Shown piece after piece: positions 1 to 64,000 of a DNA stretch of 64,000 nucleotides. Within the stretch, counting starts at the first letter, position 1, and each line of letters begins with the position of its first letter. The stretch is from Planctomycetia bacterium (GTDB lineage: Bacteria; Planctomycetota; Planctomycetia; Pirellulales; UBA1268). Where the stretch lies: positions 1 to 64,000 of the forward strand of contig BJHK01000011.1 of NCBI GenBank assembly GCA_014192425.1, in the 5' to 3' direction. The position numbers and the translations under genes are program-made. The notes below the pieces were generated by a model. The model was not told the DNA's origin and made no database searches. It worked only from the letters and a program-made list of their open reading frames with translations.

Positions 1-753
1 CACGGTCCGGTCGTAGCCCAGCAGGCGGGCGAAGAGGTGGCCGACCACGAAGCCGATCCCGTGCACGGCGACGACCGCGGCCAGGAGCCGCGGGCCGCTC
101 GAGCGGATCGCGGCCGCGTTCTGCCCGCTGATGCTCGCGCAGACCAGCGCGATCACGACCACGCTCACCAGCGGTGCCACCGGCGCCGCCAGGCGGACGG
201 CGGCGGGCAGCCAGCGGTTGATCGCCACGCCGGCCGCCACGGGCAGCACGACCACCTGAAGCGTGGACAGGAACAGCCCCAGCGCGTCCACCTCCACGAG
301 CCGGCCCGCGAGCAGCTTGGTGAGCAGCGGCGTGAGCACGACGGCCCCGAGCGTGGTGCAGGCGGTCATCAGCACGGAGAGCGCGACGTCGCCCCGCGCC
401 ATGGCGGTGACGACGTTCGACGCCGTGCCGCCCGGGCAGCAGGCGACGAGGATCAGCCCCACGGCCAGCGGCGGTTCGAGGGCGAACGTCGAGGCCACGG
501 ACCAGCCGGCCGCGGGCATGATGAGGAACTGGCCGACGAACCCCGCGGCGACCGTGCCGGGCCGGGTGGCGACGCGGGCGAAGTCGTCGAGCGAGAGCGT
601 GATCCCCATGCCGAGCATGATCACGCCGAGGCCGACGACGATCGCGTCCCCCCGAAACCAGGTGAAGCACGCCGGCCAAACGAGTGCTGTGCTGCAGGCC
701 GCGAGCACCCAGACGGGGAACAGGTTGGCGACGAATTCGAGGCCGCGACGCAT
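1..753 (-). CDS. Bile acid:sodium symporter (BASS/SBF) family transporter, 3' end outside the window
   Basis: Integral membrane secondary transporter of the BASS family. Such proteins move organic anions (bile acids, pantoate, pyruvate and similar) with Na+; the substrate here cannot be told. The visible 251 codons start at ATG (complement 751-753) and run off the left edge with no stop. Translation gives an almost continuous series of hydrophobic helices. Around residues 107-125 is the family hallmark CCPGGTASNVVTAMARGD, which lies in the core of the substrate/Na+ site of SBF proteins. Another recognisable segment is GLGVIMLGMGITLSLDDF near residue 45. The gene begins only 22 nt after the stop of the SnoaL-like lipoprotein gene on the same strand, so the two are probably co-transcribed. 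Family assignment is firm; the specific substrate is unknown. Confidence 0.85.
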   Translation of the reverse strand, partial: MRRGLEFVANLFPVWVLAACSTALVWPACFTWFRGDAIVVGLGVIMLGMGITLSLDDFARVATRPGTVAAGFVGQFLIMPAAGWSVASTFALEPPLAVGLILVACCPGGTASNVVTAMARGDVALSVLMTACTTLGAVVLTPLLTKLLAGRLVEVDALGLFLSTLQVVVLPVAAGVAINRWLPAAVRLAAPVAPLVSVVVIALVCASISGQNAAAIRSSGPRLLAAVVAVHGIGFVVGHLFARLLGYDRTV

Positions 754-775
754 GCCGTTCCTCGGCCCGGACGGA

Positions 776-1984
776 TCAGCGCGACGTGCGGCCGAACGGG
801 CATCCCGGGGGAAGCAGGTTCGTCAGCCGGCCTGGATTCCCGCGGATGGTCAGGCTGTCGCGGCCCGCGTCCGGCTCGACCACGAGTTCGGCCGTGCAGC
901 CCTCGTCACGGCCGCGGCCGACGACGTGGATCTCCCAGCCGTCGCCGGACCGCGTCCAGATGCCCTCGGCGAACCGGCCGTCGGCCCCGAAGAACCACGA
1001 GCGGACGGCCCGGCTGTCTGGGTCCCAACCGATGACCTCCATGACCTCGCGCGGCTTCTGCGGCCCGGCGGGCAGGAGGCCTGGAATCCGTTGGTCGCCG
1101 TCGGCGGGCCGCAGTTCCGGCCCGCGATCGACCGCGACGGTGTGGGTGCGGACAAGGTACGAGCCGTCGCCTGCCCAGTCGCACAGCGTGCTCGCCGTCA
1201 CCCCCTGCCCCTCGTCCTCCCAGGAGCCGACGAGCCAGGCGAGGTGGTCGAGGTGATGCCGCGCCGTCTCCTCCAGCGCGGGCACCTTCCGGGCCGACTC
1301 GCGGACGTGCTCCAGCAGCCAGCGACCGTCGCGCTTGACCACCACGGCGGAGAACGTGCTGCCGGCCGGGGGGCTTGCGGCGAACGAGATCGTCGTCACC
1401 CCGTCGATCATCGCCACGTCGTCCGTCACGGGGCGGATCGCCGTGACGTCGAGGTCGATCACGGCCTCGTCATCGGCATGGAACAGGGCGGCGAACACCT
1501 GGCGCACGGACTCCCGTCCCGACGCGGTGACCACGCCCGCGTCGAGATCGTGATTCTCTCCCGTCGGACTCCAGTGGGAGGCGAGCGCCGCGGCGTCGTG
1601 CCGATTGAAGGCCCGGAGGTAGTCCCGCATCATGCCGCGGATCTCGCCGGCCGACGGGTGCTGGGCCGCCTGCCGCGTGGCCGGTGAACTGCCGTTGCCC
1701 GGCCGCGCTGCGGCCGCCGGCTGCGCGAGGAGCGGCATGGCGGGCGGCGTCGCGCCGGATGCATGGCGGACGTCGGCCTGGCGAACGTCGGCGTCTGCGA
1801 GACGGAATGCCCTCGGCCGGCTGGTCACGTCGGGTGGCCGGGAGACCCGGCTGGCCCGGGCCGCTTCGGCAGCCGGGGTGCCGCGACTGGCATCGTCGCG
1901 CCGGACCGTCGCCGAGGAGCAACCGGCGAGCAGACATGCCGCTGTGGCGATGAAGAACGGGGCTCGGATGGTGCGAATGGTCAT
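776..1984 (-). CDS. SnoaL-like (nuclear transport factor 2 fold) lipoprotein
   Basis: Predicted lipoprotein of 402 aa. The start at 1984 is chosen because it gives a clean lipoprotein signal (MTIRTIRAPFFIATAACLLAGCSS, lipobox LAGC with Cys at about 22); an upstream in-frame extension to 2206 has no signal character. After a low-complexity linker (about 23-130) comes a SnoaL/YybH-type domain starting DYLRAFNRHDAAALASHW, with the usual 'secreted ketosteroid isomerase-like' pattern. A second beta-rich domain follows from about residue 235 (LAWLVGSWEDE). The same two-domain layout and many residues (GSW/GDW, VIGWDP/RIGWDA, SWFFGADGRFAEG/SWTFDSDGGFSEG) recur in the protein at 9196-10284, so the two are paralogues. 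No catalytic function is evident. It shares a strand and is closely spaced with the BASS transporter gene. Confidence 0.8.
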   Translation of the reverse strand: MTIRTIRAPFFIATAACLLAGCSSATVRRDDASRGTPAAEAARASRVSRPPDVTSRPRAFRLADADVRQADVRHASGATPPAMPLLAQPAAAARPGNGSSPATRQAAQHPSAGEIRGMMRDYLRAFNRHDAAALASHWSPTGENHDLDAGVVTASGRESVRQVFAALFHADDEAVIDLDVTAIRPVTDDVAMIDGVTTISFAASPPAGSTFSAVVVKRDGRWLLEHVRESARKVPALEETARHHLDHLAWLVGSWEDEGQGVTASTLCDWAGDGSYLVRTHTVAVDRGPELRPADGDQRIPGLLPAGPQKPREVMEVIGWDPDSRAVRSWFFGADGRFAEGIWTRSGDGWEIHVVGRGRDEGCTAELVVEPDAGRDSLTIRGNPGRLTNLLPPGCPFGRTSR

Positions 1985-2195
1985 GGACGACGCTCCGTGT
2001 CGTGACCGAGGGGGGAAATGCCCTGCCCCGGGAACCCGGATCCTAGCCGCTCCTGCCTCTCGCGCACAGGGTCGCTGGCGCCGCTGGCAGCGCCCGGAAC
2101 GCGGCTCGCGTTTGCCCGACGGGACGGTAAGGTGGTCAGTGGGAGTGGTTCCGTCGCGGGATCGCGCCCGGACACCGGAAGCGAGGGAGCGGGTC

Positions 2196-4157
2196 ATGTC
2201 AACCAACGGACCAACGGCAGCACACGACGATCAATCCCACGGGGCCGAGACGGAAAAGTCTTCGGCCGGTGGTCCAGCCGGGGAGGAGAGCACCGCGTCG
2301 GCGATCTGGGTGCCTCTCATCGCGCTCGGCCTGCTCGGGGTCGCGATCTGGTTCGGCTCCACGCCGCTGACCGGTCCGGTGGTCGAGCCGGTGGTGCCGC
2401 CGCGGCCCGCGCCGGCGGCGGCCGTCGTCGATCCGCTGCCGAGCTGGAACGACGGCCCGGCGAAGAAGGCGATCCTCGACTTCGTCGCGGCCGTGACCCG
2501 CGAGGGGAGCGACACGTTCGTGCCCCCGGCCGAGCGGGTTGCCGTCTTCGATCACGACGGCACGCTGATCTGCGAGAAGCCGCTCGCCCACGGGATGTTC
2601 CTCGTCGATCGCATCCGTGCCCTCGCCGAGCGGCGGCCGGAGATCGCGGACGAGGAACCGTATGCAACGCTCCTCACCGGGGACTACGACCTCGTGCGCC
2701 GGCTGGGGCGACAGCAACTTGTCGAGCTGACCTTCGCCACGCTTGCCGGCGAGTCGCCGGAGCGGATCGAGGCGGATGCCATGGAGTTCATCCGCACCGC
2801 CCGCCATCCGTTGTTCGGCGTCCCGCTCGGGGAGACCTGCTACCAGCCGATGCGCGAGCTGATCCGGCTGCTCGAGGCGCGCGGGTTCGCGGTCTGGATC
2901 TGCTCGGGGAGCGGGCTGAACTTCCTCCGCCCGGCGTCCGCGGAATGGCACGGCATCGTCCCGGAGCGGGTGATTGCCTCCCGGCCGGCCACCAGCCTCC
3001 GGGAAGCGGCCGCCTCGGTCGGGGGTTCGGCCGGCGGCTCGGTCGAGGGGCAGGGGAGGGACCTGGAACTGGTCGTGCTCCCCGAACTGCGTGTGTTCAA
3101 CGACCGGGCACAAAAACCGGTCAGCATCGCGGAGCAGATCGGCAGGCGGCCGATCCTCGCGGCTGGCAACGTCGGCACCGGGGGGGACATCGAGATGCTC
3201 CGCTGGTCGCAGGGGGGCCCGCGCCCGGGCCTGCAACTGCTCGTCCTCCACGACGACGACGACCGTGAGATGGCCTACGGCGAGCCGCGGAGTGAGTCGC
3301 TGGAGGCGGCCGCGCGGCACGGCTGGCAGGTCGTCCGCATGAAGACCGACTGGAATCGCGTCTTCCCCCTGCCGCTCGCCAAGACGCTGGCCAAGACGCT
3401 GGCCAAGACGCTGGCCAAGACGGGCCCGACGGCGCCGCAGCAGGCCGTCGTCCCCTCCCCCCCGCCGGTCGCGCCGACCGCTGCCGCGCCGGCGCCGGCC
3501 CCGATGGCCGTCGAGGCCGCCCCGCCGACCCGCTGGGAGGAGGAACTGGCGGCGCTCACGGAGCGGGACCGGGCGGCCGCTCCGCGGACGGGGGGCATCT
3601 GCCTGCTCGGCTCGTCGAACATCAGCACGTGGCAGACGTTGGCCGAGGATTTTCCCGGGCTCGACGTCGTCAACCGGGGCGTGCCCGGCTGTCGGCTGAG
3701 CGAACTCGCCGACCATCTCGGGCCGTTGCTCGAGCCGGTCCGGCCGCGGCTGGTCGTCGTCGCCGCGGGGACGAACGACGTTGCCGATGGCCGGACTGCG
3801 GAGGAGGTGCAAGCGGCGTTCGCCCGGGTCGTCGAGGAGATCGGCCGCATCACGCCGGGGGCGCGGATCGTCTACCTGGGAATTTCCCCCACGCTGAAAC
3901 GCTGGGAGCAATGGCCGCGGCAGCAGGAGGCGAATGCCGCGATCCTGGCCTGGATCGACCGCAAGGCGACGCCCGATCCGGCGGCCGGTCCTGCCCGGGA
4001 CATCGTCTACCTCGACGCGGCAGCCGCCTTCCTCGGCGCCGACGGCCGGCCGGCCCCGGAGTGCTTCCTTGCCGACGGTCAGCATCCGAGCACGATCGGC
4101 AACGCCCGCCGCGCGGCGGTGATGCGGCCGGTGTTGGCGGACAGGCCGCAGAGGTGA
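2196..4157 (+). CDS. Membrane-anchored fusion of a HAD-superfamily phosphatase and an SGNH/GDSL hydrolase
   Basis: A 653-aa two-enzyme protein. Residues 36-55 form one membrane span, so the catalytic parts probably face the periplasm. The HAD domain (about 110-385) has motif I FDHDGT (nucleophile D119, acid D121), a motif II Ser in WICSGSG (S237), a Lys in AQKPVS (K307) and the acidic motif GNVGTGGDIEML (325-336). It resembles phosphoserine-phosphatase-like HADs with a large cap. A Pro/Ala linker and a 12-bp tandem repeat (LAKT x4, about 394-409) lead to an SGNH domain (about 466-650). That domain has all four blocks: LGSSNIS (Ser), RGVPG (Gly), AAGTND (Asn527) and DGQHPS (Asp627/His630). Both sites look intact. 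The start at 2196 precedes the transmembrane segment; upstream in-frame sequence is antisense to the neighbouring gene. The natural substrates are unknown. Confidence 0.8.
   Translation: MSTNGPTAAHDDQSHGAETEKSSAGGPAGEESTASAIWVPLIALGLLGVAIWFGSTPLTGPVVEPVVPPRPAPAAAVVDPLPSWNDGPAKKAILDFVAAVTREGSDTFVPPAERVAVFDHDGTLICEKPLAHGMFLVDRIRALAERRPEIADEEPYATLLTGDYDLVRRLGRQQLVELTFATLAGESPERIEADAMEFIRTARHPLFGVPLGETCYQPMRELIRLLEARGFAVWICSGSGLNFLRPASAEWHGIVPERVIASRPATSLREAAASVGGSAGGSVEGQGRDLELVVLPELRVFNDRAQKPVSIAEQIGRRPILAAGNVGTGGDIEMLRWSQGGPRPGLQLLVLHDDDDREMAYGEPRSESLEAAARHGWQVVRMKTDWNRVFPLPLAKTLAKTLAKTLAKTGPTAPQQAVVPSPPPVAPTAAAPAPAPMAVEAAPPTRWEEELAALTERDRAAAPRTGGICLLGSSNISTWQTLAEDFPGLDVVNRGVPGCRLSELADHLGPLLEPVRPRLVVVAAGTNDVADGRTAEEVQAAFARVVEEIGRITPGARIVYLGISPTLKRWEQWPRQQEANAAILAWIDRKATPDPAAGPARDIVYLDAAAAFLGADGRPAPECFLADGQHPSTIGNARRAAVMRPVLADRPQR
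3375..3422 (+). repeat. 12-bp tandem repeat x4, in frame
   Basis: Four consecutive 12-bp units, the last three identical (CTGGCCAAGACG) and the first differing by one base. They encode LAKT four times in the linker between the HAD and SGNH domains. The perfect identity suggests recent slippage. Confidence 0.9.
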
Positions 4158-4190
4158 GCGACGGGCGGAGCAATCTCGGAGGGACCTGCG

Positions 4191-5075
4191 ATGGCCGACG
4201 CGGCGGAGACGGGTACGACAGGGCTCGACGGCTGGATCGGCCGCGTCGCCGGGGGCGAGTGGCTGACGTTCCTGCCGGCCACGCTGCGTGAGCCGGCCGC
4301 CCGCGGCCTGCTCCAGGTGGCGGCCGCGGCGGCGGTGCTCCTGCTCTTCGCCCCGCTGGCCGACTCGCGCGGCGATGCCTACATGGAGGCGACCTTCGCC
4401 CGCACGCTCGCGGCGCTCGCCGCCACCCGCGGGCTCGACAGCGCGATCTCGCTCGCCCAGAGTTCGGAGGTGAGTTTCAGTTTCGGGCCCGGGGGGAGCA
4501 TCGGCATCGGCCAGGCGCTCGATCCGGTCAACGATCTCGTCGAGCAGTACGGGGCGCTGCTGCTCACGAGCACGACGGCACTCGGCGTGCAGCGTCTCGG
4601 CATGCAGATCGGGCGGACGCTCGGCTGGTGGCTGTTCGTGCCGGGGTTCGTGGCGCTCGTCGGAGCCGCCGTCTGCGCCGGCCGGTCGCGGACGTCGCTC
4701 ATGGGCTGGAGCTGGCGGCTGTTCGGCGTGGCCCTGTTCGCCCGGCTCGCCCTCCCGACGGCGGGCTGGATCGATTCCTGGGTGGCCGAGCGGTTCCTGG
4801 AAACCGGCTACCAGCAGGCCGCGGCGGCCGTCAGCGCCACCACGCAGACCATCGAGCAGGTGGAGGCGAGCGACGCGAAGCGGCCCTGGTACGAGCGCTA
4901 CAACCCGGTCGACGCGCTCGGCGACAAGGCCCGTCGGCTCTACGAGTCGCTGGCCGCGGTGGGAGAGTCGATCGTCAACCTCGCCATTTACTTCACGATC
5001 TCCACGATCGTGCTCCCCGTGGGGACGCTCTGGCTCCTCTCCCGGCTCGTGGGGGCCCTGTTCAGGCCGGGGTAA
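4191..5075 (+). CDS. Multi-span membrane protein of unknown function
   Basis: A 294-aa protein with no family I can name. Hydrophobic segments are visible at about 41-57 (VAAAAAVLLLFAPL), about 144-163 (LGWWLFVPGFVALVGAAVCA), about 172-190 and near the C-terminus (about 262-286, NLAIYFTISTIVLPVGTLWLL). A soluble section of about 80 residues follows the first span, and a charged helix (about 215-250) precedes the last span. The gene starts 33 nt after the HAD/SGNH fusion with a GGAGGG-like ribosome site just upstream (4177-4185), so the two may form an operon. The long AT-rich leader of the YTV gene follows it. No catalytic motif is seen. Confidence 0.7.
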   Translation: MADAAETGTTGLDGWIGRVAGGEWLTFLPATLREPAARGLLQVAAAAAVLLLFAPLADSRGDAYMEATFARTLAALAATRGLDSAISLAQSSEVSFSFGPGGSIGIGQALDPVNDLVEQYGALLLTSTTALGVQRLGMQIGRTLGWWLFVPGFVALVGAAVCAGRSRTSLMGWSWRLFGVALFARLALPTAGWIDSWVAERFLETGYQQAAAAVSATTQTIEQVEASDAKRPWYERYNPVDALGDKARRLYESLAAVGESIVNLAIYFTISTIVLPVGTLWLLSRLVGALFRPG

Positions 5076-5333
5076 CCGACGTTCCACCGGGGCGGGTTTC
5101 CGCCCGGCCGACCCCACATTCTGGCGGGAAAGCGTGGGCGTTTCACCAAGTGTCGCTCGGACCGGCCGGGCTGTGGTCATGCCAAACGAACGATTTTCCG
5201 CGGTTGAGGCTTGTTTTGACGGAAACGAGGGGAGGCAAAAAATCCCCCATCAGCTTTTCCCCGGCCCCTTGCATGCCGGTTTAGTCAACGTAATCTATCC
5301 ATCTTATCAGGCGGCCGAGTCATTCGGTCGTCA

Positions 5334-5369
5334 GAAGAGAAGGGTCTCTTCGACCGACCGAACGTTCGG
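5334..5369 (+). promoter_or_regulatory. Hairpin and 12-bp palindrome in the YTV-gene leader
   Basis: The 358-nt gap before the YTV gene (5076-5433) is clearly less GC-rich than its surroundings from about 5200. It contains a 6-bp hairpin (GAAGAG at 5334-5339, CTCTTC at 5346-5351) and, just downstream, the perfect 12-bp palindrome CCGAACGTTCGG (5358-5369). Either could be an operator or leader structure. No convincing sigma-70 -35/-10 pair was found, so the promoter itself is not placed. Confidence 0.35.
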
Positions 5370-5433
5370 GCGCGTTCGAAAAAACCTGCTCGGGTTTTCT
5401 GGTTTCCGTTCCTTTTTTTCCTTGGAGGTCTGC

Positions 5434-7269
5434 GTGATTCGCAAAGTTCTTTCCTGCCTGATGCCGGCCTGTGCCGTCGTCGCCCTGTGCACGAGCACGT
5501 GGGCGGCTGACTGCGGTGCCTGCGACGGCGGCTGTGCCGGTGGCTGCGAGAGCGGCGCCGTCGTCAGCGGTGGTTGTGAGGGTGGTTGTGGTGGTGCCTC
5601 CGCCGGCGCGGCCTGCGGCGGTACCAAGACGGTGTATCAGCGGCAGTACGTGACCGAGATGAAGACGGTCACGTCGACTGAGTACACCACCGAGACCCGC
5701 GAGCGGACCTACACGGTCACGAAGCGGGTTCCGCGGACCGAGACGAAGACCCGCACGGTCACCGTGCAGGTTCCCGAGACTCGGACCAAGACCGTGAACT
5801 ACACGGTCAACAAGAACGTGACGGAGACCAAGACGGCGGAGTACACCGTCCAGGTCCCGTACACCGAGGAGGTCGAGCAGACCTACACGGTTCACGTTCC
5901 GGTGTCCGAGGAGAAGACCGCGACCTACACGGTCATGGTTCCGAAGCAGGAAGAGAAGACCTCGACCTACTCGGTCCAGGTTCCCTACACCGAGGAGGTC
6001 GAGCAGACCTACACGGTGATGGTGCCCGTGTCGGAGGAGAAGTCCGCGTCCTACACGGTCCAGGTCCCGTACACCGAAGAGGTCGAGCAGACCTACACGG
6101 TGAACGTCCCGGTCCAGGAACAGAAGACCGCCACCTACACGGTGATGGTGCCCTACACCGAGGAGAAGGTTTCGACCTACACGGTGAAGGTTCCCTACAC
6201 CGAGCAGGTCGAGCAGACCTACACGGTGAACGTTCCCTACACCGAGCAGGTGACCCACACCCACAAGGTGCAGAAGCGGGTCCCGGTCCAGGGCACGAAG
6301 ACGGTGCAGGTCCGTGGCGGTCACTGGGAGACGCAGCAGGTCGAGGTCGGTGGCGGCGTCGACGCCAACGGCTGCCCCTGCCCGTCGAAGACCTGCTGCA
6401 AGCGGGTCTGGGTTCCCACGTGTGAGACCAAGGAAGTCCCCGTCACCACCTACGAGTGCGTGACCGAGGAGGTTCCCCACACGGTGAACGTGACCAAGTG
6501 CCGTCCGGAGCAGCGGAGCCGGATGGTCAGCGTGTCCAAGTGCCGTGACGAGGAGCGCACCCGGACCTACACGGTCACGAAGTGCCGCCCCGAGGAGCGG
6601 ACCCGGTCCTACACGGTCACCAAGTACGTGCCGGAGACGAAGAGCCGCAAGGTCTCCGTCACCAAGTACCGTGCCGAGGAGAAGACTCGGACGTACACGG
6701 TCACCAAGCACGTGCCGGAGACGAAGAGCCGCAAGGTCTCCGTCACCAAGTACCGTGCCGAGGAGCGGACCCGCAACTACACCGTCACGACCTGCGTGCC
6801 GGAGCAGCGGACCCGGACCTACACGGTCACCAAGCACGTTCCGGAGCAGAAGAGCCGGAAGGTGAGCGTCACCAAGTACAAGGCCGAGACCAAGACTCGG
6901 GAGTACCAGGTGACCAAGTGCGTGCCCGAGACGATGACCAAGGAGGTCTCGTACACGGTCATGGTCCCGCAGCAGAAGGAAGAGTCGTTCACCGTGACGG
7001 TGTATGACTCCGTCCCCGAGACGAAGACCGAGAGCTACTCGGTCCGCGTCCCCCACACGGTGACGAAGGAAGTGCCGGTGCAGAAGTGCGTCACGGTCGC
7101 CGTCGAGGTGGCTGCTGACGGCTGCGGTGCCGGTGCCGACGGTGCCGGCGCTGCCGGCGGCGAAGGTGCCTGCGGCGGCTGCGGCGACGCGGGTGCCGGT
7201 GGTGCTGCCGCCGGTGACTGCGGTGGCAAGGCGAAGGGCTGCCGTCGTGGCTGCCGTCGCTGCAAGTAA
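5434..7269 (+). CDS. Cysteine-rich YTV-repeat protein, planctomycete cell-envelope type
   Basis: An exported 611-aa structural protein. The GTG at 5434 is chosen: GGAGG sits at 5424-5428 with 5-nt spacing, and a signal peptide follows (about residues 1-24, ending in STWAA). The mature protein begins with a Cys/Gly-rich stretch (CGACDGGCAGGC...). It continues with dozens of short repeats built on (T/S)YTV, alternating with charged segments such as VPYTEEVEQT and VPETKSRKVSVTKY. It is broken by a Cys cluster near residue 310-325 (CPCPSKTCCKRV) and closes with another Cys-rich, then basic tail (GCRRGCRRCK). YTV domains with Cys-rich ends are known from planctomycete envelope proteins such as those of Rhodopirellula. 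The beta-strand repeats plus cysteines imply a disulphide-linked scaffold (inference). It is monocistronic, with its own leader and terminator. Confidence 0.88.
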   Translation: MIRKVLSCLMPACAVVALCTSTWAADCGACDGGCAGGCESGAVVSGGCEGGCGGASAGAACGGTKTVYQRQYVTEMKTVTSTEYTTETRERTYTVTKRVPRTETKTRTVTVQVPETRTKTVNYTVNKNVTETKTAEYTVQVPYTEEVEQTYTVHVPVSEEKTATYTVMVPKQEEKTSTYSVQVPYTEEVEQTYTVMVPVSEEKSASYTVQVPYTEEVEQTYTVNVPVQEQKTATYTVMVPYTEEKVSTYTVKVPYTEQVEQTYTVNVPYTEQVTHTHKVQKRVPVQGTKTVQVRGGHWETQQVEVGGGVDANGCPCPSKTCCKRVWVPTCETKEVPVTTYECVTEEVPHTVNVTKCRPEQRSRMVSVSKCRDEERTRTYTVTKCRPEERTRSYTVTKYVPETKSRKVSVTKYRAEEKTRTYTVTKHVPETKSRKVSVTKYRAEERTRNYTVTTCVPEQRTRTYTVTKHVPEQKSRKVSVTKYKAETKTREYQVTKCVPETMTKEVSYTVMVPQQKEESFTVTVYDSVPETKTESYSVRVPHTVTKEVPVQKCVTVAVEVAADGCGAGADGAGAAGGEGACGGCGDAGAGGAAAGDCGGKAKGCRRGCRRCK

Positions 7270-7302
7270 GCACGCGGAAGGCGTCACGCGCTGAGGAAAT
7301 AA

Positions 7303-7344
7303 GGGGGGGCCGGACGACCGATCGTCCGGCCCCCCCGCTCTTTT
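7303..7344 (+). terminator. Rho-independent terminator of the YTV gene
   Basis: A perfect 15-bp stem (left arm 7303-7317, right arm 7322-7336) with a 4-nt loop CCGA is followed by GCTCTTTT. It lies 33 nt after the YTV stop codon. It is the clearest intrinsic terminator in the window. Confidence 0.92.
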
Positions 7345-7419
7345 CCGCCGGCGGGGCTGGTGCCCGGCGGCGGCGTCTGCTGAAATACCGCCGGTTCGAA
7401 CGCACCGGAGGCGGAAAGC

Positions 7420-8526
7420 ATGCGGACAGGGAAGATCGCGGCGGCTGCATGGCCCGAGACATCACCCCCGGCCGCCGGGGCCGAGCCGGGGGGCTGGATC
7501 CGCGACGCCCGGCATGCGATTCGGGACGCGGACGCCGATTTCTTCCGCGTCGCGCCGTGGCGGTACTGGACCGACTTCCTCGTCAGCATCACGGCCGCCT
7601 ACCTGGCGACGTCGGTCTACCTGACGGCCGCGGCCTGGTCGTGGCAGCAGGCGATCGCCTTTCCGATCGCGGCCTTCTGGCTCTACCGCCTCGGATCGCT
7701 GATCCACGAGGTCTGCCACCTGGGTCACGAGGAGCTTCCCGGGTTCAAGCTGGCCTGGAACGCGCTGGCGGGCGTCATGCTGCTGACACCGAGCCCGTTC
7801 TTCACCCGGCATCACCGTGACCACCACAGTCAGCGGTTCTACGGCACGGCCGAGGATCCGGAGTACGTGGCCAACGTCCTCGAAGGGGGCAACGCGGCGA
7901 GCCTGGCCGGCTACCTGCTGTACGTCGTCGCCTTTCCGCTCCTCGTCTTCCTGCGGTTCCTGCTCGTGCCGCTGACGTTCCTGCATCCGCGGCTGCGCGA
8001 GTGGACGCTGCGCAAGGCGTCGGCGCTGACGTTCAACCGCCGCTACGAGCGCCGGCTCACGGCCGCCGACCGGCGGGCGATCCTGGCCGTCGAGATCCCC
8101 TGCTTCCTGCGAGCCGCCCTGATCCCGACGCTCGTGATCCTCGGCGTCAACGAGTGGACGCGGATCCCGCAGCTCTACCTGCTGGCCCTGGCGACGGTGG
8201 CCATGAACCAGCTGCGGCAGCTGGCCGACCACCACTTCGCCGGCGACGGCAGCCGCGTGGGGCTCGAAGCCCACATCGCCGACTCATGCAACTTCACCGG
8301 CAACGACCCGCTGACGCTCTTGTTCTTTCCGTTCTCGATCCGCTACCACGCCCTGCACCACCTGTTTCCGTCGATGCCTTACCACAACCTGCAGGCCGCC
8401 CACGAGCACCTCGTGGCCAGCCTGCCCGGTGATTCCCCTTACCTGGCGCTCGACAGGCCGGGCTGGTGGAGCGTCGCCCGGCGGACGCTGTTCGGGGGGA
8501 CGGTAGCGGGTTCACGAGCCGCCTAG
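7420..8526 (+). CDS. Membrane fatty-acid desaturase family protein
   Basis: A 368-aa integral membrane di-iron oxygenase of the fatty-acid desaturase family. Histidine boxes are HEVCH (HxxxH, about 97-101), HHRDHHS (HxxHH type, about 129-135) and, near the C-terminus, HALHHLF (HxxHH, about 309-315). An extra His pair (LADHHFAGD, about 272) is common in this family. Hydrophobic helices flank the boxes (about 46-70, 163-190, 225-270). The start at 7420 has a GGAGG Shine-Dalgarno at 7408-7412. The family introduces double bonds or hydroxyls in acyl chains or carotenoid-like lipids using O2; the precise substrate is not deducible. It stands alone between the YTV terminator and the convergent mscL gene. 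Confidence 0.85.
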   Translation: MRTGKIAAAAWPETSPPAAGAEPGGWIRDARHAIRDADADFFRVAPWRYWTDFLVSITAAYLATSVYLTAAAWSWQQAIAFPIAAFWLYRLGSLIHEVCHLGHEELPGFKLAWNALAGVMLLTPSPFFTRHHRDHHSQRFYGTAEDPEYVANVLEGGNAASLAGYLLYVVAFPLLVFLRFLLVPLTFLHPRLREWTLRKASALTFNRRYERRLTAADRRAILAVEIPCFLRAALIPTLVILGVNEWTRIPQLYLLALATVAMNQLRQLADHHFAGDGSRVGLEAHIADSCNFTGNDPLTLLFFPFSIRYHALHHLFPSMPYHNLQAAHEHLVASLPGDSPYLALDRPGWWSVARRTLFGGTVAGSRAA

Positions 8527-8532
8527 CGACGG

Positions 8533-8548
8533 CGCCGGCGAGCCGGCG
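8533..8548. terminator. GC hairpin between convergent desaturase and mscL genes
   Basis: CGCCGGC (8533-8539) and GCCGGCG (8542-8548) form a 7-bp stem in the 44-nt convergent gap. The 2-nt loop is short and no T-tract follows, so its role as a bidirectional terminator is weakly supported. Confidence 0.3.
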
Positions 8549-8570
8549 ATGGACCGCGGCCGGGTGCGGC

Positions 8571-8981
8571 CTAGCGGTTCTTGAGCAGGTCGCGGATTTC
8601 CGTCAGCAGCAGTTCCTGCTTCGGCGGCTCCGGCGGGGCGGCGGTCTCCGCCGCCTTCGACTTCATCAGCCAGCCGAGGAACTTGACGATGAAGAAGAAC
8701 AGGGCCGCGGCGAGGATCACGAAGCTGACGACGTCGCCGAGGAACTTGCCGTACGGGATGTCCTTTCCCGCGATCGTCAGGATCCATTTCTCGTAGCCCT
8801 TGTTGCCGGGCAGGATGACCGCCACCAGCGGCATGATGACGTTGTCGACCATGCTGGAGACGATCTTGCCGAAGGCACCGCCGATGATCACGCCCACGGC
8901 GAGGTCGATCACGTTGCCCTTGAAGGCGAAGTTCTTGAACTCCTCGAACAGCGAAAAAACCTGCTTCTCGGGGGCGGCCAT
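8571..8981 (-). CDS. mscL: Large-conductance mechanosensitive channel
   Basis: A 136-aa MscL, the normal length for this homopentameric inner-membrane safety valve that opens on hypo-osmotic shock. The N-terminal amphipathic helix (FEEFKNFAFKGNVIDLAVGV) is typical. TM1 carries the pore-lining small-residue pattern AVGVIIGGAFGKIVSS, TM2 is about residues 84-106 (FVILAAALFFFIVKFLGW), and a charged C-terminal helix ends in LLTEIRDLLKNR. A periplasmic loop of about 30 residues separates the spans. It is convergent with the desaturase gene, and the 44-nt gap holds a short GC hairpin (8533-8548). It is divergent from the SnoaL-like gene at 9196. Confidence 0.96.
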   Translation of the reverse strand: MAAPEKQVFSLFEEFKNFAFKGNVIDLAVGVIIGGAFGKIVSSMVDNVIMPLVAVILPGNKGYEKWILTIAGKDIPYGKFLGDVVSFVILAAALFFFIVKFLGWLMKSKAAETAAPPEPPKQELLLTEIRDLLKNR

Positions 8982-9195
8982 CGTTTGTCTCCGGCGTCGT
9001 TGTGAGGGCGATCACCGGCGGCGATCGCGGGGCATCGAGTGGGTGGCGAGCGTACCGCCGCCGACCGGCGGGCTGCAAGGGGCCGGCCCCGATGCACGAG
9101 GCAGCGCCGCGGCGAACGCTTGCACCGGTCACCGAAATATGGATGCTTGACGGGACAGGTCCCGAGCACATTTTCCGAGGCAGGGGAGACGAGAC

Positions 9196-10284
9196 ATGAC
9201 GGCGCGGTTCGGTGGAGCACGGCACGGCGCGGCGATCCGGCCCATGATCAATCGGTGTGGGGACGATCGGCGTGGGCCTGTGGTGGCCGGGGCCGCAGCC
9301 TTGGTCGCCTGTCTGACGCTGACGGCGACGGCCTGGGCCCAGCAGCAAGTGCAGGTGCAGGGCCAGGTGCAGGTGCAGGGCCAGGTGCAGCAGGCTCGGC
9401 CAGCGCAGGCCGAGGCTGCCGGGCGTCAGATCGAGGGCATTATTCAGGCCGAGGCTGCCGCGACCGTCAAGGCCTTCAACGCCGGAGATGCCGCTGCGAT
9501 CGCCGGGATGTACCTCGAGGCGGGCGAACTCGTCGACGAGGATGGCAACGTGTTCGCCGGGCGGGCTGCGGTCAAGGACCTGTTCACGAAGTTCTTCGAG
9601 AAGTTTCCCAAGGCCGCGCTCGACATGGAGGTGACTGCCGCCCGGTCGATCGGCGACGCCGTCGTGGTCGAGGAGGGTGTCCGGCGGATCACGGCTGTCG
9701 CCGACGCCGCCGTCGCCCAGATGCGTTACGTCGCCGTGCGCGTCAAGCAGGCCGATCGCTGGCCGATCGCGTCGTACCGCGAGTTCGCCGACGACCCGAC
9801 GCCGACGCCGCGGGAAATGCTGGCCGCCCTCGACTGGATGGTGGGCGACTGGGTGGACGAAAGCCCCGAGGGGCGGACGGCGATCTCCTACCGCTGGAGC
9901 GAGGACGGAAATTTCCTGCTTGGTGAGTTCAACGTCGCCATCGGCGGCAAGCCGGGCGGCAAGAGCGTCCAGCGGATCGGCTGGGATGCGGTCAAGGGGG
10001 AACTGCGGTCCTGGACGTTCGACTCCGATGGCGGCTTCAGCGAGGGGGAGTGGGGCGCCGGCGAGAACGGCTGGATCGTGAAGTCGGAGGCGACGATGCC
10101 CGACGGCAGCAGCGGCTCGGCCACCGTGATGATCGCGCAGCAGGATGCCGACCACTTCGTGATCGAAAGCACCGATCGGGTGATCGCGGGGGCGGCGGAG
10201 CCGGATTTCCGGGTCGTCGTGGCCCGCAAGCCTCCCGCGCCCGGGGCTGCGGAAGGCGGAGCCAAGCCCGTCGAGGGCCGCTGA
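9196..10284 (+). CDS. Exported SnoaL-like protein, paralogue of the lipoprotein at 776-1984
   Basis: A 362-aa exported protein. The signal peptide ends near residue 50 (ACLTLTATAWAQ); M17 (9244) is an alternative start giving a more usual signal length, while M1 has GGGGAG upstream. A Gln/Val low-complexity stretch follows, from an 18-bp DNA duplication (9349-9384). The SnoaL-type domain spans about 80-205 (AATVKAFNAGDAAAIAGMYL...). A second beta-domain starts at LDWMVGDWVDES (about 214) and runs to the end (SVQRIGWDAVKGELRSWTFD). Unlike its paralogue there is no lipobox Cys, so it is probably soluble in the periplasm or secreted. No active-site residue can be assigned. It is divergent from mscL and followed 63 nt later by the repeat-rich TPR protein, possibly co-transcribed. 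Confidence 0.75.
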   Translation: MTARFGGARHGAAIRPMINRCGDDRRGPVVAGAAALVACLTLTATAWAQQQVQVQGQVQVQGQVQQARPAQAEAAGRQIEGIIQAEAAATVKAFNAGDAAAIAGMYLEAGELVDEDGNVFAGRAAVKDLFTKFFEKFPKAALDMEVTAARSIGDAVVVEEGVRRITAVADAAVAQMRYVAVRVKQADRWPIASYREFADDPTPTPREMLAALDWMVGDWVDESPEGRTAISYRWSEDGNFLLGEFNVAIGGKPGGKSVQRIGWDAVKGELRSWTFDSDGGFSEGEWGAGENGWIVKSEATMPDGSSGSATVMIAQQDADHFVIESTDRVIAGAAEPDFRVVVARKPPAPGAAEGGAKPVEGR

Positions 10285-10347
10285 GCCGGCCGGACGGGTT
10301 GCCGTGACATCGAACGTGAGCGGACGATTTCTTCGGAGTGCGAAAGG

Positions 10348-12801
10348 ATGGCGATGAACATGCGTGCGATGTTCGCTGGATTGCGGTCGCTGGCCGTGGG
10401 CGTGGCGGTTGTCGGCACGGTGTTCGGCTCCGTGGCCAACGCCCGTCCGTCGGTGGGGCGGGCCGGGGGTGGCGGCGGCCGCGGGGCGGCGCACGCCCGG
10501 CCCCACGCGCCGGCGGCACGCCCGCAAATGCCCGCGGCGCGGCCCCGCATGCCGGCGGGGCGGCCGCAGGCCTCGGTCGCGCGTCCGCAGATGCCGGCCG
10601 CGCGGCCCCAGGTGCAAAACTTCCAACGGCCGAGCATGGGGGCTGCGCAGCGTCCCAACATGGCCCGACCCGCGCTGCCGAATGCGGGAGCGGTGCAGCG
10701 GCCCGCTCCCCCCGCCGCCGCGGTGCGTCCCGGTCTTGGGGGCGTGCGGCCAGGTGGCGGTGGTGTCGGTCCTGGCATGGCCAGCCGGCCTGGCAGTGGC
10801 TTCGCGACGCGGCCGGCGCCGATGCCCGCACCCGCTCCTGGTGGTGTCGCCGGTCCCATGACGCGGCCCGCCGGCCCGATGACGCGGCCCGCCGGTCCCG
10901 TGACGCGCCCCGGACTCGGCGCCGTCAACCGGCCGGCGTTTCCACAGGGGGGCGTCGGCGGTCCCGGTCTGAATCGGCCAGCGCCCGCGCCTGGCAACCT
11001 CGCCGGCGGCAACCGTCCCGGCGCTGGTGGCGACCGGCCTGGGCTCGGTGGCGACCGGCCTGGGCTCGGTGGCGACCGGCCTGGGCTCGGTGGCGACCGG
11101 CCTGGACAGGGGGGAAATCGGCCAGGAATCGGTGGGAATCGGCCGACGACCTTGCCCGGAACACTCGGCCCGGGTGACCGGCCAGGACTCGGCGCGAATC
11201 GGCCGACGACTTTGCCGGGAACACTCGGCCCTGGTGACCGGCCAGGGATCGGCGGCAATCGGCCGACAACGCTGCCCGGCGACCTCGGGACCGTCAACCG
11301 TCCGGGCCAGGGGGGCAACCGGCCCGGGATCGGCGGCGATCGGCCGGGTCTGGGCGGGAATCGCCCCGGGATCGGTGGCGACAGGCCGGGTCTGGGCGGG
11401 AATCGCCCCGGGATCGGCGGCAATCGCCCGACGACGCTGCCCGGAGACCTCGGTGCCTTCAATCGACCCGGCGGCGGCAACCGCCCCGGATGGGAGGGCA
11501 ACAGACCGGGCATCGGCGGCAACCGTCCCGGAGCCGGTTGGAACCGTCCCGGTAACGGCAACACGTTCTGGAACAGCGGCAACTGGAACGGCAACAACTT
11601 CAACAACTTCAACAACAACAACTTCAACAACGTCAACGTGGGCGGAGGCTGGGGCTACCCGGGCTGGAACGGTGGCTGGGCCAACAACTGGAACAACGGC
11701 TATGTCAACCCGCACTACGGCGGCTGGTACAACAGCTGTTGGACCGGCAATTGGTGGGCGCCCGTCGCCGTCGGCGCCGCCACCTGGGGCGCGCTCTCGT
11801 TGGCCAGCAACGCCTGGGGGATCGGCTACGGCACGCCCTACGTGAACCCGTATTACTCCGCCGTGCCGGCGACCGTGGTCGCCGCCTCACCCTACGACTA
11901 TTCGCAGCCGATCGTCGTCGAGAGTTACGCGCCTGCCGCTGCCGCCACCGTGACCGCGGTGCCCGATGCGGGCCAGCCGGTGATCCAGCCCCCGGCCAGG
12001 GACGAGGTCAACGCCGCGGTCGATGACGGCCTGGCGCGGTTCAAGGAGGGTGATTACGCCGGCGCCCTGGCGGCCTTCGACACGGGCGTGAAGCGGGCCC
12101 CGGGCGACACCGTGATCCATGAACTGCGGGCCCTGGCCCTGTTCGCGCTGGGCCGCTACGCCGAAGCCGCTGCCGCCGTCAACGTGGTGCTCGCCTCGGC
12201 GCCGGGCATGGACTGGACGACGGTCAGCAATGTCTATGAGTCGGTCGACGCCTACACGGCACAACTCCGCAAGCTGGAGGCCGCCTGCCGCGCCAATCCC
12301 GACGACGCCGCGGCGCATTTCGTTCTCGCCTACCACTACCTTGTCGCCGGGCATGGCGAGGCGGCCCGCAAGCCGCTGGAAGTCGTGGTCGCCAAGCAGC
12401 CCAGGGACGAGGTGGCGAAGCGGCTGCTCGCCTCGCTCCAGCCGCCACCGGCCGAGGCCGAGCCGAAGCCCGCGGCCGACGCCGGCGAGTCCGCGCCGGC
12501 AGCGGCCCCCGAGACCGATCTCGTGGGGACGTGGAAGGCGACCTCGGGCAAGGACACGATCGTGCTCTCGATCGGCGCCGACTCGACGTTCACCTGGAAG
12601 GCGACCCCGGACGGCAGGCCGGCGCTGGAGCTGTCGGGCACGATCGAGACCGCCGCCGACGCCATCGCGCTGGTCACGGAGAAGGCCGGCACGATGGCTG
12701 GCAAGGTCACGGCCAAGGGGCCCGACGCGTTCGAGTTTTCTCCCGCCGGGGCGCCGGCCGATGCCAAGCCGCTCAGCTTCGAGCGGCAGAAGCAGCCCTG
12801 A
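10348..12801 (+). CDS. Exported protein with Gly/Asn/Arg/Pro repeats and a C-terminal TPR region
   Basis: An 817-aa exported protein in four zones. (1) A signal peptide (about 1-33). (2) About 400 residues of low complexity, first Ala/Arg/Pro-rich, then repeated units such as GGNRPGIGG and GGDRPGLGG interleaved with NRPTTLPGTLGPG, then an Asn/Phe-rich stretch (NNFNNFNNNNFNNVN). (3) A Trp/Gly/Tyr-rich bridge with a hydrophobic patch (WWAPVAVGAATWGALSLASN). (4) TPR-like helices from about 555 (ARFKEGDYAGALAAFDTG) and a small C-terminal beta domain (LVGTWKATSGKDTIVLSIG). The basic repeats suggest binding to polyanionic surface polymers, which is inference. The start follows a GAAAGG ribosome site. 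Function unknown. Confidence 0.75.
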   Translation: MAMNMRAMFAGLRSLAVGVAVVGTVFGSVANARPSVGRAGGGGGRGAAHARPHAPAARPQMPAARPRMPAGRPQASVARPQMPAARPQVQNFQRPSMGAAQRPNMARPALPNAGAVQRPAPPAAAVRPGLGGVRPGGGGVGPGMASRPGSGFATRPAPMPAPAPGGVAGPMTRPAGPMTRPAGPVTRPGLGAVNRPAFPQGGVGGPGLNRPAPAPGNLAGGNRPGAGGDRPGLGGDRPGLGGDRPGLGGDRPGQGGNRPGIGGNRPTTLPGTLGPGDRPGLGANRPTTLPGTLGPGDRPGIGGNRPTTLPGDLGTVNRPGQGGNRPGIGGDRPGLGGNRPGIGGDRPGLGGNRPGIGGNRPTTLPGDLGAFNRPGGGNRPGWEGNRPGIGGNRPGAGWNRPGNGNTFWNSGNWNGNNFNNFNNNNFNNVNVGGGWGYPGWNGGWANNWNNGYVNPHYGGWYNSCWTGNWWAPVAVGAATWGALSLASNAWGIGYGTPYVNPYYSAVPATVVAASPYDYSQPIVVESYAPAAAATVTAVPDAGQPVIQPPARDEVNAAVDDGLARFKEGDYAGALAAFDTGVKRAPGDTVIHELRALALFALGRYAEAAAAVNVVLASAPGMDWTTVSNVYESVDAYTAQLRKLEAACRANPDDAAAHFVLAYHYLVAGHGEAARKPLEVVVAKQPRDEVAKRLLASLQPPPAEAEPKPAADAGESAPAAAPETDLVGTWKATSGKDTIVLSIGADSTFTWKATPDGRPALELSGTIETAADAIALVTEKAGTMAGKVTAKGPDAFEFSPAGAPADAKPLSFERQKQP
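11026..11107 (+). repeat. 21-bp tandem repeat, about 4 copies
   Basis: Three perfect 21-bp copies and one partial copy encode GGDRPGL units within the repeat protein. The DNA identity is stronger than coding constraint requires, which indicates recent expansion. Confidence 0.9.
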
Positions 12802-12908
12802 TCGCCGCTTGCGGCGGTGCTGCTGGCGGGGCAGCGCGGTGCAGGGTAGTCTGCTCCGGTCGGCGAGGCCGTGGGGGTCCGCCATCGGCAGCCGAACCGG
12901 AGGGTGAG

Positions 12909-13265
12909 ATGGAACAGTTTCGCAGGATCCTGACAGGCAAGAAGGGGAACGTCCACATCGTCGCCTTCAAGGACAAGAAGATTCTCGACGACACGGTCCT
13001 CGACGAGATCCGCACCGACGTCACCACGCTCCTCGGAAAAGCCTCTGGTCCGGACGTCCTCCTCGATTTCGGCAACGTCGAGTTCATGTCGAGCGCCATG
13101 CTCGGCCTGCTCGGCCAGCTGCACCGCAAGATCTCCGGCGCCCAGGGGCGGCTGAAGATGTGCTCCATCCGGCCGGAGATCTTCCAGGTCTTCAAGCTCA
13201 CCAGCCTCGACAAGCTGTTCAGCATCCACAAGGATGCCGAAGCCGCCCTCGCCACGTTCACCTGA
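12909..13265 (+). CDS. STAS-domain anti-sigma-factor antagonist
   Basis: A 118-aa stand-alone STAS protein of the SpoIIAA/RsbV type. These proteins bind or release an anti-sigma kinase depending on phosphorylation of a conserved Ser/Thr. The domain covers nearly the whole protein. The key segment is VLLDFGNVEFMSSAMLGLLG (about 55-74), where SS is the expected phospho-acceptor position. The start at 12909 follows GGAGGGTGAG (12899-12908). The next gene begins 13 nt later and encodes a matching PP2C-type phosphatase. The two therefore form the antagonist-plus-phosphatase half of a partner-switching module. No RsbW-like kinase or sigma factor gene is present in the window. Confidence 0.9.
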   Translation: MEQFRRILTGKKGNVHIVAFKDKKILDDTVLDEIRTDVTTLLGKASGPDVLLDFGNVEFMSSAMLGLLGQLHRKISGAQGRLKMCSIRPEIFQVFKLTSLDKLFSIHKDAEAALATFT

Positions 13266-13278
13266 GGAAGGGTGCCGC

Positions 13279-14694
13279 GTGGACGAGAACCGCTCCGCAC
13301 CGGCCGGCCGCGGCGTGCACGTGGTCATCGCCGAGGACAGCCGGATCCAGGCCCGGATGCTCCAGCGCCGGCTGATCGAGGCCGGCCACGAGGTCCGCTG
13401 GGGCGAGACCGGCGCCGACGCCCTGGCGCTCGTCCGCGAGCGGCGGCCCGACATCATCATCTCCGACATCGAGATGCCGGTGATGACGGGCTACGAGTTC
13501 TGCAAGGCGGTGAAGACCGATCCCGCCCTGCGCACCATCCCCTTCATTCTCCTCTCCACGCTCTCCGACCCGATCGACATCATCCGCGGGCTCGACGCCG
13601 GGGCCGACAACTACGTCACCAAGCCCTACGAGCCGGACTATCTCCTCTCGCGCATGGAGTCGCTCCTCGCGACACCCCTCACGGAGGCGGCGGCCGAGGC
13701 CGAGGGGACGCTCGAGGTGTCGCTCGCCGGGCAGACGTTTCGCGTCAAGGCCGGCCGGCAGCAGGTCCTCAACCTCCTCGTCTCGACGTTCGAGAACGCC
13801 GTCACCAAGAACCAGGAACTCGTCGTCGCCAATCAGGAGTTGTCGGTCGCCCGCGACAGCCTGCAAAAGACGAACGAGGAATTGACCGAGCGCAACGACG
13901 AGATCTCGCGGATCAACGCCCGCATGGTCCGCGACCTGAAGGCGGCGGTCAAGGTGCAGCGGTCGCTGTTGCCCGCGGCCGACGTGGCGATTCCACCGGC
14001 CGACGTCGCCTGGCGGTACATTCCCTGCGAGGGGCTGGCCGGCGACTTTCTCAACGTCTTCCCGCTCGACGCCGAGCATGCCGGCCTGTTCGTCGTCGAC
14101 GTCAGCGGCCACGGTGTCCCGTCGTCGCTGATGGCCGTGACCGTCGGCCGCTTCCTGACGCCGAAGATCTCCGACTCGTCGCTCCTCGTCCGGCAGGGAG
14201 CGGACGGCCGGGTCGTGGTCACGGCGCCGGCCGACGTGGCGACACAGCTCAACCACCTGTTCCAGGCCGACGAGTTCTCCGGCCTGTACTTCACGCTCCT
14301 GTACGGCGTGCTCCACCTGCCGACGGGCCGGCTCGACTACGTCTGCGGCGGTCATCCGGCCCTGCTGCGGCTGCCGGCCGGGGGCGGGGAGCCGGAGTTT
14401 CACGGTGCCGAGGGCTTTCCGATCGCGTTCGTCCCGGAGGTGGGGTATCGGCAGCAGTCGCTGCAGCTCGCACCGGGCGATCGCATCTACCTGTATTCCG
14501 ACGGCGTGCCGGAGGCGATGGACGGCCGCCAGGAGCCCTACGGCGAGCGGGCGCTTTCCGACTGCATCAGCGGCTCGCGCGGCAAGCCGCTCGAGGCCAG
14601 CGTGGCCGGGCTGCTGGCGGAGGTGGAGGCATGGTGCGCGCCCGCCGGCCCGCTCGACGACATCTCGATCCTCGGCCTCGAGTGGCGCGGCTGA
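13279..14694 (+). CDS. Response regulator with C-terminal PP2C (SpoIIE/RsbU) phosphatase
   Basis: A 471-aa regulator. The receiver domain (about 13-130) has the acidic pair E19/D20, phospho-acceptor D63 in ISDIEMP, a switch Thr/Ser near 93 and K115 in TKPYEP. All are intact, so it should accept phosphate from a histidine kinase. A coiled coil (about 190-235, NQELVVANQELSVARDSLQK...) links to a SpoIIE-type PP2C domain with GLAGDFLNVF, VVDVSGHGVPSSLMA, GGHPALL, YSDGVPEAM and a terminal DDISILGL. Metal-ligand aspartates are present. It probably dephosphorylates the STAS protein encoded just upstream. GTG at 13279 is preferred because of GAGGAAGGG in the intergenic gap; an ATG at 13234 would overlap the STAS gene by 32 nt. 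Confidence 0.9.
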   Translation: MDENRSAPAGRGVHVVIAEDSRIQARMLQRRLIEAGHEVRWGETGADALALVRERRPDIIISDIEMPVMTGYEFCKAVKTDPALRTIPFILLSTLSDPIDIIRGLDAGADNYVTKPYEPDYLLSRMESLLATPLTEAAAEAEGTLEVSLAGQTFRVKAGRQQVLNLLVSTFENAVTKNQELVVANQELSVARDSLQKTNEELTERNDEISRINARMVRDLKAAVKVQRSLLPAADVAIPPADVAWRYIPCEGLAGDFLNVFPLDAEHAGLFVVDVSGHGVPSSLMAVTVGRFLTPKISDSSLLVRQGADGRVVVTAPADVATQLNHLFQADEFSGLYFTLLYGVLHLPTGRLDYVCGGHPALLRLPAGGGEPEFHGAEGFPIAFVPEVGYRQQSLQLAPGDRIYLYSDGVPEAMDGRQEPYGERALSDCISGSRGKPLEASVAGLLAEVEAWCAPAGPLDDISILGLEWRG

Positions 14695-14721
14695 GCCGGA
14701 CCGTTTGTCACCCGCAGCCGC

Positions 14722-16896
14722 TCAGCGGAGCTTTGTTCCCGCGCCGGCGGCCTCGGCCCGGACCGCCAGCTCGGCATAGTTCCGCGACCGCTCGTCGTCC
14801 CCCTCCTCGGCGTACATCGTCGACAGGTTGCCGTAGGCGACCGACAGGGATCGCTCCTCGAGAAACTGCTTCTCGACGGCGGCGACCATCAGTTCGACGC
14901 CCCGCTGGCTGAGCGCCATGGCGTCCTCGCGGCGGTCGACCTGCCAATAGGAGATCGCCATGCTCACGTAGCACTCTCCCTGTCGGCCCGTCTCGCCATC
15001 GCGGTCGAACACATCGTTGCCCTCCCAGAGGGGCACCGTGCGATCGAACCAGGTCACGGCCGTGGCATGGTCGCCGCGCTGCAGGCTGTGCATGATCCCG
15101 ATCCGGAACATCAGCTCCCCGACCTGCTTCCGTTCCGTTGCGGTGAGCTGCCGCTGCTGGCCGCCGCGCTCGAGGTAGGCGGCAGTGAGCGTGGCGTTGT
15201 CGAGCGCGTCGGTCGTGTCGCCCCGGCTCTGCGCGGCGGCAAGCGCGTCGGCGAGCCCCTGGCCGACCTCCCAGTCGAGCTGCCGCCGCCGCCACGGATC
15301 GGCGACGGAGTCCCCCATCCGGTCGCGGAGTTCCAGCAGCCGCTTCACCCACGGCAGCGGTTCGATCGACTCGGTGGAGCCGGCCGCCGCCGCGAGGGCG
15401 CCGCGGCAGAGTTGCAGTTCCAGCACCTGGCGCTCGGCCTCGGGGCCCTTGAAGTCCTTGACGAGCGCCTCCGCACGGGCGACCCATTTGGGGATCACCC
15501 GGCTCTTCTGCTGCCAGGTTCCCTTGGCGATCGCCTGTGCCGTGCCGAGGTGGGCGTCGAGCATCACCTCGCGGGCGGCCGACTGAACGGTCGGCGAGCG
15601 CTTCACGACGAGTGTCCCGGCGGTGCGAATCGCCTCCGCGAAGTGGGCGACCGCGGCCTGATGGTCCGGCTTGGCCCGGGCCAGGGCCGCCTTGCCGAGG
15701 AGCCGTTCGGCCTGCGCGGCGACGAGCGGCGTCACGTTCTCCCGCCCCTTGACCCCCTCCAGGACAGTCTGGGCCTCGTCCGGCCGGTCGAGCTCCAGCA
15801 GGACCGCGGCCCGCTTCAGCTGGGTCCAGGCGTCGGCGGGGTCGAGATTGACGGCGGTCTCGGCCAGATCGAGGGCCCGCTCCCACTTGCCCTGCTCGGT
15901 CGCCATGCCGAGCAACAGGCGGTGGGCGCGGACGTGTCGCGGATCGAGTTTGATCGCGTACTCGAGGTCGGCGCCGGCATAGGCCGAGCAGGTGTCGATG
16001 TCCCCCTCGGCACGGAGCACGAACGACTCGGGGTCGAGCGGCTCGATGAGGATCGCGTTCGCGACCCGGGTGCCCGGCTTGACGCTGAGGATCACGCCCC
16101 GTTCCGGATAGACCTCGCCGATCGAGACGCCCTGCTCGTCGAGGATCGACACGGTTCGCAGGTCGGCGATCTCCAGCTGCTTCGCCAGGTCGTCGACGGC
16201 GACCGGTTCGCCGAGCTTGACACGGATCGAGCCGACGGAGTCGCCGTCGAACGAGACCTCGACCCGCTCGAAGGGCTCGACCTTCCAGAACAGGCCGGTC
16301 GAACCATCGCCGCGGTCGAAGGCCTCACCGGCGCCCCACGACTCCACCAGCTGCGCCCGGGTCGTCTTGCCCGGCAGCGCACCGCGGAAACTGGCCGGGT
16401 CGACCGCCAGCGTGGGCATCTCGTCGGGCGTGGCGGCCACGGGCGCGTGCACCTTGGCATCGGTGGCGGGCGTGCGCTCCGTCGGAGCCGGCTTGAGCGG
16501 TTGCTGCGCGGGAGTCGCGGGCTCGGCTGTCGTCGGCTTGGGAAGCGTGGCGAGCCGGTCCGTCAGCCAGCGCTGCACCGGGCCGGTCTGCTTGCCGGCG
16601 GCCGCCGGCTTCGGCTGGCGTTGTTCGGTGGCCGGGTTTGCTGCCGCGACCGGCACCAGTTCCGCCTGCTCCCCCGGCCTGCCGGCCGCCTGAATGAGCG
16701 GGGCCGGGTCGTCGTTCTCGCCGCCACTGGCGTCGCCCGTGGGGGAGTCGGCGTATGTCTCGACCCACCCGGGGAGTCGCAGCAGCGTCCGCGGTGAGTT
16801 CCGCGGCGTGTCGGCCGCGTGCACGGCCGTGGCGATGCAGAGCGCCGGCACGAGAAGACGCACGGAGTGGCAAGTCAGGGAACGCGGCACGGACAC
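14722..16896 (-). CDS. Exported tetratricopeptide-repeat protein
   Basis: A 724-aa exported protein. GTG at complement 16894-16896 is chosen: AGGAG lies 8 nt upstream and a signal peptide follows (about 1-25, ending ATAVHA). Residues 30-180 are a Pro/Ala/Thr-rich linker. A domain around 185-300 (FRGALPGKTTRAQLVESWG... WKVEPFERVEVSFDGDSVGSI) resembles a small beta-structured module repeated in planctomycete TPR proteins. From about 315 to the end are TPR helices (YAIKLDPRHVRAHRLLLGMA, AETAVNLDPADAWTQLKRAAVLL, YGNLSTMYAEEGDDERSRNYAELAV). It is likely a periplasmic scaffold; its partner is unknown. It converges on the PP2C gene (27-nt gap) and diverges from the protoporphyrinogen oxidase gene. 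Confidence 0.8.
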   Translation of the reverse strand: MSVPRSLTCHSVRLLVPALCIATAVHAADTPRNSPRTLLRLPGWVETYADSPTGDASGGENDDPAPLIQAAGRPGEQAELVPVAAANPATEQRQPKPAAAGKQTGPVQRWLTDRLATLPKPTTAEPATPAQQPLKPAPTERTPATDAKVHAPVAATPDEMPTLAVDPASFRGALPGKTTRAQLVESWGAGEAFDRGDGSTGLFWKVEPFERVEVSFDGDSVGSIRVKLGEPVAVDDLAKQLEIADLRTVSILDEQGVSIGEVYPERGVILSVKPGTRVANAILIEPLDPESFVLRAEGDIDTCSAYAGADLEYAIKLDPRHVRAHRLLLGMATEQGKWERALDLAETAVNLDPADAWTQLKRAAVLLELDRPDEAQTVLEGVKGRENVTPLVAAQAERLLGKAALARAKPDHQAAVAHFAEAIRTAGTLVVKRSPTVQSAAREVMLDAHLGTAQAIAKGTWQQKSRVIPKWVARAEALVKDFKGPEAERQVLELQLCRGALAAAAGSTESIEPLPWVKRLLELRDRMGDSVADPWRRRQLDWEVGQGLADALAAAQSRGDTTDALDNATLTAAYLERGGQQRQLTATERKQVGELMFRIGIMHSLQRGDHATAVTWFDRTVPLWEGNDVFDRDGETGRQGECYVSMAISYWQVDRREDAMALSQRGVELMVAAVEKQFLEERSLSVAYGNLSTMYAEEGDDERSRNYAELAVRAEAAGAGTKLR

Positions 16897-17146
16897 GGGA
16901 TTTTCTCCTGCGATGAGAACCTGTCGAACGTCAGCGCGAACGAGGGAGATGGCACACAGCGGCGCGGACCGTAGGCTTCCGACGCTTCCCAGTCCAGACC
17001 AACTTGCGGGGCCAGCGGGCAGCGCCACACCGGCCGCGGCGGCCTACCCTCACGGCAAGGGGCGGGGACTGGGTAAGATCGTCGCGGGCGAACCGCGACG
17101 GATCGTCTCCTTTCGCGTGTCCGACCGTCTCCGTTCTCCGACGCCC

Positions 17147-18592
17147 ATGCCGCAGCGATCGACACCCCGGCACGTGATCGTGATTGGTGCCGGCATGGCT
17201 GGCCTCGCCGCCGCCGAGGCGGCCAGCGGAGACATGGCCGCGGATGGGAAGCCGCGGGTCACCGTCGTGGAGTCGTCGGGCCGGGCCGGAGGGGTCCTTG
17301 CCACGGTCCGCCGCGACGGCTGGCTGGTGGAGCGGTCGGCCGACACGTTCCTCGCCGCCCGCCCCGAGGCAATCGGGATCGCCCGGCGGATCGGGCTGGA
17401 GCCCGAATTCGTCGGCGTCGATCCCGCCGTGCGCCGGGCCCTGATCTGGGGCCGCGGCAGGGCGTTCCCGGCGCCCGACGGCTTCCGCCTCCTCGCCCCG
17501 TCGTTGATCGGCGGCATTCTCGGCACGCCACTGCTCTCCGCGGCGGGGCGGCTGCGGGTGCTCGCCGAGCCGTTCGTGCCGGTGCGGCGGCCGCCACCCG
17601 GCGACGACGACGAGTCACTGGAAGCGTTCGTGATCCGCCGGCTCGGCCGCGAGGCATTCGAGCGGCTCGTGCAGCCGCTCGCGGCCGGCATCTGGACGGC
17701 CGACCCGGCCCGGCTGAGCATGGCGGCGGCGTGTCCCGAGTTTCTCGCCATGGAGCGGGAGAGCGGCTCCCTGTGGCGCGGCGAACGGAGCCGCCGGCGG
17801 ACGGCGGACCGCCCTGGCGCGGTGGCCGGCGCCCGCTACGGCCAGTTCCTCACGTTCGCCGGTGGAATCGAGACGCTTCCCGCCCGCCTGGCAGACGTGC
17901 TCCGCGAGCGCGGTGTGCGGTTCGTGCACGGCAGCGCTGCGGCCGTGACACGCGTTCCCGACGGCGGCTGGCGGGTGACGTTCGCCGCCGAAGAGCCAAC
18001 GCCACTGACGGCCGATGCCGTGGTCATTGCGACCCCCGCCCCGGCCGCCGCCCGCCTGCTGGCCGGCGCCGATCCCGCCCTGTCGCGCGACCTCGCCGCG
18101 ATCGAGTACGCCGGATCGGCGGTCGTTTCGCTGGGCTTTCACCGCTCCGACGTCGCCCATCCACTTGACGCTGCCGGCATGGTCGTGCCCCGAACCGCGG
18201 GGCGGAGCATCCTCGCCGTCAGTTTTTCGAGCGCAAAGTTTCCCGGTCGTGCTCCGCCGGGCTGCGTGCTGCTGCGGGTCTTCGTGGGCGGCGCCCTCGA
18301 TCCGGAGGCCGTCGCGTGCGACGACGCCGCGCTCGTGGACCGGGCCCGGCACGAGCTCACCACGCTCGTCGGCGTGCGCGGCGAACCGCTCCTCGAGCAG
18401 GTCGATCGTTGGCACGCCGCCATGCCGCAGTATCACGTCGGCCACCTCGGCCGCGTCGCGGCGATCGAGGCGGCGGCGGAGCGGCTCGGAGGGCTGGCGC
18501 TGGCGGGGGCTGCCTACCGGGGTGTCGGCATCCCGCAGGTGATCGCCTCCGGTCGCGCCGCGGCCGAGCAGGTCATGCGTCCCGGACACTGA
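17147..18592 (+). CDS. hemY: Protoporphyrinogen oxidase, HemY/HemG FAD type
   Basis: A 481-aa flavoprotein catalysing the oxygen-dependent six-electron oxidation of protoporphyrinogen (or coproporphyrinogen) IX, late in haem synthesis. The N-terminus has the FAD-binding Rossmann motif VIVIGAGMAGLAAAE (about 9-23), then VVESSGRAGGVLATV, typical of the PPOX/amine-oxidase family. The substrate-domain segment VIRRLGREAFERLVQPLAAGIW is characteristic. The C-terminus closes the FAD site with AGAAYRGVGIPQVIASGRAAAEQV. The length fits the family. ATG at 17147 is used; upstream in-frame sequence overlaps the divergent TPR gene. Whether coproporphyrinogen or protoporphyrinogen is preferred cannot be told; no other haem genes are nearby. 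Confidence 0.9.
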   Translation: MPQRSTPRHVIVIGAGMAGLAAAEAASGDMAADGKPRVTVVESSGRAGGVLATVRRDGWLVERSADTFLAARPEAIGIARRIGLEPEFVGVDPAVRRALIWGRGRAFPAPDGFRLLAPSLIGGILGTPLLSAAGRLRVLAEPFVPVRRPPPGDDDESLEAFVIRRLGREAFERLVQPLAAGIWTADPARLSMAAACPEFLAMERESGSLWRGERSRRRTADRPGAVAGARYGQFLTFAGGIETLPARLADVLRERGVRFVHGSAAAVTRVPDGGWRVTFAAEEPTPLTADAVVIATPAPAAARLLAGADPALSRDLAAIEYAGSAVVSLGFHRSDVAHPLDAAGMVVPRTAGRSILAVSFSSAKFPGRAPPGCVLLRVFVGGALDPEAVACDDAALVDRARHELTTLVGVRGEPLLEQVDRWHAAMPQYHVGHLGRVAAIEAAAERLGGLALAGAAYRGVGIPQVIASGRAAAEQVMRPGH

Positions 18593-18632
18593 CGGACAGG
18601 CCCCGCTCGCATGCCGCGGTCGGCCGCGAGGA

Positions 18633-18875
18633 CTACTTCTTCTTCGCGCCGGCGGCGGGCTTGGCGGCGGCTGCCCCCTCGGCGGCCTCGTCCTTGGCCT
18701 TCTTTTTCTTTTTCATGGCCATCTTCTGGACCCGCACCTTCGGCAGGCCGATCGGGCTGCGGCCCTCGGTCCAGCGCTCCGTCTCCTGCAACTTGGTGAT
18801 CCGCTCGGCACGGGTGAGCACGCCCCGGGCGCTCGAGGATCCCTTGCGAACACGCAGGCTCTTGTCCATCGTCAT
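18633..18875 (-). CDS. Small basic protein, PVC-superphylum signature protein
   Basis: An 80-aa, strongly basic protein. The core MTMDKSLRVRKGSSSARGVL followed by TRAERITKLQ and SPIGLPKVRV matches, as I recall it, the small basic protein conserved across Planctomycetes, Verrucomicrobia and Chlamydiae and used as a PVC signature. The tail is a Lys/Ala run (KKKKKAK...AAGAKKK). Charge and size suggest nucleic-acid or ribosome binding; the function is not established. The start at complement 18873-18875 lies after GAGGAG (10-nt spacing). The ribosome site abuts a 13-bp tandem repeat. The gene is convergent with hemY (40-nt gap) and downstream of the Ser/Thr kinase gene. Confidence 0.85.
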   Translation of the reverse strand: MTMDKSLRVRKGSSSARGVLTRAERITKLQETERWTEGRSPIGLPKVRVQKMAMKKKKKAKDEAAEGAAAAKPAAGAKKK

Positions 18876-18890
18876 CGTCGGCAAACTCCT

Positions 18891-18955
18891 CGTTTCGGCG
18901 GGTCGTTTCGGCGGGTCGTTTCGGCGGCTCGGCCCGGCGGCTCGGCCCGGCGGCA
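18891..18955 (-). repeat. 13-bp tandem repeat x5 in the leader of the small basic protein gene
   Basis: Five 13-bp units lie immediately 5' of the Shine-Dalgarno of the small basic protein gene. On the plus strand they read CGTTTCGGCGGGT twice, CGTTTCGGCGGCT once, then two CGGCCCGGCGGC(T/A) variants. The rest of the 18876-19064 gap holds only a 7-bp hairpin ending in GAGCGT near 18989-19008. Confidence 0.85.
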
Positions 18956-19064
18956 CGACCACGGTGTCGTCACCGATGCGACCGCTGGAACGCTCCTCCG
19001 GGGAGCGTAAGGCTAGGGTCGAATCGGGCCCCGATCAAGGCCCAGGGATCGGGCCGCCCGAAAA

Positions 19065-19967
19065 TCAGCGGCCCGGCCGCGCGGATTCGACTCCCGAGAC
19101 CATCCGCAGGACGCGCGCCATGGTCGGCGGCCGCTGCATTGGGTCGGCGGCCAGGCAGGCCATGATGGCCGCGGCGAGCGGCTCCGGAATCTCCGCCCAG
19201 TGACCGCGGATGTCGGCCGGCGGCTGGTCGTGCTGCAGCGCCGCCTTGCCCGTGTTGCCACGCGGCCACGGTGCCGTGGCCGTGCAGATTTCGTAGGCGG
19301 TCACGCCGAAGGAGAAGATGTCGAGCCGCCGGTCGGCCTGGCGGCGGCGAATGACCTCCGGCGCCATGTAGTTCGGTGTGCCGACCCGGTTGCCGGGCTG
19401 GAGGAACGCGGGCTTGTCGGGCACCGCGAGCCCGAAGTCGAAGAGCACGAGCCGGCCGTCGGGCCGGAGCATGAAGTTCCGCGGGCAGATGTCGCGATGC
19501 ACGAACCCGGCGGCGTGTACGGCTCCGATCGCTGCCGCCGCCTGGCGGACGAGATCGATGCGTTGCGCCGCCTGAAAGGGTCGCTCGGCCGGGGGAAACT
19601 CGCGCCGGCCCATGATCAGCGAATGCAGCAGGACGCCATCGATGAATTCCGTGACCACGAACGGCTCGTTGGTCGTCGAGACGCCCCACTCCACGGTGCG
19701 GACGACATTGTCGGCCTCGATCTTCGCGCCGATCTCACCCTCACTGGGCTTGCCCAGGCCCTTGTAGCGGGACTCGATCGGGTCCTGCTTCGCACGATCC
19801 ACGACCTTGAGTCCGAGGATCCGCCCGCTGCCGATCTCGCGGACCTTGAAGAAGGCGGACATCGTGCCCGATTGGCTCTCCCTGAGCCGCTCGAACCGCT
19901 GCCACAGGTCGACCTGTCGGGGACGATCGAACCACCCCGAGAACAACCCCATGTCCTTCGACTCCAT
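19065..19967 (-). CDS. Serine/threonine protein kinase, single domain
   Basis: A 300-aa Hanks-type kinase consisting of the catalytic domain only: no transmembrane span and no sensor region. Catalytic elements are K54 (GLKVVD), HRD at 157-159 followed by N164 (HRDICPRN), DFG at 177-179, and APE at 202-204. The Gly-rich loop is not canonical; in its place is SQSGTMSAFFKVRE. The C-lobe reads DIFSFGVTAYEICTATAPWP and DPMQRPPTM, both standard. It should bind ATP and phosphorylate cytosolic targets. The gene starts 14 nt after the stop of the 57-codon coiled-coil gene, so the two are probably co-transcribed. Start M1 is used; M6 is possible. Confidence 0.88.
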   Translation of the reverse strand: MESKDMGLFSGWFDRPRQVDLWQRFERLRESQSGTMSAFFKVREIGSGRILGLKVVDRAKQDPIESRYKGLGKPSEGEIGAKIEADNVVRTVEWGVSTTNEPFVVTEFIDGVLLHSLIMGRREFPPAERPFQAAQRIDLVRQAAAAIGAVHAAGFVHRDICPRNFMLRPDGRLVLFDFGLAVPDKPAFLQPGNRVGTPNYMAPEVIRRRQADRRLDIFSFGVTAYEICTATAPWPRGNTGKAALQHDQPPADIRGHWAEIPEPLAAAIMACLAADPMQRPPTMARVLRMVSGVESARPGR

Positions 19968-19981
19968 CCGGCATCGACCGG

Positions 19982-20155
19982 TCAGCGTGCGTTCTTCAGG
20001 CCGGCCAGCTCGGCATGTGCCGCCGCCAGGTCCTTCTCCAGCCGCGGCACCTCCGCGGGGTCATCGGGCTGCTTCTTGGCCCCCGCCAGCAGTTGCTGGA
20101 GCTTGGCGATCTTCTGCTGCAGGACGTCGATCCGCTTCTTGTCCTTCTTGTCCAT
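19982..20155 (-). CDS. Small coiled-coil protein, 57 aa
   Basis: A short gene with ATG at complement 20153-20155 and a GGAGAGG ribosome site about 7 nt upstream. The product is almost entirely heptad-like helix: MDKKDKKRIDVLQQKIAKLQ, then QLLAGAKKQPDD and a second helix VPRLEKDLAAAHAELAGL. It looks like a helical hairpin, with Lys-rich start and no hydrophobic span, so cytosolic. It lies directly ahead of the Ser/Thr kinase gene and overlaps the 3' end of the CopD-like gene in another frame. I recall similar tiny proteins in planctomycete genomes, but no function is known to me. A role as kinase partner or substrate is only inferred from adjacency. Confidence 0.7.
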   Translation of the reverse strand: MDKKDKKRIDVLQQKIAKLQQLLAGAKKQPDDPAEVPRLEKDLAAAHAELAGLKNAR

Positions 20156-20711
20156 CGGAAGCCTCTCCGGAGTGGCCTGTCATGATGCGGGCCGTCGCCG
20201 GGCGGTCCAGCGACACGCCCCCGTCGGTCGATTGGTTGGGGCCGGTGTGCAGCTGCCGCATCCAGCCCGACAGCAGGACGACCGCGAGCATCAGCCCGAG
20301 TGTGACGGAGAGCCACTTGGCCCGATCGTCGCGGATCCACTGCGTGCCCGAGCCGCGGCCCACGAGACCGCTGGCGAAGTAGAAGGCCACCAGCGCGAGG
20401 AGGAACTTGACACCGAACAGGGCGTGATACGAGGTCTCACGCATCCACCCGCCGGCCCCCCACTGCTCCGCCCTGACGCGACCGTTGAAAAGGAGGAAGT
20501 TGGCCAGGCCGCTCGCCAGGAGCACCGTGATCGCGCCGATGACCCACGGCAGCCAGCGGCGCCGGACCGCGTCATGGAGCCGGTCGCGGGTGGCGGCGTC
20601 GAGCACGTCGAGCGCGGGGAGGAGGGCGAAGCGGCTGAAGACCAGCGCCCCCATGGCGATGATCGCCGCCAGCACGTGGGCCCAGCGAAGGAGGAGCGTG
20701 ACGGGATCCAT
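20061..20711 (-). CDS. CopD-like four-helix membrane protein
   Basis: A 216-aa membrane protein. ATG at complement 20709-20711 opens directly into helix 1 (LLLRWAHVLAAIIAMGALVF). Further spans are about 56-76 (VIGAITVLLASGLANFLLF), about 92-114 (YHALFGVKFLLALVAFYFASGL) and about 133-152 (WLSVTLGLMLAVVLLSGWM). His residues in helices 1 and 3 recall CopD/YgaP-type and haem-handling membrane families, but the match is loose. The last 32 residues are hydrophilic, low-complexity, and read from DNA that also encodes the small coiled-coil protein in another frame. They are probably a tolerated tail. It is divergent from tadA. Confidence 0.7.
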   Translation of the reverse strand: MDPVTLLLRWAHVLAAIIAMGALVFSRFALLPALDVLDAATRDRLHDAVRRRWLPWVIGAITVLLASGLANFLLFNGRVRAEQWGAGGWMRETSYHALFGVKFLLALVAFYFASGLVGRGSGTQWIRDDRAKWLSVTLGLMLAVVLLSGWMRQLHTGPNQSTDGGVSLDRPATARIMTGHSGEASDGQEGQEADRRPAAEDRQAPATAGGGQEAAR

Positions 20712-20857
20712 CGGTGCGTCTCGGGAGGGGGGCGGGTCTCGAACAATAATGGTAGCCGATTTTCTCGGCGCCCCAAGCGGCGGGACCGGGCGGCGTGGCA
20801 GGCGTCGCCGGCGCGGCATTTGTCCGCGGCCAGCGGGGCGGCCTAGAGTGTTCGTCC

Positions 20858-21352
20858 ATGGACGCTTTCGACGACGATCCGCCGATTCCGGGGGGCAGCC
20901 CGCACGACCGCTGGATGCGGCTCGCGCTCGACGAGGCACGGCAGGCCGAGGAACAGGACGAGGTCCCGGTGGGGGCCGTCGTCGTCGCGGCGGGGCGGAT
21001 CGTGGCCAGCGCCCATAACCAGCGGGAGCAGCTCGCCGACCCGACGGCCCACGCCGAGATGATCGCCCTCACGCAGGCTGCGGCCGCCCTCGGCTCATGG
21101 CGGCTGGAAGGCTGCACGCTCTACGTCACGCTCGAGCCGTGCCCGATGTGTGCCGGGGCGATCGTCCAGGCGCGGGTGCCGCGGGTGGTGTGGGGGGCGC
21201 CCGACCCCAAGGCCGGGGCCGTGGAGTCGCTGTACCGGCTGTTCGACGACGCCAGGCTGAACCATCGCGTGGAGCACGTCGGCCGCGTCCTCGCCCCCGA
21301 GTGCGGGCGGATCCTCAGCGACTTCTTCCGCGGCAAGCGCGGCCGGGGCTGA
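20858..21352 (+). CDS. tadA: tRNA-specific adenosine deaminase
   Basis: A 164-aa zinc deaminase converting A34 to inosine in the wobble position of tRNA-Arg(ACG), essential in most bacteria. Zinc and catalytic residues are H65-A-E67 (THAEMIAL) and C95/C98 in [12 protein letters not shown]. The family segments [23 protein letters not shown] and FFRGKR are all present, and the length is normal. ATG at 20858 is used; M20 ([14 protein letters not shown]) is also possible since the first 19 residues are not conserved. Convergent with gltA with only 19 nt between stops. Confidence 0.93.
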
Positions 21353-21371
21353 CCGGCCGAATCGCGACCGA

Positions 21372-22727
<1,356 letters not shown>

Positions 22728-22881
22728 GGTGGGTCTCCAAGTGCGGCGGCGCGGCGGGAGAGAGGGCTGAGGATCGAGAGCAAAACCAGCGCCGCCTGCG
22801 GGCGGCAGTCTATCGGCGCCGGCACGCTTCGGCAATCGTCCCCGGCTTTTCAGGCGGGACATCTTGGCAGCCAGGTGGCGC

Positions 22882-24354
22882 TCAGCGCCGCGGGGCCGAA
22901 CCCGTCTGCCCGCGACCGGCTTCGGACTCGTCGTCGAAGATCGTCCAGACCGGCGTCCGCTCACGGAGTTTCGCCATGTACTCGTCGATCGCCTTGCGGC
23001 GGCGTTCCTCGAGGAGCGCCTGCTTGATCGCCACCTGGGCCTCGAGGAAGGGCGTCTGGCCGGCCTCGGCCCGCTCCATCACGCGCACGATGTGCAACGC
23101 CTGGACATCGGGCAGATTGAGCGACGGCTCGTCCTCGATGATCGCGCTCAATTGGCCGACCGGCAGCGAGAACACCGCCTCGTCGAGCCGCTTCGAGGCC
23201 AGGCTCCCCCGGCTCGTCCAGTCGAAGACGCCGCCGTCGCGGGCCGTTGGGCCATCCGACTTCTCGCGGGCCACGTCGGCGAACGGCCGCTGGGCGAGAA
23301 CCTCGTTGCCCATGGCGGCCAGCCTGTCCCAGGCCTGTTTCCGCGTCCGGCCCGCCCGGACCTTCACCGTCAGGGCCTCGAACCGCACCTTGGCGGGAAA
23401 CTTGTATTCCTCGATGCGGTTTTCGTAGGAGGCGATCATGTCGGCGTGGGGGATCTCCTCGCTGACGTCGGTGTTCTTCCTGAGCCACTCCTGCGCCAGA
23501 CCTTGCTCGAAGAACGTCTTCCGCGACCGCTCCAGCGACTGCTCCTTGGCCCGCAGGTGATGCTCGTACTCCGTCACCGTGGCGACGCTGGCCTCGGTCA
23601 TCAGCCGGGGCAGCATGTGCTCGTCGAACGACTTGTCGACGTTCTTGCGAATCTCCGGAATCTTGTCCTTGGGGATTTCGCGGAGGGCATCCACATACAC
23701 CAGCATGGTGTCGATGTAGTTGCCGCCGGTGAGCATCGAGCGGCAGATCGCCAGCCTGAGTTCACGGATCTGGTCCCGCGACAGGCTCAGCCGCTGCGTC
23801 TCCTGCACCACGTGGTCGAGGGCCCTGGGCGTGAGCAGGTCGGCGACCAGCACGACCTCGGGACCGATCCGGGCCACGACGGTGGCCATGTCGAGCGTCT
23901 GCAGTCCGCCGGATTCGGCGCCGGTCCGGACGGGCAGTTCGTGGCTGGCAGGCACGACACCGGCGTCGGTTGGCGGGCCCGCGGCCCGGTCGGCCAGCGC
24001 CCGGTCGATTTCGGTCGCCAACGTCTGCCGGACGGCCTTTTCGGGACCGAGCGGTTCGAGCGGCGCCCCGGGGTTTTCGCGAATGCTCGACAGGACGTTC
24101 TTGGAGCCGGTCGTCCCCTGTCGGGGCGTGCCCGTTGGCCAGGCTTCGGGCCGCGACACGGCCTGCGGGATTGTGGGACGCAGGCCGGGGCCGATCGCGT
24201 TTCGGCCGCCGGCGGCTGCCGTGGGCAGGGGCGCCGTGGCGTCGAGGGGGGGCTGCTGCCCAGTGGCCGGCCGAGCACAGGCAAGGAGCAACCCGCCACC
24301 TGCAAGCAGGGCGGGCAGGGACGCGGTGAGCAAGAGGCGGATCACGGGTGTCAT
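22882..24354 (-). CDS. Exported parvulin-type peptidyl-prolyl cis-trans isomerase
   Basis: A 490-aa exported chaperone-like isomerase of the PpiC/SurA class. A signal peptide (about 1-32, LLLTASLPALLAGGGLLLAC) is followed by about 110 residues of Pro/Ala-rich linker. A helical SurA-N-like region then starts at VVARIGPEVVLVADLL and includes the charged helices around EYEHHLRAKEQSLERSRKTF. The rotamase domain lies at about 340-455: FADVAREKSDGPTARDGGVF, then EAVFSLPVGQLSAII and LHIVRVMERAEAG, the usual parvulin landmarks. A possible lipobox-like LACA near residue 26 lacks a convincing pattern. The likely role is folding of envelope proteins. It lies downstream of mfd but separated from it by the repeat locus. 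Confidence 0.85.
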   Translation of the reverse strand: MTPVIRLLLTASLPALLAGGGLLLACARPATGQQPPLDATAPLPTAAAGGRNAIGPGLRPTIPQAVSRPEAWPTGTPRQGTTGSKNVLSSIRENPGAPLEPLGPEKAVRQTLATEIDRALADRAAGPPTDAGVVPASHELPVRTGAESGGLQTLDMATVVARIGPEVVLVADLLTPRALDHVVQETQRLSLSRDQIRELRLAICRSMLTGGNYIDTMLVYVDALREIPKDKIPEIRKNVDKSFDEHMLPRLMTEASVATVTEYEHHLRAKEQSLERSRKTFFEQGLAQEWLRKNTDVSEEIPHADMIASYENRIEEYKFPAKVRFEALTVKVRAGRTRKQAWDRLAAMGNEVLAQRPFADVAREKSDGPTARDGGVFDWTSRGSLASKRLDEAVFSLPVGQLSAIIEDEPSLNLPDVQALHIVRVMERAEAGQTPFLEAQVAIKQALLEERRRKAIDEYMAKLRERTPVWTIFDDESEAGRGQTGSAPRR

Positions 24355-24498
24355 CGCGGGTGCCCTGAGCCGGTGGGGGCAGGACTATAGGGGTGGCCGG
24401 CCGCGGCCCGCAAGCCCGTCAGGCAGCCGGCAAACGCCCCAAAAACCACCCAAAAGGTCCACCGCAGGGGTCCACCGCAGGACAGGCATGTCAGTCAT

Positions 24499-24560
24499 GT
24501 ACAGCGGCGTGCGTCGGGCGGAGCCCGACGCTGGAGCCGGGCTATGCCCGGCGCGAAAGC
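24499..24560 (+). repeat. Truncated copy of the 98-bp structured repeat
   Basis: The segment from TGTACAGCGGCGTGCGTCGG to GCCCGGCGCGAAAGCC matches the first part of the 98-bp unit (hairpins 1 and 2) but lacks the CGTAAG core and third hairpin. It is flanked by two copies of CCACCGCAGGACAGGCATG (about 24472-24490 and 24568-24586). Its first stem has the same perfect arms as array copy 1. Confidence 0.75.
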
Positions 24561-24603
24561 CGCAAGCCCACCGCAGGACAGGCATGGAGAGACGCGACCG
24601 AAC

Positions 24604-24736
24604 GGGGTTGCCCGTACCCCGCTCGCCGGACGTTCGCTCCGGCCCTCCAGGCCTTCGCTCACTCGGACCTGCCTGCGCTGCGGCATCCTGCCTGCGCTTG
24701 GCAGCTCACGCCGGCTCGCGGGGCACGGGCAACCCC
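24604..24736. repeat. Non-coding element with 26-bp imperfect terminal inverted repeats
   Basis: The left arm 24604-24629 (begins GGGGTTGCCCGT) and right arm 24711-24736 (ends ACGGGCAACCCC) are inverted copies with 23 of 26 matches. The 81-nt interior contains a short direct repeat (CCTGCCTGCGCT, twice). There is no coding potential. The shape resembles a miniature inverted-repeat element; no target duplication is obvious. The remaining sequence from 24355 to 24790 shows no gene. Confidence 0.65.
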
Positions 24737-24790
24737 TCCACGCCCAAACCCCGAAATCGTCAATCGCCGCACGCGTTCCAAAGGACGTGT

Positions 24791-25378
24791 ACAGCAGCAC
24801 CCGTCGGGCGGAGCCCGACGCTGGAGCCGGGCTATGCCCGGCGACCGTAAGCCGGCGCCGACGCCGGGACGGCGGCGCCGGCGCGAATACAGCAGCACCC
24901 GTCGGGCGGAGGCCGACGCTGGAGCCGGGCTATGCCCGGCGACCGTAAGCCGGCGCCGACGCCGGGACGGCGGCGCCGGCGCGAATACAGCAGCACCCGT
25001 CGGGCGGAGGCCGACGCTGGAGCCGGGCTATGCCCGGCGACCGTAAGCCGGCGCCGACGCCGGGACGGCGGCGCCGGCGCGAATACAGCAGCACCCGTCG
25101 GGCGGAGGCCGACGCTGGAGCCGGGCTATGCCCGGCGACCGTAAGCCGGCGCCGACGCCGGGACGGCGGCGCCGGCGCGAATACAGCAGCACCCGTCGGG
25201 CGGAGGCCGACGCTGGAGCCGGGCTATGCCCGGCGACCGTAAGCCGGCGCCGACGCCGGGACGGCGGCGCCGGCGCGAATACAGCAGCACCCGTCGGACG
25301 GAGGCCGACGCTGGAGCCGGGCTATGCCCGGCGACCGTAAGCCGGCGCCGACGCCGGGACGGCGGCGCCGGCGCGACA
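24791..25378 (+). repeat. Array of six 98-bp structured repeats
   Basis: Six tandem units start at 24791, 24889, 24987, 25085, 25183 and 25281. Each unit holds three hairpins, shown here for copy 1. First, CGTCGGGC / GCCCGACG (24802-24809, 24813-24820; 3-nt loop). Second, GCCGGGC / GCCCGGC (24826-24832, 24836-24842; loop TAT). Then the core CGTAAG (24846-24851), and third, GCCGGCGCCG / CGGCGCCGGC (24851-24860, 24873-24882). Copy 1 has a perfect first stem. Copies 2-6 share a C-to-G change in it, and copy 6 has one more. Copies 2-5 look identical, so expansion is recent. Copy 6 contains the stop codon and last codons of mfd on the other strand. The arginine-rich reading frame through the units is an artefact of composition. 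Confidence 0.95.
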
Positions 25379-28300
25379 ACACATCGCCCCGAGCAGGTCG
25401 AGAAGGGCGTCGTGGTCGCCCAAAACCTTCTCGTCGAGCGGCATCACGGCCGTCTTCTCGTCCACCGTTCGCAGCGGCCGACCGCGGGACGCGGCCCGCT
25501 CCGCCAGCCGCTCCATGCCCCGCCGGTCGTGGTGGCCGAAGAGAATCATCCCCGGATGCCGCTTGATCGAGTCGATGCCCAGAGCGGCCGCCGCGACCCG
25601 TAGCGCCGCGAAGGCCAGCAGCCGACGGACCGCCGCCGGGGGCGGGCCGAACCGGTCGGCGAGCTCCGCGGCCAGTTCCTCGACGTGCTGCGCGGTCGAG
25701 GCCCGCGACAGCCGCCGATAGACGTCGATCTTCGCCCGGAAGTCCGGCACGTAGTCCCGTGGCAGCCAGGCCTCACCCGCCAGGTCGACGTTCACCGGCG
25801 CCGGCTCCGCCGGCGGCAGGGCCTTGAGGCCGCGGACCGCCTGCTCGAGCAGCCGGCAGTAGAGCTCGTAGCCGACCGTGGCGATGTGACCGCTCTGCTG
25901 CGTGCCGAGCAGGTTGCCCGCCCCGCGGATCTCAAGGTCGCGCATCGCCAGCGAGAACCCCGCCCCCATGCTGGAAAACTCCTGAATCGCCCGGAGCCGC
26001 TTGGCGGCCGTGCTCGTCAGCCGGGCGGCCTCGTCCACCAGCAGATAGCACCAGGCCCGGTGATGCGACCGGCCGACGCGGCCGCGCAGCTGGTGCAGGT
26101 CGGCCAGGCCGTAGGTGTCGGCCTCGTCGATGAAGATCGTGTTCGCCCGGGGAATGTCGAGGCCGCTCTCGATGATCGTCGTGGCGAGAAGGATGTCGGT
26201 CGCGCCGCGGACGAAGGCCAGCATCGCCTCCTCCAGTTCCGCCTCCCCGAGCCGGCCGTGGACGATGCCGATCGTCGCCTCCGGCACGATCGCCGCCAGC
26301 CGCTGGGCCACCTTGTGGATGTCGTGGATCCGGTTGTGCACGAAGAACACCTGGCCTCCGCGGGCCAACTCGCGGTCGATCGCCCCGCGGATCAGGGCCG
26401 TGTCCCAGCGGGCGGCCCGGGTCTCGACCGGGATCCGCGTCGCCGGCGGCGTGGTCAGGTTGGAGATGTCGCGGATGCCGAGCATCGCCATGTGGAGCGT
26501 CCGCGGGATCGGCGTCGCGGTCATCGTCAGCACGTCCACGCTCGCCCGCAGGGCCTTGAGCCGCTCCTTGACGTCCACCCCGAACCGCTGCTCCTCGTCC
26601 ACGATCACCAGCCCGAGGTTGGCGAAGTGGATGTCGGCCTGGGCGAGGCGGTGCGTGCCGATGACGATGTCCACCGACTTGCGGGCCAGTCCCTCCAGCG
26701 TCTCGCGCTCCTCGGCCGTCGACGACAGCCGGGACAGGCAGCGGATCGTGAAGGGAAACTCCGCGAACCGGGCGGCGAACGTCCGCCGGTGCTGCTCGGC
26801 GAGCACCGTCGTCGGCACGAGCACCGCCACCTGCGCCCCCGCCTCCACCGCCTTGAAGGCGGCCCGCATGGCGAGCTCGGTCTTGCCGAAGCCGACGTCA
26901 CCGCACAGCAGTCGGTCCATTGGCCGCGGCCGCTGCAAGTCGCCCCGGATCGCCTCCATGGCCGTGAGCTGATCGGGCGTCTCCGCGAAGGGAAAGGCCT
27001 CCTCGAACTGACGCTGCCAGGGCGTGTCGGCGGGAAAGGCGACGCCCGGGCGGCTCTCCCGCGTGGCCTGGAGACGGATCATGTCGGCGGCCATGTCGGC
27101 CACCGCCCGCTCCACGGCGTGCTTCTGCTTCGCCCACAGCGTGCCGCCGATCTTGGCGAGCTTGGGGGCGAGCTTCCCGCCGCCGACGTATTTCTGCACC
27201 AGCTCGATGCACGAGGCGGGGACGTAGATCCGCGTATTTTCGGCGAACTCGATCTCCAGGAACTCCTCGGTGCGGCCATGCTTCTCCAGGAGCCGGAGGC
27301 CGCGGTAGCGGCCGATGCCGTGGGAGACGTGGACCACGTAGTCCCCCTCGTGCAGGTCGAGGAACGTGTCGATCGCCCGGGAGAGCCGCTGCCGCACCGG
27401 CCGGGCGATGCTGTCGTCGCGGTTGAAAAGCTCGGCGCTCGATACGATCACGATCTTTTCCGGCACGAGCCGGAAGCCCCCCGAGAGCCGGCCGCGGGCG
27501 AATGCCAGCCGCCCCGCGCGGGCCGGGGCCGACGTGGCGAGCAGTTCGCCGAGCCGCGCCTCTTCCGCCTCCGACGGGCAGACGATCCACACCTCCTGGT
27601 CGCGACCCACCGTCTCCAGCTCGTCCTTCACCCGGTCGAGGACCCCCGTGAACCGCTCCACGCTCTCGACCGACAGCGTGGCGGTGGCCTCCATGCTTGA
27701 CACCGCGATCGCGGACAGCGTCACCGACGGCAGCCGATAGAGACGGGCGAAGACGTCGTCGGGATCGAGGAGGACGGTTGCCCCGTCCGGCCGACGCATG
27801 CCGCCGAGCCGCTGCTGCATTCGCTTCGCCTCGGCGGCGAGCTCCCCGGGCTCGACGAGGGCGATCCGCGAGCCATCCGGCAGCAGTTCCGCCAGCTGCG
27901 TGCGGCGGCCGCCGCCGGTTTCGTGCCGCATCGCGAGCGCGGTCACGTCGATGGCCTCGATCGCGGCAACGCTCCGCTGCGAGACGAGGTCGAACGACCG
28001 CAGCCCCTCGATCTCGTCGCCGCACAGTTCCAGCCGCAGCGGCCGATCCCAGTCGGCCGCGAACAGGTCGACGATGCCACCGCGGCGGGCGAACTGCCCC
28101 GGCGCCTCGATGGCATCGACGGCCAGCCAGCCGCGCGTGCCGAGCCAGTCGGCGAGTTCCGCAGGGTCGAGCCGATCCCCCACGGCGAGTCGGCGGGTTC
28201 CGGCCTCGATCTCGCGCGGATCGGGGAGCGGCACGAGCAGCGCCTGGATGCTCGTCACCACCACCGCGGGTGCCGCGCCGCCCGCCAGCGCCAGCCGCTT

Positions 28301-28714
28301 GACGACCGCGAGGCGGGCGGCCACGGCGGGATCCTCGGTGTCGCCGGCGTCCTCCCCCGGATTCTCGGCGGCGGGCAGCAGGGCCGCGGCCGTGGTCGTG
28401 AACAGGGCGAGGTCGTCGAGGAACGCCTCCGCCTCGGCCGCATGGGGCAGGACGACAACCAGCGTCCCCGTGGGGTTGGCTCCGCTGCCCCGCGCCGCCC
28501 GGAGCAGTGCGGCCACGGCAAGCGCGGACGCCGATCCCCAGGTTCCGCCGATCGTCCCTCCGTGTCCCGCGCGGAGACTGGCGACGACGTCGGCGAACCC
28601 ACGATGGGAATCGATCGTTTCCGCCAGCCCGAGCAGTCGCCCGGGCCGGCCGGCTTCTTCGGAGGATGCCACTGGACCTCGCGTGAATCCGCGAGCCGAA
28701 CAGTATATCCGCAT
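25322..28714 (-). CDS. mfd: Transcription-repair coupling factor
   Basis: A DNA translocase that removes stalled RNA polymerase from lesions and recruits UvrA. An N-terminal UvrB-like region is followed by the RNAP-interacting CarD-like domain (LHEGDYVVHVSHGIGRYRGL). Next is a RecG-like helicase core with Walker A GDVGFGKTELA, DEEQ box VDEEQRFGV, motif III TMTATPIPRTL and motif VI QLRGRVGRSHHRAWCYLL. The TRCF C-terminal domain ends the protein. The start is uncertain: the only early ATG is at 28714, while a GTG at 28672 has a better GAGG site and a GTG at 28816 would overlap the upstream gene. The last 17 residues (after GAMCC) are encoded by copy 6 of the 98-bp repeat, so the native C-terminus has been replaced or extended. 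Confidence 0.95.
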   Translation of the reverse strand: MRIYCSARGFTRGPVASSEEAGRPGRLLGLAETIDSHRGFADVVASLRAGHGGTIGGTWGSASALAVAALLRAARGSGANPTGTLVVVLPHAAEAEAFLDDLALFTTTAAALLPAAENPGEDAGDTEDPAVAARLAVVKRLALAGGAAPAVVVTSIQALLVPLPDPREIEAGTRRLAVGDRLDPAELADWLGTRGWLAVDAIEAPGQFARRGGIVDLFAADWDRPLRLELCGDEIEGLRSFDLVSQRSVAAIEAIDVTALAMRHETGGGRRTQLAELLPDGSRIALVEPGELAAEAKRMQQRLGGMRRPDGATVLLDPDDVFARLYRLPSVTLSAIAVSSMEATATLSVESVERFTGVLDRVKDELETVGRDQEVWIVCPSEAEEARLGELLATSAPARAGRLAFARGRLSGGFRLVPEKIVIVSSAELFNRDDSIARPVRQRLSRAIDTFLDLHEGDYVVHVSHGIGRYRGLRLLEKHGRTEEFLEIEFAENTRIYVPASCIELVQKYVGGGKLAPKLAKIGGTLWAKQKHAVERAVADMAADMIRLQATRESRPGVAFPADTPWQRQFEEAFPFAETPDQLTAMEAIRGDLQRPRPMDRLLCGDVGFGKTELAMRAAFKAVEAGAQVAVLVPTTVLAEQHRRTFAARFAEFPFTIRCLSRLSSTAEERETLEGLARKSVDIVIGTHRLAQADIHFANLGLVIVDEEQRFGVDVKERLKALRASVDVLTMTATPIPRTLHMAMLGIRDISNLTTPPATRIPVETRAARWDTALIRGAIDRELARGGQVFFVHNRIHDIHKVAQRLAAIVPEATIGIVHGRLGEAELEEAMLAFVRGATDILLATTIIESGLDIPRANTIFIDEADTYGLADLHQLRGRVGRSHHRAWCYLLVDEAARLTSTAAKRLRAIQEFSSMGAGFSLAMRDLEIRGAGNLLGTQQSGHIATVGYELYCRLLEQAVRGLKALPPAEPAPVNVDLAGEAWLPRDYVPDFRAKIDVYRRLSRASTAQHVEELAAELADRFGPPPAAVRRLLAFAALRVAAAALGIDSIKRHPGMILFGHHDRRGMERLAERAASRGRPLRTVDEKTAVMPLDEKVLGDHDALLDLLGAMCCRAGAAVPASAPAYGRRA

Positions 28715-28764
28715 CTCCGCATCAGCCGCGGCAGGGCTGCAGGTCACGCCGGCCGGCGGGCCTG

Positions 28765-31119
28765 CTACTTGCTCTCCTGCAGCGCCCGGGGCACGGGCGC
28801 CGGCTTGAGACGCCACTGGGCGTAGGGAATGCCGCTGACAACGGCGGTCGCCGCCGGTCCGATGTCGAGGGCCGTGCAGTGGGTCAGGTCCACGGTCACA
28901 TCCCCGAGCACGCCACTTCGTCCGCCGAGCGTATTGCCGCTGACACGGTCCGCGAGACAGGTCAAACGCCGCAGTCCCTCCGGGCCGCGCATCGTCGCCC
29001 GCACGATGACATCCGCGGGCTTGCGGTCGGCCGCGATGGCGGCGACCGCCGCGGCGTCGGCAGCGTCCCCCGCGACGGCCAGCCAGATGAGCCGCGTCAC
29101 GTCTGCCCGCCGCAGTTCCTTGATCGATCCCGCGACCTCGAACCGCACCGTCGTGTGGTCGAGAGCCAGCACCTTGCCGCGCATGTAGTCACCCCCCGGC
29201 AGTCGCAGGAGGTGCGTAGGCGGGTCGGCCTGCTGGGCGCGGGGCAGCATCAGGAGCCGGTCGGCCTTGGTCTTCGAGAGCTGCTGGCCGGCCGCGGCGA
29301 CCAGTTCGATCGCCCGCATCGCCGCATGGGGCACCACCAGTTCGCGGGCCGCGTCCTTCTTGATGCGGACCCCCGTGTCGTCGATGGAGAGAACCGTGCA
29401 CAGGACGGCGTCACCGGTCTTGAGGAACAGCAGGGACTGGCCGCCGGGAAACGGCGTGGGCGGCGGTGGCACCGGGACGGGAGTGCCGGGCCCGACGTGA
29501 ACCTGCGGATGCCGCACCATGCCAGGAACAGGCCCCGTTCCCGCGGCCGAGGCAGCCGCCGGCGCGGCAGCATCGGCGTCCGCGACATAGACGACCCGCA
29601 ACGGCGCCGGCGAACCGGCCAGCGGGTTCGCGGCCCGGGCAGCGCGGGCCTGCCAAGCGAGGCCCGCGCCGGCTGCGGCGTTGGCCAGACATCCCGGCAT
29701 GCTGATTCCCGGACCCTCGAGGAGGCCGGGGCGACCGGAAAGGTCGGTGACGGTTATGGGAGCGAGGTTCTCGAGCACGGCGATCCGGCCGAGGTCGCAC
29801 CGCATCGGCTCGGCAACGCCCACGAATTCGATGCGGATCGCCGGCGGGGCGATGTCGAGGATCCGGCCGGCGAGCAACGCGCCATCGTGGAATCCGACCA
29901 GCACGCCCGCCGCCGGGCGTGTCGGCGGTTCGTCCGGCCGAAACGCGATCGTCGTCACGTCCTGCACGGGAACCCGGCGTTGCTCGCCCGCATCGCTGAC
30001 GGTGAAGGACCCGCCGGCCTTGTCGAACGACTCGAGCACGGCCTCGGGGCTCCCCAGCCCGCCGGTCTCGACGAGCCGCGGCTCCGTCTCCGTCCAGGGC
30101 TGGACCCGCAGCCGGTCGATCCGCAGGCTGCCGCGACGCAGGCGGATCGCGAAGCCCGTGTGCAGCGTCGGCTTCGCCGGCGCCAGCGTCTGGTCCGCCA
30201 CGGGCTTGGCGCCGTCGGCGGCCTGCGGCAGCGTCAGCGCCAGCCGTCCGGTCTGCTGATCGACGAAGGCCCGCAGCCAGAGGCGGCCGGGGCCGGCGGG
30301 GATCGTCGTGCCGATGGTCATTCGCGCCATACGTTCCCCTTCGCGAATCACGAGCAGCTCGCCCTCCGCCGCGAGTTCGATCCGGTACGACTCCTCGCCC
30401 GTTTTCTTCCCCGCCTCACCGTTCTTCTCCAGGGCCGCCATGCGCAGCGGCCCGATGGCCGACTCGATATCGAATTCGGGCCGCTCGTCCCAGGCGACCG
30501 CGATGTCGAAGCAGGCCCGCGCCGGGGCGGCGATGGCGCGGCACAGTCCGCCCAGAGCATTGCTTCCCACCAGCCGCCCCCCCTCCTCGCGCCACGCCCT
30601 CCGATCTCCCTTCCAAGCGCCGATCGTGCCGGGCACGACGACCTGGATCGGGGAGCCCGCACGCGTCAGCCGCACGATCGCATCGCGTCGCAGCCGCAGC
30701 GGCGCCGCGCCGATGCTGGGGACCATGAGCGTCACGTGCTCGGCATCGACGGCCTCCAGCCCGCCGATCAACACGCCCCCCGTCGCCAGGTCCACCTGCC
30801 ACGCGTCCGGCGGCACGGCGGCGGCCGCCGCCGGCGCCAGCCGGACCCGCGAGATGCTGCTCCAGGCGAACTCGAGCGGCGCCACGAACGCCGGCGATTT
30901 CCAGGCCAGGGTCGGGGGTGTCCCGTTCGCCGTCTCCGGCGACGCGCCGAACTGGCCGGTGGTAAAACCCTCCCCCGGCAGTTCGAGGACGGCGTGGGCC
31001 TGGGTCGGCTCCGGTGCCGCAGCGGCCAGCGGCCCGCCGCTCCAGCCGACGAGTGCGGTCACGATGCCCATCAGCGGCCCGACTCTCCGTCGGCGCTGGT
31101 CCACGTCAGGTCCTGTCAT
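28765..31119 (-). CDS. Large exported protein of unknown function, last gene of a three-gene operon
   Basis: A 784-aa exported protein. ATG at complement 31117-31119 overlaps the previous stop as ATGA, so translation is coupled. A signal-like helix sits at about 15-37 (PLMGIVTALVGWSGGPLAAAA). The rest is mainly beta-rich with no family I recognise. A concanavalin-like stretch may lie around 150-330 (GRLVGSNALGG... RIELAAEGELLVI... GRLWLRAFVDQQTGRLALTLPQ). Several short RNA-Sm-like segments (GDAVLCTVLSIDDTGVRIKKD, GGDYMRGKVLALDHTTVRFEV, VGFHDGALLAGRILDIAPPAIRIEF) look like internal repeats of a beta module. Its stop is about 50 nt before the mfd start. No enzyme motif seen. Confidence 0.7.
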   Translation of the reverse strand: MTGPDVDQRRRRVGPLMGIVTALVGWSGGPLAAAAPEPTQAHAVLELPGEGFTTGQFGASPETANGTPPTLAWKSPAFVAPLEFAWSSISRVRLAPAAAAAVPPDAWQVDLATGGVLIGGLEAVDAEHVTLMVPSIGAAPLRLRRDAIVRLTRAGSPIQVVVPGTIGAWKGDRRAWREEGGRLVGSNALGGLCRAIAAPARACFDIAVAWDERPEFDIESAIGPLRMAALEKNGEAGKKTGEESYRIELAAEGELLVIREGERMARMTIGTTIPAGPGRLWLRAFVDQQTGRLALTLPQAADGAKPVADQTLAPAKPTLHTGFAIRLRRGSLRIDRLRVQPWTETEPRLVETGGLGSPEAVLESFDKAGGSFTVSDAGEQRRVPVQDVTTIAFRPDEPPTRPAAGVLVGFHDGALLAGRILDIAPPAIRIEFVGVAEPMRCDLGRIAVLENLAPITVTDLSGRPGLLEGPGISMPGCLANAAAGAGLAWQARAARAANPLAGSPAPLRVVYVADADAAAPAAASAAGTGPVPGMVRHPQVHVGPGTPVPVPPPPTPFPGGQSLLFLKTGDAVLCTVLSIDDTGVRIKKDAARELVVPHAAMRAIELVAAAGQQLSKTKADRLLMLPRAQQADPPTHLLRLPGGDYMRGKVLALDHTTVRFEVAGSIKELRRADVTRLIWLAVAGDAADAAAVAAIAADRKPADVIVRATMRGPEGLRRLTCLADRVSGNTLGGRSGVLGDVTVDLTHCTALDIGPAATAVVSGIPYAQWRLKPAPVPRALQESK

Positions 31120-32198
31120 CGGCCTGCCGTCTCCAGGATGCCGGTCTGCTCGAGGTGCGGCCGCATCTGCTTGGCCTGGAGCATCATCCGCTGCAGGACC
31201 TTCCACTGCCGCTCGTTGACGACCGCGCGGATTCGCTGCTCGCCCACGTCGGCAAGCGCCAGGGGCACGAGCCACTGGGCCTGCTGGCTGAACGCGTTGC
31301 CATGCATGTTCGGATTGAATCCGCCGCCGACGCGGAGCGGCGGACGTTTCTGGAGCAGGAGTTTTTCCAGGTCGTCGTGCTGCCGTTGATCGAGGGCGAG
31401 CAGATGGTCCCAGCGGCCGAGGGCGAGGGCCACGAACGCCTGCCAGCGCTGGGCACGGCTGGCGTCGAGTTCCGTCTCCAACCGGGTGTACTGCTCGCCG
31501 GCGAGCACCGTGGCCTGCACCTTGCCGAACAGCCCGTCCCTGCCGCGGACAAAGTCCAGGAGCAGCTGCTGGCAGGTCTGCAGGTCCTGGTGGAACTGCT
31601 GCCACTTCTGCTGTCCCTGCTGCTCCTGCAGATTGAGCCGCACGCCGGCGTACTTCCGTCTCACCCGGTTGATCTGCTCGGCGACCCGCTGCACGTCCCG
31701 CTCCAGCGCCAGGCGCAGCAGCCGCGTCTGGTCCGCGGAAGGCTTGCAGAGAGACTCGATCTGCGTCATCGCGGGCTCGGCGCTGGAACGCATGCCTGTG
31801 ACCACGGGTGATTCCTGCGCGGCCTTCGTCGTCCCGCTGGGCTGCGGCTGACCGTCGATCGCCGCGCCGACAGGGCCACGAAACTTGCCCCCGCGACGGC
31901 CTTTGTGGACGTCGACGACTCTCTGGCCGTGGAACACGACTCCGTTGCCCAACTGGCTCAGCACGTTGGTGTCGAACTGCGACTCCAGGTCGACGATCTG
32001 CCCGTTGTTGATCTGGGCGGCGTTGGGACCGGCTTCCAGCAGCGCCAACTCGGCGTCATCGACGATCCTGTCATCCTCGCCCCGGCCGGCCTGACCGAGG
32101 CACGCGGCGATAGCCAGGGCCGCGACGGCGACGCGCCGCTGGCAACCGTGCCGCCGGACCGAGCGTGGAAGAGGGAGCGGGTTCACGGCGACCACCAT
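31116..32198 (-). CDS. Exported helical protein of unknown function, middle gene of the operon
   Basis: A 360-aa protein. ATG at complement 32196-32198 is chosen because a signal peptide follows (Arg-rich start, AVAALAIAACLGQAGRGE). After a linker, residues about 150-360 are long helices rich in Gln/Arg/Leu with motifs such as LLALDQRQHDDLEKLLLQ and VVNERQWKVLQRMMLQAK. The spaced 'xxRQxxxL' pattern recurs in the upstream protein (LDDRQQAVWKTWCEQ), so these two may be distant paralogues and recall LTxxQ-type periplasmic proteins. The 5' end overlaps the upstream gene by 16 nt and the stop overlaps the next gene (ATGA). Function unknown. Confidence 0.7.
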   Translation of the reverse strand: MVVAVNPLPLPRSVRRHGCQRRVAVAALAIAACLGQAGRGEDDRIVDDAELALLEAGPNAAQINNGQIVDLESQFDTNVLSQLGNGVVFHGQRVVDVHKGRRGGKFRGPVGAAIDGQPQPSGTTKAAQESPVVTGMRSSAEPAMTQIESLCKPSADQTRLLRLALERDVQRVAEQINRVRRKYAGVRLNLQEQQGQQKWQQFHQDLQTCQQLLLDFVRGRDGLFGKVQATVLAGEQYTRLETELDASRAQRWQAFVALALGRWDHLLALDQRQHDDLEKLLLQKRPPLRVGGGFNPNMHGNAFSQQAQWLVPLALADVGEQRIRAVVNERQWKVLQRMMLQAKQMRPHLEQTGILETAGR

Positions 32199-33016
32199 GG
32201 ATCTGCCTGCAAGGCGTTGTCGTGCGAGAACTGGACGTTGTTCATGGCGTGGACTTGCAGGTTGTGCTTCTTGGAGCCCGCCTGCTCGCACCACGTCTTC
32301 CAGACGGCCTGCTGCCGGTCATCGAGGTGCGGGGCGATGCACTCCGCCGCGTAGTCCGGGGCCGGCCATTGGTTGTTGAGGAAGGGTTGGTCGCTCGCGG
32401 CGACGTTCCAGGCCGGCTGCCAGCGTTGCTCCAGGTCCGCGGCGATCGCCTTGCGTTGGGAATCAACGAGCATGAGCCGGTCGTCGAGATACATGACGAT
32501 CATCAACTCCGCCGCCCGGGTGAGCCGGGCGCGGCGGTCGACATGCTCCTTGTCGTACGCCGCGACCGCCTCGGCCGACGCCACCGGCTTGAGCGCGGCG
32601 GCAACGGCCGTCTGGATCGAGGCGGGGATGTCGAGGGGCTGGTGCGGCCGGGCACCGAATTGCTGCTCGGCGAACTGCCTGGCAGCGGCCTGCAGCGCCT
32701 TGGTGCCCGCGGCCGCCACCGCGCGACGGGCCTCCGCTGGCAGGTCGCCGCAGGTGCGCCGGGCCCGGTCGAGTTCGGCCCACAGGCAGGGGCGAAACTG
32801 CGTCTCGAAGTGCCCCGTCATCTGGTCGATCTGCGGCCGCTGAGCCTGGAGGACCTGCTGCCGCTGTTGTTCAAGCTGCCGAGCCTGCGCCGCCTCGGCC
32901 TTTTTCTTCAGCGCCTCGACGACTTCCGGCGCCGGCTCACGGCCGGCTGCCAGGGACAGGGGAAGCAGGGCGACGAGGGCTACTGCCCAGCGACCATGTG
33001 CGGGTAGGGACGTCAT
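32183..33016 (-). CDS. Exported helical protein of unknown function, first gene of the operon
   Basis: A 277-aa protein. ATG at complement 33014-33016 has a GAGG site 7 nt upstream and opens a signal peptide (MTSLPAHGRWAVALVALLPL, cleavage near SLAAG). The mature part is helical and Gln/Ala/Arg-rich: a coiled coil (EVVEALKKKAEAAQARQLEQ...), then AAELMIVMYLDDRLMLVDSQ and a C-terminal LDDRQQAVWKTWCEQAG. It has four Cys in the precursor. No catalytic motif. It is the promoter-proximal gene of the 33016-28765 operon and is divergent from the FG-GAP gene; the 199-nt gap between them holds the promoters but I could not place them. Confidence 0.7.
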   Translation of the reverse strand: MTSLPAHGRWAVALVALLPLSLAAGREPAPEVVEALKKKAEAAQARQLEQQRQQVLQAQRPQIDQMTGHFETQFRPCLWAELDRARRTCGDLPAEARRAVAAAGTKALQAAARQFAEQQFGARPHQPLDIPASIQTAVAAALKPVASAEAVAAYDKEHVDRRARLTRAAELMIVMYLDDRLMLVDSQRKAIAADLEQRWQPAWNVAASDQPFLNNQWPAPDYAAECIAPHLDDRQQAVWKTWCEQAGSKKHNLQVHAMNNVQFSHDNALQADPWWSP

Positions 33017-33215
33017 GTGACACCTCGAGAAGTCACCGATTATGCCACAACCGGGGCGACCGGGAACGCTGGGCCCCGGGGAAACGGCCGCGCGGCGGGC
33101 CTTCACCTCGTGCGGTCCGCTTCCTTATAATCTTCGCATTCGCGGCGAACACGTCGCCGGATTCACAGGGGCTCGGGATTTCCCGCTTGCTCAACCTCGA
33201 AAGGTGCATTTGCCC

Positions 33216-34439
33216 GTGAAATTCCCCCTCTGTCGGGCCATGCTTCTTTTCTCCGGCGGGCTGGCCTCGCTCGCGGCCCAGGGCGACCAGCCTCCCACGT
33301 TCAAGAAGATCGTCCTCACCGAGAAATTCCATGCCGAGGGGGCGGCGCTCGGCGACATCGACAAGGACGGCAAGGGGGACGCGGTCTATGGACCGTTCTG
33401 GTATGCCGGACCAGACTTCACGAAGCCGCACCCGATCTATCCCGCGCAGGATCACGACCCCAACGGCTACTCGCAGAACTTCGTCACGGCCGTCTCGGAC
33501 ATCGACGGCGACGGCTGGCTGGACGCCTGGGTGATGGGCTTCCCCGGCGCGGCCGGACACTGGTTCCGCAATCCCGGCAAGGTGGGGCTCGCCGCCGGCA
33601 CACCGTGGGAAAAGCACCTCATCCACCCGATCATCGACAACGAGTCGCCGACGCCGCTCGACATTACCGGCGACGGCCGGCCGGAACTCGTCTTTCACAC
33701 CGGTGGAATCCTGGGCCATGCATCGCCGGGCGACAAGCCGACCGACCGCTGGACCTTTCGCCCCTGCTCCGAGGGCAACGTCGGCGAGAAATACACTCAC
33801 GGCCTCGGCGTCGGGGATGTCAACGGCGACGGCCGCAAGGATTTTCTCATGGCCGCCGGCTGGTGGGAGCAGCCGGCCGACCCCACCGCCCTGTGGAAAA
33901 AGCACCCGTTCAAGTTCGGTGGCGGCGGTGCGCAGATGCACGCCTACGACGTCGACGGTGACGGCGACAACGACGTGATCACGAGCCTGGCGGGCCACGG
34001 TTACGGCCTCTCCTGGTTCGAGCACGTGAAGAAGGACGGGGCGATCGAGTTCGTCGAGCACCCCATCCTGCCCGCGGACGCGAAGGCCAGCCTCGACGGC
34101 GTGCAGTTCTCGCAGCTTCACGCGGTCGAATTGGCCGACATCGACGGCGACGGCCTCAAGGACATCGTCACCGGGAAGCGGCACTGGGCGCACGGGCCCA
34201 AGGGGGATCCCGACCCGGGGGGCACCCCGTTCCTGTACTGGTTCGAACTCGTGCGAAAATCCGACGAAAACCTGCAGCCAGCCGCCCGCGTCTCCTACGT
34301 CCCCCACCGGATCGACGATGCCTCGGGCGTCGGCACGCAGTTCGCCGTCGGCGACATCGACGGCGACGGCCGGGCCGACGTCGTGATCGGCAGCAAGCGT
34401 GGGGGATTCGTCTTCCTGCAGCAGCCGCCGGGCCGCTGA
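33216..34439 (+). CDS. Exported FG-GAP/VCBS-repeat protein
   Basis: A 407-aa exported beta-propeller-type protein. At least five Ca2+-binding loops of the FG-GAP/VCBS kind are visible: [40 protein letters not shown] and [10 protein letters not shown]. Further degenerate copies ([20 protein letters not shown]) complete about seven blades. A short signal peptide starts at the GTG at 33216 ([22 protein letters not shown]). ATG at 33240 and GTG at 33204 are alternatives, and the nearest purine-rich site is AAAGG at 33200-33204. Such proteins are abundant in planctomycetes, where they accompany extracellular sugar metabolism or adhesion; the ligand here is unknown. It is followed 106 nt later by acetolactate synthase. 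Confidence 0.85.
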
Positions 34440-34545
34440 ACGGCGGGGCCGCGGGCGGTGTTCCCGGCCGATTCCATCGTGTATGGTTGAGGGGTCCGCT
34501 CCGCTTAACCCGGGCGGATCCGCCCCCCCCAGAAAGGACCCCCCC

Positions 34546-36321
34546 ATGGCCACCGTCTCACCCCCGAAAACCTCAGCGGCATTCGTCTCCGGGGCCGACG
34601 TGGTCGTCGAGTCGCTGATTCGCCACGGCGTGGAGGTGATCTTCGCCTACCCGGGCGGGGCGAGCATGCCGCTGCACCAGGCGCTGACCCGGGCCCAGGA
34701 CCGCCTCCGGACGATCCTCCCCCGCCACGAGCAGGGAGGCGCGTTCGCCGCCCAGGGCTACGCCCGCACGACCGGCCGACCGGGTGTCTGCATGGGCACG
34801 AGCGGCCCCGGGGCGCTCAATCTCGTGACGGCCATCGCCGACGCCAAGCTCGACAGCATCCCGCTGGTCGTCCTCACCGGGCAGGTGGGCACGAGCGTCA
34901 TCGGCACCGATGCCTTCCAGGAGACCCCGATGGTGGAGGTCTGCCGGGGCATCACCAAGCACCACTACCTCGTCACCGACGTCAACGACATCGCCCGTGT
35001 GATGCGCGAGGCGTTTCACGTCGCCACCACGGGCCGGCCCGGTCCGGTGCTCGTCGACCTGCCCAAGAACATCCAACTGGCTCAGGTCCAGCCCGACTAC
35101 GACGCCCCGATGAACATCCCCGGTTACCGGCCCGAGTCGCGGAAGCCGGCCGCCCCGGAGCAGATCGCCCAGGTGGCGGCCGCCATCCGCCGTGCCAAGC
35201 GGCCCGTGATCTACGCCGGCGGCGGCGTGATCGCGGCCGACGCAGCCGACGAGCTCCGCGAACTCGCCCGGAAGACCGGTATCCCCGTCACCATGACGCT
35301 CATGGGACTTGGCGCCTTCCCGGGGGATGATCCGCTGTCGCTCGACATGCTCGGCATGCACGGCAGCGTCTACGCCAACTACGCCGTGGATCAGGCCGAC
35401 CTGCTCATCGCCCTCGGCGTCCGCTTCGACGACCGGGTCACCGGCAAGGTGGAGGCCTTCGCCCAGCACGGCTTCATCGTCCACATCGACATCGACCCGT
35501 CCGAGATCAACAAGAACAAGGTCGTGCACGTGCCGATCGTGGCCGACGTCAAGCAGGCGATCGGCCAGCTCAACAGCGTCGTCGAGCCGCCGGCGGCGAG
35601 CCTCGCCGACTGGCACGCGCAGATCACGGAGTGGAAGCGGGAGGACCCGTTCTCCTACGACGCGACCTATCCCGGGATCCTCGCCCAGGAGGCGATCGCC
35701 GTCCTCTCGCGGCTCACGGCCGACCGCGACACGGTGGTCAGCGTCGGCGTCGGCCAGCACCAGATGTGGGCGGCGCAGTTCTATACGTTCCGCGAGCCGC
35801 GGACCTGGCTCTCCTCCAGCGGCCTGGGCACGATGGGCTTCGGACTGCCGGCCGCCATGGGGGCCAAGGTCGCCCGCCCCGACGCGCTCGTCGTCGACAT
35901 CGACGGCGACGGCAGCATCCTCATGAACATCCAGGAGTTCGCCACCTGCCTGTGCGAGGACATCCCGGTGAAGGTGCTGCTCCTCAACAACCAGCACCTC
36001 GGCATGGTGGTCCAGTGGGAGGACCGGTTCTTCAAGGGGAACCGGGCCCACACCTACCTCGGCCCCGTCGATCATCCCGAGGCCTGCGGGCAGGGCGACG
36101 GCATTTCCCCCGAGTGCCGCTACCCCGACTTCGTGGCGATCGCCAAGGGCTTCGGCTGGCAGGCGGAGACGATCGCGGCCAAGGCCGACCTGGAGCCGGC
36201 CCTGCGCCGGCTGATCGACGCGCCGGGGCCGGCGCTGCTCGACGTGCAGGTCCCCTACCAGGAGCACGTCCTGCCGATGATCCCCTCCGGCATGACCGTC
36301 CGCGAACTGATCAAGAAGTGA
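34546..36321 (+). CDS. ilvB: Acetolactate synthase, large (catalytic) subunit
   Basis: A 591-aa ThDP enzyme making acetolactate or acetohydroxybutyrate, the first common step of Val/Leu/Ile synthesis. N-terminal ThDP contacts are [11 protein letters not shown] and the catalytic Glu in [27 protein letters not shown] and the FAD-domain segment ([13 protein letters not shown]... [11 protein letters not shown]) follow. The ThDP/Mg motif is [16 protein letters not shown] ... [17 protein letters not shown] roughly 15-residue insertion ([16 protein letters not shown]) lies before [12 protein letters not shown]. No regulatory small subunit (ilvN) is next door. ATG at 34546 follows GAAAGGA. The stop overlaps the next start as TGATG. 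Confidence 0.93.
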
Positions 36322-37655
36322 TGCCGCTTCACGCAGCAGCGGGCCTCGTCCGGCGCGGCGCCGTGCTGCTGCTCTGCGGAGCGCTGGTGGAGGGCGGCTC
36401 GGCCGCGGCGGCCGACTGGCCCGAGTTTCGCGGCCCCGCGCAGAACGGCGTGGTGGCGGGCAGTCCCGCGCTTCCCGTCGAGTGGCGGGCCGACGCGGAG
36501 CAACGCAGAAACATCCGCTGGCAGACGCCGACCGAGGGCCTGGGCTGGTCGTCGCCGGTGATCGTCGGCGACTCGATCTACGTGACGTCCGCCCGGCGCA
36601 CCGCGGCGGCGCCCGGCGCGAAGCTCTCCGGCCCGCAGGCGCTCTCGCTCGCGCGGCACAGGCTGGCCGACGGCGGGCTCGTCTTCGAGCGAAAAATCTT
36701 CGACCAGCCGGCCGATGCCCCGGCGGTTCACGACAAGAACTCGCACGCCAGCCCGACGGTCGTCGCACACACCGATGCGGAGTCGAAGACCACGCGGCTG
36801 TTCGTCCACTTCGGGCACCAGGGCACGGCATGCGTGTCGCTCGACGGCGACATCCTCTGGACTGCCCGCGCACATGCCTACCAGCCGGTCCACGGCAACG
36901 GTGGCTCGCCGATCGTCGTCGGCTGGCATCTGATCGTGACCTGCGACGGCGCCAGCGATCCCTGCACGCTGGCCCTCGACCTGCGCACCGGCAGGGAGGT
37001 GTGGCGCACCCCACGCGACGTCGCGGTCGATCGCCCGTTCTCGTTCGCCACCCCCCAGGCGATCGATGTCGACGGCACGACCCAGGTGGTCTCGCCTGGC
37101 TCCAACATCGTGCAGGCGCTCGATCCCGCGACCGGCAAGGTCATCTGGTTCGCCCGCTACAGTGGATTCTCGCTGATCTGCCGGCCCCTCTTTCACCACG
37201 GGCTGGTCATGGTCAGCACGGGATACATGTCGCCCAAGCTGCTGGCGATCGATCCGCGCGGTTCCGGGGACGTGACCGACACGCACGTCCGCTGGCGGGT
37301 CTCCGCCGGCGTGCCGAACACCCCGAGCCCGGTCCCCGTCGGCGACCAGGTCGTCATGGTCAACGACGGCGGCGTGGCGACGGGCGTGTCCGTCAAGGAC
37401 GGGGCAAAACTCTGGCAGAAGCGGCTGGGCGGGAATTATTCGGCCTCGCCGCTGGCCGTCGGCCGGCGGGTCTACTTCCAGAGCGAGGCGGGCGAAGGGG
37501 TCGTGCTCGACATCGGGGAGGACGGCGCGGAGCCCGTCGAGGTCGCCCGCAACGCGCTGCCGGGCCGCGTGTTCGCCTCGTACGCGGTCCACGGCGATGA
37601 TTTCATCATCCGCACCGAAGACGGCCTGTATCGCATCGGCGCTGACGCGAAGTGA
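36321..37655 (+). CDS. Exported PQQ-type beta-propeller protein (BamB-like)
   Basis: A 444-aa exported eight-blade-type propeller. The signal peptide is at about 1-31 (AVLLLCGALVEGGSAAAA). The mature part starts DWPEFRGPAQNG, the common opening of planctomycete PQQ-like proteins. Blade motifs include GLGWSSPVIVGDSIYVTSA, ACVSLDGDILW, ALDLRTGREVWRT, ALDPATGKVIWFARY and SVKDGAKLWQKRLGG. Members include BamB-like scaffolds and quinoprotein enzymes; the residues needed for PQQ catalysis are not evident, so a scaffold or ligand-binding role is likelier. ATG at 36321 shares one base with the ilvB stop (TGATG), implying re-initiation coupling to an unrelated cytosolic enzyme. Convergent with the exported gene at 37704-38972. 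Confidence 0.82.
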   Translation: MPLHAAAGLVRRGAVLLLCGALVEGGSAAAADWPEFRGPAQNGVVAGSPALPVEWRADAEQRRNIRWQTPTEGLGWSSPVIVGDSIYVTSARRTAAAPGAKLSGPQALSLARHRLADGGLVFERKIFDQPADAPAVHDKNSHASPTVVAHTDAESKTTRLFVHFGHQGTACVSLDGDILWTARAHAYQPVHGNGGSPIVVGWHLIVTCDGASDPCTLALDLRTGREVWRTPRDVAVDRPFSFATPQAIDVDGTTQVVSPGSNIVQALDPATGKVIWFARYSGFSLICRPLFHHGLVMVSTGYMSPKLLAIDPRGSGDVTDTHVRWRVSAGVPNTPSPVPVGDQVVMVNDGGVATGVSVKDGAKLWQKRLGGNYSASPLAVGRRVYFQSEAGEGVVLDIGEDGAEPVEVARNALPGRVFASYAVHGDDFIIRTEDGLYRIGADAK

Positions 37656-37703
37656 CGCCAGCCGGGCCCGTGCCGACCGACCCGCGGTCAGGGATGCGGC
37701 CGA

Positions 37704-38972
37704 TCACTTGAACGGGTTGTCCGGCTCCGGCTCCGCCGGCGGGGGCTGGTCGGGCGGTTGCGGCCGTGGCTGCGGCTCGGGCGGCTGTGCACCGCTCAGG
37801 CTCGCCAGGGCGGCCAGGACGGCCTCCCGGCCGGGCGCCTTGTCGATGTCGGCGGCCGCCAGGCGCAGCCTGCGGGCGAGGTCCTTGGCGGGGGCCGGCT
37901 CGGGCAGCAGGCCGGCGACACCACCGGTCGTGTCCTCGCTGAACAGGGCATCGGCGAGCGTGGCGAGCGACCAGGAGAGCCGCCGCATGGACTGCCGCCT
38001 CACCGGGGCCGCGGCCGGCTCCTCCACCGGTTTGCCGGCCACCGGCCTGCGCTCCTCGGTCGCCGCATTCTCGGCCTCGAGCAGCGTCCGCGCGATCGAA
38101 TCGACCGTGGCGATGACCTTCGCCGCGTCCAGATCCTTGGACTTGCTCAAGGCGACGACCGCCGCGGAACGGATGCGCAGGTCGAGCGGCCGGGCGTTGT
38201 CGAGGATGATGCCCGCTGCCGAGGCGACCGCGCTGGCGGGGGCCGCAGCGCCGAGGGTGCGCAGAATCATCAGGCCACGGCCCGTCAGCCAATCGGCGGC
38301 GGCAAGGTCCATGCCGGACGCCGGCGCCAGGAGCGTTGCGATCGCGGGCGCGATCGTCTCGGCACAGGCAGCCTGGGCCGGGCCACCGGCCTGGCGGGCG
38401 GCGTCGGCATGCCGTTGCAGACCGGCCGCCGCGGCGATGCGGACCTCGGGGGACATGGCCTGATCGGCCACGAGCGCGGCGAGCGGCGCCAGGCTCCCCG
38501 GCCAGGGACGCTTCTTGGAGTCGTCGTTCAACTCGCCCACCAGCAGGGCGGCGTTGACGCGGACGACCGGCGGTTTTCTCTCATCCCGGGCGAGCTTCAC
38601 CATGAAGTCGGCGGTCACCTTCGTGAACTGCTCGAACGTGGCCGGATTGTCGGCCACGTTCTGCATGTCGCGAAGCTTGCGCCGGACGACGCGATCGATC
38701 TGGGGGCGATTGGCCGGTGATTCGAGTTGGGGGAGGAGCGTCTGGGTGATGAACGTCACGTCGTCCTGGGTCAACGGCTCGCCGAGCCGCAGCGAGTCAC
38801 GCAGCCGCCGCATCTCGTTGCCTTGATCGATCTGCGCCCATGTCTGTCCCTTCGCATCGGCGGGCTGGCTTCGTGCCGGCAGCGGTGCCGTCCCCAGGGC
38901 GAGGCAGAGCCAAAACGCCGTGGTCGACGGCACCGCAGTCGCACTTCGCGAGATGGCCGGCATCGGGGTCAC
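37704..38972 (-). CDS. Exported alpha-helical protein, fourth gene of the PilM-type operon
   Basis: A 422-aa exported protein. GTG at complement 38970-38972 overlaps the previous stop (GTGA); an in-frame ATG at 38961-38963 is the alternative. The signal peptide ends near residue 35. The mature protein is Ala/Leu-rich helical repeat sequence, reminiscent of HEAT repeats (VRVNAALLVGELND, VRIAAAAGLQRHAD, LRIRSAAVVALSKS), then a Pro/Gln-rich tail (PQPPDQPPPAEPEPDNPFK). The tail motif DNPFK resembles the DDPFKKKK end of the gene upstream, which suggests a shared partner. No enzyme motif. Its place as the last gene of a PilM/PilN operon suggests a secretin-system periplasmic accessory. Confidence 0.72.
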   Translation of the reverse strand: MTPMPAISRSATAVPSTTAFWLCLALGTAPLPARSQPADAKGQTWAQIDQGNEMRRLRDSLRLGEPLTQDDVTFITQTLLPQLESPANRPQIDRVVRRKLRDMQNVADNPATFEQFTKVTADFMVKLARDERKPPVVRVNAALLVGELNDDSKKRPWPGSLAPLAALVADQAMSPEVRIAAAAGLQRHADAARQAGGPAQAACAETIAPAIATLLAPASGMDLAAADWLTGRGLMILRTLGAAAPASAVASAAGIILDNARPLDLRIRSAAVVALSKSKDLDAAKVIATVDSIARTLLEAENAATEERRPVAGKPVEEPAAAPVRRQSMRRLSWSLATLADALFSEDTTGGVAGLLPEPAPAKDLARRLRLAAADIDKAPGREAVLAALASLSGAQPPEPQPRPQPPDQPPPAEPEPDNPFK

Positions 38973-40531
38973 TTCTTCTTCTTGAATGGGTCGTCGTCGA
39001 ACTTCTTCACAGGCTGATCGGACGCTCCATCCTTGGCCTCGGCGGGCTTCTCGTCGTCCTTGGGCAGCGTGTCGCGGTAGCGATCGACGAGCGACTCCGA
39101 ATCGACGGCAGTGACCCGCTCGAAGCCGCCGTCGGGCCGCCGCATCAGGATCTCGAACGGTTCCTGGATCCCGGCCTTGTCCTCCTGCTGGCCGCGGACA
39201 TCGAGCAGGATCTGGTCGGTGACGATGTCCTCTCCCTTGGAGCGTCGATTCTCGGGCTTGGGGTTCTTGGCGTCGGCGAGTTTCTCATCGACGTTCGCCA
39301 TCCCGCCCGGCTCCGTGACGAGCGACCGCAGCGCCCGCGCGCGGCCGCGCTTGCCCGGGCCGAGGATCATGATCTCCACCCAGCCCGGCTTCCAGTTGCG
39401 GATTTCCGAACGCTCCACCTTGCGCAGGGTCTCCACGAGGATCCGGGTCGGCACCGGCACGGTCACCGGCCGGCTCTCGTTGCTCAGCGGAGAGAACAGC
39501 ACCGCCGCCTTGGCAAGCTCCGGATCCTCGAGATCCTGGGGCGGAATCGCCGCTTCCGGCCGGGCGGGGTCGTTGTAATTCGGATTCACGACCACGTGCT
39601 TGACGCGATACGCGTAACTGACGGTCGGCTGGACGTCGGCGTCGAAGAACCGCAGCAGTTTGTAATCCGCCGCCGTTCCCTGGCGGGCCGCCGCAAGCCG
39701 CGGGTGCAGTGCATCGGCGGCCCACGCGCCCTCGACGAGTCGCGGGATCGGCCCGCAGTACACCGGCGTCCCCGCTGCCGGACCGAGGGCGAACTCCGCG
39801 AGCCCCTCGTCGGCGGCGGCCTCCCAGTCGCGATCCTTGCGGGGATCGACCCCGGGCTTGCCGGTCATGACGACCTTCCACTCGCCGACGCCCTTGGGCC
39901 CGACCTCCGCCCGCTCGATCTGGTACGCACCCCAGACGGGAGCGTCGCGGGTCGGATCCTGGAAGCCGACCGCGGAAAATCGGCGCTTGAACTCCGCCTC
40001 CTGCTTCGACACCGGCACGAGTCCCGTCACCACGACGTACGGCGTCAGTTTCCCCGCGGCGGCGCCGGCGTCGGCCTCTTCGTCCGGCTTCCGCGACGCA
40101 CCCGCCGCCTTCGTGGCGACCACGTGGATGCCGGCGGCAGCCCGCAGATCCTCGATGGGGAGCACGTCGGGCTTCGTTCGCCTGCTGAAATCGGCGAACA
40201 GCGGTTCCTTGAACGAGGCTGGGCCGCTGTCGGCGTTGAGGGCCGGCTCGCGCCACGCCCCGATCAGCGGCCCAAGAGGCTCCCGCTTCGGCAGTTCGCC
40301 GGCCGGAGGCTTCTTCTCCCGGTCGATGTGAACCCGTGCCTTCTCGGCGAGGGCGGCGATCGCATCGGGACGCTCGGTGTTCGTGGTGCCACCTGCCCGG
40401 AAGGCCTCGATGCCCCCCCAGGCGAGCCGCAGCGCGGTGAGGATCAGGAGCGCGAGCGCCAGTTTGTCACCGTAGCGCAGCAGCCAATCGAGCAGCGTCT
40501 TCTTGTCGAGCGCGAAACTGGGCGCCTTCAT
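38969..40531 (-). CDS. Single-span periplasmic protein, third gene of the PilM-type operon
   Basis: A 520-aa bitopic protein: cytosolic N-terminus of about 22 residues, one span at about 23-42 (LALALLILTALRLAWGGIEA) and a large periplasmic part. It has a Lys-rich C-terminus (FDDDPFKKKK). It resembles PilP/GspC-like architecture (short cytosolic tail, one span, periplasmic domain), but sequence identity cannot be claimed. The start overlaps the previous stop as ATGA, and the stop overlaps the next start as GTGA, so all three are translationally coupled. Regions such as PYVVVTGLVPVSKQEAEFKR and VSYAYRVKHVVVNPNY suggest beta domains. Function is inferred from the operon only. Confidence 0.7.
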   Translation of the reverse strand: MKAPSFALDKKTLLDWLLRYGDKLALALLILTALRLAWGGIEAFRAGGTTNTERPDAIAALAEKARVHIDREKKPPAGELPKREPLGPLIGAWREPALNADSGPASFKEPLFADFSRRTKPDVLPIEDLRAAAGIHVVATKAAGASRKPDEEADAGAAAGKLTPYVVVTGLVPVSKQEAEFKRRFSAVGFQDPTRDAPVWGAYQIERAEVGPKGVGEWKVVMTGKPGVDPRKDRDWEAAADEGLAEFALGPAAGTPVYCGPIPRLVEGAWAADALHPRLAAARQGTAADYKLLRFFDADVQPTVSYAYRVKHVVVNPNYNDPARPEAAIPPQDLEDPELAKAAVLFSPLSNESRPVTVPVPTRILVETLRKVERSEIRNWKPGWVEIMILGPGKRGRARALRSLVTEPGGMANVDEKLADAKNPKPENRRSKGEDIVTDQILLDVRGQQEDKAGIQEPFEILMRRPDGGFERVTAVDSESLVDRYRDTLPKDDEKPAEAKDGASDQPVKKFDDDPFKKKK

Positions 40532-41940
40532 GACTGCACCGTGACGACTGGGGGAACGAGCGGGCGTCGCTGCGGGAGCCCGGGCGCCGCGGCAGGCCGA
40601 CCCGTCGCCGCGCCGCCGGGCAGCGGCCCCGGCTGCGGCTGTCCGGCCGGCTTCTCGAGCGGAGGCGTGGCCAGCCCCACGGTGCCGCGGAGCTCCACGG
40701 TGACGTCATGCTTGCGGTCTTCGGTGGACGCGTTCAGCTGGCGGCCGCCGGCGGCCGCCCCCGAGACGCTGCCCGCGGGATTGATGCGGAGCTGCCGGAC
40801 ATCGATCGGGATCGGCTGGCTGGCCAGGGAGGCGAGCAGCGGTTCGATCGCGCGGGAATCCATCACCATCCTGAGTGTGAATGGCATCAGGTGCACCATC
40901 CGCAGCGGGTCCGAGTCGAGTTCCGCGGCGGTCAGCCACATGCCGTTGAAATCGACGTAGATTCCTTCCCGGAAGGAGGCATCGGCGGCCGGGGATGGGC
41001 CGTCGGGTGGGGGGCCACCGGGGATGAATGCCCCCGACGGGCCGCTCGGTCGTCCGCCCGCGTTCGAGAACCGTGGGTGGGCAGGCTTGGGACGCGACGT
41101 GGGCTGGCCGGGACCCGGGCCGGAGAAGCCGCCACCGCCACCCTGCCCGAGGCGTTGCCCCTGTCCACCGGGCGTCTCCTCGGCCGCCAGGTAGCCGACC
41201 GACAACTCGGCGATTTCGAGGATCGCCGCCTCGAACCGCGTCTTCTTGCCGGCGTTGGCCTGCTTGATGGCGTCGCAGAAAAGCCCGTAGACCCACAACT
41301 CCTCCTGGGCAAGAAGGATTTGCGCCGTGGCGGCCTTGCCGTCGTCCGGCAACTGCGGCCAGTCGAACGACTGGTAGATCTGACGCTGGTTTTCCGGGCG
41401 CCACACGAGGCGAAAGTCGCGGCGTAACGCCGGTTTGGCACCCCCCTCGGCGGCGGCCCCACCGCGTTCGGTCATTCGTTCATCCGCCTCCATCCGCCCC
41501 GGCAGTTGCTTGACCAGTTCGCGGACGTCGGTCTGGTAACGGGTGCGGGCCGTGACGTCGAGGCTCGCTCCGGGGCGCAGGTTCTTCACCTGGGCGATGA
41601 ACGGATCGCCGAGTTCCCGGGGCCAGACCCGGAGCGTCTCCTGGCTGTCCCAGAGCTTCCGCCACTCCTCGAAGGTCTCGCGCCGGACGCGTTCGGTTTC
41701 GGCGTCGACGACCGCCTTCCATTGGCCGTTGGGGTGGTGGGGTTTCTGCTCCACGCCCTTGATCTGCGCGACGGCGGCCTTGATCCTGCTCTGCTGCGCC
41801 TTGATCTGGCTGTCGAGGGACGCCTGGGCGACGAACAGGGTCGGCACCAGCACGCAGGGCAGCAGGCCGAGCATGAGCCAGAACTGGTGCTTGCCGACGA
41901 AGGCGATCACGGGCCGGAGATTGTCGGGGATTTGAAGCAT
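40528..41940 (-). CDS. Single-span PilO-like protein, second gene of the PilM-type operon
   Basis: A 470-aa protein with an N-terminal cytosolic segment, a span at about 20-40 (FWLMLGLLPCVLVPTLFVAQ), and then a coiled coil (SLDSQIKAQQSRIKAAVAQI). This is the PilO/GspM layout: helix, coiled coil, periplasmic domain. A Gly/Pro-rich segment (about 265-325) splits the periplasmic part. A C-terminal module (LMPFTLRMVMDSRAIEPLLASLASQPIPIDVRQLRI) resembles the ferredoxin-like fold of PilO/PilN. The gene starts 15 nt after the PilM-PilN fusion and its stop overlaps the next gene (ATGA). Assignment as PilO-like is inference from layout and position. Confidence 0.7.
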   Translation of the reverse strand: MLQIPDNLRPVIAFVGKHQFWLMLGLLPCVLVPTLFVAQASLDSQIKAQQSRIKAAVAQIKGVEQKPHHPNGQWKAVVDAETERVRRETFEEWRKLWDSQETLRVWPRELGDPFIAQVKNLRPGASLDVTARTRYQTDVRELVKQLPGRMEADERMTERGGAAAEGGAKPALRRDFRLVWRPENQRQIYQSFDWPQLPDDGKAATAQILLAQEELWVYGLFCDAIKQANAGKKTRFEAAILEIAELSVGYLAAEETPGGQGQRLGQGGGGGFSGPGPGQPTSRPKPAHPRFSNAGGRPSGPSGAFIPGGPPPDGPSPAADASFREGIYVDFNGMWLTAAELDSDPLRMVHLMPFTLRMVMDSRAIEPLLASLASQPIPIDVRQLRINPAGSVSGAAAGGRQLNASTEDRKHDVTVELRGTVGLATPPLEKPAGQPQPGPLPGGAATGRPAAAPGLPQRRPLVPPVVTVQS

Positions 41941-41955
41941 GACGAGGCGCTCGCG

Positions 41956-43995
41956 TCAGTTCGGCTGCGGGACCGGAGGAGGCGACAGACCGGGAACCGT
42001 CGGCTGCCAGGCGAACTGCACCTTGAATCGCATCTCTTCGAGCTTGATTTTTTCCGTCCCGCCACTGGCCGCCATGCCCGGCTTCGGCTTGGCGACCTCG
42101 ACGGTCTTCGGCTGCTCCGCTTCGACGACGACCGGAAAGCCGATGCCGAGATCCGCGATTGACACCTCCTGGCTGCCCTTGCCGGTGGACATCCGCACCC
42201 GGACTCCGTTCTGTCGGCCGAGCAGCCCGCGGATGAGCGTGGAATGGACGAAGTTCTCGCCATCCTTCGGCTTGTGCCGCTGTTCGTTGCGGAAGTGGTG
42301 GCCGCGAACCTCGACGATCCAGCCTGGCCCCACGGGCCCGGCCGGCGCGGGGGGTTGGCCGATCCCCGCGTCGGGCGTGGCCGGCGCGGGCGCGGCCGGC
42401 GCGGGTGCCGGGGCGGCCGCGTTGCCGTCGGTCCGTGCCCAGTCCTCGGTCTTGTCCCAGGCCCGCCTGACGCCGGCGAACCAGGCTTGCAGGTCGGCGT
42501 GGTATTCGCAGTCCAGGCTGTCGATGTGCAACTGGATCCGGTCCGCCGGGTTCTCCGCAGCCAGGTTGTCACGTGGCAGGACCGCCATCACGGCCCGGTA
42601 CATGTCGAGCGTCTGGGCGCGACGGCCCTGGAGTTCGATCAGCGGTCGCTGCTGTCCGATCGTCCGCCGCAATTCCTCCCGGGCCGAATCGAACGCCCCG
42701 ATCGCCTCCTGGGACGTTCGCGTGACCTCGGCGGCCTTGGCGAAGACCGGCGTGAAGTGGACGGGCAGGTAGCTCTCCCAGGCGACGTAGGAACCGGCGA
42801 AGCAGAACAGCGCCGCGACGACGAGTCCGATCGCGCCCGCGAGCATCGCCGGCTTCTTCGCCTCCACCATCCGGTCCACGGCGATCGCCGGCGGGAGCAG
42901 GTTCGTTCGCAGCGCCGCCATCCCGGCCGCCTGGAGAGCGAGTCCGTAGGCGGTGCCGAAGGCGAGCCGGTTCTCCCGGAAGGCGGGCGCCGCCAGCACC
43001 GCCTGGCCGGTGAGGTGGTTGAACTTTTCCAGCCGTTGGACGTCGAGCTGCAGCTGCTTTGCGACATACTCGGAGAGCCCGCGGAGCTTGGTCGTGTTGC
43101 CGAGCAGGAGCACCTTGCCGATCGTGGCGCCGCGGTCGGCGCCGGTGAAGTAGTTCAACGAGCGCTGCAGTTCCGAGGCGAACTCGCCGAACACCGGCCG
43201 CATGGCCTTGAACACCGCCTTGGGATCCTCGGCCCGCACGGCGTTCCGCTTCAGGTGCTCCGCCTTGCCGAAGGTCAGCTTCAGGTCTTTGACGAGGGCC
43301 CGGCTGAAGGTGCTGCCCCCGATCGGCATGCTCCGCTGCCAGATCCGCAGCCCGTTGGTGACGACGACATCGGTCGAATCGACCCCCGTGGCGACGAGCA
43401 CGATCGACTGCGGCGGCTTGTCGGGATCGATGGTCGCCGGGTCGGGGAGTTGGTCGAACATCACCATGTTCGCCAGCGCGATCGGCGCCAGTTGGAGGAT
43501 GTCCACCTCGATGCCCGCCTGCGTGAGTGGATCGAGCGCCTTCACGACCTGGTCGCGCTTCATCGCGAAGATCGCCACCTCGGCGTCGAGGACGAAGCCC
43601 CCCTCCTCCATGCCCCCCGCCAGCCGCTGCCAATCCCAGATCACCTGGTCGAGCGGAAACGGGATCTGCTGCCGGGCCTCGTAGCGGACGATGTCGGGGA
43701 TCTTCTTGGCCTCGATCGGGGGAAGCTTGATGAACTTGGTCAGCCCCGACTGCCCCGGCACCGCGACGGCGATCTGATCCCCGACCACCGTGTTTCGTGC
43801 CAGAAACTCCTGCAGCGCGGTGCGGACCAGTTCAACGGGATCGGCGTCCGACTGGGAGAGCACCGTCGGATATTCGATGTAGTCGAAGGCCTCGGCGACC
43901 AGTTCGCGGGAGTCCGAGTCGGGGCGGCGGCAGCGCAGCGCCTTGAGCGCCGATTTGCCGATGTCGATGCCCCACACGTAAGGACTGCGGGCCAT
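41956..43995 (-). CDS. PilM-PilN fusion, type IV pilus/type II secretion-like assembly protein
   Basis: A 679-aa protein. Residues 1-360 are an actin-like PilM ATPase: phosphate-1 loop WGIDIGKSALKAL, adenosine/phosphate-2 region VLVATGVDSTDVVV and LLLGNTTKLRGLSEYVA, plus the PilM-specific IKLPPIEAKKIPDIVRYEARQQIPF. Immediately after, at 365-368, is NLLP, the N-terminal signature by which PilN docks on PilM. It is followed by a single span (about 384-402) and a coiled-coil/periplasmic region ending in a domain around 540-679. So PilM and PilN, usually separate proteins, are one chain here. It starts the 43995-37704 operon and is divergent from the GH38-like gene. The complex would align a pilus or pseudopilus motor; no pilin or secretin gene is in the window. 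Confidence 0.85.
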   Translation of the reverse strand: MARSPYVWGIDIGKSALKALRCRRPDSDSRELVAEAFDYIEYPTVLSQSDADPVELVRTALQEFLARNTVVGDQIAVAVPGQSGLTKFIKLPPIEAKKIPDIVRYEARQQIPFPLDQVIWDWQRLAGGMEEGGFVLDAEVAIFAMKRDQVVKALDPLTQAGIEVDILQLAPIALANMVMFDQLPDPATIDPDKPPQSIVLVATGVDSTDVVVTNGLRIWQRSMPIGGSTFSRALVKDLKLTFGKAEHLKRNAVRAEDPKAVFKAMRPVFGEFASELQRSLNYFTGADRGATIGKVLLLGNTTKLRGLSEYVAKQLQLDVQRLEKFNHLTGQAVLAAPAFRENRLAFGTAYGLALQAAGMAALRTNLLPPAIAVDRMVEAKKPAMLAGAIGLVVAALFCFAGSYVAWESYLPVHFTPVFAKAAEVTRTSQEAIGAFDSAREELRRTIGQQRPLIELQGRRAQTLDMYRAVMAVLPRDNLAAENPADRIQLHIDSLDCEYHADLQAWFAGVRRAWDKTEDWARTDGNAAAPAPAPAAPAPATPDAGIGQPPAPAGPVGPGWIVEVRGHHFRNEQRHKPKDGENFVHSTLIRGLLGRQNGVRVRMSTGKGSQEVSIADLGIGFPVVVEAEQPKTVEVAKPKPGMAASGGTEKIKLEEMRFKVQFAWQPTVPGLSPPPVPQPN

Positions 43996-44168
43996 GGAAG
44001 GGATGTCCGGATGGGCCGGCGAACGGGGGGCCGGGGAATTCTCGGGGTCGGGAACCGACGCAGAGCTTGATCAATCGTAAAGAGCGGATTCGAGGCGTGT
44101 CAAACGACGTTTCTGCATCATGCCGGCGGAGCCGGGTGACCCGCCGGGGATGGATTACACTCTGCGTC

Positions 44169-46700
44169 ATGGCCATCGAAAGCATCCAGGTGTTCCTCCC
44201 CTGTCAGACCCTCGACGGGTTCCCCGCCACGCTGGAGGAGGACGAGTCGGAGGACCTGCTCGCCGCCTGGACCGCCGCCTGGCATCCCGGCCTGCTTGCC
44301 GCCGCGGGCACGGTTCCGGCATGGGCCAGCGTCGACCTGCCCCCCGCCTCCGTGCCGACCACGCTGGAGATCGTGCCGGCCGCCCTCGACAGCCGCTTCG
44401 CTGGCCAGGCGGATGCCACGGTCGCTGCCGGCCCGCGGGTCCGTGGCGTCCGCGGCCGGGAGCAGATCGTCGCCGCCGCGCTCGCGGCCGGCGGCCTGCC
44501 GGCCGCGTCGCTCGACGCCGAACTGGAAGCCGAGTTCGTCGCCCTCGGGCTGGCCACGCTCCTCGCCGAGGTTCTCGCCCGGCGCATGCGTTCGGCCGCG
44601 AACCTGGAAGCGTCAGGCTTCGGAGCCGACGTCGTGACGGCGGCCCGGGCCGCGACGGCCGGCCGCACGGCCGAGGCCATTGAGGCGATCCGATCCTGCT
44701 ACGTCCACCTCGAGACCGCCCGGGCCCGCTACTACCCGGTGGACTTTTGGGTCCTCGACCTCGTGCTTCTGGCGGAAGCCACGCTCGGGCCGCCGTTGCG
44801 GGCGGAGGTTGCCTCCCCCGCTCCGCTCGGCATCGTCGCTTCCGGGGCGACCGTCGCCGCCCTGGCGGCACGGCACCCCGACTCACTGGCAGCCGTGCGG
44901 GCCGCCGTGGCGGCGGGCCGCGTCACCCTCTGCGGAGGCCGTGACGACGACACGCCCGCGCTCGACGCGCTGGCGGCCGAGGGCGTCCTCGGGTCGCTGC
45001 GGGCCGGACAGGCCGTCTGGCGGGAGCAGCTCGGCACCGGTCCCACCGTCTATGCGGCCCGGGCCGGCTGCGCGAGCCCGCTGCTCCCTCAACTGCTCGG
45101 GCAGCTCGGCTACGTGGGCGCCATCTGGTCCAGTTTCGATGGCAGCCGGCTCCCCGAGCCGCACGCCGGGCTCGTCCGCTGGGAAGGGGCGGGCGGCAGT
45201 CTGATCGACGCCGTCGCCCGCCGGCCCGTGGACGTGCGCACGACCGCGGCGATCCTCGGCCTGCCGGAGCGGATCAGTGACGCGCTCGATCACGACCACA
45301 CGCCGGTGCTCACGCTCGCCCACTACGCGGGCACCGCGAGCCGCTGGCTGGCCCCCCTGCGGCTCGCCGCCAGCCGCAGCACCTGCGTCGGCACCTTCGT
45401 CGCGCCGGAGGAGTTCTTCCGGCGCAGCGGGCATGTCGGCACGACGATGGCGTTCGTGGCCGACGACTTTCCACCGACGCGCCCCCCGGCTACGCCGCAT
45501 GCGACCGGCGCGGCGTCTCGCGATCCGATCGCCGTCGCGATCGATGCCGCCGTGCGCGAGGCCGAGGGGATCGTCGCTGCCCGCGCCGCGCTCTCCGGCC
45601 TGCTGCGGCCGGCGCCGATCGCGACGCCCGCGGCCGCCCTGCCCCGTGGCGACGGCCGGCGCGGCCTGTGGAGCCGGCTCGTCGGCCGCAGCCGTTCGGG
45701 CCGCGACGACCTCCTGCTCGACAACGGGCTCGTGCACCTGCGCGCCCACCGCGAGTCGGGCGGCATCCTCGCGCTGCGCCGGCCGACCGATCGCGGCAAT
45801 CGGGTCTCGCAGCAGATCGCCATCCGCTCGACATCGCGCAGCACCGACCCGGCCCGGCCGTGGAGCATGCCGGAGGATGTGGCCGAGTACACGCGGATGC
45901 GGGCCGACACCGTCGCGCGGCTGAGAACGGCCGCCGGTTCCGACTGTATCGAGAGCCATGGCCGGCTCGTGTCGGCCGCCGGCGCGGAGGTCGGCTCGTT
46001 CGTCCAGCGCATGGCGCTCGTCGCGGGGGCGCCCGTGGCCCTGCTCGACGTCGAGGTCCGGCTCGCGGCGACGCTCGAAGGCCCGCCGCTCGATCACCAC
46101 GTCGCCTGTCGGTTCGCCTGGAACGAGAACGACGACGTGCGGATCCGGCGCAGCCTGCACGCCCAGGGGGTCGAGACGTCGCGGGGCTGGTTCACCGCGC
46201 CGCACTTCGTGAACCTCGAGCGGCAGGCGACCCGCGGACCCGAAGACGTGGTCACGATCCTCACCGGCGGGCTCCCCTGGCACACGCTCGCCGCGGGGCA
46301 CGTCCTCGATTCGATCCTGCTCCTGCCCGGCGGCAGCGCGGCCACGCGCCGGCTCGCCATCGGCCTCGACCTGGAGCGGCCCTGGGATGCGGCCTTCGAC
46401 TTCCTCGTGGGCCGGATCCAGCCGGCAGCGGTCGATGTTCCCGACAACCTGCGGCTCACCGCGGCGGCGCTCGAGCCCACTGCCGACGGCACGACCCGGG
46501 TCCGCGTCGGGCTGCTCGAATCCGTCGGCCGGGCCGGCGAGGTGCGGATCGGATGGGCTGCCGAGCCGATCCGGGCGGCGGCCTGCACGGCCGACGGCCG
46601 CAGCCGTGACGACAGCGGCGTGCGGATCGACGGGAGAACCACGGCCGTCCACCTCGGCGCCCACGAGTGGCTGCACCTCGACGTGGAGTTTCACCGATGA
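44169..46700 (+). CDS. Putative glycoside hydrolase family 38-like protein
   Basis: An 843-aa cytosolic protein (no signal peptide). ATG at 44169 begins MAIESIQVFLPCQTLDGF. The C-terminal half has the look of the GH38 alpha-mannosidase beta-sandwich: LLDNGLVHLRAHRESGGILA, SFVQRMALVAGAPVALLDVE, then DHHVACRFAWNENDDVRIRR and ILTGGLPWHTLAAGHVLDSI. The N-terminal half (Ala/Arg-rich, with QLGYVGAIWSSFDGS) could be a (beta/alpha)7 barrel. However, the usual HxD metal pair and catalytic Asp of GH38 are not obvious, so it may be inactive or divergent. The stop overlaps cmk (ATGA). Sugar substrate unknown. Confidence 0.55.
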   Translation: MAIESIQVFLPCQTLDGFPATLEEDESEDLLAAWTAAWHPGLLAAAGTVPAWASVDLPPASVPTTLEIVPAALDSRFAGQADATVAAGPRVRGVRGREQIVAAALAAGGLPAASLDAELEAEFVALGLATLLAEVLARRMRSAANLEASGFGADVVTAARAATAGRTAEAIEAIRSCYVHLETARARYYPVDFWVLDLVLLAEATLGPPLRAEVASPAPLGIVASGATVAALAARHPDSLAAVRAAVAAGRVTLCGGRDDDTPALDALAAEGVLGSLRAGQAVWREQLGTGPTVYAARAGCASPLLPQLLGQLGYVGAIWSSFDGSRLPEPHAGLVRWEGAGGSLIDAVARRPVDVRTTAAILGLPERISDALDHDHTPVLTLAHYAGTASRWLAPLRLAASRSTCVGTFVAPEEFFRRSGHVGTTMAFVADDFPPTRPPATPHATGAASRDPIAVAIDAAVREAEGIVAARAALSGLLRPAPIATPAAALPRGDGRRGLWSRLVGRSRSGRDDLLLDNGLVHLRAHRESGGILALRRPTDRGNRVSQQIAIRSTSRSTDPARPWSMPEDVAEYTRMRADTVARLRTAAGSDCIESHGRLVSAAGAEVGSFVQRMALVAGAPVALLDVEVRLAATLEGPPLDHHVACRFAWNENDDVRIRRSLHAQGVETSRGWFTAPHFVNLERQATRGPEDVVTILTGGLPWHTLAAGHVLDSILLLPGGSAATRRLAIGLDLERPWDAAFDFLVGRIQPAAVDVPDNLRLTAAALEPTADGTTRVRVGLLESVGRAGEVRIGWAAEPIRAAACTADGRSRDDSGVRIDGRTTAVHLGAHEWLHLDVEFHR

Positions 46701-47362
46701 TCATCACGCTCGACGGTCCCGCCGGCGCCGGCAAGAGCTCGGCGGCGCGGGCGCTCGCCGCCCGGCTCGGCTGGTGCTACATGGACACCGGGGCGATGTA
46801 CCGGGCGATCGCGCTGGAGTCCCTCGACCGCGGCATCCCCCTCGACGATGCCGGCGCGGTCGCGGCCCTCGCCGAGTCGGTGGCGATCGAGTTTCGCGAC
46901 GGCCGCGTGCTCGTGGATGGCCGCGACGTGTCCGTCGAGATCCGCACCGAGCGGATCACCCGCGCCACCCGGCCGGTGGCCGACGCGGCGCCGGTCCGCG
47001 AGGCGATGAAGCGCATTCAGCGCCGGATGGCGCAGGGGATCGACGTGGTCACCGAGGGGCGCGACCAGGGCTCGGTGGTGTTTCCACAGGCCGAGGTCAA
47101 GGTCTTCGTGACCGCCTCGGCGGAGGAGCGGGCTCGGCGTCGGCACGCCGAGGAAGTCGGGCGCGGCAACGGCATGACGTTCGCCGAGGTGCTCACGGCC
47201 CAGGCTGCCCGCGACGAGGGGGACCGGTCGCGGACCGTGGGGCCGATGCGGGCGGCGGACGATGCCGTGATCCTCGAGACCGACGGCCTGACGCGCGACG
47301 ACGTCGTCGCCCGGCTCGTGTCCCTCGTCGAGGCGCGTCGGCGCGGGGACGCGGGGCCATGA
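46697..47362 (+). CDS. cmk: Cytidylate kinase
   Basis: A 221-aa P-loop kinase phosphorylating CMP and dCMP. The Walker A loop is DGPAGAGKSSAARALAARLG. The CMP-binding segment YMDTGAMYRAIAL, the acceptor region VTEGRDQGSVVFPQAEVKVF and the lid arginines ASAEERARRRHAEE are all as expected. RDEGDRSRTVGPMRAADDAVILETDGL matches the conserved C-terminal region (RDxxDxxRxxxPL, here with P-M). Length is normal. The ATG at 46697 overlaps the upstream stop (ATGA) and its own stop overlaps the next ATG in the same way. It is commonly next to plsC in other bacteria, as here. Confidence 0.95.
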   Translation: MIITLDGPAGAGKSSAARALAARLGWCYMDTGAMYRAIALESLDRGIPLDDAGAVAALAESVAIEFRDGRVLVDGRDVSVEIRTERITRATRPVADAAPVREAMKRIQRRMAQGIDVVTEGRDQGSVVFPQAEVKVFVTASAEERARRRHAEEVGRGNGMTFAEVLTAQAARDEGDRSRTVGPMRAADDAVILETDGLTRDDVVARLVSLVEARRRGDAGP

Positions 47363-48072
47363 GCGACGGCGCCGGTGGAGCGACGCCCGCCGCGCGGGCC
47401 GGCCGGCCGGCGACAGGCGGCGGCCACTCGACGTTCGGCCGCTGCCTGTACGCCGTCCTCTGGGTTCTCTGCCGCACGCTGGCCGTGTCGGTGTTCGGGT
47501 TTCGCGTTCGGTTCGCGGAGCCGCTGCCGGCGACGGGCGGGCTGCTCGTTCTCTCCAGCCACCAGAGCCATCTCGATCCGCTCCTCCTCGGTCTGGCGAC
47601 CGACCGCCGGCTGTCGAGCCTCGCCCGGAGCACGCTCTATCGCTTCAAGCCGTTCGGCGCGGTGATCACCGCGCTCGACGCCGTGCCGATCGACCGCGAG
47701 GCATCGGCGCTGGCCGGCATGAAGACGGTGATCCGGCGGCTGGAGGGGGGGGCGGCCGTGATCCTCTTTCCCGAAGGGACGCGGACCCGCGACGGGCAAC
47801 TCGGCGACGTCAAGGGGGGCTTCGCGATCATCGCCCGCCGCGCCGGGGTGCCGATCGTGCCGGCGGCGATCGTCGGCGCCCACGAGTGCTGGCCGCGGAC
47901 GGCCCGCTTTCCCCGGCCAGGTCGGATCCGCCTCGAGTTCGGCAGCCTGCTATCTCCGGCTGCGGTCGCGGCGATGGACGACGAGGCGCTGGTGGCCGAA
48001 TGCACCCGCCGTCTCGCGGCGCTCGACACCCGCGCCCGGGCCGCACTCGGCCCGCCGTTCGCGACCCGCTGA
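47359..48072 (+). CDS. plsC: 1-acyl-sn-glycerol-3-phosphate acyltransferase (PlsC family)
   Basis: A 237-aa LPLAT-family acyltransferase that adds the second acyl chain in phosphatidic-acid synthesis. The catalytic HX4D box is SSHQSHLDPLLL, and the glycerol-phosphate site is LFPEGTRTRDGQLGDVKGGF. The third block is GVPIVPAAIVGAHECWP. One hydrophobic N-terminal helix (CLYAVLWVLCRTLAVSVFGF) anchors it to the membrane. The first 25 residues are a hydrophilic Gly/Ala-rich extension. The start overlaps the cmk stop (ATGA). cmk-plsC is a frequent gene pair. Convergent with the DUF1552 gene (29-nt gap). Confidence 0.9.
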   Translation: MSDGAGGATPAARAGRPATGGGHSTFGRCLYAVLWVLCRTLAVSVFGFRVRFAEPLPATGGLLVLSSHQSHLDPLLLGLATDRRLSSLARSTLYRFKPFGAVITALDAVPIDREASALAGMKTVIRRLEGGAAVILFPEGTRTRDGQLGDVKGGFAIIARRAGVPIVPAAIVGAHECWPRTARFPRPGRIRLEFGSLLSPAAVAAMDDEALVAECTRRLAALDTRARAALGPPFATR

Positions 48073-48101
48073 GCGGGACGCGCGGACTCACGGTGGCCCG
48101 T

Positions 48102-49490
48102 TCAGGAGAGCAGTTCGGGGAGCGGGCCGCAGGCCTTGGCGATGCTGCCGCCGTTGAATGCGTCGCAGGGCTTGCCGGCGGCATGCAGGAGCGAGCAGTA
48201 GAGGGCGTTGATCGCCGGGTTCGCCGGGTCCGACCTGGTGTCGATCTGCCGGATCGGGATGTCCCCCTGCGGCTTGTTGCCGTTCTCGTGCGCCCCCAGC
48301 TGATACGACAGGTACTGCCCCGCCTTGATCGAGCCGCCGAGCGTGCCGACCATTGCGAACGGCCAGTTGGCGCCGCTGGTGTGCTGGGTCTCGGCACAGT
48401 CACTTGTGAACACGAGCAGCGTGTTGTCGAGCATCGTTCCCTTCCCCTCGGGCACGGCCTGGAGCCGGGAGAGGATCCCCGCCGCCTGCGTGGCGATGTG
48501 GTGCCGGTAGAGCATCAGGACCTCCATCCCGGCGAGCTTCGTCTCCGGATCCTGCTGGCCGTGGCCGATGGAGTGGGTCGCGAAGCCGGTGATGCCGGTG
48601 TACAGGGTCTTGATCCAGCCCATGCCGGAGGAGATCGTGACGGCGTTCGTCAGCCCGGCGACGAGGGCGGCGCTCGCGATGTCGCACTGAGCGGCAACGA
48701 GCTCGGTCATCTTCTCGGGCTTGGCGGCGGGCTGCTTCGGGGCATGCCGGGCGAGCTCGCCGTTGGCGAACCGCTCGGAGAGCAGGCTGTCGCGGCGCGA
48801 CAGCGACTCGAGCGCCGCGAGGTGGCCGTCGAGCTGCTCGCGCTCCGGGCCGGCGATCCGCTTCCGCAGCCGCTGCACGTCGCCGGCGACGAAGTCGAGG
48901 AGGTTCTTGCGGGCGAGGAAGTCGTTGCGGGTGGCGCCGATCCGGCCGAAGAGCGACTCGTAGGCCCGGTCGGGCTGGCACTGGAAGGCGATCGGTGCGC
49001 CGCGGCCCCAGGCCGACACGCCGTAGGCGGTGGTCGTGTTGCTGCCGGCGAGGATGCCCAGGGCCAGCAGCGGGATCACGCCGGGATTGATCTTGGCGAG
49101 GGCCGCGTCGATCGTCTCGCCGTGGGCGGCGTCATTCCCCTTGACTCCCGAGAGCGCGGCGAAGCCGCTGCCGTGCCCGTAGGCGCAGTGGCGGCCGTGC
49201 AGGCCCTGAACGATCGTCAGCCGGTCCTGAAACGGTGCGAAGGGCTTCAGGTCGTGGGGGAGTTCCTTGCCGGCCAGCGGCACGGAGACGGTCGTTTTCG
49301 TGTTCAGGTCGAGGTCCAGCGGCGCGCAGCCCCCCGCGTTCCAGCCGTTGTCGAAGAGGACGAAGATCACCCGCTTGGGCGGCACGAACGTGCCGGCGGC
49401 GCGGGCGGCGACCGACTCGAGGAACGGGGCGAGCAACAGGCCGCCGGTTCCGGCGGAAACACCCTTGAGCAGCGAGCGACGATCGAGCAT
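48102..49490 (-). CDS. DUF1552-family exported protein, Tat-type signal
   Basis: A 462-aa protein of the DUF1552 family common in planctomycetes. The N-terminus MLDRRSLLKGVSAGTGGLLL is a twin-arginine signal (RRSLLKG). The rest has the alkaline-phosphatase-like layout of the DUF1501/DUF1552 group: VIFVLFDNGWNAGGCAPLDL, VQGLHGRHCAYGHGSGFAAL, VFTSDCAETQHTSGANWPFA and YQLGAHENGNKPQGDIPI. It is always seen near haem-c DUF1587/1592/1588/1585 proteins, as here: that gene is 16 nt upstream on the same strand. The function is not established. Start ATG at 49490. The pair probably forms an operon, with the cytochrome first. Confidence 0.9.
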   Translation of the reverse strand: MLDRRSLLKGVSAGTGGLLLAPFLESVAARAAGTFVPPKRVIFVLFDNGWNAGGCAPLDLDLNTKTTVSVPLAGKELPHDLKPFAPFQDRLTIVQGLHGRHCAYGHGSGFAALSGVKGNDAAHGETIDAALAKINPGVIPLLALGILAGSNTTTAYGVSAWGRGAPIAFQCQPDRAYESLFGRIGATRNDFLARKNLLDFVAGDVQRLRKRIAGPEREQLDGHLAALESLSRRDSLLSERFANGELARHAPKQPAAKPEKMTELVAAQCDIASAALVAGLTNAVTISSGMGWIKTLYTGITGFATHSIGHGQQDPETKLAGMEVLMLYRHHIATQAAGILSRLQAVPEGKGTMLDNTLLVFTSDCAETQHTSGANWPFAMVGTLGGSIKAGQYLSYQLGAHENGNKPQGDIPIRQIDTRSDPANPAINALYCSLLHAAGKPCDAFNGGSIAKACGPLPELLS

Positions 49491-49506
49491 GGCGGACTCC
49501 CTGCGA

Positions 49507-51819
49507 TCACGGAGTGGCTGAAACGGTTTCGGACGGCGAGCGGACGATGAACGCGTCGGAGGAGAGCAGCGAGACGAGCAGGGCCCGCAGGCTGCCGCCG
49601 GAGTCGCGATAGGCCTTGTGGGCGGCGACGAGGACGGGGCCGTCGGCCAGCGTCTCGTTGCGGCCGATGAAGTAGCGGAACACGTGGCGGACGAACACCT
49701 GCTCGACCCGCTCGGAGGCGGCCAGTCGGGCGATCAGTTCGAGGGGATCCTTGACCGGGCCGTCGAGCCGCGGGTCGCCGCTGGCGATGATGGCACCGGT
49801 GGTGTCGAGCGGCACGGGCTTCATGACCCGCGGGGCGTTGGGGTTCTTGGCCTTGGCCTCCGCCGTCTTCTCCAGATCGACGACGAGTTCCTCGCGGCGG
49901 TGGCGGCCGAAGTGGTCGTACTGTTCGAACGGGAGGCCGAGCGGGTCCATGAGCTTGTGGCACTTCCAGCAGTACTCCTCGCGGGTCCGCGTCATGCGCT
50001 GGCGGAGCGAAACCTCGGGGGTGTCCGGGAGCTTGGCATCGACGCCGATCGGCACGTCGGGAATGTGGCCGCCGAGGAGCTTTTCGCGGATCCAGCGGCC
50101 GCGGTGGATGGCATGGTTGTCGAAGTTGGAGGACATCGCGACGAGCCAGGCGGGGTGGGTGAGCATGCCGGCCCGCTGGTCCGCCGGGACCGCGAACGGC
50201 TCCAGCCGCTGCAGCCGTTCGGTGTCGAAGTCGGCCGGCGCTCCCAGTCCGTAGATCGCCAGGGTGACCTTGGCGGGATCGCGGCCATTGGGAGCAGAGG
50301 GGAGCGTGAAGGGTTCGATCTTGTACTGCTTCGCTTCGGCGTCGAACGGCTTCCCTTCACGTTCGGCCCGTTCGCGGTCGCGGTTGAGCTTCGCCTGGGT
50401 TCGGTCGCGATGCTCCTTGCGACCGCGTGCATGCTGTGCGAACGGCAGCCAGTCCGTCGTCGTCAAGAGCGTTCGCAGCACGTCCCTGTCCGCCTTCAGG
50501 GTGCGCTTGACGAGATAATCAGCATCGCCGGAGAAGCCATCGGCCGACCAGCCCTTGCCGATACCGTTCTCCATCTGCGTGAGGTCGCACTTGAAGACGG
50601 TCGGCGCCGTCGGATGGGCGAAGAACTCGTTGAAGAAGCCGACGAGCCGCGACTTGGGGAACGTCGCATCGGCGAGGAGCCGCTCCAGTTCGCGGCGCAC
50701 GTCGTCGCGGGAGGCGAGTCGTCCGGCGGCGACCGCCTCCAGCAGCGGCTTGTCGGGATCACGGTCGCCGAGCGTCTGCGTGATCGCCCGGGCGAGGGCG
50801 GCGGGCTCGATGATGCCGCGGCCGGCGGCGGCCTCCTCGATGCGATAGAGCAGCTCGGGCCGGCAGAGGATCGCGGTCAGGCAGCGGCCGATCGCCTCCT
50901 TGGGTTCGAAGTCGGTGAGTTGGGCGCGAAGAAAATCGGCGTACCGGTCGAGGTCGTCCGCCGCGACCGGCACGGGCAGCACCCTGCCGCAGAGTTCCTC
51001 CACGACCTTTCGCGCCTGGTCGCGGCTGGCCGCCTTGCCGGCGGTGATCACGTCCCGCGCGGAGCCGAGTCGATCCCAGTTCATCGTCTCCACGATCGCC
51101 TGACAGAACCGGAGGTGGGCCTCGATCTCCGACTCACCGATCCGATGCTCGAACGAGTAATCGGAGAAGTTCCAGCGCTGCTCCAGCTCCCACGGGGCGT
51201 CGACTTCCTCGAGGTTGTCGAAATCGGAGTCACGTCCCGCCGCACCGTCGCGGCGGAAGGCCGGGGCGCGGGCATTCATCTTGGTGGCGATCTGCCGTGC
51301 CATCAGCCGGTAGCCCCGCGGCGACAGCCGCCAGACTCGGCCGGGCGGCGGATTCGCGGAGCCGGGCGTGGCCGCGAACAGCGCGTCGTGATCGACCCAG
51401 TTGCCGCGGTCGGCCCGCAGCGGCTTGTGCTCGTCGAACGCCACGCCGCCGGCCCGCAGGGCGGACTTGATCCAGGCCGCAAGTGCCTGACGCGCGGCGG
51501 CCGTCGGCTGCTTCTCTCCCTCGGGGGGCATGAGGCCGTCCTCGACCTGCTGGAGCACCTTCTGCCAGACGACGAGATCGGCGGCCGTCGGGGAGGGGCC
51601 GAGCGTCTGCAGCGACAGGTCCCCCTCCGCATCCTTGGCACCGTGGCAGCGGATGCAGGCGGCGTCGAGGACGGCCTTCACGTCGCTTGGGAAAGCGCTG
51701 GCCAGGTCTGGCCGATCGGCGGCCTGAGCGGGTACCGCGATCGCCAGCCAGGCAACCGCCGCGAAGCGAACCCGGCACGACGGCGTCGATCGCAACCGAC
51801 CAACCAGGCGTGAAAGCAC
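49507..51819 (-). CDS. Planctomycete cytochrome c-domain protein (DUF1587/1592/1588/1585 type)
   Basis: A 770-aa exported protein. GTG at complement 51817-51819 opens a signal peptide (VAWLAIAVPAQAAD, cleavage about residue 34). A c-type haem motif CIRCH lies at about 56-60, followed by GPSPTAADLVVWQKVLQQVE and GLMPPEGEKQP, the usual planctomycete cytochrome C (PSD1-like) region. Next come segments typical of the DUF1592 family: EQRWNFSDYSFEHRIGESEI, LTAILCRPELLYRIEEA. DUF1588 and DUF1585 follow (MLTHPAWLVAMSSNFDNHAI, CWKCHKLMDPLGLPFEQYDH, FVRHVFRYFIGRNE). The CWKCH could be a second haem site. Probably periplasmic electron transfer coupled to polymer degradation, which is inference. It pairs with the DUF1552 gene directly downstream. 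Confidence 0.92.
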   Translation of the reverse strand: MLSRLVGRLRSTPSCRVRFAAVAWLAIAVPAQAADRPDLASAFPSDVKAVLDAACIRCHGAKDAEGDLSLQTLGPSPTAADLVVWQKVLQQVEDGLMPPEGEKQPTAAARQALAAWIKSALRAGGVAFDEHKPLRADRGNWVDHDALFAATPGSANPPPGRVWRLSPRGYRLMARQIATKMNARAPAFRRDGAAGRDSDFDNLEEVDAPWELEQRWNFSDYSFEHRIGESEIEAHLRFCQAIVETMNWDRLGSARDVITAGKAASRDQARKVVEELCGRVLPVPVAADDLDRYADFLRAQLTDFEPKEAIGRCLTAILCRPELLYRIEEAAAGRGIIEPAALARAITQTLGDRDPDKPLLEAVAAGRLASRDDVRRELERLLADATFPKSRLVGFFNEFFAHPTAPTVFKCDLTQMENGIGKGWSADGFSGDADYLVKRTLKADRDVLRTLLTTTDWLPFAQHARGRKEHRDRTQAKLNRDRERAEREGKPFDAEAKQYKIEPFTLPSAPNGRDPAKVTLAIYGLGAPADFDTERLQRLEPFAVPADQRAGMLTHPAWLVAMSSNFDNHAIHRGRWIREKLLGGHIPDVPIGVDAKLPDTPEVSLRQRMTRTREEYCWKCHKLMDPLGLPFEQYDHFGRHRREELVVDLEKTAEAKAKNPNAPRVMKPVPLDTTGAIIASGDPRLDGPVKDPLELIARLAASERVEQVFVRHVFRYFIGRNETLADGPVLVAAHKAYRDSGGSLRALLVSLLSSDAFIVRSPSETVSATP

Positions 51820-51978
51820 GGGAGTGCGTTAGTCAGGAGGGCCACACCGGGACGGACCCGTTTGTGGGTTGGATTTGCCACGGAATTCCAAGAGTATCAC
51901 TCGTCCACCGGCCGGGCAATCGAGTGGCCGAGCGGACCCAGCCCCTGCAATCCTTCCTGTTCTCCTCCTTGAGGGGGG

Positions 51979-54900
51979 TCAGTCCGCTGCGGGCTCGTCG
52001 CCCCGGGCGCGTCGGAATGGGTCGATGGAGCCGCCGTCCTCCTGGACCGGAGGAGCGTTCGTCGGCCGGAAGCCGGGTAGGGTCGGCCAGCCAAGGTTCA
52101 GCCCCGGCCACGTCATCGGTGCCGCCCCGGGTGCGGTAGGCCCGGCTGGCGGTGGACTGTTCACTGGGGGTATGGGCGGACGACCGCCCCCGAGGATCTC
52201 GGCCGGTGCCGGAAAGCCGCCGCCGGATGGCAGGGCGACCGGCTGCACCGGCATGCCCGCGGCTCCAGGTTCGAGGACACGCACCGACACATCGTCGATC
52301 AGCGCCCGGCCCAGTCCGGTGAGGGCAAAGGTCACGACGAGCGGTTCGTCGGTTTCCGGGGGCACGATCCGGTACAGCGTCACGCGTTTCCAGTCGCGGG
52401 TCGTGCCGACCCGTTCGGCCAGCGCCGGACCGCCCAGCGAATCGAAGACGAGCAGGCCATCGACGCTGCCACGGATCGGCTCCGGCGCCCAGACACGGGC
52501 CGAGATCTCCACGAGCTTCCCGGGCGGTGCCCGCAGCGGCGGGGTCGTCACCCACACCGGCGGCGTCTCGACGACGGCCGGCGTCGCGGCCGGGTCGGCG
52601 GGGGTTGCCGCCAACTGCAGGCTGCCGGCACCGGCGAAGGCACCGTCGCGGACGACCTCGACGGCCGCGCGGATGTCGGCGTCTGGCCGGGCGAAGTGCC
52701 GCCAGCCGGCGGCGGCGAGGTCCTCGACCCGCTCCATGCCGCCGCCGGGGAGCAGTTCGGCGCCCGGCACGGCCGTGGCGACCGCCGCGGTGAACATCCA
52801 CTGCTCGGCGACCGTCGCGTCGGATACCGCCAGCGGGCTGGCCGTGAGCGAGATGATCGATCCGGTGCCCTGCACGCCGCGCTCCCAGGCGAGCCGCTCG
52901 AACTGTCCGGCGATCGCCGCCGCCCGGCGATACCGCGTGGCGGCCGCCACTGGATCCGCGGCCACGATCGCCTCGGCATCGACCGCCGCCTGGCGCGCCG
53001 CGTTGAGCATCTCGGCGACGGGGAGGTTGCCCAGCGCCCGCGGCGGCAACCGCTCGAGCAGGCGGGCATCGGCCGCGAGCACGAGCGCCGCGGCCGTGCG
53101 GGCCGCGGCCACCTGCTCCGGCAGCCCGTCGCGCAACCGGGATTGCACATGGGCGGTGACGGCGGGTTCGCCGCTGACGAGGATCAGCGCGTGCGCGTGG
53201 AAATCCTCGAGGGAGACGATCATGCCTCCGGTGCCGCGGCGTTGGGCGAGCGGTCGCAGGCCGCCCGGGGCAACCTCCCATGCCCGGTGCGCCTCGGGCA
53301 CGCCCGGCACGAGCACGGTCAGCGGCGCGTTGGTCCTGGGCACGGCGCCGTCGTAGCGGCGGGCGCAGATCTGCGCGCCCGGTGCGGTCCGCCAGACGAG
53401 GACCATGCGGGCCCGCGCCGCCTCGAGCACGAAGGCCTGCACGTCGGGGCTGCTCGCCTGGGCCGGCGCCGAAAACCTCCCCGCCGCCCCCCATGGCTCG
53501 AGGGCGGCCAGCAGGAGGTTGGTCTCCCGGACCGCCGCCGCGCGGAGCTGCGACTCGGTGTCGCTGCCGTCGATCCGTCGCGACGACGTGTAGAGGATGC
53601 CGCGGACGCCGGCGGCCACGGCAGAGAGCGAGGCCAGGCAGAGGCTTTCCGGGTCGACCGCCAGGCCGTTGCTGCCCACACCTGCGAGCAGCGCCGCCTG
53701 ACGGGCCGCCCGGGGGTCGATCTCGGTGGCCAGCGTGGCGAGGAGCGGCGTGCCGGGCCGGGCCAGCCGGGGCCGCTCCCGCAGCCAGGCCATGTAATCG
53801 CCGAGTTCGAGGCTGGTGCCGAGCACCGCCCGCCGCGCCACCAGCATGTCGACGTGGCGGGACACGCCGCGGATCGCCGAGTCGGCCGAGGCGATGACCG
53901 GCCTGGTGGGCCGCAGCAGGTCGCACTCCTTGACCCTTCGGGCCCGTTCGGCGAGCGGCTCGACGTCCGCCTCGGCGAGCCCGCTGCCGAGGTCCCAGAT
54001 CAGCACGCGGTCCCAGTTGCGCAGCACCGGCGCGGGGGTCGGGTCGCGGACGTCCACCTCGGGCAGCGGTGGCGGCGGACAGATCACCCACATGCCCGCC
54101 TGCCGCGCCTCGGCGAGGAGTTCGCGCGGGGCCGGCTCCGCGAGTCGGACGCAATTGAAGCCCAGCGCTGCCAGCGTTGCCAGCGGCTCGCCGCGGTGCT
54201 CGATCGCGCGGGGGAAGAACGGCACCCCGGCCACCTCGACGACACCGCTCGTCAGGCCGGCCGGAGGATCGTGGACCACGGGCGCCTCGGCCGACACCGT
54301 CACGACCCCGGCGTGTCGTCCGGAATCGGTGCGCGGCGGTCCGGCGTCGACGGGCACCACGCCGTCGAGCGCGGCCGCCTCGACGTCGATCTCATGACGA
54401 CCGGGCTGCGGCTGGAGGTCGAGGACGAGGTGTGTGATCGCCGCGCCGGCGAGGTCGCCCGCCCCATGCTCGAGCCGGAGTGCAGGCAGCCGCGTGGCGA
54501 GTTCCGCCGGAACCCGGCCGATGACCAACTGCTCCCAGCGGCCGACATCCCGCGATGTCGGTCCCGGCACGAGCAGTTCGACCGGTTGGCCCGTCTTCCG
54601 CGAGATGAATCCGGGCAGCACGACCCGGGCCGCGAGCCGGACGTCGGGGCGATTGGCCCGGATCCAGACGGCGGCGTGGAACTCGTCGATCACGGCCACG
54701 GGACCGACGTCCATTTCGATCCGCGGCCGAGTTCCGGCCACGACTTCGACGACGAACCGCGCACAGGGCTGGGCCCGACGGCCGCCATCGTGGACGACCG
54801 CGTGGGTGCCCCGCGCCGGAGCATCGGCCGCAACGAGCCGCCAGGTCGAGCCGGCCGGTGCCGGACCCGGGGCGGCCGCGCGCGCGGGCTCGGCTGCCAG

Positions 54901-54990
54901 GGCGATGGCCGCGAGCAGGGCGATGGCCGCGAGCAGGGCGATGGCCGCGAGCAGGGAACGTGCGCCGGACGCCCGCAGCGACCGTGACAT
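51979..54990 (-). CDS. Large exported protein, possible TIM-barrel with C-terminal carbohydrate-binding-like module
   Basis: A 1003-aa exported protein. ATG at complement 54988-54990 is chosen. The signal peptide has an expanded hydrophobic core made by an 18-bp DNA repeat (LLAAIAL units). Residues 50-240 are beta-rich, like a jelly-roll. From about 255 sequence such as FFPRAIEHRGEPLATLAALG, FNCVRLAEPAP and GMWVICPPPPLPEVD resembles the start of a glycoside-hydrolase TIM barrel (GH2/GH5-like), but no paired catalytic acids are evident. From about 845 a CBM-like stretch (KLVEISARVWAPEPIRG... DWKRVTLYRIVPPE ... LTGLGRALIDDVSVRVLE) follows, then a Pro-rich tail. Function unknown; likely an extracellular or periplasmic polysaccharide protein. 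Confidence 0.7.
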   Translation of the reverse strand: MSRSLRASGARSLLAAIALLAAIALLAAIALAAEPARAAAPGPAPAGSTWRLVAADAPARGTHAVVHDGGRRAQPCARFVVEVVAGTRPRIEMDVGPVAVIDEFHAAVWIRANRPDVRLAARVVLPGFISRKTGQPVELLVPGPTSRDVGRWEQLVIGRVPAELATRLPALRLEHGAGDLAGAAITHLVLDLQPQPGRHEIDVEAAALDGVVPVDAGPPRTDSGRHAGVVTVSAEAPVVHDPPAGLTSGVVEVAGVPFFPRAIEHRGEPLATLAALGFNCVRLAEPAPRELLAEARQAGMWVICPPPPLPEVDVRDPTPAPVLRNWDRVLIWDLGSGLAEADVEPLAERARRVKECDLLRPTRPVIASADSAIRGVSRHVDMLVARRAVLGTSLELGDYMAWLRERPRLARPGTPLLATLATEIDPRAARQAALLAGVGSNGLAVDPESLCLASLSAVAAGVRGILYTSSRRIDGSDTESQLRAAAVRETNLLLAALEPWGAAGRFSAPAQASSPDVQAFVLEAARARMVLVWRTAPGAQICARRYDGAVPRTNAPLTVLVPGVPEAHRAWEVAPGGLRPLAQRRGTGGMIVSLEDFHAHALILVSGEPAVTAHVQSRLRDGLPEQVAAARTAAALVLAADARLLERLPPRALGNLPVAEMLNAARQAAVDAEAIVAADPVAAATRYRRAAAIAGQFERLAWERGVQGTGSIISLTASPLAVSDATVAEQWMFTAAVATAVPGAELLPGGGMERVEDLAAAGWRHFARPDADIRAAVEVVRDGAFAGAGSLQLAATPADPAATPAVVETPPVWVTTPPLRAPPGKLVEISARVWAPEPIRGSVDGLLVFDSLGGPALAERVGTTRDWKRVTLYRIVPPETDEPLVVTFALTGLGRALIDDVSVRVLEPGAAGMPVQPVALPSGGGFPAPAEILGGGRPPIPPVNSPPPAGPTAPGAAPMTWPGLNLGWPTLPGFRPTNAPPVQEDGGSIDPFRRARGDEPAAD
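54899..54952 (-). repeat. 18-bp tandem repeat x3 in a signal peptide
   Basis: Three identical 18-bp units (plus-strand AGGGCGATGGCCGCGAGC at 54899, 54917 and 54935) encode the LLAAIA repeats that form the hydrophobic core of the signal peptide of the large exported protein. Confidence 0.9.
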
Positions 54991-55313
54991 CGGACACCCC
55001 GCTCCGCGACCGGGGGCTGGCTGAGGGTGCATGGCAGTCGCCGACCACAGGCCGGAACCGTGGGCAAACCGGGCCGGAGGCGGCCCGAGCGGGGGCTGCG
55101 CAGGACTCCGGGAACCATCCGGGCTTGTAGCAGCCCGGCGGGAGACGGCTCCAGACCAGCTCCTGCGGCCGCTGGCCGGTACAGCCAGCCCAGCTTCTCC
55201 GGGCTTCCCCGGGCTGCGGGCTTGCAGCGCTGGCGGCGACCGCGATTATGGGGGTGGTTCTCCGCCGCCTCCGCACGACTGCGGACCGCTGCGGCAGGGA
55301 CGGCGGCAGCGTC
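54991..55313. other. 323-nt divergent intergenic region, no gene seen
   Basis: This gap separates the large exported protein (leftward) from the kinase-receiver protein (rightward). It must hold both promoters, but it is GC-rich and no convincing -35/-10 pair, operator palindrome or small gene with a ribosome site could be found. An in-frame 5' extension of the kinase to 55248 has no support. Confidence 0.5.
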
Positions 55314-56783
55314 ATGCACTCACTCACATCGGAGCAACTCGCGCAGGCGATCCTCGACCTCGAACTCGTTGCACCGCTGGAGCTGGAGACCGGGTTCCGT
55401 GAGGCCGGGGGCCGCGGCACGTCGGCGGAGGCCCTCGGTGCGGCGCTCGTGCGTCGGGAGCTCCTCACCGGCTACCAGATCGAGCGGCTCATGCGCGGCG
55501 ACCGGCGCGGATTCTTCTACGGTCGCAGCACGATCCTCTATCAGGTCGGGGCCGGGTCGTTCGCCCGCGTGTTTCGGGCCGTCGATCGGGACACCGGGAA
55601 GATCATCGCCGTCAAGGTGCTGCGCAGCCGGCACGCGAAAGACATCGAGCGGCAGCAGGCCTTTCGTCACGAGGGCGAGATGGGCCGCCTGCTCCGCCAT
55701 CCCAACATCGTCGCCATCGAGGAGGTCGGCGCGGAGCATGGCAGCAGTTACCTGACGATGGAGTTCGTCGAGGGGCAGACGCTGCGCGAGCTGGTCAAGC
55801 TCCGGGGGGCGGTCGACCTGCCGCGGGCGCTCGACCTGATCCAACAGCTGGCCGCCGGGCTGGAGTACGCCCATCGGCGTGGTGTCACCCACCGCGACCT
55901 GAAAGCCTCCAACGTGCTCGTCTCGTCAGCGGGCCGGGCCAAGCTCGTTGATTTCGGCCTCGCCGGGATCGACGAGACCGGCGACGCCTTGCTGGGCCGG
56001 ATCGATCAGCCGCGGACGATCGATTACGCGGCCCTCGAGAAGCTCACGGGGATGCAGGACGATTGCGCTCGCAGCGACATCTTCTTCTTCGGCACGCTGG
56101 CACAGCTCGTGCTCACGGGCCAGCCGACGCTGGCCGAAACCCGGGACCGCAGCCAGCGAAGCGACCCGGGTCGGTTCCAGAGGATCGTGCCGCTGGCGAC
56201 CCGGGCGCCCCACCTGCCGCGGGACGTCATCGAAACGATTGGCCGGATGACGCTGCTCGATCCGCTGGAGCGCTGGCAGACGGTGGCCGACGTGCGCCGG
56301 GCCGTGGAGCAGCTGGCCGAAGCGCACGTCGGGGGGGGGGATGCGTCGCCGGCGGCGGCGCTGCCCTCCGGCGGCCCCGCGCCGACGATGAAGGGGACGC
56401 TGATGCTCGTCGAGCCGGGCGAGACCGCGCAGCGGTCCTTCCGGGAGTTTTTCAACGCCCTTGGCTATCGCGTCCTCGTCACGGGCAACCCGCGGCGTGC
56501 CCTGACGATATGCGACGCGCGGAACCGATCGGTCGACTGTCTCGTGCTCAGCAGTCACGCGTTGGGCAACGAGGCGGTCGAGGCCTTCAATGCGTTGTCG
56601 GCTGATCCTGCCTACGCCACTCTGCCCGCGGTGCTGGTGGCTGGGGAGACGCAGACAGCTGTCGATGCGATGGCGCGGGTCGACGCGTTGCGCCGGGTCA
56701 CGCGGTTGCCGATCCGCAAGCGGGAGTTCGCCTGTCTGCTCGAGGAGTTGCTCGGCGCGCCGCGCAAGCCCGATCCGGCGTGA
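55314..56783 (+). CDS. Serine/threonine protein kinase with C-terminal degenerate receiver domain
   Basis: A 489-aa cytosolic kinase. An N-terminal helical segment (1-70, SEQLAQAILDLELVAPLELE ... YQIERLMRGDRRGF) resembles the small regions preceding many planctomycete kinases. The catalytic domain has a proper Gly loop VGAGSFARVF (78-87), K101, HRD 193-195 with N200 and DFG 213-216. The activation segment is atypical (RTIDYAALEKLTGMQDDCAR, no clean APE). After a Gly/Ala linker, residues 361-480 fold like a response-regulator receiver (GTLMLVEPGETAQRSFREFF, LGYRVLVTGNPRRALTICDA, LPAVLVAGE). The phospho-acceptor Asp is replaced by Ser (CLVLSSHALG) and the acidic pair is reduced to a Glu. So it is a pseudo-receiver, probably a protein-protein interaction module. 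Confidence 0.87.
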   Translation: MHSLTSEQLAQAILDLELVAPLELETGFREAGGRGTSAEALGAALVRRELLTGYQIERLMRGDRRGFFYGRSTILYQVGAGSFARVFRAVDRDTGKIIAVKVLRSRHAKDIERQQAFRHEGEMGRLLRHPNIVAIEEVGAEHGSSYLTMEFVEGQTLRELVKLRGAVDLPRALDLIQQLAAGLEYAHRRGVTHRDLKASNVLVSSAGRAKLVDFGLAGIDETGDALLGRIDQPRTIDYAALEKLTGMQDDCARSDIFFFGTLAQLVLTGQPTLAETRDRSQRSDPGRFQRIVPLATRAPHLPRDVIETIGRMTLLDPLERWQTVADVRRAVEQLAEAHVGGGDASPAAALPSGGPAPTMKGTLMLVEPGETAQRSFREFFNALGYRVLVTGNPRRALTICDARNRSVDCLVLSSHALGNEAVEAFNALSADPAYATLPAVLVAGETQTAVDAMARVDALRRVTRLPIRKREFACLLEELLGAPRKPDPA

Positions 56784-56887
56784 CCGCACGCCGTCCCGGC
56801 GGCCCGTTGGCGTGCCCAGTAACGCGCTTAATCGCACGCAGCGGGCTGTGATCACGCAGCCCGTCGGCGACGGCCTCCGTCTGCTTT

Positions 56888-56929
56888 GCGAGCTTCGCTC
56901 GCTCTCGTAAGGCCGCCCTCCAGGCGGCC
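56888..56929 (+). repeat. Solitary double-hairpin unit related to the repeat family
   Basis: Hairpin GCGAGC / GCTCGC (56888-56893, 56897-56902, loop TTC), 3-nt spacer TCT, core CGTAAG (56906-56911), then hairpin GGCCGCC / GGCGGCC (56911-56917, 56923-56929). The geometry equals that of the 98-bp units. The rest of 56784-57004 holds a further GC hairpin (GGGCTG...CAGCCC) and no gene. Confidence 0.6.
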
Positions 56930-57004
56930 AGTTGGGCGCGCCCACCCGCACGGGCCCAGCGCTGCAACGACGCCCGGCTGGAGGCCGGGCGGCTCGGCGC
57001 GGCG

Positions 57005-57262
57005 AACCTTGGCTTCGCCCCGCCGAGCGTAAGCCTGTCGGGGCCATGGATGGCCCGACAGGCGCGATATACAGAACCTTGGCTTCGCCCCGCCGAGCGT
57101 AAGCCTGTCGGGGCCATGGATGGCCCGACAGGCGCGATATACAGAACCTTGGCTTCGCCCCGCCGAGCGTAAGCCTGCGAGGGCCAGGATGGCCTCGCAG
57201 GCGCGATACACAGAGCGTAAGCCTGTCGGGGCCATGGATGGCCCGACAGGCGCTCTATTCAG
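57005..57262 (+). repeat. Array of 70-bp structured repeats, 3.7 copies
   Basis: Units at 57005-57074, 57075-57144, 57145-57213 and a 5'-truncated one at 57214-57262. Each has AACCTTGGCTTCGCCCCGCC, then GAGCGTAAG, a hairpin with 10-bp arms, and GGCGCGATATACAG. In copies 1, 2 and 4 the arms are GCCTGTCGGG / CCCGACAGGC. In copy 3 they are GCCTGCGAGG / CCTCGCAGGC: three base pairs differ and all three are compensated. The last unit ends in ATTCAG, which overlaps the stop codon of the Rrf2 gene on the other strand. Related to the 98-bp array at 24791-25378 by the core and tail motifs. Confidence 0.93.
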
Positions 57263-57693
57263 ATGTAATACATCGCATCGCCGGACCGGCAGCGGGCCGT
57301 GAGGTCGGCGAGCGTGGTGCCGCGGAGAACATCCGCCTCCGCGCGGGCTGCCGCTTCCCACGTCTCGACCAGCAGCCCCGCCAGCCGCGACCGCTGCCCA
57401 AGCGCGACGCTGACCGGGGCCACGTCCGTGCCCGGCCCCTCGATTGCCACGCGCAGGTCCTCGAGCGTGATCTCCTCCGGATGCCGGGCGAGACGGTAGC
57501 CGCCAGCCGCGCCGCGGACGCTGGCCACGATGCCGGCGTGCTTGAGCCGGAGCAGGATGTGGACGAGGAACCGGGCCGGCACGCCCTGCGCCGCGCAGAT
57601 TTCGCGGATCCTCACCGGCTCCTCCGCCTGCCAGTGCCGGGCCAGTTCCAGCGCGGCGATGGCGGCATACTCGGTGCGGGCGGACAGTCGCAT
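57259..57693 (-). CDS. Rrf2-family transcriptional regulator
   Basis: A 144-aa Rrf2 regulator. The winged-helix region reads MRLSARTEYAAIAALELARH, then RIREICAAQGVPARFLVHIL, and the wing is ASVRGAAGGYRLARHPEEIT. The dimerisation helix follows (LAGLLVETWEAAARAEADVL). It lacks the three-Cys cluster that binds Fe-S in IscR/NsrR: only two Cys are present and neither is in the cluster position. It is therefore probably a CymR-like type whose activity depends on a protein or metabolite. It lies 23 nt downstream of cysH on the same strand and is likely co-transcribed, suggesting control of sulfate assimilation. The stop (complement 57259-57261) lies in the end of the repeat array. Confidence 0.88.
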   Translation of the reverse strand: MRLSARTEYAAIAALELARHWQAEEPVRIREICAAQGVPARFLVHILLRLKHAGIVASVRGAAGGYRLARHPEEITLEDLRVAIEGPGTDVAPVSVALGQRSRLAGLLVETWEAAARAEADVLRGTTLADLTARCRSGDAMYYI

Positions 57694-57716
57694 CGCGTCC
57701 TCGGTTCTGGCGGGCC

Positions 57717-58469
57717 TCAGTGGCCCCCGGTGTGCAGGCCGCACTCCGTCTTGGCCGTGCCGCTCCAGCGGCCGGCCCGTTCGTCCTCGCCGAACGTGAT
57801 CGCCCGGGTGCAGGGCGCGCAGCCGATGCTCACATACCCCTGGTCGTGCAGCGGGTTGTAGGGCACGTCGTGCTTGACGATGGCGTCCCAGACCCTGGCC
57901 TTCGTCCAGGTGGCGAGCGGCGAAATCTTGACGACGCCGAACTTGTGGTCCCAGCCGACGATCGGCGCCGTGGCGCGATCGGGGCTCTGGTCGCGGCGGA
58001 TGGCGGTCATCCAGGCTTCGAAGCCCGCCAGCACGCGGCGCACGACGGCGAGTTTGCGATCGGCGCAGCAGCGGTCGGGGTCTGTGCGGTAGAGCGGACC
58101 GCCATGCAGCCGCTCGTAGTCGGCCACGGGCGAGTCGGGTCGCTCCAGCACCACTTCGATGCCGTAGCGGGCCGCGATCCGGTCGCGGAGTTCGAGCGTC
58201 TCGCGAAACTGGTAGCCCGTGTCGAGATTGAACACGTGCATGCCCGGCGCGACCGTCGCGATCCAATGAAGGATCAGGCAGCCCTCGGGGCCGAAAGCCG
58301 TGGCCATGGTCAGCCCGGTCCCGAATCGCTCCCACGCCCAGCGGATGATCTCCGCAGGCTCGGCCGACTCGAGCTTGCGGCTGGCCTCGGCCAGTTCGGC
58401 GCGGACCGCCGCCGAGGCCTCGGCCACAGGGCCGCCCGCCGCTGCTGGGCCGACAGAGGCGTTCGCCAC
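57717..58469 (-). CDS. cysH: Phosphoadenylyl-/adenylyl-sulfate reductase
   Basis: A 250-aa reductase making sulfite from adenylyl sulfate or PAPS with thioredoxin. GTG at complement 58467-58469 has AAGGAT upstream; a TTG at 58517 would add 16 residues. The PP-loop ATPase-like fold shows ATAFGPEGCLILHWI (about 57-71), VFNLDTGYQFRETLELRDRI, and VGWDHKFGVVKISPLATW. Four Cys of the [4Fe-4S] type are present: RCCADRK (134-135) and GCAPCTR (217, 220). The catalytic Cys is in the C-terminal TECGLH (C243). The four-Cys cluster points to the APS-reductase class. It is divergent from rhamnulokinase and upstream of the Rrf2 gene. Confidence 0.93.
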   Translation of the reverse strand: MANASVGPAAAGGPVAEASAAVRAELAEASRKLESAEPAEIIRWAWERFGTGLTMATAFGPEGCLILHWIATVAPGMHVFNLDTGYQFRETLELRDRIAARYGIEVVLERPDSPVADYERLHGGPLYRTDPDRCCADRKLAVVRRVLAGFEAWMTAIRRDQSPDRATAPIVGWDHKFGVVKISPLATWTKARVWDAIVKHDVPYNPLHDQGYVSIGCAPCTRAITFGEDERAGRWSGTAKTECGLHTGGH

Positions 58470-58686
58470 GATCAAATCCTTACAAAAGTGGTCATGTATG
58501 AGAGGTATGATAGCCAACCGCCGGCTTCATCGGCAGCCTGTGCATCGCGGACGCAGCAACGGCCGCTGAAACCGGCAGACTCGCCCCCTTTTCGCCCCCC
58601 TCTCCCCCTTTTCGCCCCATTGTCCGATCATGCCGGGCAGCGGTGTCCCGCGACCGACGCGGGGCCGTTCGTGGAGGAGGCTCGGC

Positions 58687-60159
58687 ATGGCGCGCAGCGT
58701 CGCATTGGCGGTCGATCTCGGGGCGTCCGGAGGCAGGGTGCTGTCGGGCGCGTTCGACGGACGGATCCTGGAACTCGAGGAACTCCACCGCTTCGACAAC
58801 CAGCCGCTGCCGTTCGGCGGCCGCCTCGTCTGGGACCTGCCGCTCCTGTGGCGCGAGGTGGTGGCCGGCCTGCGGCTGGCGGCGCAGCGGCACGGCCGCG
58901 CCGTCGCCAGCGTCGGCGTCGATACCTGGGGCGTGGACTTCGCCTTTCTGGGCGCCGACGGCGACCTGCTCGCCAATCCGCTCTGCTACCGCGACCCGCA
59001 GACGCGCGGCATGCTCGCCGCGGCGGAGCGGACCGTGCCGCGGGCCGACATCTTCGCCGCCACGGGGCTGCAGTTCATGGAGATCAACTCTCTCTACCAG
59101 CTGCTGGCGATGCAGGCGCGCGGGTCGACGGCGCTGGCCTCCGCCGCCCGGCTGCTGATGATCCCCGACCTGTTCCATTGGCTTCTCAGTGGCGAGGCAT
59201 CGAACGAGCGGACCAACGCCTCCACCACGCAGTGCTTCGATCCGCGCACGGGCGACTGGGCGTTTCCGCTCCTCGAGCGATTCGGCCTGCCGCGGCTGAT
59301 CTTCGCACCGATCGCCGCGCCGGGCACGAGCCTCGGCGGCCTGCGGCGCGAGGTCGCGGAGGAGACCGGTCTGGCCGGAGTCCGCGTCCTCCTCCCCGGC
59401 ACGCACGACACGGCCAGCGCCGTGGCAGCCGTGCCGGCCCTCGACCCGCCGAGCAGCCGGCCCGACTGGTGCTACGTCAGCCTCGGCACCTGGGCGCTGG
59501 TGGGCGCCGAACTCGACCAACCGCTGATCACGCCCGCGTGCCTGGCCCACAACTTCACCAACGAGGCCGGCGTCGGCGGCACCACCCGGCTCTTGAAGAA
59601 CGTCTGCGGCCTGTGGCTCGTGCAGCAGTGCCGGGCCGCCTGGCAGCGCGAGGGGAAGGGTTGGACCTGGGACCAGCTCACGGCGCTGGCAGCAGAGGCC
59701 GCCCCGCTGCGCACCATCATCGATCCCGATCACCCCGCCCTCGTCGCCCCGGCCGACATGCCGGCCGCGATCCGCATTCTGGCCCGGGAGACGGGGGAAC
59801 CGGTGCCGGAGACGACGGCCGCCGTCGTGCGCACGGCGCTGGAGAGCGTGGCTGCCGCGATCCGCCGGACGCTCGGCCGGCTCGACGCCCTGCTCGGTCG
59901 CCGGGTCGGCACCGTCCACGTGGTCGGCGGCGGCGTCCGCAACCGGCTCCTCTGCCAGATGATCGCCGATGCCACCGGCCGACCGGTCATCGCCGGCCCC
60001 GTCGAGGCCACGGCGATCGGCAACCTCCTCGTCCAGGTCGCGGCCCGCGAGGGGGCCGTCGACCTGCGGGCGCTGCGGGCGATCGTTCGCGACAGCTTCG
60101 AGCTCGATCGCTACGAGCCCGGCGACGCCGGCGCCTGGCAGGCACGGCTCGGCGGCTGA
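58687..60159 (+). CDS. rhaB: Rhamnulokinase (FGGY family)
   Basis: A 490-aa FGGY carbohydrate kinase. The ATP-binding start is AVDLGASGGRVLSGAFDGRI, and the sugar-site region reads SVGVDTWGVDFAFLGADGDL and MEINSLYQLLAM. RhaB-like segments include LLMIPDLFHWLLSGEASNER, LLPGTHDTASAVAAVPA (catalytic Asp) and VHVVGGGVRNRLLCQMIADA near the C-terminus. RhaB phosphorylates L-rhamnulose for entry to glycolysis; fucose/rhamnose use is widespread in planctomycetes. ATG at 58687 has GGAGGAGG a few nt upstream. No rhaA, rhaD or transporter gene is adjacent, so the pathway is dispersed. Confidence 0.88.
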   Translation: MARSVALAVDLGASGGRVLSGAFDGRILELEELHRFDNQPLPFGGRLVWDLPLLWREVVAGLRLAAQRHGRAVASVGVDTWGVDFAFLGADGDLLANPLCYRDPQTRGMLAAAERTVPRADIFAATGLQFMEINSLYQLLAMQARGSTALASAARLLMIPDLFHWLLSGEASNERTNASTTQCFDPRTGDWAFPLLERFGLPRLIFAPIAAPGTSLGGLRREVAEETGLAGVRVLLPGTHDTASAVAAVPALDPPSSRPDWCYVSLGTWALVGAELDQPLITPACLAHNFTNEAGVGGTTRLLKNVCGLWLVQQCRAAWQREGKGWTWDQLTALAAEAAPLRTIIDPDHPALVAPADMPAAIRILARETGEPVPETTAAVVRTALESVAAAIRRTLGRLDALLGRRVGTVHVVGGGVRNRLLCQMIADATGRPVIAGPVEATAIGNLLVQVAAREGAVDLRALRAIVRDSFELDRYEPGDAGAWQARLGG

Positions 60160-60172
60160 CGGCGGTCCGCCA

Positions 60173-60739
60173 TCAATGCTGCCGCCACAGGCCCGGGTTG
60201 AGCGCGAGCACGATCATCACGATGAACGAGAATCCGATGATCACGGCCGCCCAGATGGCGACCTTGAGCCACGACTCCGCGCGACGCTCGTCGGCCAGCT
60301 GCCGGCGGCGCTTCTGTTCCCGGCGATACTCGATGCTGTCGGTGGCGCGGAGCACGAAGAAGGTGTTGCACGTCGGGCAGACCACCTGCTGGCCGAGCAG
60401 ATCCTCGCGGACGTCGAGCACGTGGCCCTTCGGGCAGGGGATGTGGTAGACGAGCGAGTCTGCGGGCTGACCGGCGTCGTCATCGGCATCGTAGGGCACG
60501 GGCGCGTCGGTCTCGACGTCCAGGCCGGCCAGCTGCTCCGCCTCCACGCCCGGCTCATCGTCGGCGTCCTCCCCGGGGAGGCGGAATGTCCGACGCGTCG
60601 GCCTGCCGTCGTCCGGCAACGGGTCGATCTCGATGCCCTTCACGCGGCCGTGGCAGAGCGGACAGACCGTGCGGCCCTCCTCGACGATGGCCGTGCCCCG
60701 GTAACCGCAGATGCAGGAGATGCTCTCGGACATGGGCAT
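60173..60739 (-). CDS. Zinc-ribbon protein with C-terminal membrane anchor
   Basis: A 188-aa protein of unknown function. Cys pairs are CIC (9-11), CPLCHG (26-29), CPKGH (about 109) and CPTCN (about 127-130): two probable zinc-ribbon-like modules. They are separated by a very acidic linker (PGEDADDEPGVEAEQLAGLD). A basic stretch (RREQKRRRQLADERRAE) precedes one C-terminal span (about 160-182, AIWAAVIIGFSFIVMIVLAL). The topology is a tail-anchored cytosolic zinc-ribbon. ATG at 60739 is used; 60733 is equally possible and the ribosome site is weak. It lies between convergent rhaB and the ABC exporter and may be co-transcribed with the latter (44-nt gap). Confidence 0.75.
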   Translation of the reverse strand: MPMSESISCICGYRGTAIVEEGRTVCPLCHGRVKGIEIDPLPDDGRPTRRTFRLPGEDADDEPGVEAEQLAGLDVETDAPVPYDADDDAGQPADSLVYHIPCPKGHVLDVREDLLGQQVVCPTCNTFFVLRATDSIEYRREQKRRRQLADERRAESWLKVAIWAAVIIGFSFIVMIVLALNPGLWRQH

Positions 60740-60783
60740 AATGGTAGCAAAAAGCGGCACCGACGGAGCCACCGCCGCCGCGG

Positions 60784-62733
60784 TCAGGCGGCCCGCTGCT
60801 GGGCCGCCGGCCGCTTCCGCACCGTGCCGTGCTCGACCTCGAGGATCGAGTTGGCGAGGGCGAGCGTGCTCGCCCGGTGGGTGATCATGATCACGGTCCG
60901 GTTCTCGACGTAGGCGGCGAGCGCCTCGTGGATCAGCCGCTCGCTCTCCACGTCGATCTGGCTCGTCGCCTCGTCGAGGACGAGGATCTCCGCATCCCGC
61001 AGAAACGCCCGGGCCAGCGCGATCCGCTGCCGTTGGCCGCCGGAGAGACGGAAGCCATTGGGGCCGACCATCGTCCGGTAGCCCTCGGGGAAGTCGGCGA
61101 TGAACTCGTGGGCATGGGCCTGGCGGGCCGCCGCCTCGATCTCCTCGTCGCTGGCCTCCCAGCGGCCGTAGCGGATGTTGTAGAGGATCGACTCGTTGAA
61201 CAGCTCGGTCTGCTGCGTGACGAGGGCGATCCGCCGGCGCAGGTCGCGCAGGGCGAGATCTGTGAGCGGCACGCCGTCGAGGAGGACGCGGCCCTGGGTG
61301 GGGTCGTAGAACCGGCAGATCAGGTTCACGAGCGTGCTCTTGCCGCCACCGTTGGGGCCGACGATCGCCACCCGCTCCCCGAAGGCGATCGAGACGTTCA
61401 CATCGCGGAGCACGGTGTCGATGCCGTCGTAGCTGAACGACACGCCGTCGAGTCGGATCTCCCGGTGCGGCGAGGGGAGCGCCCGCGGCGCGGACGCCTC
61501 GCTGAGCTTCGACGGTGTGTCGAGGAGCGGATACAGCCCCTGGGCGCCGACGATCCCCATGTTGAACCCGGTGATCACGGCGGACAGCTTGCGGACCGGA
61601 TCGCTGGCCCCGATCAACAGGCCGAAGAACACCATGATGCCCGACACGGTCATCGGCTGGTCGGTCATCGTGATGCCGAAGATCTTCGTCTCCTGGTTGA
61701 TGACCAGCCATGCCCCCACGGCGATCGACGTCGCCACCATGCCGATGCCGAGGATCTCCGTGATCGGGTTGGCGAGGGCGTGGTAGAAGGCGTGCCACAT
61801 CCCGGTCCGCATCATGTCGCCGGTGCAGGTGCGGAACCGCTGCCGCTCGAAGTCCTCCATGGTGTAGGCCTGCACGGTCAGGACGTTGTTGAGAGCCTCG
61901 AGGAGGACGTGATGGAAGCCGCGGGAGCGGGCGAGGATGCTCTTCGAGACCCCGCGGATGCGCCGGTTGAGCCAGACCATCAGGAAGCCGACGACGGGGG
62001 CCAGCGTCAGGCAGGCCAGTGTCAGCCGCCAGGAGACGATGAACGCCCCCCCCAGGCAGCCGAGGATCTTCAGCGGCTCGGTGATCGCGCCGCCATACAC
62101 CGTGGTGATGCCGCTGGCGAGCATGTCGGCGGTGTGCGTTACCTGGGCCATGAAGCCCGCCGATCCCTGGCGCATGAACTGCGCCCGGTCGAGTTCCAGC
62201 GCCTTGTCGAAGACCTTGGCACGGATGGTGCGGCTGATGTCCATCGCCACCCAACTGACGAGCATCGTCCCGGTGAGCAGGAGCACGTGCTTGAGGACGG
62301 TGCTGAAGACCACGAAGGCCACGACCACGAGCACGGTCTTGAAGGGGTCGATCGGCAGCAGGCGATCGAGCCACGGGCCGAGCCACTCGCCCCAGGCGAC
62401 GACCCGGCCGTCGGCCGCCTGCTTCTGCTCCAGGAGTGCCAGACGGTTGCGGTCAGTGGCGAGTTCCGCTCCGCCGCCCTCCGCGCCGGCGAGGCGGGCC
62501 TGGACCGCCGTGCGCTCGGCGTTGGCCCCCTCGATCCGCTCGCGGGCGGCGGCGACCTCGCGCCCGTTCCAGGACTGCAGCGATTCCCCCTTGAGGGTCA
62601 CCTCGATGATCGGGTGCAGGGCCGCGATATTCGCGCTCCACAGGGCCGCGACTGCCGCCGAGCAGAGCATGGCGGCGGCCAGCAGCGGCCAATTCTTGGC
62701 CGCTTCGCGGAGGGCGCGGAGAAAATAGTGCAT
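60784..62733 (-). CDS. ABC exporter, fused permease-ATPase (MsbA-like)
   Basis: A 649-aa half-transporter. Six spans are arranged as in type IV exporters, with an extra coiled-coil-forming periplasmic insertion between TM1 and TM2 (about 50-125, WNGREVAAARERIEGANAER...). The nucleotide-binding domain has Walker A IVGPNGGGKSTLVNLICRFY, Q-loop TQQTELFNESIL, signature RLSGGQRQRIALARAFL, Walker B ILVLDEATSQ and H-loop MITHRAST. It should act as a homodimer moving lipid or hydrophobic compounds. Substrate unknown. The zinc-ribbon gene lies downstream, folD upstream but 233 nt apart; that gap has no gene or clear promoter. Confidence 0.93.
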   Translation of the reverse strand: MHYFLRALREAAKNWPLLAAAMLCSAAVAALWSANIAALHPIIEVTLKGESLQSWNGREVAAARERIEGANAERTAVQARLAGAEGGGAELATDRNRLALLEQKQAADGRVVAWGEWLGPWLDRLLPIDPFKTVLVVVAFVVFSTVLKHVLLLTGTMLVSWVAMDISRTIRAKVFDKALELDRAQFMRQGSAGFMAQVTHTADMLASGITTVYGGAITEPLKILGCLGGAFIVSWRLTLACLTLAPVVGFLMVWLNRRIRGVSKSILARSRGFHHVLLEALNNVLTVQAYTMEDFERQRFRTCTGDMMRTGMWHAFYHALANPITEILGIGMVATSIAVGAWLVINQETKIFGITMTDQPMTVSGIMVFFGLLIGASDPVRKLSAVITGFNMGIVGAQGLYPLLDTPSKLSEASAPRALPSPHREIRLDGVSFSYDGIDTVLRDVNVSIAFGERVAIVGPNGGGKSTLVNLICRFYDPTQGRVLLDGVPLTDLALRDLRRRIALVTQQTELFNESILYNIRYGRWEASDEEIEAAARQAHAHEFIADFPEGYRTMVGPNGFRLSGGQRQRIALARAFLRDAEILVLDEATSQIDVESERLIHEALAAYVENRTVIMITHRASTLALANSILEVEHGTVRKRPAAQQRAA

Positions 62734-62966
62734 GGGCAGGCTGTTCCAGGAGTGCCGCGCGTCGCACGGCCACCCGCTAAGGAATCGGCTCCACGGGACG
62801 TTTGCCCCACCGCGCGGCCGTTGGGGTCGGCGCGGGCAGGATGCGCGGGACCGGGCAGGATGGGCAGAGTCGCCCGCCGTGCCTTCCCGAGCGGCCGGGG
62901 AGGTTAGTGACCACGCCGCGCCGGTTCAAGGGCGGGTTTGCGGCGGAAACGAGGGGATTTCCCGCG

Positions 62967-63854
62967 TCAGCCCCGGGCCGCCCCCAGCCGCAGTTCGGCC
63001 GCCAGCAGCGTGTTGGCGATGAGCATCGCCACGGTCAGTGGGCCGACGCCCCCGGGCACCGGGCTGATCCAGCCGGCGACCCCGCGGACGGACTCGAAGG
63101 CGACGTCGCCGACGAGCCGGCCGGCGACACGGTTGATTCCCACGTCCACGACCGCCGCCCCGGGCTTGACCATGTCGGCCGTGATCAGGCCCGGCCTGCC
63201 GACCGCCGCCACGAGAATGTCGGCCTGCCGGGTGATCGCCGCCAGGTCATGCGAGCGGCTGTGGGCGATGGTCACCGTGGCGTCGCCGCCGCGGCCCTTC
63301 CCGGCGAGGAGCAGGGCGAGCGGCTTGCCCACGATGTCGCTGCGGCCGACGATCACCGCATGTCGGCCGGCGGTCTCGATCCCGGCGTCGATCAGCATCC
63401 GCTGCACGCCCGCGGCCGTGCAGGGGACGAACCGCGGTCGCCCCTGCGAGAGGAGCCCGGCGTTCTCCGGATGGAAGCCGTCCACATCGCGATCGGGGGG
63501 CACCGCGTCGAGGACTTTCACCATGTCGACGTGGGGGGGGAGGGGGAGCTGCACGAGGATCCCGTCGGCCGGCCCCGACTCCTCGGCGGCCAGCGACGTC
63601 ACGAGGGCCACGAGCTCGTCGGTCGTCGCCGTGACCGGCACCGGCACCACCTCGGCGTCGATGCCGACACGGGCCGCGGCGGCCGCCTTGCTCTTCACAT
63701 ACGAGGCGCTGGCGGCGAGTTCCCCCACGAGGACGACGACGAGCCGCGGCTTGCGGGCGAACATCGCGGCGAATGTCCCGACCTCGGCCCGCAGGTCCGA
63801 CTCGATCCGCGTCGCCAGCGCCCGGCCGTCGAGCAGCGTGGCCGGCCCGCTCAT
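62967..63854 (-). CDS. folD: Methylenetetrahydrofolate dehydrogenase / methenyltetrahydrofolate cyclohydrolase
   Basis: A 295-aa bifunctional one-carbon enzyme, normal length. The catalytic Lys is in ASASYVKSKAAAAARVGI. Conserved substrate loops are ILVQLPLPPHVD and PPDRDVDGFHPENAG. The NADP-binding motif is VIVGRSDIVGKPLALLL. The C-terminal hallmark WISPVPGGVGPLTVAMLIAN is complete. The start (complement 63852-63854) overlaps the stop of the upstream DUF1844 gene as ATGA, so the two are translationally coupled. This enzyme supplies 10-formyl-THF for purine and initiator-tRNA synthesis. Confidence 0.96.
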   Translation of the reverse strand: MSGPATLLDGRALATRIESDLRAEVGTFAAMFARKPRLVVVLVGELAASASYVKSKAAAAARVGIDAEVVPVPVTATTDELVALVTSLAAEESGPADGILVQLPLPPHVDMVKVLDAVPPDRDVDGFHPENAGLLSQGRPRFVPCTAAGVQRMLIDAGIETAGRHAVIVGRSDIVGKPLALLLAGKGRGGDATVTIAHSRSHDLAAITRQADILVAAVGRPGLITADMVKPGAAVVDVGINRVAGRLVGDVAFESVRGVAGWISPVPGGVGPLTVAMLIANTLLAAELRLGAARG

Positions 63855-64000
63855 TTCGTCTCCTCCAGGTACAGCATCCGCAGCTGGTGCTGCATCTCCT
63901 CGAGGAGAGTCTCCTCCTCGGCGGAGAGGTTGCCGCGCGTCTTCGCCTCCAGCATCGCCAGCGTGTCGATGAAGTGCTTGGCCGTGGCGACGTTCTTCAG
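63851..64000 (-). CDS. DUF1844-family protein, 5' part outside the window
   Basis: The last 49 codons and the stop (complement 63851-63853) of a gene entering from the right edge. The visible end, AKHFIDTLAMLEAKTRGNLS followed by AEEETLLEEMQHQLRMLYLE, matches the C-terminal helices of DUF1844 proteins. These are small proteins of unknown function common in PVC bacteria and some Deltaproteobacteria. The stop overlaps the folD start (ATGA). Full length cannot be judged. Confidence 0.65.
   Translation of the reverse strand: MKNVATAKHFIDTLAMLEAKTRGNLSAEEETLLEEMQHQLRMLYLEETK

Follow-up and report, generated by a model that had tools for sequence, protein, structure and literature searches.

A membrane-anchored fusion of HAD and SGNH hydrolase domains in a group of Planctomycetota

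The closest solved relative of the phosphatase half of the protein described here is PDB 4ovy, a HAD hydrolase of Planctopirus (Planctomyces) limnophila, on which a PMC literature search found no paper. A second HAD phosphatase of similar fold, the phosphorylcholine phosphatase PchP of Pseudomonas aeruginosa (4as2), is made with a signal peptide, and E42, E43 and Y82-84 are reported as its choline-binding residues (PMC3170909). On the esterase side, the sialic acid 9-O-acetylesterase PvSAE of Phocaeicola vulgatus (7pzg/7pzh, 6njc, 6xpg) uses a Ser/Gly/Asn/Asp/His set (PMC9063846), and the same set occurs in our protein. The platelet-activating factor (PAF) acetylhydrolase (1wab family), which shares the SGNH fold, is a mammalian enzyme from a different setting. 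Here, we describe a gene that joins both kinds of hydrolase on one chain. It lies in the window, the whole stretch of 64,000 nucleotides of a Planctomycetia bacterium that was analyzed (contig BJHK01000011.1, positions 1 to 64,000).

Architecture, folds and active sites

The fusion gene (2196..4157, + strand) is an open reading frame of 653 codons for amino acids, found exactly where the first-pass annotation had placed it, and is supported by Pfam and by the search of family genomes. An in-frame ATG occurs upstream at 1632, yet the aligned relatives begin near 2196. Hydropathy analysis gives one peak, at aa 36-54 (2301..2357, +), which is also present in 16/16 full-length rows of alignment A1; the single membrane span claimed for the protein is thus predicted here as well. 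The preceding tail, aa 1-35, is modelled as disordered (pLDDT <50) and is acidic, with one K/R against six D/E, so the positive-inside rule provides no support for an N-in/C-out topology.

Beyond the span lie a HAD phosphatase domain (aa 79-391; 2430..3368, +), a variable linker rich in Pro and Ala (aa 392-444; 3369..3527, +) and an SGNH/GDSL hydrolase domain (aa 445-650; 3528..4145, +), both domains being assigned by Pfam, model and alignment. The HAD domain matches PF12710 at aa 116-264 (E 8.8e-10; score 39.8 bits, cut-off 27), and the SGNH domain matches PF13472, Lipase_GDSL_2, at aa 479-637 (E 1.1e-16; score 62.3 bits, cut-off 32.9). The linker varies freely in length and sequence among relatives. 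In the window it contains a 12-bp tandem repeat in four copies (3373-3422) encoding LAKT units.

An AlphaFold2 model of the fusion, built from the 49-row alignment A2, has a mean pLDDT of 82.9 and a pTM of 0.60, with the HAD and SGNH domains mostly above 90. Residues 409-431 and 1-63 fall below 50, and for the latter reason the model is no test of the membrane span. The first-pass annotation had allowed that one domain might lack its fold in structure prediction; instead, both are modelled confidently and both find structural matches. The HAD domain aligns with 4ovy at Z 35.7 over 298 residues with 44% identity (VIA-align; Foldseek), and aa 79-391 match the 4ovy sequence at E 8.8e-68. Within a VIA-align ranking that speaks for the listed families only, the SGNH domain aligns best with the sialic acid/sialate O-acetylesterases 7pzh/6xpm (Z about 24), followed by the PAF acetylhydrolase 1wab (Z 22.7); Foldseek placed the domain with these structures as well.

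Both catalytic sites are complete on the one chain, in line with what had been proposed from the sequence. The HAD domain carries the superfamily's DxD motif I (D119, D121), the S/T of motif II (S237), the K of motif III (K307) and the acidic motif IV (D331). In the SGNH domain, Ser, Gly, Asn and His stand in blocks I, II, III and V, with an Asp three residues before the His, and S474, G495, N527, D627 and H630 are each present in 24/24 fusion rows. Across the same rows, D119 is invariant (24/24), S237 is retained in 22/24 with T in the two others, and K307 and D331 are found in 23/24, the exception being a gap in a frame-broken copy. D121 is kept in 23/24. The remaining row, G034 (L017), has E at this position within an otherwise intact fusion. 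The catalytic HAD residues are also kept in four related proteins that consist of the span and the HAD domain only.

Distribution, locus and modular history

The full-length fusion occurs in one frame in 23/72 genomes of this Planctomycetota family, many of which are drafts, so that absences weigh little. By genus, intact copies were found in 12/22 genomes of the window's own genus, 2/4 of g4, 1/1 of g5, 4/5 of g8 and 4/6 of g12. Among the other family genomes, four are HAD-only and one copy is cut by a contig end (G004). In G063 (L155), the fusion is broken into two frames. The pieces in G061, labelled 'split' in our trees, lie in a single 609-codon frame, and only G063 is truly split.

Among the best 80 of at least 536 relatives, 11 cover both HAD and SGNH (L063-L071, L073 and L075, the last frame-broken), all of them planctomycete records. 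In a search of 392 phylum genomes with a cut-off of E 1e-60, a further 43 gave matches, every one of them confined to the HAD part; this cut-off could miss distant SGNH-only matches, though not close fusions. A widely shared architecture is thereby ruled out, and no HAD+SGNH fusion was found outside this Planctomycetota group among the genomes examined. The PMC literature search likewise returned no paper on a membrane-tethered HAD+SGNH protein, which agrees with the first-pass annotation's remark that it knew of no described enzyme with this domain order. The available portions of PMC6461901, on freshwater Planctomycetes genomes, and of PMC5512079, on EstA, contain nothing on the fusion protein.

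The surroundings of the gene are conserved. In the tblastn neighbour map, genes for a SnoaL-like protein and a SIAE/SASA esterase run divergently, followed by the fusion and then, in many genomes, by memb7 and a YTV-repeat protein. In the window, Pfam and the map identify the divergent SnoaL-like gene at 776..2206 (-) and the YTV-repeat (PF07639) gene at 5134..7269 (+); YTV proteins have been reported from planctomycete cell-wall preparations (PMC8567305). The SIAE gene (PF03629 acetylesterase) lies between the SnoaL gene and the fusion in most relatives. It is absent at the window locus, and the sole counterpart in the genome from which the window comes is a 40% paralogue.

The gene memb7 (4191..5075, +) begins 33 bases downstream of the fusion and encodes a family-restricted membrane protein without a Pfam family. 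It adjoins span-SGNH genes and many fusions in the same direction. It is highly conserved, being present in 30/72 family genomes with 0/5 in g8, and a search of 293 other phylum genomes found none apart from one weak match. A structure prediction for memb7, based on 3 sequences, has a mean pLDDT of 63.9.

Single-domain versions of the gene occupy the same locus. In 10 genomes (genera g2, g7 and g11), the SGNH gene lacks the HAD; where the N-terminus was read (L162, L166, L180 and L181), it starts with a membrane span, hydropathy having been computed for three of them. In G012, G014, G020 and G084, the span and HAD are present without the SGNH domain. The two activities are therefore separable.

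In an SGNH tree of 45 rows, rooted on SGNH proteins from outside the locus, the 24 fusion rows make up a single clade, with support of 97/92, that lies within the span-SGNH rows, while monophyly of the SGNH-only rows is not rejected (p-AU 0.137). In a HAD tree of 43 rows, the anchored HADs form one clade apart from the free HADs (100/100), and the HAD-only rows branch at three separate positions between fusion rows; constraining the HAD-only rows together gave p-AU 0.033, and constraining all fusions together gave p-AU 0.042. These trees favour, as the simplest history, one insertion of the HAD into an older span-SGNH gene, followed by about three losses of the SGNH domain. In trees of SIAE and memb7, no branch separated the genomes with an anchored HAD from the others, and together with the p-AU of 0.137 this makes secondary loss of the HAD in g7 and g11 a possible alternative.

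A diverged HAD subfamily and its free relatives

By sequence and whole-domain fold, the fusion HAD belongs to the 4ovy family, but it lacks several of the residues common there. W125, Q132, H183, W198 and G239 are found in 49-51/51 free HADs and are absent from the 28 anchored HADs, in which the commonest replacement at each of the five positions occurs in 21-28/28. N120 and other positions are near-invariant in free HADs and replaced in anchored ones, N120 being retained in 4/28. The same comparison of 28 anchored with 51 free HADs shows residues added at 326-328 in the anchored group, beside motif IV. Consistent with the 100/100 separation in the HAD tree, these differences support the view that anchored HADs are a diverged sister subfamily of the free 4ovy-type HADs. 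From their closeness to motifs I, II and IV, the replaced residues appear to belong to the substrate shell. Since the catalytic residues are kept while near-invariant neighbours are replaced, the substrate of the anchored HAD has probably changed.

Free 4ovy-type HADs occur in many phyla among the matches listed, and show hydrophobic leaders when read by eye. Of the 67 free-HAD loci (L076-L142), six without an open reading frame under the motif were dropped, leaving 61. The free HAD gene often lies directly downstream of a sulfatase gene of the C-T-A/P-G-R type: a sulfatase with the pattern C/S-T-A/P-G-R was found within 600 bp at 26/61 loci, on the same strand in 25/26. This pattern was designed after the sequences had been seen, and independent support comes from a Pfam scan of 83 of 115 neighbouring proteins, hand-picked with longer ones preferred, in which PF00884 sulfatases account for 24/83 adjacent proteins and FGE-sulfatase for 5/83. 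A C-x-P-S-R type sulfatase pattern was found in 2/117 ORFs adjacent to free HADs. Three free HADs (L078:3670-5268, L082:7914-9563 and L113:4345-6111) have a C-terminal match to PF13563, a 2'-5' RNA ligase/2H phosphoesterase-like family; two of these matches score under the curated cut-off. This HAD family would thus seem to partner another hydrolase repeatedly, the SGNH fusion being a further case.

Within the family genomes, a free HAD is present in 3/29 genomes with an anchored HAD versus 21/43 without one (Fisher p 8e-4, ignoring kinship). The anchored HAD may have replaced the free one.

Proposed function and comparison with known systems

We propose, at a probability of about one half, that the protein is a double hydrolase tethered to the membrane and most likely facing outward, in which a phosphomonoesterase and an O-deacylase work side by side on glycan material. 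The single span would anchor two independently folded enzymes joined by the flexible Pro/Ala linker. Following established HAD and SGNH mechanisms, Asp119 would attack the phosphate with Asp121 as general acid/base, Ser237 and Lys307 would hold the phosphate and Asp331 the metal, whereas the SGNH domain would act as a serine esterase with a Ser474-His630-Asp627 triad and an oxyanion hole formed by Gly495 and Asn527. The fold and the neighbouring SIAE gene suggest that this esterase is most likely an O-deacetylase, and the leaders seen in free relatives, together with the YTV neighbour, point to export. Both domains would trim phosphate and acyl groups off a glycan or glycolipid, either envelope-located or foraged, each acting independently and with no obligatory two-step reaction. 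The origin of the gene would lie in a single freshwater planctomycete lineage, with a HAD entering the older span-SGNH gene, after which the HAD substrate shell would have been rewired and the SGNH domain lost several times.

The first-pass annotation had suggested sequential action on a single envelope substrate, for instance a glycan bearing phosphate and acyl groups. In a fuller form of this scheme, the substrate could be such a glycan or a glycolipid, and the tether would channel the intermediate from one domain to the other. Retention of both sites in intact fusions, persistence of the fusion across five genera and the third esterase gene adjoining it in most relatives are compatible with this. 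However, the 10 span-SGNH-only and four span-HAD-only relatives at the locus argue against obligate two-step action, and a linker so free in length and sequence is unlike a channelling interface, so that we regard sequential action as unlikely and do not uphold it in its obligate form. Similarly doubtful is a bifunctional envelope enzyme, with the HAD inserted between anchor and SGNH and its pocket rewired, that would strip phosphate and acyl groups off one surface polymer of YTV-type envelopes. Recycling of phospholipids or lysophospholipids, by a PAF-acetylhydrolase- or lysophospholipase-like SGNH domain and a phosphocholine-type HAD phosphatase, would account for the structural match to the PAF acetylhydrolase noted above, for that to 4as2 (Z 19.6) and for a profile match of the HAD to 4as2 (E 3.8e-4). 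Sialic acid/sialate O-acetylesterases nevertheless fit the SGNH domain equally well or slightly better, Z differences of 1-2 being small, and the divergent neighbour in most relatives is a glycan-esterase-type rather than a lipid gene, which makes this reading rather improbable.

The rewired shell might also reflect a phosphatase activity that has been altered or lost. In that case the HAD would serve as a binding or structural module or catalyze another reaction, leaving the SGNH domain as the working enzyme, as the many replaced near-motif residues and the D121 to E change in G034 might suggest. Yet no intact fusion row has lost D119, K307 or D331, the catalytic residues persist in the four HAD-only proteins, and the HAD is the very part that survives SGNH loss; we judge such repurposing improbable. 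Finally, the split copy in G063 might recall an assembly artefact, a frame error or a chance ORF, but the 23 intact family genomes rule this out, with same-locus synteny across many separate assemblies making it negligible as an explanation.

The fusion offers a natural and well-sampled case of two unrelated hydrolases merged on one membrane tether. Three forms persist at a single locus among related genomes: the ancestor-like span-SGNH, the fusion itself and the reduced span-HAD. Should its activities be confirmed, uncultured Planctomycetota of lakes, a group with little-described envelope chemistry, would be expected to have phosphorylated and acylated material in their envelope or their diet. 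The fusion also offers a way into a widespread family of putatively exported HADs that adjoins sulfatases in many phyla.

FkbH-type proteins, which comprise a HAD-IIIC domain and an SGNH-like region, also pair HAD-like with SGNH-like domains, but their domain order and HAD subclass are unlike those of the fusion, and they are cytosolic glyceryl-ACP enzymes. No FkbH-type model was reported when the protein was scanned against the Pfam and NCBIfam sets (E up to 0.1), which may or may not include one.

Compared with the solved enzymes, PvSAE has the same SGNH fold (Z about 23-24) at about 20% identity, its solved chains being single SGNH domains of ~200 residues with no HAD; the PAF acetylhydrolase is 24% identical; and PchP shares the HAD fold at 21% identity and an rmsd of 3.8, without an SGNH partner. 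With identities of about 20%, these are matches of fold and would not by themselves set the substrates. The catalytic motifs of 4ovy and of the fusion HAD are common to both. 4ovy is a HAD alone, whereas the anchored HADs add a membrane span and mostly a C-terminal SGNH domain, and differ from its family at the five replaced positions and by the extra residues at 326-328.

Follow-up and report, generated by a model that had tools for sequence, protein, structure and literature searches.

The window (the whole 64,000-nt stretch of planctomycete DNA analysed here) contains at about positions 57004-57262 a short array of hairpins, and in its third copy several adjacent base pairs of the stem are changed with pairing retained. 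This locus raises the question of whether the change reflects selection for the hairpin itself or copying from another member of a repeat family, which were the two readings offered when the letters alone were inspected (the sequence-only reading).

The array and its surroundings

The array consists of four hairpins with a spacing of 70, 70 and 48 bp. The usual stem reads GCCTGTCGGG/CCCGACAGGC on the plus strand and is found at 57033-57063, 57103-57133 and 57221-57251, while copy 3 carries the variant GCCTGCGAGG/CCTCGCAGGC (57173-57182 with 57193-57202). We confirmed at 57173-57202 that three adjacent pairs have changed in a stem that is still perfectly paired. The extent of the earlier description needed revision: instead of 10 bp closing an 11-nt loop, the minus-strand hairpin has 13 bp, a single extrahelical C and a loop of TCC or TCCA. 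Outside the stem, copy 3 differs from copies 1 and 2 in a loop that is one base shorter and in the flank, which is CGATACACAG and not CGATATACAG. The features, in the sense of the upstream gene, are:

57259-57693, minus strand: Rrf2-type regulator gene, upstream in the element sense, ending ...AMYYI, with a TGA stop codon at 57259-57261
57221-57251, minus strand: first hairpin (HP1) of copy 4, usual stem, adjoining the Rrf2 gene 6-7 nt past its stop codon
57173-57202, minus strand: HP1 of copy 3, variant stem, loop TCC, same variant at two loci on contig C15
57103-57133, minus strand: HP1 of copy 2, usual stem
57033-57063, minus strand: HP1 of copy 1, belonging to the only complete module
56992-57028, minus strand: complete second hairpin (HP2), loop GCCAAGG
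56972-56990, minus strand: third hairpin (HP3), stem GCCCGGC, loop CTCCA
24795-25386, minus strand: diverged second array sharing this plan, composed of six units of ~98 bp and with HP1-like hairpins that have a TCC loop

Only the leftmost copy of the array (copy 1) has a complete second hairpin and a third hairpin after HP1, and this complete module folds with z = -6.8 (RNA) and -7.9 (DNA) compared with dinucleotide shuffles. The 5′ half of HP2 alone is repeated at 57074-57098 and 57144-57168. At the second array, the stop codon of the minus-strand ORF 25322-28516 lies inside the gene-nearest unit, so the protein reads through the first hairpin of that unit.

Origin of the variant stem in copy 3

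The block of copies 3 and 4 (57144-57262, 119 bp) was found again in the same genome, at G000:C15:78061-78179 with 98% identity and at C15:13433-13549 with 91% identity, and at the C15 loci the variant stem was accompanied by the same linked changes (shorter loop and different flank). Because the block recurs elsewhere together with its changes outside the stem, the variant of copy 3 was most likely copied between family members, and copy 3 thus provides no evidence for compensatory mutation in place. The perfect pairing of the copy 3 stem would fit three compensating mutations having arisen within the array, but with two other loci holding the same variant block and the same non-stem changes we consider such an origin extremely improbable unless those loci received their block from this array, and the interpretation of the variant as a local compensatory change was abandoned. 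Of the two original alternatives, copying therefore accounts for the array, and constraint on the hairpin is found at the level of the family.

The hairpins belong to a family of ~100-nt elements

In the gene sense (the minus strand at the array), the full module is ~100 nt long and consists of HP1, HP2 and HP3 in that order, with HP1 having the loop UCC[A] and the extrahelical C, HP2 the loop GCCAAGG and HP3 the loop NUCCN; the spacer between HP1 and HP2 is short (UUG or UUAC). TCC was present in the HP3 loop of 82 of the 109 hairpins found, compared with 11 of 120 in control windows. A covariance model built on the first two hairpins (R1) detected at least 59 places at E<=0.001 in the window's genome, and gave copies in 18 of 146 genomes sampled from the order, all 18 being members of the window's own family. 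Among 294 genomes sampled across the phylum, copies were detected in the window's genome only. A pattern scan of named genomes mostly matched uncultured Planctomycetaceae or Planctomycetota MAGs, while pattern matches in Desulfosporosinus scored only 17-22 bits with the covariance model and were taken as unrelated. As sampled, the element family is confined to one planctomycete family. Copy counts are lower bounds and the copies used were the best-scoring ones; many MAG contigs of the relatives end inside or beside an element, as is expected if repeats break assemblies, so that copy numbers are underestimated. One pattern match was located on a viral contig (L364), and one element apparently lies within an ORF without a stop codon at its left end (L074, G000:C1:251775-251861). 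No published description of the element was found in the literature searched, which was covered incompletely.

Stem pairing suggests constraint at the DNA level

Relatives supplied 108 distinct copies, and in their alignment 95.6% of stem cells pair and 792 changes are double-sided; although this alignment was fitted to the model, which favours structure, the effect is bounded by a control in which partners were slid by 1-3 columns and only 33-45% paired. Conservation reaches 94-99% in most columns of the loops and extrahelical C, the latter being present in 94% of the copies, whereas stems vary. The sequence-only reading would have given way had one-sided, stem-breaking changes occurred at neutral frequency, and this result contradicts neutrality. 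The alignments strongly support a hairpin that is constrained at the family level.

The type of pairing is unlike that of ordinary RNA. Selection for RNA pairing on the sense strand would be expected to let G-U through far more readily than A-C. Among the relatives' aligned copies, however, 31 G-T pairs stood against 33 A-C mismatches; well-aligned copies from both alignments gave 23 against 36, and the own-genome alignment alone was less clear-cut (24 versus 14). The stems of 37 tRNAs, mostly from the own genome with a few from relatives and with the register chosen to give most Watson-Crick pairs, gave 29 versus 2 (Fisher p about 1e-5). Since G-T is no commoner than A-C, in contrast to tRNAs, the constraint appears DNA-like and does not resemble ordinary RNA covariation, and the stems look like DNA palindromes, hairpins needed on both strands, or palindromes repaired by template switching.

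Many copies are positioned directly behind stop codons

Gene prediction by codon usage, trained on the window, placed 141 of 147 distinct copies (at least 147 exist; these are the best-scoring) behind a gene on the same strand. Of the 147, 47 have HP1 at 6 nt from the stop codon and 34 at 7 nt, and for 84 the distance is 5-7 nt. This spacing prompted consideration of programmed stop readthrough, a reading that was not adopted. The last residue of these 84 genes was Phe in 36 (43%, against a background of 2.3%), and their stop codons were TAG in 36, TGA in 31 and TAA in 17 cases (background 64, 177 and 22). Orthologues without the element mostly have the same or similar native end codons, and the bias in last and stop codons therefore reflects placement of the element and not addition to the protein. 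An NNCTRR flank was also present in 15 of the 63 copies located away from stop codons, compared with 2.2% in the intergenic background, and a flank bias toward (T)TC-TRR stands beside the comparison of occupied and empty sites, in which the unit ends are placed approximately.

Genes downstream of the element were codirectional in 52 and convergent in 42 cases; codirectional neighbours being as frequent, a role as bidirectional terminator between convergent genes was rejected. The idea that such a hairpin ends genes generally in this genome was likewise rejected, as most gene ends in the window have no comparable hairpin.

Orthologous sites with and without the element

Elements were shared at orthologous gene ends across genera in 82 locus pairs, against 2.0 expected under independent placement of the best-scoring copies over 3300 genes, all taken as equal targets. 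If only genes with suitable last codons counted as targets, this expectation would rise several-fold, but not to 82. Proteins at the shared sites had a mean identity of 80%, whereas the elements themselves had an identity of 0.67-0.68, hardly above the 0.63 of unrelated copies.

Other sites are polymorphic. At the GCDANF locus, a unit of ~100 nt is present at the stop codon in relative G114 and absent from G134, G175 and G169, with homology on both sides of the unit across the compared genomes. The Rrf2 site has the full element in the window's genome and in G089, and shorter relatives of it in G114 and G155, while most other genomes are without it. A second Rrf2 paralogue in the window's genome (L303, G000:C39:14580-15005; 84% identical, near a contig end) has no element after its stop codon. 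From sequence comparison, these loci show the element as a discrete unit, polymorphic for presence and absence, whether by gain or by loss.

Origin and possible role of the element

The anchoring to stop codons on the sense strand, the conserved loops, the covarying helices and the sharing of the element by orthologous genes would all suit a structured 3′ UTR RNA with a role in regulation, stability or termination, maintained by RNA-level selection on the sense strand and inherited vertically. We consider this unlikely, as G-U is not preferred over A-C, the unit is discrete and either present or absent, and window positions 55000-59000 had no match in Rfam at E up to 1. The hairpin also lacks a T run, and canonical terminators occur with equal frequency at genes with the element (5/82) and at the others (16/371). 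That the hairpin is not selected at all, and that template-switch repair and gene conversion alone keep the inverted repeats perfect, has a known mechanism behind it, template switching being a documented source of multi-base compensatory changes (PMC8794818), and would account for the near-perfect Watson-Crick pairing, the absence of wobble intermediates, the concerted multi-base changes and the block copying. Simple repair would erase a bulge, and the extrahelical C thus counts against this explanation, as do the conserved loops and the retention of the element at orthologous sites, making it less probable than a structured RNA and, in our view, improbable altogether.

True REPs moved by a RAYT (Y1) transposase would be dispersed and clustered palindromes close to stop codons, as seen here, and the window's genome does contain one Y1_Tnp gene. 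Such genes were detected in only 9 of the 22 genomes of the genus and are absent from several element-rich ones, no copies flanked Y1 genes except for one at a distance of ~500 bp from a weak match to Y1, and the aligned flanks are without the tag expected of REPs, all of which makes RAYT-driven movement very improbable; barring RAYT genes missing from the assemblies, it is largely refuted for these genomes.

The reading that we prefer, with slightly better than even confidence, is that the array is a tandemly expanded, REP-like palindromic element, spread by a hairpin-recognising mechanism and kept as a 3′ UTR hairpin. The element is a DNA module of ~100 nt with three hairpins, fixed loops and freely varying complementary stems, and its spread would involve recognition of the hairpin, probably in single-stranded form, by a mechanism reading the loops and extrahelical base and not the stem sequence. 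With Y1_Tnp considered as the mover, the incomplete MAGs included several element-rich genomes without it and yielded no flanking copies. Turnover of stems with retained complementarity would come from copying between family members, as supported for copy 3, with a probable contribution of template-switch repair acting on inverted repeats. A purely mobile element would not be expected to be strictly retained at orthologous sites, which would count against this preferred reading.

Once in place, the element would form the first hairpin of the host mRNA 3′ UTR, 6-7 nt past the stop codon. In E. coli, REPs located within 15 nt of stop codons can influence how the gene before them is translated (PMC12306157), and by analogy the element may act in a similar way, through ribosome stalling and as a barrier to 3′ exonucleases, a role that we propose tentatively. 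More speculatively, and with a rather low probability, it could represent a new class of DNA element with recognition of loops and extrahelical base, uninformative stems and stop-guided placement, domesticated as a hairpin right at the start of the 3′ UTR in housekeeping mRNAs throughout the family.

Compensatory changes are commonly accepted as proving a functional RNA, and here the stems at orthologous positions show almost complete turnover. The missing G-U preference points to DNA-level constraint or templated repair, and advises caution when covariation within repeats is interpreted as selection on RNA. The data set makes the upkeep of perfect inverted repeats testable in bacteria, and if the anchoring to stop codons is functional, it would constitute a lineage-wide 3′ UTR device of which we found no description.

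Comparison with known systems

Like intrinsic terminators, the element places a strong GC-rich hairpin just past a gene; unlike them it is not followed by a T run, and the genome has canonical terminators besides. A function as canonical terminator was rejected on the missing T run and on terminators not being replaced at element genes. One canonical intrinsic terminator (7303-7345, 15-bp stem and T run) follows the gene at 5461-7269, and the genome thus uses ordinary terminators too. On the antisense strand, the HP1 and HP3 loops contain a CsrA-like GGA, and four CsrA genes were located (G000:C5:27343, C5:1532, C2:152533 and C20:39349); a CsrA sponge was set aside, as the GGA strand is not the stop-anchored one and HP2 has no GGA.

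Integron attC sites lie past a stop codon and are single-strand hairpins with extrahelical bases, in which structure matters more than sequence. The element similarly lies behind a stop codon and has a hairpin with an extrahelical base, but it is dispersed beside housekeeping genes and not arranged in cassette arrays, and its presence at dispersed single loci next to such genes makes an attC identity unlikely. The element resembles the PATEs, non-autonomous elements of the IS200/IS605 type, which likewise have a terminal hairpin, an extrahelical base in it and a preference for a short left flank. It differs from them in that no parent element or transposase was found in many element-rich genomes. 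Among PATEs, stem sequences should be common to the copies, whereas the stems of the element vary, and no copies were found at the ends of Y1 genes that would indicate ends shared with an autonomous Y1-encoding element.

The closest resemblance is to REP/BIME palindromes, which are short, dispersed, often tandem and extragenic (PMC3733652). The element shares with them its short, dispersed, multi-copy extragenic palindromes, often in tandem and just past stop codons. No GTAG or CGTC tag was present at the hairpin end, where the aligned flanks read NTTNCAC upstream and TTG downstream, and no RAYT (Y1) gene flanked by element copies was found in the incomplete MAGs; failing these two tests, the element was not filed as a REP despite its position and palindromy. 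It further differs from REP/BIME in having three hairpins in a fixed order, with conserved loops and free stems, in its much tighter spacing to the stop codon, and in being shared at orthologous genes throughout the family.
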